This document shows positions 1 to 32,623 of a stretch of DNA of 32,623 nt, piece after piece. Source of the stretch: an uncultured Bacilli bacterium (lineage in GTDB: Bacteria; Bacillota_I; Bacilli_A; RFN20; CAG-826). A program made the position numbers and the translations under genes. The notes below the pieces were generated by a model. It saw only the letters and a program-made list of their open reading frames with translations, ran no database searches and had not been told where the DNA came from. Position 1 is the stretch's first letter. The number at the start of each line of letters is the position of its first letter. The stretch is taken from positions 1 to 32,623 of the forward strand of contig CALVOS010000060.1 in NCBI GenBank assembly GCA_944350325.1, written 5' to 3'.

Positions 1-426
1 GTCCTTGCAGAGGGGGCCTGCACCGATAGCAACTGGATGGGCCAGCATGACCTTCGCGGAGGGACCTTCTCCGCAATCGCCGACTTCGGGCTTCTCCACA
101 AGGCATATCTCGCCGCGAGGAAGAAAGGCCTCGAGGTGCACGTGGGGAACATCCTTTCCGCGGACATCTTCTACGATCACGATCCCTCGACTTGGAAGAA
201 ATGGGCCGGGCTCGGGGTGCTCGGGGTCGAGATGGAAGCCTATGGCCTATACGCGAACGCCGCCTCCATGGGGAAGAAGGCCCTCGCCCTCCTGACCGTC
301 ACCGATAGCTTCCTCGGGGGGAAGAAGCTCACGAGCGAGGAGAGGCAGCTTGGCCTCGGCGAGATGGTGGAGACTGCCCTCATGGTGGCCGAGAGCGAGG
401 TTGGATGCCCTATTCTGTCAGACTGA
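1..426 (+). CDS. deoD: Purine nucleoside phosphorylase DeoD-type, 3' part (5' end outside window)
   Basis: Reading frame 1 is open from the first base to the TGA at 424-426 and gives 141 residues, a little over half of a typical DeoD (about 235 residues). It matches the C-terminal part of the hexameric PNP family: a GACTDSN segment, an FAAIADF-like block (here FSAIADF), a GNILSADIFY block, the substrate-binding GVEMEAYGLY segment and a TVTDSF segment before the last helices. The enzyme splits purine (deoxy)nucleosides with phosphate to free base and (deoxy)ribose-1-phosphate, and acts in cytoplasmic purine salvage. The conserved Glu of VEMEA that contacts the ribose is present. In the VSD motif that carries the catalytic Asp in E. 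coli DeoD, the sequence here is VTD, so that Asp is kept. The downstream gene starts inside this one (22-base overlap), which suggests co-translation. Family assignment is secure; the N-terminus cannot be judged. Confidence 0.93.
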   Translation, partial: VLAEGACTDSNWMGQHDLRGGTFSAIADFGLLHKAYLAARKKGLEVHVGNILSADIFYDHDPSTWKKWAGLGVLGVEMEAYGLYANAASMGKKALALLTVTDSFLGGKKLTSEERQLGLGEMVETALMVAESEVGCPILSD

Positions 427-1028
427 CGCTCTTCATCGTCGTGGCCGTGATCGTCGGCCTCCTTTTCCTTGCCCTGTTCCTCCTGCCGCCCCTGAGAAGG
501 GCGCTATACCGGAGCCACCCGATGCGCATGTTCTATCGCCGGGTGATGCATACGGCGCGGGATGGGGACTACTACCTGATCAACGACTTCACCCTTCGCA
601 CCGGCAAGGAGGAGTTCATCCACGTCGACCATCTCCTCGCGGGGGACAAGTTCCTCTACGTCGTGACGGACCGCTACTACGAAGGGGCGGTGAACGCGAA
701 GCCCGACGACTACCGCTGGCTTCTCTATGAGCGCGGCGGCGGGAAGCGCTACGTAAGGAACCCGCTCGTGGAGAACAAGACGGCGATGGAGCGGCTTTCG
801 ATCCTGAGCGGGATCCCGACCTCCTACATGGTGGGGGTCGTGCTCGTGAACGACGATTGCTTCGTGAACCGCTACGACTCGGAGGATGGCGGGAACTTCC
901 TCGTGAGCGAGCGGAAGTTTCCGCGCCTGGTGCGCGATTTCGAAGGAAGGCAGGTCGAGCCGTTCCGCAAGGAAGAGCTCTGGCAGACCGTCCAGGACCT
1001 TCATGAGCTGAAGGAAGGAAACAAGTAG
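405..1028 (+). CDS. Membrane-anchored NERD-like domain protein
   Basis: A 207-residue protein with an N-terminal membrane segment (about residues 5-30, ending LLPPLRRALYR) and a soluble remainder. Residues about 50-130 look like a nuclease-related (NERD) domain: a tract ending FIHVDHLLAGDKFLYVVTD resembles the family's 'qIDHivvs..GifviEtK' core, followed by a strand-rich stretch with RNPLVENKTAMERL and MVGVVLVNDDC, which fits the later part of NERD. The Glu/Lys of the canonical nuclease-like core are not clearly kept (VVTDRYYEG replaces ..EtKn..G), so catalytic activity is doubtful. Start at 405 gives the best membrane segment but overlaps deoD by 22 bases. It precedes the next gene by a single base (stop 1026-1028, ATG 1030), so the two are surely co-expressed. 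The NERD assignment is by pattern only. Confidence 0.7.
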   Translation: MPYSVRLTLFIVVAVIVGLLFLALFLLPPLRRALYRSHPMRMFYRRVMHTARDGDYYLINDFTLRTGKEEFIHVDHLLAGDKFLYVVTDRYYEGAVNAKPDDYRWLLYERGGGKRYVRNPLVENKTAMERLSILSGIPTSYMVGVVLVNDDCFVNRYDSEDGGNFLVSERKFPRLVRDFEGRQVEPFRKEELWQTVQDLHELKEGNK

Positions 1029-1029
1029 A

Positions 1030-2136
1030 ATGGAAGATGAGAGCAAATTTCGCGCGGATCCCCGCGCGCTTTATCGGGAAACGGCGGCATTCCTTCCCAA
1101 GGCGCTGAAAGGCCTATGGCCCGTCTTCCTTATCGCCTGCGTCTTCGCCGCGGCGGTGGGCTTCAGCGGCTCCGTGCCCCTTCTCCTCCTGATCACGGTC
1201 CCCTTCATCCTTCTTCCCTTCTACGCCTCCCTCACGATCGGCGTCTCGCTCATCGCGCAGGGGAAGGAAGCCGACGGAAGGACGCTCGGCAAGGGCCTCT
1301 TGGCCTACTTCCGCCCACCTTTCTTCGGGAACTACGGGATAACAAGGACGTTCATCTACGGGGCGCTCCTTCTCCTGCTCCTCGGTCCGGTGATCACCCT
1401 CATCGCCGCCCTGACGGCCGAGAACTGGAACCCGGCGCTCATGGAGGAGATCGACGCCCTCCTTTCAAGCCTCGGATCGACCGGGAGCCTCGGGGTGAGC
1501 ATCGACCAGCTCCTGACGGAGTACCCGCAGCTCATGCTCTTTGAGAACGCCGTCCTTGCCTCGGAGATGGGCCTCGTCTTCCTGCTCTACGTCCATCGCC
1601 AGAACAAGGCCGCCATCATCCCACATATCGCGATCCATCTTCCGAACCCCTACCTTGCGCGGGCGATCCTCGAGCGGGCGTTCCGCGGGCCCTTCGGCCT
1701 GAGGAAGGACTACTACGTGGGCGCGATCCCCGGCTACCTTGCCCCTGCCGTGGGCTACGTGGCCGGGGTGCTCATCGCGGCCTACACGCCCGTCGGCCCC
1801 CTCTGGATGCCAGCCTTCGGGCTCATGGCCGGGCTCCTCTTCCACGTCCTTTCCCTCCTATGGCACCTTTCCTACGTGGAACGGCTCTTCGCCAAGTACG
1901 AGCCGCTCTTCCGCGACCAGACGATCACGCTCTTCCGTGAGAGCGCAGAGCGCTTCGAGGCGATGGGGGAGATGGGCCGCGAGTACGCCGAGAGGCTTCG
2001 CGAGAGCCTGCGTGAGCAGGAGGGGAACGAACCTGCGGGGGAGGACGCCCCGACCCTTCCAAACGACGAGAAAGCGCCTGAGGATGACTCCCGGCCGAAC
2101 CTCGAGGACTACGGGAGGCGCGACGGACGGGACTAG
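1030..2136 (+). CDS. Polytopic membrane protein of unknown function
   Basis: A 368-residue protein that I do not recognise. Hydrophobic stretches lie at about residues 29-46, 50-76, 108-128, 167-190 and 227-280 (two or three spans), so five to seven membrane spans are expected. The N-terminal 28 residues and the last 85 are hydrophilic. The C-terminal tail is rich in Glu and Arg, likely helical and cytoplasmic, and ends in an acidic Pro-containing segment. A basic loop around residues 203-222 (YLARAILERAFRG) separates the two halves. It starts one base after the NERD-like gene stops, so the two may form a unit at the membrane. It ends 4 bases past the stop of the convergent sugar transferase gene, with no terminator hairpin between them. 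No catalytic motif is visible. Confidence 0.8.
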   Translation: MEDESKFRADPRALYRETAAFLPKALKGLWPVFLIACVFAAAVGFSGSVPLLLLITVPFILLPFYASLTIGVSLIAQGKEADGRTLGKGLLAYFRPPFFGNYGITRTFIYGALLLLLLGPVITLIAALTAENWNPALMEEIDALLSSLGSTGSLGVSIDQLLTEYPQLMLFENAVLASEMGLVFLLYVHRQNKAAIIPHIAIHLPNPYLARAILERAFRGPFGLRKDYYVGAIPGYLAPAVGYVAGVLIAAYTPVGPLWMPAFGLMAGLLFHVLSLLWHLSYVERLFAKYEPLFRDQTITLFRESAERFEAMGEMGREYAERLRESLREQEGNEPAGEDAPTLPNDEKAPEDDSRPNLEDYGRRDGRD

Positions 2137-2747
2137 CCCTTCCTCAGGATGAGCCCGATCACCATCGGGATCGTCCGGAAGAAGATCGCGAAATCCTGCC
2201 GGAAGGAGAATTTCCTCACATATTCCCCGTCGAACTTCGCCTTTTCCTGGATGTCGTGCCGGCATTCCATCCGCATCTGGGCGAGGCCCGTCAGCCCAGG
2301 ACGGACGAGGAAGGGGTCGTACTCCTGGTTCTTCCTCGCCTCGTAAAGAGGCGTTTCGAACTGCTTTTCCTGCATCGGGCGCGGACCAATTAGGGACATG
2401 TCGCCCCGGAAGACGTTCCATAGCTGCGGGAGCTCGTCCATGCGGCTCCTCCTGAGGAATTTTGCGAACCTCGGGAGAGGAACCGTCGTATCGTCGTTCA
2501 GTTCCAAAGGGGACTTGTGGGAAGGCGCCTCCACCCTCATCGTCCTGAACTTGTAGATGACGAAAGGCTTCTCGTCTTTCCCGAGCCTTACCTGCCGGAA
2601 CAGGATGGGCCCCGGGGACCCCGCCCTGACGAGGATTGCCCCAACCAGAAGGAAAGGCGATACGAAAAGGAGGCCAACCCCTGAGACGAGGACGTCCATC
2701 GAACGCTTGAAGAAGCGGAATCCGAGCGTGCCGGGCCTTCGTTCCAT
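2133..2747 (-). CDS. Small sugar transferase (polyprenyl-phosphate sugar-1-phosphate transferase)
   Basis: The 204-residue protein is a minimal bacterial sugar transferase of the monotopic phosphoglycosyl transferase family, which moves a sugar-1-phosphate from a nucleotide sugar to undecaprenyl phosphate at the inner face of the membrane. Visible family signatures in order: KRSMDVLVSGVGLL, a hydrophobic re-entrant helix about residues 20-42, SPGPILFRQVRLGK, YKFRTMR (64-71), RRSRMDELPQLWNV with the catalytic Asp-Glu pair at 104-105, MSLIGPRP (118-124) and VRPGLTGLAQM. The ATG at 2747 is chosen because MERRPG leads straight into the family's N-terminus; the longer open frame upstream reads back through a terminator and a tRNA. 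No other glycan gene is near, which is unusual since these enzymes normally sit in capsule or glycosylation clusters. It is convergent with the membrane protein gene, overlapping it by 4 bases. Confidence 0.93.
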   Translation of the reverse strand: MERRPGTLGFRFFKRSMDVLVSGVGLLFVSPFLLVGAILVRAGSPGPILFRQVRLGKDEKPFVIYKFRTMRVEAPSHKSPLELNDDTTVPLPRFAKFLRRSRMDELPQLWNVFRGDMSLIGPRPMQEKQFETPLYEARKNQEYDPFLVRPGLTGLAQMRMECRHDIQEKAKFDGEYVRKFSFRQDFAIFFRTIPMVIGLILRKG

Positions 2748-2780
2748 CGGCGGTGGATGATACTCCCCGCGAAGGGGAAG

Positions 2781-2805
2781 AAAAAGCCCGGCGCGAACGC
2801 CGGGC
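2781..2805 (-). terminator. Rho-independent terminator of tRNA-Gly
   Basis: On the minus strand an 8-bp GC stem (arms 2798-2805 and 2786-2793, loop 2794-2797) is followed by five T (2785-2781). It lies just after the tRNA-Gly 3' end and before the sugar transferase start. Confidence 0.85.
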
Positions 2806-2814
2806 GTCTTCTCC

Positions 2815-2888
2815 TGGAGCAAGTGACGGGAATCGAACCCGCGTGTTAACCTTGGCAAGGTTACGTTCTACCATTGAACTACACCTGC
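2815..2888 (-). tRNA. tRNA-Gly (anticodon GCC)
   Basis: The reverse complement folds into a full cloverleaf of 74 bases: acceptor GCAGGTG with CACTTGC, D arm GTTC..GAAC, anticodon stem TAACC/GGTTA with loop TTGCCAA, T arm GCGGG/CCCGT with loop TTCGATT, discriminator T and an encoded CCA (2815-2817). A strong promoter lies upstream and a terminator downstream, so it is a single-gene unit. Confidence 0.97.
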
Positions 2889-2911
2889 GCCGCTCCTCTC
2901 GAAGCGAGGGG

Positions 2912-2940
2912 ATTATATAGAGGGTCCCAATCGATGGCAA
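2912..2940 (-). promoter_or_regulatory. Promoter of tRNA-Gly
   Basis: On the minus strand TTGCCA (2940-2935), a 17-base spacer and TATAAT (2917-2912), about 24 bases before the tRNA 5' end. It is the best sigma-70 type promoter in the window and lies back to back with the gltX promoter. Confidence 0.8.
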
Positions 2941-2957
2941 GAGGAAGAGACCGCTCC

Positions 2958-2963
2958 TATAAT
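2958..2963 (+). promoter_or_regulatory. -10 box of gltX
   Basis: A perfect TATAAT lies 25 bases before the gltX ATG. No good -35 box is seen 16-18 bases upstream. A GGAAGG ribosome binding site lies between the box and the start. Confidence 0.65.
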
Positions 2964-2988
2964 CTCCCATCGAAAGGAAGGTGTCCCT

Positions 2989-4668
2989 ATGGTTGGAAAC
3001 GACGAGATCGCTGAGCTCCTGCTTCCTGAGGCGAAGGTAGCTCCCGAGGAGCTGGAGGCGCGCTATCCGGAAAGGAGCCTTCCGGAAGGGGCCTACGTGA
3101 CCCGCTTCGCCCCCTCGCCCACGGGCTTCCTCCATACGGGGAGCCTCTTCACCGCCTTCCTCGCCCACCGGCTCGCCCAGCAGTCGGGAGGGGTCTTCTT
3201 CCTCCGCATCGAGGACACGGACACCAAGCGGACGATCGCCGGGTCCGCCGAGGAGCTGATCGAGCAACTCGCCCGGTTCGGGATCATCGCCGACGAAGGC
3301 TTCCTCCCCGATGGGGAAAAGGGAGCCTACGGGCCCTACCGCCAGAGCGAGAGAGGGGACATCTACAAGGTTTTCGTGAAAAAGCTCCTGAAGGAAGGGA
3401 AGGCCTACCCCGACTTCTGCACCGCCGAGGACCTCGCCAGGATCCGCGCCGTCCAGGAGGCGAGCAAGGTCATCCCGGGCTACTGGGGGCCCTACGCCAG
3501 GGACAGGAAGCTCACCAACGAGGAACGGAAGGAAAGGATCCTCCGCGGGGACCCCTGGGTGATCCGCTTCCGGAGCGAGGGAAACCACGACCGCAAGGTC
3601 CGCTTCCACGACGAGATCCGCGGCGACCTCGACATCGCCGAGAACGACATCGACGTCGTCATCCTCAAGAGCGACGGCCTCCCGACCTATCATTTCGCCC
3701 ATGTCGTCGACGACCACCTGATGCGGACGAACCTCGTCTCGCGGGGCGAGGAGTGGATTCCCTCCACGCCCGTCCATCTGGAGTTGTTCCGCGCGCTTGG
3801 CTGGGAGCATCCTCGCTACGCGCATCTCCCGGTCATCATGAAGCTCGACCACGGGAACAAGCGGAAGCTTTCCAAGAGGAAGGACCCGGAGGCCGCGGTC
3901 TCCTACTTCCTCAAGGAGGGCTACCCGCCGGAGGCGCTCCTCGTCTATCTCATGTCCATCGCCAACTCGAACTTCGAGGAATGGACGGAGAAGGAGGACT
4001 CCTTCGACTTCCGCGCCTTCCCCTTCTCCCTTGGGAAGATGTCGCTGGACGGTGCGCTCTTCGACCTCGACAAGCTGACCTTTTTCTCCCGGGAGCTCCT
4101 CGCCAAGTGGCGGGGAGGGGACATGCTCCCGCCCCTCCTTTCCTGGGCAAGCGAGAACGATCCCTCCCTGGCCGAGCGCATCCGGAAGGATCCCTCCTAT
4201 ATGGAACGGATCCTCGACATCGAGAAGGATCGGGCGAACCCCCGGAAGGACTATGCGAAATGGTCCGACGTCGGGCCGGCCTCCGCCTTCTTCTACCGCG
4301 ACCTCTTCGAGCCGCTGGAGGAAAGGGGGTTCCCCTACGATCCGAAGTACGAGCTCTCCTTCATCTCTTCCTGGCTCCAGGAATGCGCGGACGGGATGCT
4401 CTACGGCGTGGAGGAGTCCCTTTGGTGGTCGGGGGTCAAGGAGCTCGCGGCGAAGCGCGGCTTCGCGACAAGGAACAAGGACTACAAGGAGCGCCCGGGG
4501 GACTACGTCGGGTCCCTGGTGGACGCCGCGGAGCTCCTCCGCCTGGCGATCACCGGGGCCAAGCGCTCCCCGAACCTCCACGAGGTCATCTCGATCCTCG
4601 GCAAGGAGGAGACGAGGCGCCGCCTTCTCCACGAGGTCCGGCGTTCCGCGGATTCCTCCCAAGAATAA
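2989..4668 (+). CDS. gltX: Glutamyl-tRNA synthetase
   Basis: This class I aminoacyl-tRNA synthetase charges tRNA-Glu with glutamate. The 559-residue product has the HIGH-type nucleotide site in FAPSPTGFLHTGSLFTAF (about residues 40-57), the IEDTDTKR segment that contacts glutamate and ATP, the GLPTYHFAHVVDDHLM block before the catalytic loop, and the KMSKS-type loop KLSKRK at 293-298. The C-terminal third (from about residue 380) is the helical anticodon-binding part. The protein is longer than the usual 470-490 residues, mainly through the N-terminal 30 residues and the C-terminal half; long forms occur in some Bacilli and Mollicutes relatives (recollection, not checked). The ATG at 2989 follows a GGAAGG site and a TATAAT box. 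The gene is followed after 39 bases by its own substrate tRNA, tRNA-Glu(CUC), which has a separate promoter. Confidence 0.96.
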   Translation: MVGNDEIAELLLPEAKVAPEELEARYPERSLPEGAYVTRFAPSPTGFLHTGSLFTAFLAHRLAQQSGGVFFLRIEDTDTKRTIAGSAEELIEQLARFGIIADEGFLPDGEKGAYGPYRQSERGDIYKVFVKKLLKEGKAYPDFCTAEDLARIRAVQEASKVIPGYWGPYARDRKLTNEERKERILRGDPWVIRFRSEGNHDRKVRFHDEIRGDLDIAENDIDVVILKSDGLPTYHFAHVVDDHLMRTNLVSRGEEWIPSTPVHLELFRALGWEHPRYAHLPVIMKLDHGNKRKLSKRKDPEAAVSYFLKEGYPPEALLVYLMSIANSNFEEWTEKEDSFDFRAFPFSLGKMSLDGALFDLDKLTFFSRELLAKWRGGDMLPPLLSWASENDPSLAERIRKDPSYMERILDIEKDRANPRKDYAKWSDVGPASAFFYRDLFEPLEERGFPYDPKYELSFISSWLQECADGMLYGVEESLWWSGVKELAAKRGFATRNKDYKERPGDYVGSLVDAAELLRLAITGAKRSPNLHEVISILGKEETRRRLLHEVRRSADSSQE

Positions 4669-4669
4669 G

Positions 4670-4698
4670 TTGCATCTTCCTTGAGGGCGTGGTATAAA
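4670..4698 (+). promoter_or_regulatory. Promoter of tRNA-Glu(CUC)
   Basis: TTGCAT (4670-4675), a 17-base spacer and TATAAA (4693-4698) lie 9 bases before the tRNA 5' end. The -35 box begins 1 base after the gltX stop codon. Confidence 0.7.
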
Positions 4699-4707
4699 AC
4701 GCTCCGC

Positions 4708-4782
4708 GGCCCTGTGGTCAAGCGGCTAAGACGCAACCCTCTCAAGGTTGAATCCCGGGTTCGATTCCCGGCTGGGTCACCA
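4708..4782 (+). tRNA. tRNA-Glu (anticodon CTC)
   Basis: A 75-base cloverleaf: acceptor GGCCCTG with CTGGGTC (one T-T mismatch at position 6 and one G-T pair), D arm, anticodon stem CAACC/GGTTG with loop CTCTCAA, T arm CCGGG/CCCGG with loop TTCGATT, discriminator A and encoded CCA (4780-4782). It sits directly behind gltX, which charges it. A second glutamate isoacceptor (UUC) is at 15664. Confidence 0.95.
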
Positions 4783-4793
4783 ACGAAGCGCCA

Positions 4794-4818
4794 GGCCCCG
4801 GATGCTCCGGGGCCTTTT
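4794..4818 (+). terminator. Terminator of tRNA-Glu(CUC)
   Basis: A 9-bp stem (4794-4802 with 4806-4814, loop TGC) is followed by four T. It is 46 bases before the pyrG start, so pyrG needs either read-through or a promoter in the short gap; none is clear there. Confidence 0.8.
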
Positions 4819-4863
4819 GCTTGCCTTCCCGCTTCGCAGGAATGGGGGTATCCTTCCCCCGTC

Positions 4864-6468
4864 ATGGGAACTAAGTACGTGTTCGTTACGGGAGGGGTGG
4901 TCTCTTCTCTTGGAAAAGGGATCTTCGCCTCCTCCCTCGGCCTCCTTCTTAAGTCGGGAGGGCTTCGCGTCTCGATGATGAAGCTCGATCCCTACTTGAA
5001 CATCGATCCGGGGACGATGTCTCCCTACCAGCACGGGGAGGTCTACGTGACGGAGGACGGGGCCGAGACCGACCTCGACCTCGGCCACTACGAGAGGTGG
5101 ATCGACGAGAACCTCACCAAGGAAAGCTCCCTCACCTCGGGGAAGGTGTACATGTCCGTCATGGACAAGGAACGGCGCGGGGACTACCTGGGGGCGTGCA
5201 TCCAGGTCATCCCGCACGTGACCGACGAGATCAAGATGAGGATCCGCGAGGCGGCGCGCGTCCAGAAGGCGGACGTGATCATCTGCGAGATCGGGGGGAC
5301 GGTGGGGGACATCGAGTCCCTCCCCTTCCTCGAGGCGATCCGCGAGATGAGGCTGGAGGAAGGCCTGGGATCCACGCTTTTCGTCCATAACACCCTCGTG
5401 CCCTACCTTCGCTCGGCGGAGGAGACGAAGACGAAGCCGACCCAGCATTCGGTGAAGGAGCTGCTCTCCCTCGGGATCCAGCCTGACGCGATCGTCCTCC
5501 GGACCGAGGTTCCCTTAACCGAGTCGCAGCTGAGGAAGATCTCGCTTTTCTGCAACGTTCCCCCCGAAGGAGTCTTCACCGCGCTCGACGAGAAGGTCGT
5601 CTATGATCTCCCCGTCCATCTCCATGAGCAGGGCCTGGAGTCCTATGTCCTCCGGAGGCTCGGCCTTCCCGAGCGGGAAAGCGACCTCTCCTCCTGGAAG
5701 GAGTGGATCGGCTCCTTCAAGGAGCGGAAGGGAAAGGTCCGGATCGCCTTGGTCGGGAAGTACGTCGAACTCAAGGACGCCTACCTTTCCGTCAAGAGCG
5801 CGCTCGTCCATGCCGGGGCGCGGCTTGGGCGGAACGTCGAGATCGACTGGATCAAGTCATCCGCCCTCACGGATGAGAACTGCCGATCCCTCCTTGGCGA
5901 GGCGGACGGGATCCTCGTCCCGGGAGGCTTCGGGGAAAGAGGAAGCGAGGGGAAGAAGGTCGCGATCCGCTACGCCCGGGAGAACGGGATTCCCTTCCTG
6001 GGAATCTGCTTCGGGATGCAGCTCGCCATCATCGAGTTCGCCCAGCATGTCCTAGGGTGGGAGGACGCCGACTCGGCGGAATTCGATCCCCACTGCTCCC
6101 GCCCAGTGATCGATCTTCTGCGCGGCCAGTACGACGGCATCGAGCTCGGCGGGACGATGCGCCTGGGAAACTACCCCTGTCTTACGAAGGAAGGGTCTCT
6201 TGCCCGGAAGCTATACGGGAAGGAACGGATCGAGGAGAGGCACCGCCATCGCTATGAGTTCAACTCCCGCTACCGCGAGGACTTCGAGAAGGCCGGGCTT
6301 TCCTTCTCCGGCATCAATCCCGACTCGGGCCTCGTCGAGATCATCGAGCTCCCGGGTCATCCCTATTTCGTCGCCTCGCAGTTCCATCCGGAGTTCACCT
6401 CCCGCCCGCTTCGCCCGAACCCCCTCTTCCTTGGGTTCATCGAGGCGGCTATGAAGAGAAGGGGATGA
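4864..6468 (+). CDS. pyrG: CTP synthase
   Basis: CTP synthase converts UTP to CTP with ATP and glutamine, the last step of de novo cytidine nucleotide synthesis in the cytoplasm. The 534-residue product fits the usual length (about 535-545). It opens with the amidoligase signature [15 protein letters not shown] (P-loop), has [14 protein letters not shown] and [13 protein letters not shown], and ends with a class I glutamine amidotransferase domain: GICFGMQ with nucleophile Cys382 and HPEF with His508 and Glu510. The ATG at 4864 is chosen because the family starts about five residues before FVTGG; the frame continues upstream only through the tRNA. A GGAATGGGGG stretch at about 4839-4848 is a distant ribosome binding site, and a G5/C5 inverted repeat (4844-4860) lies just before the start. 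The next gene overlaps by 4 bases. Confidence 0.97.
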
Positions 6469-7334
6469 TCCTCTTCCTCCATGGGGCCCTTGCCCGGAAG
6501 GACAAGGGGCGCCTTCCGCGAAGGATCCGCTCCTTCCTCTTGGAGGAAGGGCTTCCCTTCCGCGAGCTTTCCGCGCTCAATCGCGGGGATTACCTCGCTG
6601 AGGTGAGCGCCCTCGGAGAGAAGGACGTTCTCCTTGCGCTGGGAGGAGACGGGACGCTCTCCCTGGCCGCCGACGCCCTCATGGCCGTTCCTGAAAAGAG
6701 GCGCCCTCTCTTCCTTCTCGTCCCGGGAGGGACCTTGGGGGACGGGGCGAGGAACATATGGGGGAGAATCCCCCTTAGGCGACTCCTTTCCTCCCTGAAG
6801 AAGGGCAGGCGAAGGAGGATCGACGTCCTTCGGGCGACTCTCGGGGAGGGGGCGCCCGTCCATTTCCTCTACATGGCCTCCGCGGGCCGCTATTCCTGGG
6901 TCGCCTCGCGCGCGTCCCGAAGGGCGAAGTCCGCCCTCGGACGCCTTTCCTACCTCATTCTCGCCTTCTTTGAGGGGCTTTGCCCTTTTCCCAATCTTGT
7001 CGCGAGGCTTCAAGCAGACGGGATAGAGGAAAGAAAAGAGAAACTTTCCTTCCTCCTCGTCCTGAACGGAAGGAGGATCGGAGGGCTTCCTCTTCGGGGC
7101 GCCGGACCTCTGGACGACGGGAAGGCGGAGGTAAGGCTTGGGAAGGGGGGCGGGCTATCCTCCGCCTTCCGGACCCTCCTTTCCCTCAGGCGCGATATCC
7201 TTCAAACCTCTTCTATTTTCGTGAAATTCGCGCAAATGACCGAGATTTGCATCGATGGGGAGCCCTATCGTTCGAGAAGCCTGGGCGTCGACGTCCTTCC
7301 GGGCGCCCTCGAGATCCTGACGCCTTCCGAGTAA
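6465..7334 (+). CDS. Diacylglycerol/lipid kinase family protein
   Basis: A 289-residue protein of the DagK/YegS/BmrU lipid kinase family, which uses ATP to phosphorylate diacylglycerol or related lipids at the inner membrane face. Seen: the GGDGT nucleotide motif at residues 60-64 in [17 protein letters not shown], and a second conserved loop at 87-97, here [12 protein letters not shown] where the family usually has P.GTgNDfAR, so two usual residues differ (GGT for GTG, DGAR for DFAR). A C-terminal beta-rich half ends with [10 protein letters not shown], like the family's 'lDGE' strand. The start ATGA overlaps the pyrG stop, indicating translational coupling. The pairing is sensible since CTP feeds CDP-diacylglycerol synthesis and DAG kinase recycles diacylglycerol to phosphatidate. 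The substrate is not certain: ceramide- or sphingosine-like lipids are also possible. Confidence 0.85.
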
Positions 7335-7356
7335 AGCGACCCGCCTTTGCGTGGAT

Positions 7357-7401
7357 TTTCTTTAAGAAACCCCTTTCAGCATCCGGGTCATGGGCTATAA
7401 T
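7357..7401 (+). promoter_or_regulatory. -10 box and upstream inverted repeat of the 7437 gene
   Basis: A perfect TATAAT (7396-7401) lies 35 bases before the ATG at 7437, with no -35 box. Just upstream, in the otherwise GC-rich 100-base gap, is an A/T-rich inverted repeat, TTTCTTTAAGAAA (7357-7369), in the place where a -35 box or operator would be. Confidence 0.5.
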
Positions 7402-7436
7402 CCACCCATACATATTTGGGAAAAGGAGACCCGAAC

Positions 7437-9791
7437 ATGAAGAAGAGTGCTGTCGTTCTCTCCATCCTGGCATTCGTGTTCACGGTGCTGGGCATCGTCC
7501 TCGTCGGCGTTACCCCGATGATATCCGCCACGAACTGGCTTCCGACGACCGGCTTCGTCGACACCGCCAAGGCGTTCGCGGATGCCCTGTTCACGAGCAC
7601 GACGCCCTACGTGAACGCCTGGAACCTCATGCTCGAAGGGAACATCTACTGCGTGCTCGCCTTCGCGGCCGCCTGCCTGTTCCTCCTGCTCTGGCTCGTG
7701 CACTTCATCGTGCTTCTCGCCAGGAGGCGCTACCGCTCCCTCTTCCCGAACCTCATGTGGCTCATCTTCGGCGGGGTCACCACCGGTCTTTGCTGCATGG
7801 TTCTCGTCCCGGGCATGCTCCCCCTGAACGATGCGGCCGCCGCTCTCAGCACCAACCTGAACGGCGTCAACGTCTTCCGTTTCCTCTTCCTCGGACAGGG
7901 CGACACCGCCGCGTTCGTGAATTCCGGCGATAACGCCGTCCTCGCCTGGACCCTTGCGATCGTGATGGCCCTTCCGGGCGTCCTTCTCTCCCTCAGCTGG
8001 CTCTTCGGCATCATCTCCGTCTTCTGCGGGATCGGCGACTGCATCGCGAATCCTGGCGCGAAGCGCGACCGGAGCAAGGCCGCTGAGCGCGCCAAGGCCC
8101 GCGCCCTGACCGACGCCCGCCTCCCCGTCGACGACGAGGATGCGCTGAAGGCCGCGATGTACGACGAGCTCGACCCGAGCCCGAAGGCTGCCCCGGCCCC
8201 GGCCGCGGAGAAGAAGCCCGACATCCCCGTCATCGTCCAGCATATCTACTACAACGGCCAGCCGGTTTCCGAGACGAGGACCGAGCCTAAGCCCGAGCCT
8301 AAGCCCGAGCCCGCTCCCGCTCCCGAGGCTAAGGAGCAGGCGAAGGAAATCCACATCCACATCTACAACCCCGCGCCCGACCAGAAGAAGGACCAGCCCA
8401 AGCCCGAGCCCAAGCCCGAGCCCAAGCCCGAGCCCAAGCCCGAGCCCAAGCCTGCTCCCGCCCCCGTCGAGGAGGAGCGTCCGCTCACCGCTCGCGAGCT
8501 CCGCGCCATCATCAAGGAGGCCCTGGACGACCACGACCATCCGGATAACGACCGTCCGCTCACCGACGAGGACGCCAGGCGCCTTGTCCGCGAGGAGCTG
8601 AACGAGTACTACGACAAGGCCGTCCCTGGCATCGAGGACGAGTACATCGAGGACGAGGACGAGGAGCTCCTTACGATCGACGAGCTCCGCGACGTGATCC
8701 ACGACGAGATTGCCGATGCGCTTGCCGGCCTCAAGCCTGCCGAGGAGACTCCCGCGGCGCCTGCGGAGGAGCCGGCCGAGGAACCCGCCAAGGAGGAGGC
8801 CGCCCCTGCGATCAGCAAGGACGACATCAAGGCCATCGTCCAGGAGGAGATCGCTGCCCTCGTGCATTCGCTCGACGAGAAGGAAGCCGCCCGGAAGAGC
8901 GAGGAGGAGAGCAAGGCCGAGGAAGCCAGGAAGGCGAAGGAGTCCGAGGAGGAGGCGGCCAAGGCCGAGGCCGCGAAGAAGGCCGAGGAAGAGGAGGCCG
9001 CCCGCGCCAAGAAGGAAGAGGAGGAGCGCGTCGCCCGCGAGGAGGCCGCCGCCCTCCAGGCCGAGGTCGATAACGCCCAGAACGAGGCGATCCGCGCCCT
9101 CCAGGATTCGCTCCTGAAGGCGGAGGACATCCGCGAGATCCTCAAGGAGGAGCTTGCGAAGCTCCCGCGTCCGGAGCCTGTCGTCATCGAGAAGACGGTC
9201 GAGGCCCCCGCCCCAGCGCCCCAGCCGGAGCCGGAGCCCGAGCCCGAGCCCGCCCCTGCCCCGGAGCCCGCTCCCGCTCCCGTCGTCGAGCCCGCTCCCG
9301 CGCCCGTGCCTGAGGCTCCGAAGCCGAAGATCGTGAGGATTCCCTTCCCCACGAGGCTCCTGAACGCCGACGAGGAGATGAAGGCGAACTACAACGAGCT
9401 GAAGGCCGAGTGCCTGAGCTACGGGCTCAAGAGCCGCCTCAGCAACTCGGGCGACACCTTCCGCCTCCACACCAAGACCTACGTCAAGATCACGGTCGCG
9501 GGCAAGTCGCTGAAGCTCTACTTCGCGCTTGACCCGAAGGACTACGAGCATTCGACGATCCCGGTCAAGGACGCGGGCGGGAAGAACATCTATCGCGAGA
9601 TCCCGGTCGTGTTCAAGGTGAAGAGCGCGCTCTCGATGAAGAGGGCGAAGCAGCTCATCGCTGACGCCTGCGAGCATGACGACCTTGAGCAGGGCAAGAT
9701 CCCGGTCAAGGACTACGCCGCCGAGCTCATCCACTACCGTCCCCAGAACTCCGGGCCTTCGGAGGACGAGGGCGAGGACGAGGAAGAGTAG
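7437..9791 (+). CDS. Large membrane protein with Pro-Glu linker, five short helical repeats, coiled coil and conserved C-terminal domain
   Basis: A 784-residue protein of unknown function. Four membrane spans lie at about residues 5-27, 71-95, 105-127 and 167-195. A long cytoplasmic or surface tail follows: a PEPKPEP linker (about 280-345), a short helix motif of the type LTxxELRxIIKEAL occurring five times (starting near 349, 374, 411, 458 and 559), and a highly charged Ala/Glu/Lys coiled coil (about 480-555). After a second Pro-rich linker comes a compact basic C-terminal domain (about 635-770) containing FPTRLLNADEEMKANYNELKAE and KSLKLYFALDPKDYE. I recall similar C-terminal domains in uncharacterised proteins of gut Bacillota but cannot name one. 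The ATG at 7437 follows AAAAGGAG by 8 bases; an in-frame TTG at 7416 would lie within that leader and is rejected. It is a single-gene unit with its own promoter and terminator. Confidence 0.88.
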   Translation: MKKSAVVLSILAFVFTVLGIVLVGVTPMISATNWLPTTGFVDTAKAFADALFTSTTPYVNAWNLMLEGNIYCVLAFAAACLFLLLWLVHFIVLLARRRYRSLFPNLMWLIFGGVTTGLCCMVLVPGMLPLNDAAAALSTNLNGVNVFRFLFLGQGDTAAFVNSGDNAVLAWTLAIVMALPGVLLSLSWLFGIISVFCGIGDCIANPGAKRDRSKAAERAKARALTDARLPVDDEDALKAAMYDELDPSPKAAPAPAAEKKPDIPVIVQHIYYNGQPVSETRTEPKPEPKPEPAPAPEAKEQAKEIHIHIYNPAPDQKKDQPKPEPKPEPKPEPKPEPKPAPAPVEEERPLTARELRAIIKEALDDHDHPDNDRPLTDEDARRLVREELNEYYDKAVPGIEDEYIEDEDEELLTIDELRDVIHDEIADALAGLKPAEETPAAPAEEPAEEPAKEEAAPAISKDDIKAIVQEEIAALVHSLDEKEAARKSEEESKAEEARKAKESEEEAAKAEAAKKAEEEEAARAKKEEEERVAREEAAALQAEVDNAQNEAIRALQDSLLKAEDIREILKEELAKLPRPEPVVIEKTVEAPAPAPQPEPEPEPEPAPAPEPAPAPVVEPAPAPVPEAPKPKIVRIPFPTRLLNADEEMKANYNELKAECLSYGLKSRLSNSGDTFRLHTKTYVKITVAGKSLKLYFALDPKDYEHSTIPVKDAGGKNIYREIPVVFKVKSALSMKRAKQLIADACEHDDLEQGKIPVKDYAAELIHYRPQNSGPSEDEGEDEEE
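8400..8447 (+). repeat. 12-bp tandem repeat coding for Lys-Pro-Glu-Pro
   Basis: Four perfect copies of AAGCCCGAGCCC in a row, preceded by similar copies near 8287-8310. They encode the rigid Pro-Glu linker of the 784-residue membrane protein (about residues 322-337) and are a likely site of length variation by slippage. Confidence 0.9.
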
Positions 9792-9808
9792 GAGCTCTTG
9801 CTTCCCTA

Positions 9809-9836
9809 GGGCACCCCGCGGGGTGCCCTTTCCTTT
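9809..9836 (+). terminator. Terminator of the 7437 gene
   Basis: A 9-bp perfect GC stem (9809-9817 with 9820-9828) and a T-rich tail lie 18 bases after the stop codon. Confidence 0.85.
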
Positions 9837-9846
9837 CCCCCAAATC

Positions 9847-9871
9847 AAAAAGCGCCCCTAGGGCGCTCTTT
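9847..9871 (-). terminator. Terminator of the guanylate-kinase-like gene
   Basis: A 7-bp stem (9861-9867 with 9851-9857, loop CTA) is followed on the minus strand by five T, ending at 9847. It lies 2 bases beyond the stop codon at 9873. The other strand also has a short T run, so it may work both ways. Confidence 0.8.
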
Positions 9872-9872
9872 C

Positions 9873-10424
9873 CTAAAGGGAGAGCCCTCGCCGATCTAGT
9901 TCCTTTAGATAGAGGGAACGGACTTCCGCGGCGATTTCCGGGAGCGGCCTCCCGTCGGTCTTGATGAGGAAGTCGGTCTTCATCAGCCTCCCGGGAGCAA
10001 ACCCGGTGTCGTCAAGCAGGAGCCTCCTCTCTATCTGCTCCGGAAGGTCTCCCCTTCCCTCCATCCTTCTCCGCCTCTCCTCGCGCGAGGCCTCGAGGAG
10101 GAAGGTCACGACTCTCGGGTTATTGAGGGCTAGGAAACTCTTGAGGCCGTTCGGGTCGACGACCACAGCCTTTCCCTCGCTCACCTGGTCCTTCCCGCAC
10201 CCATAGTAGTTTCCGCCGTAGAAGGTGTGCTCCACGAAGTAGCAGGAGGATAGGAGCTCGAGGAAGCGCTCCTTCGTGACGAAGAAGTAGTCGACCCCGT
10301 CCTTTTCGCCATTCCTCGGGGACCTCGTCGTGTGGGTGACCGCCTTTTGGATCCCGTATTCGTTCCTGAGGATGCGCGCGACCTCCGTCTTGCCGCTCGC
10401 AGAGGCGCCTACCAATATCACCAT
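9873..10424 (-). CDS. Guanylate kinase-like protein
   Basis: A 183-residue P-loop kinase of the guanylate kinase family (GMP + ATP to GDP + ADP). Seen: P-loop GASASGKT at residues 6-13, the GMP-binding block HTTRSPRNGEKDGVDYFFV (31-49), the FVEHTFYGGNYYG segment (63-75) that closes over GMP, and EASREERRRRM for the lid region. It is shorter than typical Gmk (about 200 residues), with the C-terminal helix compact. ATG at 10424 is chosen because the P-loop normally begins about 5 residues after the start; the frame extends further upstream but without family similarity. No Shine-Dalgarno sequence is visible; instead a perfect inverted repeat (10427-10441) lies 2 bases before the ATG. It is divergent from the pilus operon. 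It could be the sole Gmk or a divergent second copy; the window cannot decide. Confidence 0.85.
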   Translation of the reverse strand: MVILVGASASGKTEVARILRNEYGIQKAVTHTTRSPRNGEKDGVDYFFVTKERFLELLSSCYFVEHTFYGGNYYGCGKDQVSEGKAVVVDPNGLKSFLALNNPRVVTFLLEASREERRRRMEGRGDLPEQIERRLLLDDTGFAPGRLMKTDFLIKTDGRPLPEIAAEVRSLYLKELDRRGLSL

Positions 10425-10426
10425 TC

Positions 10427-10450
10427 CCGGATGATATCCGGAACATTCCG
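10427..10450 (-). promoter_or_regulatory. Overlapping inverted repeats in the guanylate-kinase-like gene leader
   Basis: CCGGAT-GAT-ATCCGG (10427-10441, a perfect 6-3-6 repeat) overlaps CGGAA-CA-TTCCG (10439-10450). In the transcript the first would form a hairpin ending 2 bases before the start codon, where the ribosome binding site should be. It could be an RNA control element or a DNA operator. Confidence 0.45.
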
Positions 10451-10455
10451 AAATG

Positions 10456-10483
10456 ACTATCGAGAGCCCCTTCTTTTTTTCAA
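10456..10483 (-). promoter_or_regulatory. Probable promoter of the guanylate-kinase-like gene
   Basis: On the minus strand TTGAAA (10483-10478), a 16-base spacer and GATAGT (10461-10456). It predicts a start near 10449 and a leader of about 25 bases. Confidence 0.45.
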
Positions 10484-10516
10484 GACGGCAGGGCAAGCCG
10501 GTCGCCTTAGTGCCTA

Positions 10517-10522
10517 TATAAT
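10517..10522 (+). promoter_or_regulatory. -10 box of the pilus operon
   Basis: A perfect TATAAT lies 19 bases before the ATG at 10542, with an AAGGAGG ribosome binding site (10528-10534) between. The leader would be only about 13 bases. No -35 box is seen. Confidence 0.6.
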
Positions 10523-10541
10523 GGGCGAAGGAGGCTCACCC

Positions 10542-10907
10542 ATGAATCAAACTCTCCCCTTCTCCCTGAAGGCGGATCCCCGTGGATGCTCGATCCTGGT
10601 CGGAAGCGTGTATCGCCAGGCCCTTGTCGAGATCGGATATAGCCCTGACCGGCACGTGTACGATCTCGACAGGGAGTACATCGATCGCTGCAGGGGGACT
10701 GCCGCGGGACAATTCCTCGCGAGCGTGATCGCGCTATACGACTCCCTTCCCAACATCGAGCGGAAGCTCTTCCTATGCGACTGTCTCGAGCGCGGGCGCC
10801 ACTACGTCTGGTGGTGGTACGAGTGGTTCGACCGCAAGACGTATAGCCGGATGAGCCGGCTCGTCCAGGACAAGGTCAGGCGGCGCTTCGCCCCCGAGGC
10901 GGCGTAG
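10542..10907 (+). CDS. Small soluble protein, possible helix-turn-helix regulator, first gene of pilus operon
   Basis: A 121-residue protein with no membrane segment. I do not recognise the family with certainty. The C-terminal 55 residues have the layout of a sigma-region-4 or phage late-regulator (ArpU/RinA-like) domain: SLPNIERKLFLCDCLE, then a Trp-rich segment VWWWYEWFDRKTYSRMSRL where a turn and recognition helix would be, then a basic last helix VQDKVRRRFAP. The N-terminal half has aromatic and acidic positions of the type seen before such domains. The start at 10542 has a perfect AAGGAGG 7 bases upstream, and the stop is 2 bases before the next ATG, so it is the head of the pilus operon. 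A role as operon regulator is inference from position and layout only. Confidence 0.7.
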   Translation: MNQTLPFSLKADPRGCSILVGSVYRQALVEIGYSPDRHVYDLDREYIDRCRGTAAGQFLASVIALYDSLPNIERKLFLCDCLERGRHYVWWWYEWFDRKTYSRMSRLVQDKVRRRFAPEAA

Positions 10908-10909
10908 GG

Positions 10910-11974
10910 ATGGGAACCTTGTCGAGGGGCCTCCTTCTTTTCCTCATGCCCCTGGGGATATTGCCCGCCTCCTCTTCCGGGATGGCGGAGGGGAGCGTCT
11001 GCCGACCGAGCGCTCCCTGGCTCGTCTTCGACTTCCCGGCCTACGACGGGGGCGACAAGTACGTCTTCCATTATGAGTTCTCCTCCCCGGTGGACCTGGA
11101 CTTCGGCTTCCAGCTATACATAGAGAATCCCAAGAACCCCGCCTCCACCTACGGGAGGAGGGGAAGGCTCGTCCTCGACTACTCGGGCTACCCCGACGAG
11201 TGCGAGGCCGGGGACACGGTGATCGGGATGGGGACGCTGACCTCTTCCTCGATGTCCGTCGTCTATAACCACATGACCTTCATCACCGAGACGAGGGCTG
11301 CGGACGGGACCACCTGCCGCTGGTCCACCGTCTTCGACGTCGGCTACGCGGTTCCCTATCGCTTCGAGTTCTCGTCCAACGGGAACGGCTTCAGCGCGCA
11401 GACGGCCAACGGCGTGGCCGCCAAGGGCGGCATCATCTACACCCAGCCCTGGCGCTTCTACTACCGCGACCTTGAGGAAAGCTACCATAACCCCGAGGCC
11501 GGCATCCTTCCCCTCGGCAAGATGCTCTTCCGGGAGGAGGACTACAAGTACGTGAGCGTCGACTGGGAGCCGAAGACGCTCGTCCTCCGTCTCTTCGATC
11601 ACTTCGACGAGTTCCCTCATTTCGACACCAAGTGGCTTGAGGACGGGCGGGAATGCATCGAGATCCCCCTCCTCACGAAGGATGGCGACTTCGGGGCCTT
11701 CCGCTCGCTCAGGACCAAGGACCTCTATTGCTATTCCAGAGACGGGAAGGAGATGAAGCCTCTCTCCCGCCGTGAGCCGGGGGACTTGATGGGGAATGAG
11801 TTCCGCATTCCTCGGGTAGGCTCCGGCGAGGGGAAGAGATATTCCTTCGAGATATTCGCCGACGGGTTCGGCGAGCTTGACCGCTGGAGCTTCACCTACC
11901 CCTTCGAGGTGACCGTCGACCGCAACTGGTTCGGCTCCTGCCGCACCTCCGCCTGGTGCGTGGAGGAAGTCTGA
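10910..11974 (+). CDS. Secreted protein of unknown function in pilus operon
   Basis: A 354-residue protein with an N-terminal hydrophobic signal segment (about residues 4-23, LSRGLLLFLMPLGILPASSS, likely Sec-cleaved), followed by an all-beta, aromatic-rich extracellular part with no further membrane span. Five or six Cys residues are spread over it (C31, the DECEAGD and TTCRWS segments, DGRECIE, LYCYSR, GSCRTSAWC), suggesting disulphides in the exported product. I cannot name a family. The start ATG at 10910 lies 2 bases after the previous stop, and its own stop overlaps the next start by 1 base (TGATG), so it is firmly part of the pilus operon. It could be a pilus-associated adhesin, a tip protein or an accessory assembly factor; these are guesses from context. 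Confidence 0.82.
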   Translation: MGTLSRGLLLFLMPLGILPASSSGMAEGSVCRPSAPWLVFDFPAYDGGDKYVFHYEFSSPVDLDFGFQLYIENPKNPASTYGRRGRLVLDYSGYPDECEAGDTVIGMGTLTSSSMSVVYNHMTFITETRAADGTTCRWSTVFDVGYAVPYRFEFSSNGNGFSAQTANGVAAKGGIIYTQPWRFYYRDLEESYHNPEAGILPLGKMLFREEDYKYVSVDWEPKTLVLRLFDHFDEFPHFDTKWLEDGRECIEIPLLTKDGDFGAFRSLRTKDLYCYSRDGKEMKPLSRREPGDLMGNEFRIPRVGSGEGKRYSFEIFADGFGELDRWSFTYPFEVTVDRNWFGSCRTSAWCVEEV

Positions 11975-12348
11975 TGCTCCAGTTCCTGTCCGCGGCGATC
12001 CTCATCGCCTTCTCCTTCCAGCTCTTCTCGGCCACAAGGGCCCACGGTGTGCTCGCCAGGACCTGGCACGGGTTTTCCAAGGAGATGCTCTACGGGGCGG
12101 TCGTCAGTCTGCCGAATGCAGAGATCGCCCCCTACTGGGACACGGTCAAGGCAAGGGCCATCGTTGAGGATTACTTCTCGACCTCCTTCGAGGGCTACGG
12201 CGTTACGTGGGAGAGCCTCGTCTCGGGGGACGGCCTTGAAGAGGCTCGCCCGAGCGAGCTGACCATCTCGCTGGAGGCGCGGATGAGCGGCATCCCCCTT
12301 CTCTACGACGAACGGACTTTCCGGATCCAGGAAGGAGAAAAGGCATGA
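11974..12348 (+). CDS. TadE/pseudopilin-like membrane protein
   Basis: A 124-residue protein with one N-terminal membrane helix (about residues 2-20, MLQFLSAAILIAFSFQLFSA) and a small extracellular domain, the form of a TadE/TadF-like minor pilin or type II secretion pseudopilin. There is no classical prepilin peptidase site (Gly before Phe/Met with Glu at +5), so processing is uncertain. The ATG at 11974 is preferred over one at 11956 because GGAGGAAG lies 5-12 bases ahead and it starts exactly at the stop of the preceding gene. The stop overlaps the ATPase gene start by 4 bases (ATGA). The assignment rests on topology and place in the operon rather than sequence similarity. Confidence 0.7.
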   Translation: MLQFLSAAILIAFSFQLFSATRAHGVLARTWHGFSKEMLYGAVVSLPNAEIAPYWDTVKARAIVEDYFSTSFEGYGVTWESLVSGDGLEEARPSELTISLEARMSGIPLLYDERTFRIQEGEKA

Positions 12349-13298
12349 GCGAAAAGGCAGCCATCCAGTATGTGGAGAGGTCCTCTCTCCTCCCGCTCCT
12401 GGAGGACCCCAACGTAAGCGACATCTCCTATGACGGGGAGGCGCTCCACTACCTTCACGCCTTCAAGGGGAGGGCGAGGAGCGAGATCTCGATGTCGTCC
12501 CGCGAGGCGAGGGACTTCCTGATCCAGGTCGCGAACCTCGCGGAGAAGCCCTTCAGCTACAGCGACCCAATCCTCGACGTGAGCTTCGGCCGCTATCGGA
12601 TGAACGCCGTCCATCCCTCCCTCGGAAGGAAGCGCGGCGTGCACGTCCCGACCTTCTCGCTCCGCATTGCCTCCGGCAAAAGCAAGATCGAGGGGGATCC
12701 TCGCTTCTTCCCGGAAGGCGCGGAGGAAATCCTCTCCTCCTGGCTTCTCTCCGGGGAGTCCATCGTCATCGCCGGCATCAGCTCGTCCGGGAAGACGGAG
12801 CTCCAGAAATACCTTCTTTCGCGCCTTGGCGCCAATCGGAAGTGCGTCGTCATCGATAACGTGGACGAGCTTGGACTTCTCGAAGGGTCGGAGGCGGAGA
12901 TCAGCTCCTGGATCACCAGCCCGAGGGCCGGCTACCGGGAGCTTGTCCGGAACGCCCTCCGGCATGATCCCGACTACATCATCCTTGCCGAGGCTAGGGG
13001 AGGGGAGATGCTGGACGCTCTGGTATCCGCAATGAGCGGCCACCCGATCATTCTGAGCGTCCATGGCTCATCCCTTCCGGAGATACCCGAGCGAATGCTG
13101 CGCCTGGCGATGCAAGGTGCGGAAAGGGTGCTCGAGGAGGAAGTCAGGTCCTCCATCGCGCAGAACTTCCGGAACTACGTTCTTCTTGGGCGAGACATCG
13201 GTCCGGACGGGTCGGTCCGTCGCTATCTCAAGGCGCTCGGACGCATGGACGGGGAGGGAAGGATGGAGACCTTGCTGGAAAGGGGGCCGCTATGCTGA
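12345..13298 (+). CDS. TadA/CpaF-type secretion ATPase
   Basis: A 317-residue hexameric type II/IV secretion ATPase that would drive pilus assembly from the cytoplasmic face. Seen in order: the N-terminal domain ending in SFGRYRMNAVHPSL (about 80-92, the family's 'R.n...pp'), Walker A AGISSSGKTE at 143-152, the Asp box VIDNVDEL (169-176), Walker B DPDYIILAEARGGE (208-221) with Glu216, and SVHGSS near 239-243 in place of the usual 'tvHA.s'. The Walker A is atypical, SSSGKT rather than the usual TGSGKTT, and the protein is shorter than usual TadA/CpaF (about 400-480 residues), lacking most of the N-terminal extension. The start ATGA overlaps the previous stop and its stop overlaps the next start by 7 bases. 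The ATPase call is secure; the choice of TadA over other VirB11/GspE relatives rests on the neighbouring TadB/TadC pair. Confidence 0.9.
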   Translation: MSEKAAIQYVERSSLLPLLEDPNVSDISYDGEALHYLHAFKGRARSEISMSSREARDFLIQVANLAEKPFSYSDPILDVSFGRYRMNAVHPSLGRKRGVHVPTFSLRIASGKSKIEGDPRFFPEGAEEILSSWLLSGESIVIAGISSSGKTELQKYLLSRLGANRKCVVIDNVDELGLLEGSEAEISSWITSPRAGYRELVRNALRHDPDYIILAEARGGEMLDALVSAMSGHPIILSVHGSSLPEIPERMLRLAMQGAERVLEEEVRSSIAQNFRNYVLLGRDIGPDGSVRRYLKALGRMDGEGRMETLLERGPLC

Positions 13299-14032
13299 GA
13301 AGAACCCTCGTATCCCTGGCCGTCGCGCTTGGCGCGGCCGCACTCTCCTATCTCGTAAGCGATTCCTTCGCCCTGCCCCTTCTCGTCGGGCCGCTGCTCT
13401 TCCTCTCCTTCTTCTTCCTGGTGATCCCGCCGATCGAGGCGAGGATACTGCGGAGCGAGGCGCGGGGGATGGCCTATCGCTTCGTGAGCGGCTTCCTCAT
13501 CTCCCTCTCGGTCAGCAAGAGCCTTGAGGAAAGCTACGACTCGGCGTCCGCGTTCCTCGAGGGAAGCGCGAAGGAAGCGTCCCTCTCCTGCAAGGAGATG
13601 GAGATCCTCGAGAGGCTTCGCTACCTCCGCGGCACATTCCGCGCCTCCTTCTACGACATGTTCTGCTCGATGATGGCGATCTGGCAGGAGCGCGGGGGAG
13701 ATGTCCTGGACCTGATGGACCCGCTCCTCCGCGAGGCAACCTCCGCCGAGGAGGCCGGAAGATCCCTCGATGCCCTGAGAATCCGCCAAGGGACGCAGTT
13801 CCTGATCCTCTGGGGCATGAGCCTCCTTGTGCTTCTCGCGGTCCGCCTCGGGCTATCCTCCTTCTACGAGACATTGAGCGGATCGCTCCCCTTCCTTCTC
13901 GTCACCCTCCTCTACTTCCTTGCCCTCGCCTTCGCCTTCGTCTTGTTCGCCCGCATCGTGGGCGATGAACCCAATCGAGGTGACAGAAATGCTACGAAAA
14001 AGAGAAAGCCACGCAAAGCCAAGGCGAATTGA
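13292..14032 (+). CDS. TadB-like platform protein (type II secretion F family)
   Basis: A 246-residue inner-membrane protein with two N-terminal spans (about residues 5-22 and 28-46), a cytoplasmic helical domain (about 50-165) and a C-terminal hydrophobic region with two spans (about 166-190 and 200-226), the layout of TadB. The helical part has the F-domain pattern: SGFLISLSVSKSLEESYDSA and later MMAIWQERGGDVLDLMDPLLREAT, equivalent to the 'l...G.sl..Al..' and 'GG.l...L..ia' helices. It would pair with the next protein as the platform on which the ATPase works. It starts 7 bases inside the ATPase gene, with GGAAAGGGGG just upstream, and overlaps the next gene by 44 bases. The tail ends in a very basic KKRKPRKAK stretch, likely cytoplasmic. 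Confidence 0.85.
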   Translation: MLRRTLVSLAVALGAAALSYLVSDSFALPLLVGPLLFLSFFFLVIPPIEARILRSEARGMAYRFVSGFLISLSVSKSLEESYDSASAFLEGSAKEASLSCKEMEILERLRYLRGTFRASFYDMFCSMMAIWQERGGDVLDLMDPLLREATSAEEAGRSLDALRIRQGTQFLILWGMSLLVLLAVRLGLSSFYETLSGSLPFLLVTLLYFLALAFAFVLFARIVGDEPNRGDRNATKKRKPRKAKAN

Positions 14033-14651
14033 AAGATTTCTTCTTCCTGCACTCGGGAACCTCCTCTTTATCGGGGCGATCCTCGCCTCCCAGCTCCTCC
14101 TCGGGAACCTGTTCCTGACCTTGACCCTCTCCCTCCTCCTTCTCATCGTCGACTACTTCCTCCTAAGCGAGGGGAGAAGGAAGAAGGAGAGGGCCATCGT
14201 CCGTCTCGAGAGCGACTTCTCGGAAAGCTTCCGCTGCTTCAGCGTCTTCGTGGAAACGGGAATGACTCCCTACCAGGCCCTGCGGGAAACGCTTCCCTTC
14301 TCAAGCCCTGCCCTTCGCGAGAGGATCGAAGCCCTTCTCCACGAGATTGACGAGGACAAGTCCGTGTCCCCTTACGTCCGCTTCAGCGAGGGCTTCCGCT
14401 CCCTTGCCGTCCGCCAGGTGATGATCGCCATCCATCGCATGGCGACGGAGGGAGGGGGCGAAGCCTACCTCAGGCAGTTCCGCTCCCTCTTCCAGTCCTA
14501 TGGGGACGAAAGCCGGAAGAAGGCCGCCCTCGACCTTGACTCGAGGATGGGCATGGCCTCGTTCCTTCCCCTCGTCGCCTCCGCTCTCGTGATGGCGCTC
14601 ATCGCGATCGGCATCGTCTCCGTCCTGGGGGTTGCGATCAATGGGCTCTAA
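13989..14651 (+). CDS. TadC-like platform protein (type II secretion F family)
   Basis: A 220-residue membrane protein with two N-terminal spans (about residues 18-38 and 40-60), a cytoplasmic F-type helical domain and a C-terminal span (about 190-218). The domain shows SFRCFSVFVETGMTPYQALRETLPF (a 'l...ETG.s..qAL' motif typical of this family) and IAIHRMATEGGGEAYLRQFRSLF, followed by the EAR-like segment YGDESRKKAALDLDSRMGM (family 'R...ae....k'). It forms the second half of the TadBC pair. ATG 13989 is chosen since GAGGTG lies 6 bases ahead (13977-13982); ATGs at 13965 and before lack such a site. It overlaps the TadB-like gene by 44 bases and the next gene by 11, so translation is coupled. 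Confidence 0.87.
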   Translation: MLRKRESHAKPRRIERFLLPALGNLLFIGAILASQLLLGNLFLTLTLSLLLLIVDYFLLSEGRRKKERAIVRLESDFSESFRCFSVFVETGMTPYQALRETLPFSSPALRERIEALLHEIDEDKSVSPYVRFSEGFRSLAVRQVMIAIHRMATEGGGEAYLRQFRSLFQSYGDESRKKAALDLDSRMGMASFLPLVASALVMALIAIGIVSVLGVAINGL

Positions 14652-14982
14652 GCTGGGCTTCCTCCTTTCTCTCTTCTTCGTGATCGGACTGATGGGGCTA
14701 TCCGGCGATCTCGCCTCCATCCAGGCCATCCAGACGAGCCTGGACGCGGCCGGGATCACCGCGGCGAGGAGGATCGCCCTCGTCGGGGGCATCGACAGCG
14801 AGACCCGCTCCCTTGTGAACGAGGAGTGCGGAGGGACCATCATCCCTCTGGAGGATGATCCGGTCAGGATCGGCGACATATTCCGCTTCGCGATCGAAAA
14901 GGAATACCAGCCCTTCGTCCTATCGCCGGAACCGGTATTGGTGCGGATCGAGCGCTCGGCCGTCATCGGCTACCTCGATTGA
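14641..14982 (+). CDS. Second TadE/pseudopilin-like protein
   Basis: A 113-residue protein with one N-terminal membrane helix (about residues 3-23, KLGFLLSLFFVIGLMGLSG) followed by an amphipathic helix, SIQAIQTSLDAAGITAARRI, then a small extracellular domain. The helix that follows the membrane segment, with repeated Gln/Ala/Leu and 'LD..a.taa..ia..Ggi', is the pattern of TadE-like pseudopilins, in which the long N-terminal helix packs into the pilus. It lacks a canonical prepilin peptidase site. ATG 14641 is used; a TTG at 14632 in frame is possible. It overlaps the TadC-like gene by 11 bases and is followed after 26 bases by the pilin gene. Confidence 0.75.
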   Translation: MGSKLGFLLSLFFVIGLMGLSGDLASIQAIQTSLDAAGITAARRIALVGGIDSETRSLVNEECGGTIIPLEDDPVRIGDIFRFAIEKEYQPFVLSPEPVLVRIERSAVIGYLD

Positions 14983-15008
14983 GCATAGATGAAGAAAGGA
15001 GGTAAAGG

Positions 15009-15179
15009 ATGTCGGAACTCAAAGGCCAGCTCCTGGGCATGGTCCTCGTCCTCGCCGTCTTCGGCGTGGTCGCGGCCGCCCTGGTACCCGCCTTCCAGAA
15101 GACGGCGGACCAGCTCGAGAGCGAGATGGGCGTGAACGTCTCCCAGGTCGAGTCGGAATATGTCGAAGCCAGCATCTAG
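15009..15179 (+). CDS. Small pilin (Flp-like), 56 residues
   Basis: A short gene missed by a 60-residue cut-off. It has a near-perfect ribosome binding site, AAAGGAGG at 14995-15002, 6 bases before ATG, the strongest in the operon, as expected for a major structural subunit. The product begins MSELKGQLLGMVLVLAVFG, continues as one uninterrupted hydrophobic helix to about residue 30 (VVAAALVPAF) and ends in a hydrophilic tail of about 26 residues with QLESEMGVNVSQ. This is the form of Flp-type type IVb pilins: very small, a short polar leader ending in Lys-Gly (residues 5-6, probable cleavage after Gly6), a hydrophobic helix and an acidic tail. The usual Glu at +5 after cleavage is absent. It is the last gene of the operon, before a terminator hairpin. 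Function is inferred from size, form and place. Confidence 0.8.
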   Translation: MSELKGQLLGMVLVLAVFGVVAAALVPAFQKTADQLESEMGVNVSQVESEYVEASI

Positions 15180-15185
15180 CCTGGC

Positions 15186-15205
15186 GGGGCCCTCGGGGCC
15201 CCTTT
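15186..15205 (+). terminator. Weak terminator of the pilus operon
   Basis: A 7-bp GC stem (15186-15192 with 15196-15202, loop TCG) and three T lie 6 bases after the pilin stop. The short T run suggests incomplete termination. Confidence 0.6.
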
Positions 15206-15232
15206 CGCCTATCGGTCGGACGGGGGAGAGGC

Positions 15233-15238
15233 TATAAT
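15233..15238 (+). promoter_or_regulatory. -10 box of acpP
   Basis: A perfect TATAAT lies 26 bases before the acpP ATG, preceded by GC and with no -35 box. AAAAGGAG (15251-15258) is the ribosome binding site. Confidence 0.65.
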
Positions 15239-15264
15239 CTCCGCACATTGAAAAGGAGCGAAAA

Positions 15265-15501
15265 ATGCCCAGCACCGTTGAAGAAATCCGTGAAACGCTT
15301 GCGAAGCGCTGCAAGAAGGAGACCATTGCCGACGACACCGCCCTCAAGGACCTCGGACTCGATTCCCTGGATGTCGTTGAGATGTGCCTCGACTTCGAGG
15401 ACAAGTACGGCATCACCTTCGAGACCGCGGAGCTCGGCGAGCTGAAGACGGTCAGCGACCTCCTCGCGAAGATCGACGCGAAGCTCGCCGGGAAGAACTG
15501 A
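15265..15501 (+). CDS. acpP: Acyl carrier protein
   Basis: A 78-residue acidic protein of the acyl carrier family. It holds the 4'-phosphopantetheine attachment motif LGLDSLDVVEM with the modified Ser at about residue 38 and a helix-III segment LGELKTVSDLLAKID. It carries growing acyl chains on the thioester arm in type II fatty acid synthesis and supplies acyl groups for phospholipid synthesis. The start has a strong AAAAGGAG site 6 bases upstream and a TATAAT box. It is a single-gene unit; no other fatty acid genes are near, which is unusual since acpP is often next to fabF or rnc. It is followed by a G4/C4 hairpin (15512-15524) with only a short T run. Confidence 0.96.
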   Translation: MPSTVEEIRETLAKRCKKETIADDTALKDLGLDSLDVVEMCLDFEDKYGITFETAELGELKTVSDLLAKIDAKLAGKN

Positions 15502-15524
15502 GCCTCGCTTCGGGGAACATCCCC

Positions 15525-15553
15525 TTGCATCGCCCTTGGGAGGAACGTAATAT
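15525..15553 (+). promoter_or_regulatory. Promoter of the tRNA-Asn/tRNA-Glu pair
   Basis: TTGCAT (15525-15530), a 17-base spacer and TAATAT (15548-15553), 24 bases before tRNA-Asn. The -35 hexamer and spacer are the same as those of tRNA-Glu(CUC) at 4670. Confidence 0.6.
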
Positions 15554-15577
15554 AGCCGAGCGCTTTGGCGCGCTGGT

Positions 15578-15652
15578 GCTTGCTTAGCTCAACGGTAGAG
15601 CAATCGGCTGTTAACCGATCGGTTGTAGGTTCGAATCCTATAGCAAGCGCCA
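15578..15652 (+). tRNA. tRNA-Asn (anticodon GTT)
   Basis: A 75-base cloverleaf: acceptor GCTTGCT with AGCAAGC, D arm GCTC/GAGC, anticodon stem ATCGG/CCGAT with loop CTGTTAA, T arm GTAGG/CCTAT with loop TTCGAAT, discriminator G, encoded CCA (15650-15652). Confidence 0.97.
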
Positions 15653-15663
15653 TTTCCCTTCCC

Positions 15664-15740
15664 GGCCCGTTGGAGAAGCGGCTTAACTCATATCCCTTTC
15701 AAGGATACATTCACGGGTTCGAACCCCGTACGGGTCACCA
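15664..15740 (+). tRNA. tRNA-Glu (anticodon TTC)
   Basis: A 77-base cloverleaf 11 bases after tRNA-Asn: acceptor GGCCCGT with ACGGGTC, anticodon stem TATCC/GGATA with loop CTTTCAA, T arm ACGGG/CCCGT with loop TTCGAAC, discriminator A, encoded CCA (15738-15740). The D stem is short. It is the second glutamate isoacceptor of the window. Confidence 0.95.
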
Positions 15741-15746
15741 AGATCC

Positions 15747-15770
15747 AAAGAGCCCCAGCGGCTCTTTTTT
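15747..15770 (+). terminator. Terminator of the tRNA-Asn/tRNA-Glu pair
   Basis: A stem GAGCC/GGCTC (15750-15754 with 15760-15764), extended by A-T pairs, is followed by six T, 6 bases beyond the second tRNA. Confidence 0.85.
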
Positions 15771-15839
15771 CGTCTTTGCCAATCCTCAATCTTTCAAATA
15801 GCACTTATCATTAGTTAAAAAGAAAAAAGGACCATCTTC

Positions 15840-17135
15840 ATGGAACTCAGGGACAAGGTCATCTATCAGGCGTTTCCGCGAAACCACACGAAGGAAGGGA
15901 CGCTCCGGGCCCTTGAAGGGGATCTGGAGAGGATTGCCCGCCTCGGCGTCGACATCCTTTATCTCCTCCCCCTCCAGCCGATCGGAGAAAAGGCGAGGAA
16001 GGGGACCCTGGGATCCCCTTATGCGATAAGGGACTACAGGGCGATCAACCCCGAGCTCGGGGATTGGGAAGACTTCCGTTCCCTGGCGAGAAAGGCCCAT
16101 TCCCTGGGGATGCTCGTCATGGTCGACCAGGTGTTCAACCATACGTCCCGGGACTCCGTCCTTCTCAAGGAGCATCCCGAGTGGTACTGGAAGGACAAGG
16201 ACGGGAACTTCGGGAACAAGGCGGGGGACTGGGCGGATGTCTACGACCTCGACCACCGTGCCCCTGGGCTGGACGATTATCTCGTCGACGTCCTTCTCCA
16301 ATTCATCGAGTACGGGGCGGACGGATTCCGCTTCGACGTCGCCTCCTTCATCCCCGCCTCCTTCTACCGGCTGTTCCGCAAGCAGGCGGGGGAAAGGTTC
16401 CCCGGCAAGGACATCGTCCTTCTTGCCGAGAACGTGGAACCTTCCTTCACCCTCTACGCCCGCTCCCTCGGGCATCCCGTGCCTTCAAACGGCGAGCTCG
16501 CCGAGGCGGGTATCGATCTCTTCTACTCCTATACTAGCTTCCGCTCCCTGGCCCGTTACCTCGACGGAGGGAAGGAGCGGGACCGCTACGCCTATCGCCT
16601 CCTTCTCGAGGCCGAGGAGGCGGCGCTCCCCAACGACGGGGCGCTCACCGTTCATGCCCTTGAGAACCACGACCAGGCGCGCCTTTTTTCCAGGAAGCCT
16701 GCCCCCGAGCTTCCTCTTTCCCTCATGGCCTTCACCTTCTTCTGCCGCGGGCCTGGCTTCCTCTACGCCGGGGAGGAGGCGGGCGCCGAGCACCAGCCCT
16801 CGCTGTTCGAAAAGGACGACGTGAACTGGGAGAACTCTCACGGGAAAGAGGCGCATGAGATGGCGGTCCGCCTTTGCGAGCTGAAGCACCGCCTTGGAGG
16901 AAGGGTCCTCTCCACCTCGTACCCCGAGTACGAGGGAAGGGGGATCGTCGCGGTCAACGCCCTCCCGGATGGAGGGAAGGAGTACGGGTTCTTCCCGCTC
17001 TCGGGGCAGGAGGAAGAGATTTCCGATGCCATTCCCGAAGGCGAATATTTCGATGAAATATCCAGGAAATGCGTAGCTATCCATCGTGGAGCCCGTTTCT
17101 CCGCTCCCCTTTGGCTTACGGAAAGGGGCAAGTAG
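15840..17135 (+). CDS. Alpha-amylase family (GH13) glycoside hydrolase, cytoplasmic
   Basis: A 431-residue GH13 enzyme that acts on alpha-glucans or their oligosaccharides. The four family regions are present: region I VDQVFNHTS (95-103), region II DGFRFDVAS (161-169) with nucleophile Asp166, region III LLAENVE (194-200) with acid/base Glu197, and region IV ALENHDQAR (273-281) with Asp278. The N-terminus goes straight into the barrel (DKVIYQAFPRNH), without a signal peptide, so it works inside the cell, probably on maltodextrin, trehalose-type or glycogen products. The C-terminal beta domain is short. The start ATG at 15840 follows AAAAAAGGA (about 15822-15830) in an A/T-rich leader that has no clear promoter; TATCAT at 15806-15811 is a weak candidate. 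It abuts the next gene with no gap. Substrate cannot be told from the sequence. Confidence 0.93.
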   Translation: MELRDKVIYQAFPRNHTKEGTLRALEGDLERIARLGVDILYLLPLQPIGEKARKGTLGSPYAIRDYRAINPELGDWEDFRSLARKAHSLGMLVMVDQVFNHTSRDSVLLKEHPEWYWKDKDGNFGNKAGDWADVYDLDHRAPGLDDYLVDVLLQFIEYGADGFRFDVASFIPASFYRLFRKQAGERFPGKDIVLLAENVEPSFTLYARSLGHPVPSNGELAEAGIDLFYSYTSFRSLARYLDGGKERDRYAYRLLLEAEEAALPNDGALTVHALENHDQARLFSRKPAPELPLSLMAFTFFCRGPGFLYAGEEAGAEHQPSLFEKDDVNWENSHGKEAHEMAVRLCELKHRLGGRVLSTSYPEYEGRGIVAVNALPDGGKEYGFFPLSGQEEEISDAIPEGEYFDEISRKCVAIHRGARFSAPLWLTERGK

Positions 17136-19043
17136 ATGGCTGCAACCAAAAGAAGCGTCGGCGACGCTTTCGATCCCGTCGACTACTATCGCCAGCAGCT
17201 TGACGGGGCCGTCCATGAGGCGGCGAAGAAGGCCTTCGACGAAAAGCTCGCTCGTTCCGGGGTGGACGAGAAAGAGAACGAGAGCGACTGCCGGAAGCTC
17301 CGCCGGAAGGAGCAGATCCATGCCAACGAGGGGAAGAAGCTCTCCGGGATGAAGGCGTGGCGGGGCTTCTGCATCTTCCTCCTTGTCGTCGCGGTCCTGG
17401 TCGCCGTCATCGGCATCTTCCTGGTCGGCGAGGAAGGGGGGCTGCTGGCAGGAATCCTCATGATCGTGTTCGGGGTCATCCTCGCCATCGCGATGTTCCT
17501 CGTCATCATTCTGGTGCTGAACGACAAGATCCATAAGCTCCGCGAGGAGAACAAGAACCGGGAACAGGAGCTGGAGCGGATGAAGGCCGCCATCCGCGCG
17601 AAGCTTGCCCCCCTCTATAACTCCTTTGAATGGGACGACTTCAAGAACATCGCCAACTCCGTGAGCGACATCTTCCAGGTCGACGAACGCTTCCCCGAGG
17701 AGAAGATGAACCTGATGCAGGAGGTCTACTCCTACGGGGACGTCCTCGAGGAGCAGGATTCGGTGGTCGCCCTCATGTCCGGCGACATCGCCGGAAATCC
17801 CTTCTTCCGCATCGCCATCAAGGGGGAGCGGATCGTCGACATCCGCTACACGGGCTCCTTGCCCATCACGTGGACGGAGAGGTACACGGACTCGGAAGGC
17901 CATGTCCATACGACGATCCGGACGCAGGTCCTGTTCGCGGAGTACTATCACCCGGGCCCGCGCTTCACCACGACCCCGGTGACCGTCTACGGGAACATGG
18001 CGGCCCCGGACCTCAGCTTCTCGAGGAATCCCTGCGGGGTGGACGTGTCCGACGAGCGGGAGCTCCGTTCCTTCATCAAGAGGGAGGAAGGGCGGCTCCG
18101 CGACAAGACCGAGGAGATGACGAAGAAGGGGAAGAGCTTCACCCCTCTTGCCAACACGGAGTTCGAGGCGCTCTTCGGGGCATATGACCGCGACCACGAG
18201 GTCCAGTTCCGGCTTCTCTTCACTCCCCTCGCGCAGCAGAACATGCTCGAGCTCATCAAGGGGAAGGAGGGCTTCGGGGACGACTTCCTCATGCGCAAGG
18301 CCGGCACCGTAAGCCTCGTCCAGAGCAAGCATAGCTCGAAGTACTTCAGCTACGACTTCCTCTTCGTCGGGGACTACCTATCCGTCGAGGAGATGCGGAA
18401 GGCCTTCGTCGAGAAGATCCGCTGGCTCTACAAGTCCCTCTACTTCGACCTCGCCCCCTTCCTCGCCATCCCCCTGTTCCAGATGACCGAGGCGGGGCGC
18501 TACGACCCCAGGAGCATGCGGCGCACGATCTCTGACTACGAGGCGATGCGCGTGGCCAACGGAATGGACCCGGCCTACTTCAAGAACCCGCGGGGCGTCA
18601 CCGACCAGATCCTCAGGGTCCGCTACAAGGGCACGATCGGGAAGTCCGATCGCTTCGAGGTCAGCTCCCTCTCCTTCAGCAGGGAGAGGAAGGTCACCTT
18701 CGTCCCGGTGATGGGCGGGGACGGAAAGTTCCATAACGTTCCTGTCGAGTACTTCGTCTACACTCCTGTCACCGACGTCCACGGGATATCCATCCGTCGG
18801 ATGGGGCTGGGGAACGAGAGGTATTCGAAGGACGCCCTCCTCCACTATCTCTCCGGGAAGGGGGTCACCCCCATCGACTCCTTCATCCCCCTCCGCGCCC
18901 CCCTCGACCAAGGGGATTGTGGGGAGCTGGACCTCGAGGACTACTTCGAGAACCTGGACGAGAGGATCGAGGAGAAGATCGAGAACATCGACAAGGACAT
19001 CGAGTCCGCCCTGGAGAAGAAGGACCAGGACGAGGGCGACTAG
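17136..19043 (+). CDS. DUF3137-like membrane protein
   Basis: A 635-residue protein starting directly after the GH13 stop. A charged N-terminal helix (1-70) is followed by a pair of membrane spans (about 77-97 and 103-128), a short helix, then a large soluble region. Around residues 330-450 there is a segment that fits the DUF3137 pattern: FTPLANTEFEALFGAYDRD, then VQFRLLFTPLAQQNMLELI, a strand pair KAGTVSLVQ, and a C-terminal helix. Such proteins are often encoded beside LemA, and here lemA is the next gene, which supports the call. The C-terminus is highly acidic and helical (DERIEEKIENIDKDIES). Function is unknown; LemA/DUF3137 pairs are thought to form membrane assemblies. A ribosome binding site GGAAAGGGG lies inside the GH13 3' end. 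Confidence 0.72.
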   Translation: MAATKRSVGDAFDPVDYYRQQLDGAVHEAAKKAFDEKLARSGVDEKENESDCRKLRRKEQIHANEGKKLSGMKAWRGFCIFLLVVAVLVAVIGIFLVGEEGGLLAGILMIVFGVILAIAMFLVIILVLNDKIHKLREENKNREQELERMKAAIRAKLAPLYNSFEWDDFKNIANSVSDIFQVDERFPEEKMNLMQEVYSYGDVLEEQDSVVALMSGDIAGNPFFRIAIKGERIVDIRYTGSLPITWTERYTDSEGHVHTTIRTQVLFAEYYHPGPRFTTTPVTVYGNMAAPDLSFSRNPCGVDVSDERELRSFIKREEGRLRDKTEEMTKKGKSFTPLANTEFEALFGAYDRDHEVQFRLLFTPLAQQNMLELIKGKEGFGDDFLMRKAGTVSLVQSKHSSKYFSYDFLFVGDYLSVEEMRKAFVEKIRWLYKSLYFDLAPFLAIPLFQMTEAGRYDPRSMRRTISDYEAMRVANGMDPAYFKNPRGVTDQILRVRYKGTIGKSDRFEVSSLSFSRERKVTFVPVMGGDGKFHNVPVEYFVYTPVTDVHGISIRRMGLGNERYSKDALLHYLSGKGVTPIDSFIPLRAPLDQGDCGELDLEDYFENLDERIEEKIENIDKDIESALEKKDQDEGD

Positions 19044-19059
19044 CCCGCATCCCCCTCTT

Positions 19060-19068
19060 TGCTATAAT
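19060..19068 (+). promoter_or_regulatory. Extended -10 promoter of lemA
   Basis: TGCTATAAT, an extended -10 box (TG, one base, TATAAT), lies 35 bases before the lemA ATG. No -35 box is needed or seen. Confidence 0.65.
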
Positions 19069-19103
19069 GTAAGCAAGGGAACATTCCCGGAAAGGAACGA
19101 ACT

Positions 19104-19769
19104 ATGGCAAATCCTCTCGACGAAGTCGCCGGGCCGGTCTCCGAAGGCAGGGACGCCCGCGTCATCGAAAAGCAGATTCCCGTGAAGGTGGGCGTCGGGT
19201 CCACGATCTTCGAAGTGATCCTCTGGATCCTCGGGATCATCCCCGGCATCGTCTTCCTCTTCATGAAGATCAATGCCGGGACCTACCTCCGCTCGCTCGA
19301 GCAGAAGATCCAGGCGAACGCCTCCACCATCGACAACTACCTCGAGCAGCGCGTCGTCATCCTCCAGAACGCGGCGAGGCTCCTCGACAAGGCCATCGAC
19401 CTCGACAAGGAGGTCATGACCCAGGTCGCGGCCTACCGCGGCGGAGTGAACCCGAACCACGACGCGGAGCGGAACGCCGTGTCCGGACAGGTGGATCGCC
19501 TCTTCGGGGAGATCAACGTCGCCTTCGAGCGCTACCCCGATCTGAAGGCGCACGCCGAGATCGAGAGCTGCCTCCAGCAGAATAGCTACCTCCAGAAGGA
19601 GATCACCGCCGCCAGGGAGCTTTATAACGATTCCGTCTTCGAGTGGAACACCGCCATCCAGCAGTGGCCCACGAAGATGATCGTCGCCGCCAAGGCCGGC
19701 TATACGACCCGCATCCCCTTCAGCACAACCGCCGAGATCCGCGAGAAGGCCAGGGGAACCTTCTTCTAA
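19104..19769 (+). CDS. lemA: LemA family protein
   Basis: A 221-residue protein of the LemA family: one membrane span near residues 34-54 followed by a long helical bundle. The family signature is seen as YLRSLEQKIQANASTIDNYLEQRVVILQN, then GLVxxY-like segments, ELYNDSVFEWNTAIQQWPT and the ending 'F' after a Phe-rich C-terminus. LemA proteins have an extracytoplasmic N-terminus in the first described case (Listeria) and otherwise unknown function; they often accompany DUF3137 or TPM-domain proteins. It has its own extended -10 promoter and an AAAGGA site, with the next gene after a strong terminator. The initial 33 residues before the membrane span are longer and more acidic than usual. Confidence 0.9.
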   Translation: MANPLDEVAGPVSEGRDARVIEKQIPVKVGVGSTIFEVILWILGIIPGIVFLFMKINAGTYLRSLEQKIQANASTIDNYLEQRVVILQNAARLLDKAIDLDKEVMTQVAAYRGGVNPNHDAERNAVSGQVDRLFGEINVAFERYPDLKAHAEIESCLQQNSYLQKEITAARELYNDSVFEWNTAIQQWPTKMIVAAKAGYTTRIPFSTTAEIREKARGTFF

Positions 19770-19781
19770 AGAAGCGGGAAA

Positions 19782-19806
19782 GGGGAGCGATACGCTCCCC
19801 TTTTTT
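19782..19806 (+). terminator. Terminator of lemA
   Basis: A perfect 8-bp stem (19782-19789 with 19793-19800, loop ATA) is followed by six T. Confidence 0.92.
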
Positions 19807-19830
19807 CGTCCTCGGACGCGGGAGAAAACC

Positions 19831-19836
19831 TATAAT
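19831..19836 (+). promoter_or_regulatory. -10 box of the zinc-ribbon operon
   Basis: A perfect TATAAT lies 25 bases before the ATG at 19862, without a -35 box, and just after the lemA terminator. Confidence 0.6.
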
Positions 19837-19861
19837 CATCTAGCAGGATTTGGAGAGAACT

Positions 19862-20464
19862 ATGAGAAAGTGCCCGTACTGCAACAACGAGATGTCCGAG
19901 GAGGCGAAGTTCTGCCCCTACTGCGGGAAGCCCGTTCCCGAAGGGAACCCTGAGCGCTACTGCCCCAACTGCGGGACGAAGATCGAGGGGAACCCCTCCT
20001 TCTGCCCCAACTGCGGGACGAACCTCCGCGCCGGGCCAGGGTCCCGGGGGGAGGAGGCCGTCCTTAAGGGCATCGGGGCGGTCGAGGGGGAGACTGACTC
20101 CGCCATCCATGGCTCTGGCAGGAGGGGCGCCTCCTTCGTCCTGGAAAGGAACTTCGTCGTCTGGATCCTCATCTCCCTCTTCACCTGCGGGATCGGCTCC
20201 TACATCTGGCTCGGCTTCCTTGTCAATGACCTGAACGAGGAGTTCCCGAAGAGCCAATGGAAGACCTCGGGGGTCTCCGTCATCCTCCTCAGCTTCATCA
20301 CGTGCGGCATCTATTCCCTCTACGCGTACTACAAGATGTCGGAGAAGCTGGAGAAGGAGGGGATCATGACCTGGCTTTCCGTCATCCTCGGCCTCTTCCT
20401 TTCGCCGATCGCCGCCCTCGCCTACATCCAGTACTACCTCAACAAAAGGATCAAGGGGAACTAG
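19862..20464 (+). CDS. Double zinc-ribbon membrane protein with DUF4234 domain
   Basis: A 200-residue protein. Two zinc ribbons open it: CPYC...CPYC (residues 4-21) and CPNC...CPNC (about 37-56), each with two CxxC knuckles. An acidic/Ser linker follows, then a DUF4234 membrane domain (about 95-195) with the characteristic VVWILISLFTCGIGSYIWLG and SFITCGIYSLYAYYKMS segments, and a third hydrophobic segment near 170-190. The zinc-ribbon part lies in the cytoplasm and the spans anchor it. Function is unknown; such proteins are common in gut Bacillota. ATG at 19862 is chosen because GGAGAG lies 5-10 bases upstream and the protein starts just before the first CxxC. The next gene begins at the base after this stop. 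Confidence 0.88.
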   Translation: MRKCPYCNNEMSEEAKFCPYCGKPVPEGNPERYCPNCGTKIEGNPSFCPNCGTNLRAGPGSRGEEAVLKGIGAVEGETDSAIHGSGRRGASFVLERNFVVWILISLFTCGIGSYIWLGFLVNDLNEEFPKSQWKTSGVSVILLSFITCGIYSLYAYYKMSEKLEKEGIMTWLSVILGLFLSPIAALAYIQYYLNKRIKGN

Positions 20465-20914
20465 TTGAGGTCCGGTTCCGAACTCGTCATCTCGCCCAGG
20501 CGCTCGATCCTCAGGGAGCTCTATGAGGAGCGGAGCCCCAGGGACCGCGGCTACGCCCTTTCCCGTGCCCTCAGGACCTTCCTCCTCCTTGGGGGGATCT
20601 ACTTCCTCTACATCGAGCTCGGAGGCGTCGGCTTCGTCTGCCCCTTCCGCCTCCTGACCGGCCTCAAGTGCCCGGGGTGCGGGGTCACGACGATGCTCCG
20701 CGACCTCATCCGCCTGGACTTCCTCGGGGCCTATCAGGAGAACCCCGTCCTCCTCTTCCTTCTTGGCCCGTCCCTCCTTCTCGTCCTGCTCCTGGAGTGG
20801 AAGGGAAGGGAGTCCCGGACGGTGCAGATCCTTTGCACCATCCTTCTTTCGCTCGTCGTCGCCCTTCTCTTCGTTTGGGGCGTCCTTAGGAACATCCCGG
20901 GGATTCTTGGATGA
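20465..20914 (+). CDS. DUF2752 membrane protein
   Basis: A 149-residue membrane protein matching DUF2752. The signature CPFRLLTGLKCPGCGVTTM (three Cys, residues about 58-76) is followed by the helix DLIRLDFLGAYQENPVLL. Hydrophobic spans lie at about residues 36-55, 96-112 and 121-141. Function is unknown; the CPxCG pair may bind metal or form disulphides. The start is TTG at 20465, directly after the preceding stop, with AAGGGGAA about 5-12 bases ahead; no ATG lies early in the frame. It overlaps the next gene by 4 bases (ATGA). Confidence 0.85.
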   Translation: MRSGSELVISPRRSILRELYEERSPRDRGYALSRALRTFLLLGGIYFLYIELGGVGFVCPFRLLTGLKCPGCGVTTMLRDLIRLDFLGAYQENPVLLFLLGPSLLLVLLLEWKGRESRTVQILCTILLSLVVALLFVWGVLRNIPGILG

Positions 20915-21519
20915 AGGGCCACGCCTTCTCGCACCTGAGGGTCATCCTCCGCCACAGGCACGGGGTCATACGGAACGCCATGGGAATGGGCATCTTCTTC
21001 CATTCGCTCCGCCACGATCTATCGAAGTTCTCCCCGAAGGAGTTTCTTCCTTCCGCGCGCTACTACGTGGGGAACCATTCCCCGGTCTATGAGGAAAGGC
21101 TTCGGAACGACTACTTCTCCTACGCCTGCCAGCACCATACGAAGAGGAACCCCCATCACTGGGAGTACTGGACGGACTTCTTCCGCGGGAGGGTTCTTGC
21201 CAGGAGGATGCCCTGGAAGTACGCGATGGAGTACGTCGCGGACATGCTCTCCGCCTCGAGGACCTATGATCCTGAGCATTTCCTCCCGGAGACGACGCTC
21301 CTATACTTTGAGGCCAGGGCGCCCCACTACTTCATCCATCCCGAGACGAAGGAGTTCATCTCCTGGTGCCTCGCCCGCTACCGCGACCTCGGCCTCAAGG
21401 GCCTTCGGAAGAAGGACACGAGGATGAAGTACGAGTCGCTCAAACATCTGGACGACACCTACATCTACGAGACCCCCCTCACGAGAGGGGACATGCCCCG
21501 GCTTCTTAAGGAGGAATGA
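20911..21519 (+). CDS. DUF5662 family protein
   Basis: A 202-residue soluble protein that matches DUF5662: LRHRHGVIRNAMGMGIFFHSLRHDLSKFSPKEF with an HD pair, then YACQHHTKRNPHHWEYW, which supplies further His residues, and AMEYVADMLSASR. The pattern of conserved His and Asp is that of an HD-type phosphohydrolase-like fold, so metal-dependent hydrolase activity is possible, but the substrate is unknown. It overlaps both neighbours (4 bases with DUF2752; the end is 5 bases before the next start), so it is coupled into the operon. Family assignment is by motif pattern, not by search. Confidence 0.85.
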   Translation: MKGHAFSHLRVILRHRHGVIRNAMGMGIFFHSLRHDLSKFSPKEFLPSARYYVGNHSPVYEERLRNDYFSYACQHHTKRNPHHWEYWTDFFRGRVLARRMPWKYAMEYVADMLSASRTYDPEHFLPETTLLYFEARAPHYFIHPETKEFISWCLARYRDLGLKGLRKKDTRMKYESLKHLDDTYIYETPLTRGDMPRLLKEE

Positions 21520-21524
21520 GAGAT

Positions 21525-22628
21525 ATGGAGAGGAACGGACTGCTTGGCTTCGGCCTCATGCGCCTGCCGGAGAGGGAGGGAAGGATCGACATCGAGGAGA
21601 CCTCGAGGATGGTCGACCTCTTCCTCGCTTCCGGCTTCACCTACTTCGACACCGCCTATGCCTACGGGGATGGCGCGAGCGAGCTTGCCGCAAGGGATGC
21701 GCTTGTCAGGCGATATCCCCGCAGTTCCTACACGCTTGCGACGAAACTTTGCTCCTTGGATTCCCCGGAGAAGATGAGGGACGAGCTGAGGGTGTCGCTG
21801 GAGAGGACGGAGGCGGGCTACATCGACTACTACCTCCTCCATGCCATCCGGAGGAACAACATCGTCCCCTTCGACAAGGCGGGGATCTGGGGTCTCGTCA
21901 AGGAGGCGAAGGAGAAGGGGCTTATCCGCCACTACGGCTTCTCCTACCACGACGATCCCGCCTATCTCGACGAGATGCTGAATCTCCACCCGGACGTCGA
22001 CTTCGTGCAGCTGCAGATCAACTATGCGGACTGGGAGAACCCCAGGGTGGAGAGCAGGGGATGCTACGAGGTCGCCAGGCGTCACGGGAAGCCCGTCGTC
22101 ATCATGGAGCCCGTCAAGGGCGGGACTCTCGCCAACCCTCCCGAGGAGGCGCGGGAGCTCTTCCTTTCGTATGACAAAGAGTCTTCCTTCCCTTCCTGGG
22201 CGCTCCGGTTCTGCGGCTCCCTCGAGGGGATCCTCGCAATTCTCTCCGGCATGTCGAACATGGCCCAGATGGAGGATAACTGCCGCGTCATGAAGGACTT
22301 CCGCCCTCTTACGCCCGAGGAGAGGGATGTCCTTCGGAAGGTGCAGGCCCTCTACTCGAGAAGCAAGGAGATTCCCTGCACCGCGTGCCACTACTGCACG
22401 GGCGGATGCCCGAGGAAGATCGACATCCCCGCGATCTTCCGCGCGAGGAACCTTGCCCTCGGGGAGGGGGCGATCCATGAAGCGCTCCTCTCCTACCGGA
22501 AGGCCACCGAGGGGAGGGGTCTTGCCTCTAGCTGCATCCGGTGCGGCCAGTGCGAGAGGAAATGCCCCCAGGGGCTTCCGATCATCTCCCTTCTTTCGGA
22601 ATGCATGGGGTTCTTCGAGACGAAGTAA
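21525..22628 (+). CDS. Aldo/keto reductase with two 4Fe-4S clusters
   Basis: A 367-residue fusion of an aldo/keto reductase barrel and a C-terminal ferredoxin-like module. The reductase catalytic set is present: Asp42 and Tyr45 in FDTAYAYG, Lys74 in LATKLCS and His106 in YYLLHAI, with the C-terminal NADP-binding part recognisable as ILSGMSNMAQM. The module holds two Cys sets, C285-x2-C-x2-C-x3-CP (ACHYCTGGCP) and C337-x2-C-x2-C-x3-CP (RCGQCERKCP). It is likely a cytoplasmic oxidoreductase exchanging electrons between NAD(P)H and iron-sulphur clusters; the partner and substrate are unknown. Of two ATGs, 21525 is preferred, since AAGGAGG (21508-21514) is 10 bases upstream of it and only 1 base before the ATG at 21516. 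Confidence 0.92.
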   Translation: MERNGLLGFGLMRLPEREGRIDIEETSRMVDLFLASGFTYFDTAYAYGDGASELAARDALVRRYPRSSYTLATKLCSLDSPEKMRDELRVSLERTEAGYIDYYLLHAIRRNNIVPFDKAGIWGLVKEAKEKGLIRHYGFSYHDDPAYLDEMLNLHPDVDFVQLQINYADWENPRVESRGCYEVARRHGKPVVIMEPVKGGTLANPPEEARELFLSYDKESSFPSWALRFCGSLEGILAILSGMSNMAQMEDNCRVMKDFRPLTPEERDVLRKVQALYSRSKEIPCTACHYCTGGCPRKIDIPAIFRARNLALGEGAIHEALLSYRKATEGRGLASSCIRCGQCERKCPQGLPIISLLSECMGFFETK

Positions 22629-22685
22629 TCCCTACCCAACCTCGTTCCTTCGTGTAAAATACGCATCCGGACGAAGGTCCGGGCT

Positions 22686-22759
22686 AGGGGCTTGGTTCAA
22701 TGGTAGAACAGAGGTCTCCAAAACCTTTGACGAGGGTTCGATTCCTTCAGCCCCTGCCA
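22686..22759 (+). tRNA. tRNA-Trp (anticodon CCA)
   Basis: A 74-base cloverleaf: acceptor AGGGGCT with AGCCCCT, D arm GTTC/GAAC, anticodon stem GAGGT/ACCTT with loop CTCCAAA, T arm GAGGG/CCTTC with loop TTCGATT, discriminator G and encoded CCA (22757-22759). The anticodon reads UGG only, in agreement with TGA serving as stop. Confidence 0.96.
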
Positions 22760-22808
22760 TCTAGTACCATCGTTCCGAGGCGGTAGAAAGCGTCGGAAGG
22801 AAGAAAAG

Positions 22809-22831
22809 TCCCGAGCAATCGGGATTTTTTT
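22809..22831 (+). terminator. Terminator of tRNA-Trp, possibly bidirectional
   Basis: A 6-bp stem (22809-22814 with 22819-22824, loop GCAA) is followed by seven T on the plus strand. On the minus strand the stem is followed by a short T run, so it may also end minus-strand transcripts from the region at 22832-23079. It lies 50 bases beyond the tRNA. Confidence 0.85.
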
Positions 22832-23079
22832 GTTGCTTCTCCCCTAGATGGATTCGCCGGCCCCCGCGCCGCCCCTTTTCCCAAGCTCGGGGGTGGAGCT
22901 CCCGCCCCTGGGATACCAAATCGGCCTGGGCCGGCCGTGGGAACGGGAATGCCCATGAGATGACTCCTTTAAGAAGTCCTGACAAGCGCCCTCTCAGGTC
23001 CGTATCGAAGGATTCCCGATGGGGAATTCACCATAATCGGGGAGAGAAAGCCACGTTCCTTATCGCGACCTGTCCCCAA
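22832..23079. other. Gene-free stretch rich in inverted repeats
   Basis: No convincing gene on either strand. Several inverted repeats lie in a row: CCGGCC near 22856 with GGCCGGCC near 22929, GGAGCTCC, a 17-base near-palindrome (22962-22978, core CTTTAAGAA), CCTGA/TCAGG (22978-22998) and ATTCCC/GGGAAT within about 23013-23027. The run is consistent with a structured RNA or a long control region before the ECF promoter. No known riboswitch, 6S, tmRNA, RNase P or SRP core was recognised. Confidence 0.4.
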
Positions 23080-23108
23080 TGAAACGAACGGCGGCTATCA
23101 TTCGTACT
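23080..23108 (+). promoter_or_regulatory. ECF-type autoregulatory promoter
   Basis: TGAAAC (23080-23085), a 17-base spacer and CGTACT (23103-23108) match the classical -35 TGAAAC / -10 CGTA form of ECF sigma promoters, placed 26 bases before the ECF sigma gene. It implies the sigma factor drives its own operon. Confidence 0.75.
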
Positions 23109-23134
23109 ACCTAGGGAAGGCGGAAGAAGTAGGC

Positions 23135-23644
23135 ATGGATCTCGTCCGCGCGCTTAAGTCCGCCCTCGAAAGGAAGGACAAAGAGAAGGCTGAATCGCTT
23201 TTCGCTCGCCTTTATGAGGAAAACCGGGGACTGGTGATCTACGTCCTGACCCGCTACCTCAGGGCGAGGGAGGACGTGGAGGACCTTATCAACGAGACCT
23301 TCCTCGACTTCTACCGCTCCCTCCCCACGATCGACGGGAAGCCGGGGCCATACCTTGCCGCAAGCGCGAGGAACAAGGCGATCAGCCTTCTCAGGAAGAG
23401 GAGCCATGAGTCTCCCTATCCCGAGGATGCGGAGCCTTCCTCCCCGGACTTCGCGAGGGCGATCGCCTTCGAGGAATGGGCCAGGACCGTCGTCGGGGAG
23501 GAGGACTACTCCATCATCTCGCTTCACCTCGGGGAAGGATTCGACTTCCCGGAGCTTGCCAGGAGGACGGGAAGGAAGGAAGCGGAGATCAAAAGCCGGT
23601 ACTACCGGGCGCTTAGGAAACTGAGGAAAGGGGAACGGGAATGA
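23135..23644 (+). CDS. ECF-type RNA polymerase sigma factor
   Basis: A 169-residue sigma-70 family protein of the extracytoplasmic function type. Region 2 (about residues 20-64) has LFARLYEENRGLVIYVLTRYL and the polymerase-contact and -10 helix DVEDLINETFLDFYRSL. A short linker follows (70-115). Region 4 (about 120-165) has SIISLHLGEGFDFPELARRTGRKEAEIKSRYYRALRKL, a helix-turn-helix ending in a basic recognition helix for the -35 box. The first-region length and lack of regions 1 and 3 are normal for this class. A matching promoter, TGAAAC and CGTACT, lies upstream. The ribosome binding site is weak (GAAGAAGTAGG). The stop overlaps the start of the next gene by 4 bases, the usual coupling of sigma and anti-sigma genes. 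Confidence 0.93.
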   Translation: MDLVRALKSALERKDKEKAESLFARLYEENRGLVIYVLTRYLRAREDVEDLINETFLDFYRSLPTIDGKPGPYLAASARNKAISLLRKRSHESPYPEDAEPSSPDFARAIAFEEWARTVVGEEDYSIISLHLGEGFDFPELARRTGRKEAEIKSRYYRALRKLRKGERE

Positions 23645-25929
23645 AGAAGGAAGAAAGGGAATTCCTAGGGAAATTCGAGAAAAGCGCAGGGATTTCGCAT
23701 TCCTTTTCCGAACTAAGGGAGCGGCTCGAGATTCCGGAGTCCCCTCGGAGGAAGGGGGTTCCCTGGCGCCTCATCCTCGGAGTCTCCCTCTCCCTCGCCC
23801 TTGTCCTGGCGATTGCCATCCCGCTTTCTCTCCCGGGCCTCATCGACGGGCAGCTCACGAACGGCAGCTCCTCGCCTGGGGAGGAAGGCGTCCCCCGCCT
23901 CGAGCTATGGGACGACGTGGAGACGGTGCGTCTGGCCAACCCTAAGTCGGTCCAGAGGATCTATGAGTCCAACCTTTCCTTCATAGGGGACGGCCTCGCC
24001 CTGTCCACACAGGGGCCTACGGGGAAGACGAGGCTCCTCTCAGGCGAGGCGATCCATGTGGATTCCAGCGCCTTCCGCGAAGGGGAGGAGGGCGCCTACC
24101 CGATCGAGGTGTCCTCTGATGAAGGGAGCCTTACCTATGAGGTGGAGGTCATTGTCCCCGAGGTCGTTTCCCTTGAGACGAGGTTCCTCAAGGGGGCCTA
24201 TTACGAAGGGGAGCGCCCCGAGTCCTCCGACTTCCTGGTCGAGAAGGTGAGGGAGGATGGCTCCCGCGCTGCCGCCACGGACTCCGAGATCGGGCTTTCC
24301 TGGGACTCCCTGGATTTCAGCCAGGGCTCTTCCGATATCGAAATCTTCCTGAAGACCAATCCCTCCATCCGGACGAGCGTTTCCGTCGACCTCCTCCCTC
24401 TGGAAGAGATCGATCTTGCGGGGGAGTACGCCTATATCGACGACTACTGCACGTTCGGGCAGCCTGCCGTGGAGGCCTTCTCCATCGAGGAAGGATATTT
24501 CGAGCCCCTCTACACGGAGTTCGTCTGCGAGGGGGAGATGTCCCTCTCGATCGAGGAGGGGAAGGTGCGGATGAAGCTTCCTGGCTATAACCAGGGAGGC
24601 ACCTACGATCCTCAGACCAGGACGTTCTGGATCGACGGGATCGCCGGCGATCCCCCTTTCGCCTGCTTCCTTCGCCCGGAAGGGACCGTCGAGGTGGACC
24701 TCTCCTTCGTCCTCGACGAGGGGAGGGAGGAGACCTTCCTCGCTCTCGGAGGGTACCTCACCGCGGGAACCCTGGACTACATCAAGTACCTTGAGGGGGA
24801 CTGCTACCTCGACGAGGAACACACCCTCCTCGTCAATGAGGACACCTTGTTCACGGAGCGGACGAGGATCTACTGCCATGCGGAGGACCAGGACGAGTAC
24901 GACGCCGTCCTGGAAGGCATCTGGGTCGACGAGAGCGGATCGATCCCTACGGTGGGATGGGTGTTCGAGGACGGGGGCATCTCCTGGGGCCTTGGCACCG
25001 CGATGCATCCCATGAGCGTCGTCCGCGAGGGGAACTCGCTTCTCGTCCGCTACGGCTCCTTCGAGGTCATTCGCTACGACATCGCGACCGACCGGATCCT
25101 GACCTATCAGGACGAGGACCTTCTCGGCGGGACCTACCGGAGGATCGACCGCGAGAACGAGGCTATATTCACTCTGACCTACGGGATGAACGGCAGGGAC
25201 GACTACGTCCTGGAGAAAGGGGGGTCCCTTCCTTCCTACATCATCGAGAGCGGAGGCACCTCGATCTCCATCCTTCAGATCGAAGGCTACCAAGGGGAGG
25301 CGGTCTGGGAGGACGTCTCCTATTCCGGGACCGTCGGGAGGCGCTACCTGAGCGACTACTGGGGCCGCTATGGCGACTACCGGGACTTCTGGCAGATCGT
25401 CTCGCCCCGCTCCCTTGGGCTTCCTCTTGAGGGGGAAGGGTGGAGCAGCTACGTCTTCTGCCTATTCGAGGACTACGAGCTCGTCGACTATGCCCCTGTT
25501 CAGTTCGACCGCGTCGATGAGGGCGTGGTCCAGGCCGACCTCCGCTTCGCCTCCGGGAAGGAGGGCGTCCTCTTCTTCGAGGGAGGCGTCCTTCGCTACG
25601 GGGGAGAGGAGCGCGCGGAGGAAAGATACCCCTGGGAAGGGCTCCTTATCCTTGGAAGGTACGTCTCGGATAGCGGCGAGGAGATCGAGGTCGACAAGTA
25701 CGCCCAGCTAGGCGAGGTCTCCCATCGGGAGGACGGGGGCGAGACGGTCTCCTCCTCCATCGCCTGGCTCAGGGGATATGACGAGGAGACGGGCGAAGGG
25801 ACGATCCTCTATTCCTGGACGAGCGTCGACGGGAGGGAGCAGGAGCTCCGCGAATGCCCGATGACAAGGGAGGGGGACGTCCTCACCATCCTCTACGAAG
25901 GGGTCCCCTACTCGCGCTCCCTGGCCTAA
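23641..25929 (+). CDS. Single-pass membrane protein with large Ig-like ectodomain, probable anti-sigma factor
   Basis: A 762-residue protein, translationally coupled to the ECF sigma factor (ATGA). A short charged cytoplasmic segment (1-40) precedes one membrane span (about 42-62, LILGVSLSLALVLAIAIPLSL); the rest (about 700 residues) is outside. After a Gly/Ser linker come Ig-like strands: a first unit at about 85-174, and a second at about 175-255 with GAYYEGERPESSDFLVEKVREDGSRAA, typical of bacterial Ig-like (Big_3 type) domains ('Y..GE.ld...l.v.....dGs'). Beyond residue 255 are acidic, aromatic beta-rich segments of unknown fold. Position makes it the likely anti-sigma, but the 40-residue cytoplasmic part is shorter than usual anti-sigma domains. 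A sensor of the cell surface is the most natural reading; the ligand is unknown. Confidence 0.8.
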   Translation: MKKEEREFLGKFEKSAGISHSFSELRERLEIPESPRRKGVPWRLILGVSLSLALVLAIAIPLSLPGLIDGQLTNGSSSPGEEGVPRLELWDDVETVRLANPKSVQRIYESNLSFIGDGLALSTQGPTGKTRLLSGEAIHVDSSAFREGEEGAYPIEVSSDEGSLTYEVEVIVPEVVSLETRFLKGAYYEGERPESSDFLVEKVREDGSRAAATDSEIGLSWDSLDFSQGSSDIEIFLKTNPSIRTSVSVDLLPLEEIDLAGEYAYIDDYCTFGQPAVEAFSIEEGYFEPLYTEFVCEGEMSLSIEEGKVRMKLPGYNQGGTYDPQTRTFWIDGIAGDPPFACFLRPEGTVEVDLSFVLDEGREETFLALGGYLTAGTLDYIKYLEGDCYLDEEHTLLVNEDTLFTERTRIYCHAEDQDEYDAVLEGIWVDESGSIPTVGWVFEDGGISWGLGTAMHPMSVVREGNSLLVRYGSFEVIRYDIATDRILTYQDEDLLGGTYRRIDRENEAIFTLTYGMNGRDDYVLEKGGSLPSYIIESGGTSISILQIEGYQGEAVWEDVSYSGTVGRRYLSDYWGRYGDYRDFWQIVSPRSLGLPLEGEGWSSYVFCLFEDYELVDYAPVQFDRVDEGVVQADLRFASGKEGVLFFEGGVLRYGGEERAEERYPWEGLLILGRYVSDSGEEIEVDKYAQLGEVSHREDGGETVSSSIAWLRGYDEETGEGTILYSWTSVDGREQELRECPMTREGDVLTILYEGVPYSRSLA

Positions 25930-25944
25930 GGATTTCCGGAAAGA

Positions 25945-25975
25945 AAGGGCTCCCCTCCGAGAAGGGAGCCCTTTT
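25945..25975. terminator. Bidirectional terminator between convergent genes
   Basis: A perfect 10-bp stem (25945-25954 with 25964-25973) has T runs on both sides: TTTT on the plus strand and TTTCTTT on the minus strand. It serves the sigma operon (plus) and lipoprotein 1 (minus), whose stop is at 25998. Confidence 0.88.
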
Positions 25976-25997
25976 CCTCATCAGGAGAGGACCGGCG

Positions 25998-28166
25998 CTA
26001 GATCGACCCCGGCCCGATGATCATGATGGTCGTCACGCCGGTTTCCGCATTGTAGGTCAGCGCGGCCCAGATCTGGCCGCTCACCCAGACTTCGTTCTCG
26101 GCGTCATAGGTCCAGCCCGCCTCGGCAAGGGCCTCGCCATAGCTGGCGGAGACATCCCCGGGGACGTAGATGCCGAACATGCCGTAGTAGTCAACCGCGC
26201 TCGCATCGATGTAGCAGTAGCCCTCGATTGCCGGAAGGATGTCCGCCTCGGTGGCTCCGATGTAGCTGAGGAGGTCCTCGACGTAGGCGGCGTCCCACTT
26301 GTAGTAGTAGGTGAGGGCGTCGGCGCTGATGGTCAGGGTCTGGCCCTCCTCGTCGTAGACGAGAAGGAGCGCGATGTCGCTCGCCTCGTCGGCAAGGAAC
26401 GCGTACACGCCGGTGAAGAGGGTGGCGAACCCGGTGTCCTCGAATCCCGCGGCGAGGAGGTCCTCGACGTAGGCATCGACTTCCTCGGCGGTGATGCCGA
26501 TGACGTTGAGCGTCGGGCCGTAGCCGTCGTTGGCGATGAAGTAGCCGGCCTCGGGGCTTGCGGCCTCAGGCTCGGGGAGGGAGAGGGTCGTCGCCCCTTC
26601 CACGAGAACATCGGCGAAGTTGGCGCTGACCTCCTGGCCGAACTCCTCGCCGGGCCATTCCGTGACGATCTCCGGCATGAGGTAGATGTTGATGATGATG
26701 TCGTAGTTCTCGCTGAGCCCGATGACCGCGTAGACCGTCCCGGTCGGATCCTCGTATCCCCCAAGGGCCTCGTCGAGCGTCCAGCCCTCCTCGATATAGA
26801 GGGCGATCACGTCGTCGTCCCAAGCCGTCGGGGAGGAGACGACGATCTGGATCATGCCAGGGTTCTCCTCCTGGTTGTCGTAGATGCTGACGCCGCTGAG
26901 CTCGAGCTCGGTGAGGTCGGGAAGAACGACCGCCTCAGCCCCGAGGCTCGCCATCGCGGTCTGGACGTCCTCGGTCGGCCAGGCGACGGGCGCCTGCGAG
27001 AAGCTCACCATGATGCCGTTCTCGCTGTCGGTGAGGGTCATGACGATCGTGCCGGTCGGGTCGGTGCACGCGAGGTCCCCGTACTCGTCCGTCTCGACGG
27101 TCCATCCTTCCGCCTGAAGCGCTTCCGCCCAGGTGGCGGAGTCCCCGTCCGTCCAGACGTTCACGGAGAAGTAGCCGATCCAGATGAGCGAGTCGTCGAC
27201 CTCGTAGGCGGCATTCCCAGGATAGCCCGGGATGTCGATCGGATCGACGTCGTACATGCGTGTCAGAGCGGCATTGCTCTCCGCGAGCGGAATCTCGGTC
27301 GGAAGGGGGAGCAGGATGTTGATCGCGACGGTCCCGTCCGAAGTGGTCCCGACGGCGATCACGACTTTCTTCTCCCCGTCGACGTAGCCGCCCTGGGTCG
27401 CATCCAGCGTCCAGCCGGCTTCGACGAGGAGCGCCTCGATGTCCTCGACGGTGACCTCGTCCTTGGGGCCGTTCCAGAGGATCGCGAAGTAGTCCTCCGC
27501 GGAGCCGCTATCCCAGTTCTCGCTCGGGAGGAGGCTGAAGTCAGGGATAGAGACCCCTTCGATTCCCTGCTCCTGGAGCCAGGCCTCGAGCTCGTCCGCG
27601 GGATAGGTGGGGTTATAGTCGAGACGGAAGACGTCGATCGAGACGATGCCGGAGATCTCGTTATAGGCCCAGTTCTCGTCCGTGCAGTAGAGCTCGTACT
27701 CGACGTGGTAGCCGTCCTGGTAGTCGAAGACGGCCCTCAGCCCGATCCCGGCGTCTTCCGGCGTATCCTCGACGTAGCCCTCCGCGATGAGGATGTCGTA
27801 GTAGTCCAGGACGAGCGCGTAGGGGGCGTCCTGGACCTCGATGCTGAAGTAGCCGCTGTAGTCGACGAACTCGTAGGTGAACGCGGAGAGGTCGATGTAG
27901 GGGATCTCCTCCCCTTCCCCGAGGTACTTCTCCTGGAGGACCTTCTCCTCCTCGGTCCACCCCTTCTCCGGCTCCGGGGGGAGGGTGCTGCTCTCGGATC
28001 CCGTGCTTTCGGAATCCGACGTGCTCCCGCTCCCTCCGCCCTCCGTGACCGAGCTCGAGTCCGTTCCCTTCGAATCGGATCCCGAGTCCTCGGCCGCAGT
28101 GGGTCCGCAGGCGGCAAGAGCGAGCGACAGGGCCAGGAGCCCTAGCGGCAAGGCTTTCTTCTTCAT
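25998..28166 (-). CDS. Repeat-containing lipoprotein 1 (six repeats of about 110 residues)
   Basis: A 722-residue secreted lipoprotein. The signal peptide MKKKALPLGLLALSLALAAC has a lipobox (LAAC, lipid on Cys20), followed by a Ser/Gly/Asp linker to about residue 68. The rest is six divergent repeats, roughly 70-184, 185-288, 289-395, 396-500, 501-621 and 622-722. Each has a start like YPADELEAWL or WPTEDVQTAM, a proline-containing strand (IPDF, LPDL, IPGY), a helix ending in EEGW or EAGW (GWT at 251-253, 354-356, 461-463, 684-686), a Gly-Tyr turn (GGYVD, GGYED) and two closing strands ending in INIYL or ISADA. It is strongly acidic. ATG 28166 has GGAAAGGAGA upstream; the longer frame lacks a signal peptide. 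It has a paralogue next door with the same plan. Function is unknown; a surface binding or scaffold role is plausible. Confidence 0.9.
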   Translation of the reverse strand: MKKKALPLGLLALSLALAACGPTAAEDSGSDSKGTDSSSVTEGGGSGSTSDSESTGSESSTLPPEPEKGWTEEEKVLQEKYLGEGEEIPYIDLSAFTYEFVDYSGYFSIEVQDAPYALVLDYYDILIAEGYVEDTPEDAGIGLRAVFDYQDGYHVEYELYCTDENWAYNEISGIVSIDVFRLDYNPTYPADELEAWLQEQGIEGVSIPDFSLLPSENWDSGSAEDYFAILWNGPKDEVTVEDIEALLVEAGWTLDATQGGYVDGEKKVVIAVGTTSDGTVAINILLPLPTEIPLAESNAALTRMYDVDPIDIPGYPGNAAYEVDDSLIWIGYFSVNVWTDGDSATWAEALQAEGWTVETDEYGDLACTDPTGTIVMTLTDSENGIMVSFSQAPVAWPTEDVQTAMASLGAEAVVLPDLTELELSGVSIYDNQEENPGMIQIVVSSPTAWDDDVIALYIEEGWTLDEALGGYEDPTGTVYAVIGLSENYDIIINIYLMPEIVTEWPGEEFGQEVSANFADVLVEGATTLSLPEPEAASPEAGYFIANDGYGPTLNVIGITAEEVDAYVEDLLAAGFEDTGFATLFTGVYAFLADEASDIALLLVYDEEGQTLTISADALTYYYKWDAAYVEDLLSYIGATEADILPAIEGYCYIDASAVDYYGMFGIYVPGDVSASYGEALAEAGWTYDAENEVWVSGQIWAALTYNAETGVTTIMIIGPGSI

Positions 28167-28239
28167 GCTTTCTCCTTTCCTTGCTGGCGGACGCCCCTTA
28201 CGTACCGCGTTGCCGATAGGAAACCGCAAGCCGCGAAGT

Positions 28240-28245
28240 TGTCAA
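28240..28245 (-). promoter_or_regulatory. Possible -35 box upstream of lipoprotein 1
   Basis: TTGACA on the minus strand (28245-28240) lies about 74 bases before the start of lipoprotein 1, after the terminator of lipoprotein 2. No clear -10 box is found at 16-18 bases; TATCGG at 21 bases is poor. Confidence 0.35.
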
Positions 28246-28310
28246 AAGAAAAGTGAAGAAACCTGCTGGGAATTTTCATAGGCGGGAGAGAAGGGGACGG
28301 GAACGGAAAG

Positions 28311-28333
28311 AAAAAGGGCCGCCGGAGCGGCCC
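28311..28333 (-). terminator. Terminator of lipoprotein 2
   Basis: A 7-bp GC stem (28327-28333 with 28316-28322, loop 28323-28326) is followed on the minus strand by five T (28315-28311), 21 bases beyond the stop codon. Confidence 0.85.
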
Positions 28334-28354
28334 CAGGGGACTCATGCGCGAGCG

Positions 28355-30484
28355 CTAGCCGATCGCCGGGGTGACGATGATGGTGGAGCAGCCCGCCTCC
28401 TCGTCGTAGACGATCCCGGCCCTGGCGTCGTCCTTGAGATAGAAGCCGCTCGCCTCGTCGTAGGACCAGCCGTCCGCGACAAGGAGCGCCCCGTACTCCT
28501 CCACAAGATCGCCCTGCGCGATGATCGTGAGGATCCCGTAGGAGGGGATGGGGAGAACGATCTGGTAGCCCGGGACCTCCGGGAGGGAGGTCACCTCGGT
28601 GATACCGAGGGACTTGAGGCAGAGCGCGACGTACTCCGCGTCCCAGAGATAGTTGGCCGAGAGGGGCTCGAAGGAGAGGACGAGCGTGCCGCTCTCCGCC
28701 TCGTAGGAAAGGAAGAGCGCGATGTCCATGCTCTCGTTCGCGTAGGCGGCATGGTAGCCCATGAAGGAGGCGAAGCCCATGTCGACCCATCCTGCTTCCT
28801 CGAGCTTGAGGAGGTAGGAGGCGACTTCTTCCTCCGTCGCTCCCTCCATCCGGAGGTAGGGGCCGGTCTCGTCGTAGCCAAGGTAGTAGCTCTCGACCGC
28901 GGCGAACTCAGGCGCGGGGAGCGCGAAGGGGGCGGCATCGGGGGAGAGGGCGCCTCCGTAGCGTTCCTCGATCACGGAGGAGAGCTCGTCCGCGGGGAAG
29001 GAAGGATAGGAGGCCCCGGCGGGGAGGATGTTCACGATGTTGACGATGATCCCGGTCGACTCGTCTTGGACGGCGCCGATCACGGCGAGGGCCTTCTCGC
29101 TCGGGTCGAGATAGCCTCCCTGGGCCTCGTCGAGCGTCCAGCCCGCCTCCTCGAGGACGGCGCCGATCTCGTTCCCGGCGTAGCCGTAGTCGGAGGCAAG
29201 GATCTGGAGCTGGACGAGCCCGGGGTTCGCCTCCTGGTCGCAATATAGCTGCATCTCGGCGATTCCGACGGAGGTGAGGTCGGGGAAGGAGACGTCGCTG
29301 AAGCCGGCATCCGTCATGGCGCTTGCGATTTCCTCCGTCGGCCAGACGAAGTGATACTGGAAGAGGACGAGGATGATGCCGTCCTGCTCGGCGAGGATCA
29401 TCTCGAGGTTGCCGGAGATGGCGCTATGGACGCCCTCTCCGGATTCGCTGGTCGTCCAGCCGAGGTCGGAAAGCTCCTCGATCCAGGAAGAAAGGGGCCC
29501 TTCGGCGCGGACCACGAGGCCGTAGATGCCGGAGTTGGCGTCCAGGAGCTGGTAGTCGTAGGTGGCTCTCCCGGGGTATTCCGGGATGTCGACCGGGTCA
29601 ATCTGGAGCATGACCTTGAAGTAGAGGTCGAGCTGGTCCTGGGGGATCTCGGTCGGGAGGGGCTCCCCGATCTGGAGGAAGAGATGGCCGAAGCTCTCCT
29701 CGATCCCGATGTAGCAGAGGGCGGTCCCGGTCGGGTCGAGGTATCCGTTCTGGAGGGGGTCGTAGGTCCAGCCCGCCTCCTCGAAGATGCTCTCGAGCGC
29801 CTCCTTGTCGGCCACGTCGTCCGGCCCTTCCCAGCTGACCTGGATGATCCCGCCGACGTTCCGGAAGACGTAGTTCTGGCTCGGGAGCGAGGAGCAATCC
29901 GGCACCTCGACGTCGCCAAGCCCGTTGGCGTTCATTGCCATCCCGATCTCGGCAGAGGGCCACTCGGGATCGTAGACGGTCGGGTAGACGTCGATGTGGA
30001 GCTCGCCCTGGATGGTGGTGAAGCTCCCGGAGGAGGTCACCATGTAAAGGTCGTAGCGCCACTCCCTCCCATCCTGGTAGTCGAAGTAGCAAAGCTCCCC
30101 GAGCTGCAGCTCGGGATAGTCCTCGTCTTGGACGAAGCCCTTCTCCTCAAGAAGGCTCGCGTAGTCGAGGAGGAGCGCGTAGGGGAGGTCCTCGACGACA
30201 TAGCCGAGGGCGCCCAGGAGCTCATAGGGCTGGAACTCGCCCTCCTTCCCGAAGTCCATCCAGGGGATGGAGTAGCCTTCCCCGAGATAGCTCTCCTGGA
30301 AGGAGATCTGGGACTCGGTCCAACCTTCCTTCGCGGGAGGCTCGCTTGCGGAGGAGGATCCCCCGAGCGAGGAGGAGGCCCCTTCGCTCGCGGAGGAAGA
30401 GGAGGAGCTTCCCTCCTGGGGCCCGCAGGAAGCGAGGAGGAGCGCGGCGGAGAGGATCAGTAGCGGCAGTTTCATCTTGTTCAT
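28355..30484 (-). CDS. Repeat-containing lipoprotein 2, paralogue of lipoprotein 1
   Basis: A 709-residue lipoprotein with signal peptide and lipobox (LLLASC, Cys20), a Ser-rich linker to about residue 50, and the same six-repeat plan as lipoprotein 1. Matching blocks include ESYLGEGYSIPWMDF against EKYLGEGEEIPYIDL, LPTEIPQDQLDLYFKV against LPTEIPLAESNAALTR, EEAGWTLDEAQGGYLDPSEKALAVIGAVQ against EEGWTLDEALGGYEDPTGTVYAVIG, and LWDAEYVALCLKSLGITE against KWDAAYVEDLLSYIGATE. Order and spacing are the same along the whole protein, so the two genes come from one old tandem duplication of a complete gene. The start ATG at 30484 follows AAGGAG; M4 (30475) is a second option. It has its own terminator. 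A TTGACC at 30559-30564 (minus strand) could be part of its promoter. Confidence 0.9.
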   Translation of the reverse strand: MNKMKLPLLILSAALLLASCGPQEGSSSSSSASEGASSSLGGSSSASEPPAKEGWTESQISFQESYLGEGYSIPWMDFGKEGEFQPYELLGALGYVVEDLPYALLLDYASLLEEKGFVQDEDYPELQLGELCYFDYQDGREWRYDLYMVTSSGSFTTIQGELHIDVYPTVYDPEWPSAEIGMAMNANGLGDVEVPDCSSLPSQNYVFRNVGGIIQVSWEGPDDVADKEALESIFEEAGWTYDPLQNGYLDPTGTALCYIGIEESFGHLFLQIGEPLPTEIPQDQLDLYFKVMLQIDPVDIPEYPGRATYDYQLLDANSGIYGLVVRAEGPLSSWIEELSDLGWTTSESGEGVHSAISGNLEMILAEQDGIILVLFQYHFVWPTEEIASAMTDAGFSDVSFPDLTSVGIAEMQLYCDQEANPGLVQLQILASDYGYAGNEIGAVLEEAGWTLDEAQGGYLDPSEKALAVIGAVQDESTGIIVNIVNILPAGASYPSFPADELSSVIEERYGGALSPDAAPFALPAPEFAAVESYYLGYDETGPYLRMEGATEEEVASYLLKLEEAGWVDMGFASFMGYHAAYANESMDIALFLSYEAESGTLVLSFEPLSANYLWDAEYVALCLKSLGITEVTSLPEVPGYQIVLPIPSYGILTIIAQGDLVEEYGALLVADGWSYDEASGFYLKDDARAGIVYDEEAGCSTIIVTPAIG

Positions 30485-30573
30485 CGCATGACTCCTTGGT
30501 GCTCATGCCTTGCGCGCGTCGCGCGAAAGCCCCGCTATCTTCCCTTGCTCCATCAAAAGGTCAAGAGAAATCT

Positions 30574-31755
30574 CTAGCGGCGGAAGAGCGCCTTCTCCGA
30601 GCGGAAGAGGCGGTCGGTGAGGAAGACGAGAAGCGCCGTGGCGAAGAGGTCGACGACGACCGTGATGGCGAGGTAGGCCCAGGGGAACACCTCGCTCCGG
30701 ATGACGAGCGCCATGCACGTGGCGACGTTGAGGATGGGGACGAAGGCGAAGGGAAGGGAGGAGAGGTCGAGGAAGGCTCCGAAGACGGAGGCGAGGATCC
30801 CGAGGCTGAGGAAGGGGCCGATCCAGGAGTTCGCCTCCTTCACGGAGCGCGCGAGGGTCGAGAGGAGGAAGCCGAGGCCAAGGAAGAGGAAGAGGGCGGG
30901 GAAGATGATGAGGAGGACGGGAAGGGCGAGTTCGGCGGAAAGGCTCATCCCTCCCATAAGGAAGGGGAGGGAAAGGAAGGTCCCGAGGAAGCTCGTCGCG
31001 CCCGAGACGAGGGAAACCGTCCCGGCCGCGGCCATCTTGCCCCAGACGATCGTTCCGCGAGGGACGGGCGTGATGAGGAGCGCCGCGAGCGTCCCTCGCT
31101 CCTTCTCCCCGGCGATCGCCTCCGGGGTTAGGGAGCAGACGCTCGACATGAGGAGGGAGATGGTGACGAGGGGGAAGAGGAAGGAGAGGATCTGGTTCCC
31201 CTGGTAGTCGCCTTTCCCAAGGTTCCCGTCGATCGGCCCGTCCGCGTCCTGGTTCAGCAAATACCCGTCGTAGGCGAGGGGGACGAGCTCGAGCATGAGG
31301 GCGTGCGCGTAGGTCGCCTTCTCGGAGGCCCCGTCGTAGTAAAGGGCGAGGGAGGGCACCGCGGAGCGGTCGAAGAGGACGTCCTCGAACGAAGGGGAGT
31401 AGTCAAGGAAGAGGTCGTACTCGCCCTCGGCGACCTTTCCCATCGCCTCCTCCCGGTCTTCCCGGGGAATCGGGAAATAGGAGGCGGAGTTCCCCTTCCC
31501 TTGCTCCTTGAGGGCGCTTTCGAAGAGGGTCAGGAGGACAGGCTCCTCGCTATCCTCGGAGAAGTCCTCCATGTAGGCGATGGAAAAGGTTTCTCCCTCC
31601 GGGCTTCCGGAAATGTCGAGGCTCTGGAGCGCGGTGCCCATGAGGGGGTAGATGATGAGGATGAGGATGCCGGGCAAAAAGAGCGCGATGAGCATGCGCG
31701 GGTCGGTAAGGTAGCGCCGGAGCTCCTTCCGGAAGATCGCGAGGAAGGCCCTCAT
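30574..31755 (-). CDS. ABC-2 type exporter permease (NatB-like)
   Basis: A 393-residue permease subunit of an ABC-2 exporter. One N-terminal span (about residues 21-41, MLIALFLPGILILIIYPLMG) is followed by an extracytoplasmic domain of about 130 residues, then five or six more spans from about 190. The conserved segment EAIAGEKERGTLAALLITPVPRG before the later spans is the signature of this family (NatB/YhgE-type, 'E.iageKE.gTle.ll..p'). With the ATPase gene upstream it forms a complete exporter; candidates in the family export Na+ or small hydrophobic compounds, or take part in envelope processes. The start ATG overlaps the ATPase stop by 4 bases (31752-31755). Substrate is unknown. Confidence 0.92.
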   Translation of the reverse strand: MRAFLAIFRKELRRYLTDPRMLIALFLPGILILIIYPLMGTALQSLDISGSPEGETFSIAYMEDFSEDSEEPVLLTLFESALKEQGKGNSASYFPIPREDREEAMGKVAEGEYDLFLDYSPSFEDVLFDRSAVPSLALYYDGASEKATYAHALMLELVPLAYDGYLLNQDADGPIDGNLGKGDYQGNQILSFLFPLVTISLLMSSVCSLTPEAIAGEKERGTLAALLITPVPRGTIVWGKMAAAGTVSLVSGATSFLGTFLSLPFLMGGMSLSAELALPVLLIIFPALFLFLGLGFLLSTLARSVKEANSWIGPFLSLGILASVFGAFLDLSSLPFAFVPILNVATCMALVIRSEVFPWAYLAITVVVDLFATALLVFLTDRLFRSEKALFRR

Positions 31756-32516
31756 GCGTCTCTCCTTTCCCCGAGAAGGGAGAAGAAGCTCTCCTCAAGG
31801 GTGCCTCCCCCTCGGACTTCCTCGAGGCTTCCCTCGACCGCGAGCCTTCCCTCGAGAAGGATGCCCACGCGATCGCAGAGCTTCTCGACGAGGGAGAAGA
31901 TGTGGGTGGAAAGAAGAATCGTTCGGCCCTTATCCCTCAGGGAGCGGAGGAAGTCCTCCACGGCCTTCGCGCCCAGGATGTCGAGCCCGTTCGTCGGCTC
32001 GTCGAAGATGATGAGCTCCGGGTCGTTCACGAGGGCGAGGGCAAGGGAGGCCTTCTGCTTCATCCCGCTGGACAAGGCATCGATCTTCTTGTCGCGGAAA
32101 GGAAGGATCCCGAACTCTTGGAAAAGCATCTCCTTTCTCTCCTTGGCGACCTCACGCGGGATCCCGTGGAGCTCGCTCATGAAGTCAAAGAGATAGTCGG
32201 GGGTGAAGAAGCCGTCTTGCTTCAGCTCGGCAGTCAAGAAACCGATTTTCGAGCGATAACCCTTCAAATCCTCGTTGATGTTTCTGTTTTCATAGAAAAT
32301 CGATCCTTCGTCCGGGGCGATGAGCGAACCGATCATCCTTAGGCTCGTCGTCTTGCCCGCCCCGTTCGGACCTAGGAGCGCGTAGATCTCCCCCTTCCGG
32401 ATCGACAAGGAGACGTGGTCTACGGCGAGGAGGGATGTCCGGCCCGGCTTTCTCTCCTTTCGGGGGAGAGGGAAACGTTTCGTGATCGCCTCGGATCTCA
32501 GGAGAATTTTTTCCAT
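31752..32516 (-). CDS. ABC exporter ATPase (NatA-like)
   Basis: A 254-residue ABC ATPase: Walker A GPNGAGKT (49-56), signature LSSGMKQK (148-155), Walker B ELIIFDEP (167-174), followed by the D-loop NGLD and H-loop STHIF. It powers the NatB-like permease encoded next. The signature has SSGM where LSGGQ is usual; GMKQK forms are typical for the ABC-2 exporter ATPases. Upstream of the ATG at 32516 no Shine-Dalgarno sequence is visible (ACTCTCCGC precedes the ATG), and TAAACT, a possible -10 box on the minus strand, ends only 6 bases before it. This would mean either a leaderless message or translation coupled to an upstream gene. The protein starts 41 bases after the end of a possible further minus-strand gene. 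Confidence 0.95.
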   Translation of the reverse strand: MEKILLRSEAITKRFPLPRKERKPGRTSLLAVDHVSLSIRKGEIYALLGPNGAGKTTSLRMIGSLIAPDEGSIFYENRNINEDLKGYRSKIGFLTAELKQDGFFTPDYLFDFMSELHGIPREVAKERKEMLFQEFGILPFRDKKIDALSSGMKQKASLALALVNDPELIIFDEPTNGLDILGAKAVEDFLRSLRDKGRTILLSTHIFSLVEKLCDRVGILLEGRLAVEGSLEEVRGGGTLEESFFSLLGERRDA

Positions 32517-32557
32517 GCGGAGAGTTTAGCAAAGGGCCGGAGCGGCGAGGAGGAGAA

Positions 32558-32623
32558 CTAGGCCCCCGTCGCCTCCTTGAGGAGGCGCCTGCACCAGGAA
32601 AGGGAGGACTGGATCCTTCTTCC
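32558..32623 (-). CDS. Possible 3' end of an unknown gene (partial)
   Basis: On the minus strand the last 66 bases read open to a TAG (32560-32558) and give 21 residues, ending WCRRLLKEATGA. Codon choice is as in neighbouring genes. It is too short to identify, and the open frame could be chance in GC-rich DNA. If real, it is upstream of and co-directional with the ATPase gene. Confidence 0.3.
   Translation of the reverse strand, partial: GRRIQSSLSWCRRLLKEATGA

Follow-up and report, generated by a model that had tools for sequence, protein, structure and literature searches.

The window, that is, the whole stretch of 32,623 nucleotides that was analysed, carries eight open reading frames lying head to tail on the plus strand between positions 10542 and 15179 (Table 1). 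A preliminary description of the locus noted overlaps or tiny gaps; the junctions are overlaps or 2-bp gaps, the sole exception being 26 bp ahead of the pilin-like gene, which is preceded by a strong Shine-Dalgarno sequence (aaaggaggtaaaggATG). A promoter scan of the plus strand returned nothing convincing; by eye, a TATAAT was noted at about 10517–10522, without a good −35 element.

Table 1. Coordinates and features of the eight genes
Gene	Position	Strand	Features
g1	10542..10907	+	Soluble, 121 aa; first gene of the operon
g2	10910..11974	+	Secreted, all-beta, 354 aa; N-terminal signal-like stretch
g3	11974..12348	+	124 aa; a single membrane helix near the N-terminus, a pseudopilin-like layout
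TadA/CpaF-type assembly ATPase	12345..13298	+	317 aa; PF00437 5.6e-15
TadB-like membrane platform protein	13292..14032	+	246 aa; hhalign to plasmid TadB-like protein
TadC-like membrane platform protein	~13965..14651	+	Start ATG 13965 or 13989; hhalign to canonical TadC
g7, pseudopilin-like	14641..14982	+	113 aa; AlphaFold2, alignment, plasmid equivalent
Pilin-like subunit	15009..15179	+	56 aa; MSELKGQLLGM... N-terminus, one membrane helix, variable tail

Among the relatives compared, most of them represented by MAGs, gene order and strand were identical at all 54 loci, in about 30 genera, with the complete eight-gene set present at 48 of them, and the operon recurred down to about 40% ATPase identity. 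Because the same order and strand recur at 54/54 loci, the operon is real and under selection, far beyond chance. It is chromosomal and shows vertical synteny, being flanked by a guanylate-kinase-like gene and ACP.

The first gene, g1, was found in place by hmmsearch at 49/54 loci and diverges fast beyond close relatives (15–96% identity). It was without a match in Pfam or NCBIfam, and its earlier designation as a possible regulator was dropped, since no library searched gave a family match. The fastest-evolving large gene of the operon is g2, with a C-terminal GxCxxxxYCVEE-like tail conserved in the alignment. Its AlphaFold2 model (pLDDT 80) is all beta and comprises two Ig/Fn-like sandwiches, and its Foldseek matches, with E values of about 3e-4 but a TM score of only about 0.25, were to Ig/Fn-like parts of two kinds of protein, transglutaminases and surface proteases of streptococci. 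Pfam and NCBIfam gave neither an adhesin family nor a thioester or isopeptide family for g2, and a proposed likeness to the C-terminus of the Tie adhesins was rejected, as no match was obtained. We regard g2 as a candidate adhesin that would be displayed by the predicted filament.

Assembly ATPase, platform proteins and the related plasmid block

The earlier assignment of a TadA-type ATPase was upheld: in addition to PF00437, the protein had TIGR03819 as its best NCBIfam model (4e-21, though under its cut-off), and in hhalign, whose probabilities are rough where profiles are shallow, it aligned with canonical TadA at 99.5% (8e-23) and with plasmid ATPases at 100% (8e-57). The catalytic motifs were invariant in an alignment of 14 sequences. 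The Walker A motif, described previously as atypical, is GISSSGKT and matches GxxxxGK[ST]; the unusual part is the ELQKYL that follows it, a position at which TTLLN stands in the canonical TadA proteins of sister families. In the tree, the gut and plasmid ATPases formed one clade (support 100/99) separate from TadA and from VirB11, so that a grouping with the latter, considered in the preliminary description, was not observed. Of the proposed TadB/TadC pair, the TadC-like member aligned in hhalign with canonical TadC at 93.5% and with the plasmid TadC-like protein at 94.2%, PF00482 being matched by 2/11 TadC-like members; the TadB-like member aligned with its plasmid equivalent at 94.5% and with canonical TadB at only 42%.

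Profile comparison demonstrated that four genes (ATPase, TadB, TadC and g7) have homologues that follow one another in the same order in a block found on pLS20 (NC_015148), on E. faecium pZB18 and on Listeria and B. pumilus plasmids; the off-diagonal background of the plasmid-versus-gut matrix was clean, except for the related TadB/TadC pair. The plasmid block runs from an adhesin through small genes to a ~126-aa TM gene, an ATPase with GKTELQK, TadB, TadC, a ~118-aa g7-like gene and, in most cases, a TM peptide of ~47–50 aa. Between g7 and its plasmid equivalent the hhalign probability was 96.8% (2e-10). The AlphaFold2 model of g7 (pLDDT 91.4) has a long N-terminal helix (residues 2–48) followed by a helix and three strands, and Foldseek found nothing for it in the PDB below E 0.6. 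The place of g3 corresponds to that of the ~126-aa TM gene, and no significant profile similarity was detected between the two. Likewise, by position and layout, a single-TM peptide of ~47–56 aa lies near the end of the block in both, sequence homology between the pilin and the plasmid peptides of ~47–50 aa being undetectable; the putative roles of the pilin and g3 rest on layout and position. On pLS20 and on a B. pumilus plasmid the peptide occurs in three tandem copies, which fits a major structural subunit, and no prepilin motif was found in the plasmid peptides.

At the level of sequence, the nearest relatives are thus this plasmid adhesin-ATPase-TadB-TadC block, and neither canonical Tad nor VirB11. 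The suggestion that the operon is a lineage-specific reduced form did not hold, given the ordered four-gene homology to the Bacillus, Listeria and Enterococcus plasmid block and the presence of related ATPases in other Bacilli families. The two arrangements nevertheless differ in several respects: the plasmid adhesins are large thioester/isopeptide proteins, whereas g2 has 354 aa and is Ig-like; on plasmids the block lies inside a transfer operon, whereas the gut operon stands alone on the chromosome; plasmid hosts such as Bacillus have ComC, whereas the gut genomes are mostly without A24; and for the pilin and g3 no sequence likeness was detected. On pLS20, efficient mating requires Tie, the adhesin of the block, which is held at the surface by some means other than sortase anchoring (PMC8092201). 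The pLS20 papers name the ATPase VirB11 and Gram-positive conjugation is said to be pilus-free (PMC8092201, PMC11730352).

The pilin-like subunit and the prepilin peptidase

Canonical Gram-positive Tad/Flp loci, as in the sister families (L132–L140) and in Bulleidia extructa (PMC12786226), have in common with the operon a TadA-type ATPase, a TadB/TadC pair, a small pilin, TadE/F-like minor proteins and the lack of a secretin. The secretin RcpA is missing from the operon, as noted previously, which is normal because the host is monoderm. The canonical loci, however, carry Flp with G|QALVEY, TadE/TadF (PF07811), TadZ and often TadV/A24, none of which is present in the gut operon, and their ATPase has ~445 aa as opposed to 317 and belongs to a different clade. 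No TadZ gene was found in the operon or its flanks at the loci examined, g7 and g3 gave no match to TadE/F profiles, and PF07811 had no match in the operon's own genome.

The small gene had been described as pilin-like, a description that was upheld, and it is conserved in relatives, with 47 distinct homologues. Their best-conserved part is the start, M[S/G]E[I/L]KGQ(L/I)LG, in which E3 and G6 occur in 47/47, K5 in 46/47 and Q7 in 44/47, and the N-terminal length is fixed at six residues. An acid at +5 was present in none of the 47, as compared with E5 in 6/6 Flp pilins of the sister families, and profile comparison detected no homology between the pilin and Flp. The near-invariant K5-G6-Q7 agrees exactly with the (K/R)G|Q motif that marks class III leaders as cleavable, which could mean that the pilin is cut there by some other protease.

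An A24 prepilin peptidase (PF01478), for which the preliminary description had proposed a search elsewhere, was absent from the operon's own genome and, among the 177 genomes sampled from the order that carry the operon, from 167 (94%). It was also missing from a single-contig genome of 1,061,998 bp with the full operon, which was examined in overlapping pieces by hmmsearch --max and by inspection of its GxGD membrane proteins, and no archaeal-type peptidase (PF06847) scored over the cut-off in 12 genomes. As a control for sensitivity, the identical search recovered the peptidase in 21/22 genomes of a related small-genome family (Fisher p 7e-20). A peptidase encoded elsewhere was consequently rejected for the own genome, the single-contig genome and 94% of the operon-bearing genomes. 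The peptidases that do occur belonged, in the inspected loci, to separate canonical type IV pilus clusters (PilC-PilD-'KGFTLVE'), and the Tad-like pilin was unchanged in the peptidase-bearing loci L146 and L147.

Partial parallels are found in two known systems. Tad-like loci of Clostridia (Imam et al. 2011, PMC3244431) likewise have no recognisable prepilin signal peptide, but tadV, tadZ and rcpC are retained there and no pilin has been identified, whereas here a conserved pilin-like gene is present in a peptidase-less genome. The MSH pilus locus (Denise et al. 2019, PMC6668835) is likewise without a prepilin peptidase gene; MSH genomes, in contrast to the gut genome, invariably have a peptidase that belongs to another system.

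A predicted filament and its alternatives

We consider it probable that the operon encodes, in a monoderm gut Bacillota, a Tad-like filament built from unprocessed pilins and displaying a secreted Ig-like adhesin. A hexameric ATPase and the TadB/TadC platform would push out a thin filament whose subunit is the 56-aa pilin with its single helix, with g7 and g3 as minor (pseudo)pilins that would initiate or cap it, and g2 would be carried outside as an adhesin, on the filament or at its base. The pilin would keep its leader, so that mature subunits would start with (M)[S/G]-E-[I/L]-K-G-Q; here E3, which is invariant, may replace the usual E5 in charge pairing, and the G6-x3-G10 pair may pack the pilin helices. 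The operon would then be a chromosomal stand-alone member of a subfamily whose other members are the 'Tie adhesin + VirB11/TadA' blocks on conjugative plasmids of the pLS20 type. More tentatively, this subfamily might form, within the type IV filament superfamily, a whole branch that uses unprocessed pilins and needs no prepilin peptidase, serving as a near-universal surface organelle in one family of uncultured gut Bacilli and as an unrecognised adhesive 'sex pilus' of pLS20, pZB18 and the Listeria plasmids. Filament formation and adhesion are predicted here from the genes.

In the assembly of type IV filaments, removal of the leader by a peptidase devoted to this task is regarded as universal (review PMC10191384); a conserved machine in peptidase-less genomes would show that the peptidase is dispensable and reveal what takes the place of the +5 glutamate. 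Through the homology with the pLS20-type block, two questions become testable in a model organism: how conjugation systems of Gram-positive bacteria, which are said to have no pili, reach recipients, and how Tie is retained at the surface without sortase, the latter raised in PMC8092201. The operon is also a concrete candidate for a surface structure of an uncultured gut family.

A conventional Tad/Flp pilus, with KG|Q cleavage of its pilin carried out by a peptidase encoded elsewhere that is either not of the A24 type or much diverged, would account for the identity of K5-G6-Q7 with the KG|Q of canonical Flp/TadE in sister families. We find it unlikely in view of the peptidase searches with PF01478 and PF06847, of the fixed six-residue N-terminus with its invariant E3, which is unlike normal leaders, and of the absence of E5; moreover, the glycine could be explained structurally by G6-x3-G10. 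A short pseudopilus or secretion piston exporting g2 in a type II-like manner, without an extended filament, is consistent with g2 being secreted, never missing from the operon and conserved in its C-terminal tail. This reading appears quite improbable, as g2 carries a Sec-type signal stretch of its own and has no second membrane to cross in a monoderm cell, and the small hydrophobic product, with its strong Shine-Dalgarno sequence and tandem copies in plasmid relatives, points to a major structural subunit.

Compared with the adhesive filament that we favour, a DNA-uptake (competence) pilus that substitutes for ComG and feeds a ComEA/ComEC importer encoded elsewhere seems rather unlikely. ComEA-ComEC-HolA gene sets are present in the own genome and in one other (G093), the own genome has a single secretion ATPase, and competence in Micrococcus luteus is described in one report as using Flp-type pili (PMC4322843). 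Nevertheless, ComEC was no rarer in family members without the pilus ATPase (13/20) than overall (159/245), so that its co-occurrence was discarded as support for DNA uptake, and one family (f5) retains ComEC with almost no ATPase match; the fast-evolving secreted Ig-like protein, moreover, suggests surface contact. Most improbable is a part in conjugation (type IV secretion) with a VirB11-like ATPase, to which the location of the relatives in plasmid transfer operons and a VirB11 model score of 67 bits might point. This role was rejected because the ATPase falls outside the VirB11/TrbB group in the tree and VirD4 was not over the cut-off in 9/12 operon-bearing genomes, the single-contig one included; the VirD4 of the own genome lies on a contig other than that of the operon, and the vertical synteny from the guanylate-kinase-like gene to ACP is chromosomal.

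Organization and conservation of the operon

As the preliminary description had claimed, the eight open reading frames of the operon run head to tail. They are separated by overlaps or 2 bp gaps, with the exception of the 26 bp ahead of the last gene, which contain a strong Shine–Dalgarno sequence. A search for relatives yielded 13 further uncultured Bacilli genomes, all with an identical gene order. In a set of 54 loci, comprising that of the window, those of the 13 relatives and forty more picked across genera, all eight genes were present in 48, while order and strand agreed in all 54; the genes that were missing mostly reflected contig ends or the fast-evolving first two genes, g1 and g2. 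The operon ATPase (E≤1e-10) was detected in 180 of the 245 genomes of the order, three of these being weak matches in other families (1e-11 to 1e-13), and in 117 of 150 high-quality genomes. Across the class, the seventh gene, g7, was detected in 47 of 395 genomes, and almost all of these belong to the window's own family. Given the order kept across loci and the wide occurrence, the operon is real and under strong selection.

Coordinates of the operon and of other features mentioned in the text
Feature	Coordinates	Strand	Remark
791-aa membrane protein gene	7416-9791		upstream of guanylate-kinase-like gene
Guanylate-kinase-like gene	9873-10496	-	
Eight-gene operon	10542-15179	+	
Acyl carrier protein gene	15265-15501		
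Tandem triplet, pLS20	L187:9645-10170		directly behind g7-like gene
Tandem triplet, B. pumilus plasmid	L182:8154-8703		directly behind g7-like gene
ComEA-ComEC-HolA	L116:890-3479		
ComEA-ComEC-HolA	G093:663922-666515		single-contig relative
VirD4-type coupling protein, L219	G000:C68:13746-14822		window's genome

The acyl carrier protein gene directly follows the pilin gene in 12 of the 13 related loci, the remaining one ending at a contig edge, and in the window it is followed by tRNA-Asn and tRNA-Glu. The 791-aa membrane protein, which has a long Pro/Glu/Ala-rich middle, is encoded near the operon in all 13 related loci and in the single-contig relative G093, and may be linked to it. Genomes carrying the same genus label (window, G093, L015, L016, L018 and L175-L178) spanned G+C contents of 36% to 62%.

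The ATPase is a P-loop protein of the TadA/FlaI/VirB11 type (PF00437, 5.6e-15; TIGR03819, 4e-21; structure matches to FlaI and CpaF), whose Walker A, Walker B and histidine boxes are invariant in the alignment. Profile comparison with canonical proteins of sister families gave 99.5% for the ATPase against TadA, 93.5% for the TadC-like protein and only 42% for the TadB-like protein. The high-confidence model of g7 shows a single long helix (2-48) with a second helix and three strands behind it, a pilin-like layout, and had no match in the PDB. The product of g1 is soluble and without a family match in the profile libraries, while the product of g2, the fastest-evolving large gene, is secreted, all-beta and Ig-like, and its C-terminus is a conserved tail that contains Cys (GxCxxxxYCVEE). 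A single N-terminal helix was found in g3, and the product of the last gene has 56 residues and one helix.

Prepilin peptidase and pilin N-terminus

The possibility that a prepilin peptidase is encoded elsewhere, raised in the preliminary description, was not borne out, as no A24 peptidase (PF01478) was found in the window's genome. PF01478 was detected in 13 of the 245 genomes of the order sample (12 above the family cut-off). Leaving out the three weak-ATPase genomes, it was present in 10 and absent from 167 of 177 operon-bearing genomes, and present in 4 of the 114 of high quality. The peptidases inspected belonged to separate canonical clusters with PilC, PilD and class III pilins, and two peptidase-bearing genomes (L146 and L147) had the same Tad-like pilin as elsewhere. 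In G093 (1,061,998 bp, 99% complete), where the operon is complete, hmmsearch --max likewise detected no A24 peptidase; the GxGD proteins with several helices in that genome resemble LspA, ComEC, transporters and other proteins. The archaeal-type PF06847 gave no match over the cut-off in 12 genomes. As a positive control, the same PF01478 search matched 21 of 22 genomes in a related family with small genomes (Fisher p 7e-20), indicating that the absence is not due to a weak search. Few genomes in the window's family bear T4P, and their A24 peptidases (L036, L037, L038, L039) have GxAD (GMAD, GLAD) instead of the active-site GxGD.

The small pilin-like gene proved to be conserved in relatives. 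Among 47 distinct pilins, E3 and G6 were invariant, K5 was present in 46 and Q7 in 44, and conservation dropped sharply beyond residue 30. None had an acidic residue at +5 relative to KG, or at any position from 7 to 28, whereas canonical Flp pilins of sister families (G/QALVEY, the slash marking cleavage) had E5 in 6/6. As the genome has no peptidase and the pilin no E5, the most economical interpretation is an unprocessed subunit. Against this, KGQ is also a classical cleavage signature, and a cut there by an unknown protease is a less likely alternative. Tad-like loci that lack recognisable prepilin signals have been described before in Gram-positive bacteria, with tadV present (PMC3244431), and MSH loci have no peptidase gene but a peptidase elsewhere in the genome (PMC6668835); in contrast to both, operon-bearing genomes mostly have none.

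Relatives on conjugative plasmids and in other families

Plasmid searches with the ATPase retrieved a B. pumilus plasmid and E. faecium pZB18, and then 155 plasmid records, mostly from Bacillus, Listeria and Enterococcus and including pLS20, of which 94 were typed conjugative. Their block encodes a large secreted adhesin (thioester 'Tie' or isopeptide type), small genes, a ~126-aa TM protein, the ATPase, TadB-like and TadC-like proteins, a ~118-aa g7-like protein and mostly a ~47-50-aa TM peptide. Profile comparison of operon and block gave 8e-57 for the ATPase, 94.5% for TadB, 94.2% for TadC and 96.8% for g7, with off-diagonal pairs near zero except for the expected TadB/TadC cross-match; g3 and the pilin had no detectable similarity to their plasmid counterparts. 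In the ATPase tree, which has some long branches, gut and plasmid sequences and two further plasmid ATPases formed one clade (100/99), apart from canonical TadA and also from VirB11/TrbB, a grouping that would have spoken against a pilus ATPase.

In pLS20 and the B. pumilus plasmid the 47-50-aa single-helix gene is a tandem triplet, its three proteins being identical in the latter. The arrangement resembles the dosage of a major structural subunit. These plasmids are described as lacking a pilus: the pLS20 papers call the ATPase VirB11 and state that Gram-positive conjugation proceeds without pili (PMC8092201, PMC11730352, PMC8014075). We found no description of the block as a Tad-like pilus in the open-access literature searched. 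The Tie adhesins (L181, L182, L187, L190-L195, L198) are diverse but share a C-terminal tail, PxGW(S/T)xxDIxWLxK; this and the g2 tail are possible docking signals to a filament or platform.

Related ATPases also occur in further Bacilli families. One of them, f17, has a second chromosomal variant whose layout resembles that of the operon but includes RcpC-like and TadZ-like genes and a different small TM peptide (MKxATGELNLTVIT...), and its genomes mostly encode a prepilin peptidase, whereas operon-bearing ones mostly do not. The f17 loci (L203-L206, L211, L212) include a ~1000-aa secreted protein.

Proposed mechanism and function

The operon represents a variant of the Tad-type machine that is deeply conserved and free of a peptidase, and it belongs to a subfamily shared with conjugative plasmids; filament formation, non-processing of the pilin and adhesion are proposed features. 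We infer that the 56-aa subunit, its short N-terminus left intact, would be extruded as a thin filament by the ATPase and platform; E3 would pair with a neighbour's N-terminus or K5, and G6-x3-G10 would pack the helices. The products of g7 and g3 would act as minor pilins, and the filament would present g2.

By analogy with Tie of pLS20, which is required for efficient mating and is not sortase-anchored (PMC8092201), surface or cell-cell adhesion is the most probable function. ComEA/ComEC are encoded, so that a role in DNA uptake is possible, but the distribution of ComEC does not follow that of the operon. ComEA-ComEC-HolA gene order was observed at locus L116 and in G093, although no ComG-type operon was found. 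Conjugation proper is unlikely to be the operon's role; the VirD4-type coupling protein encoded elsewhere in the window's genome, and also in genomes G065 and G085, represents a separate conjugative element.
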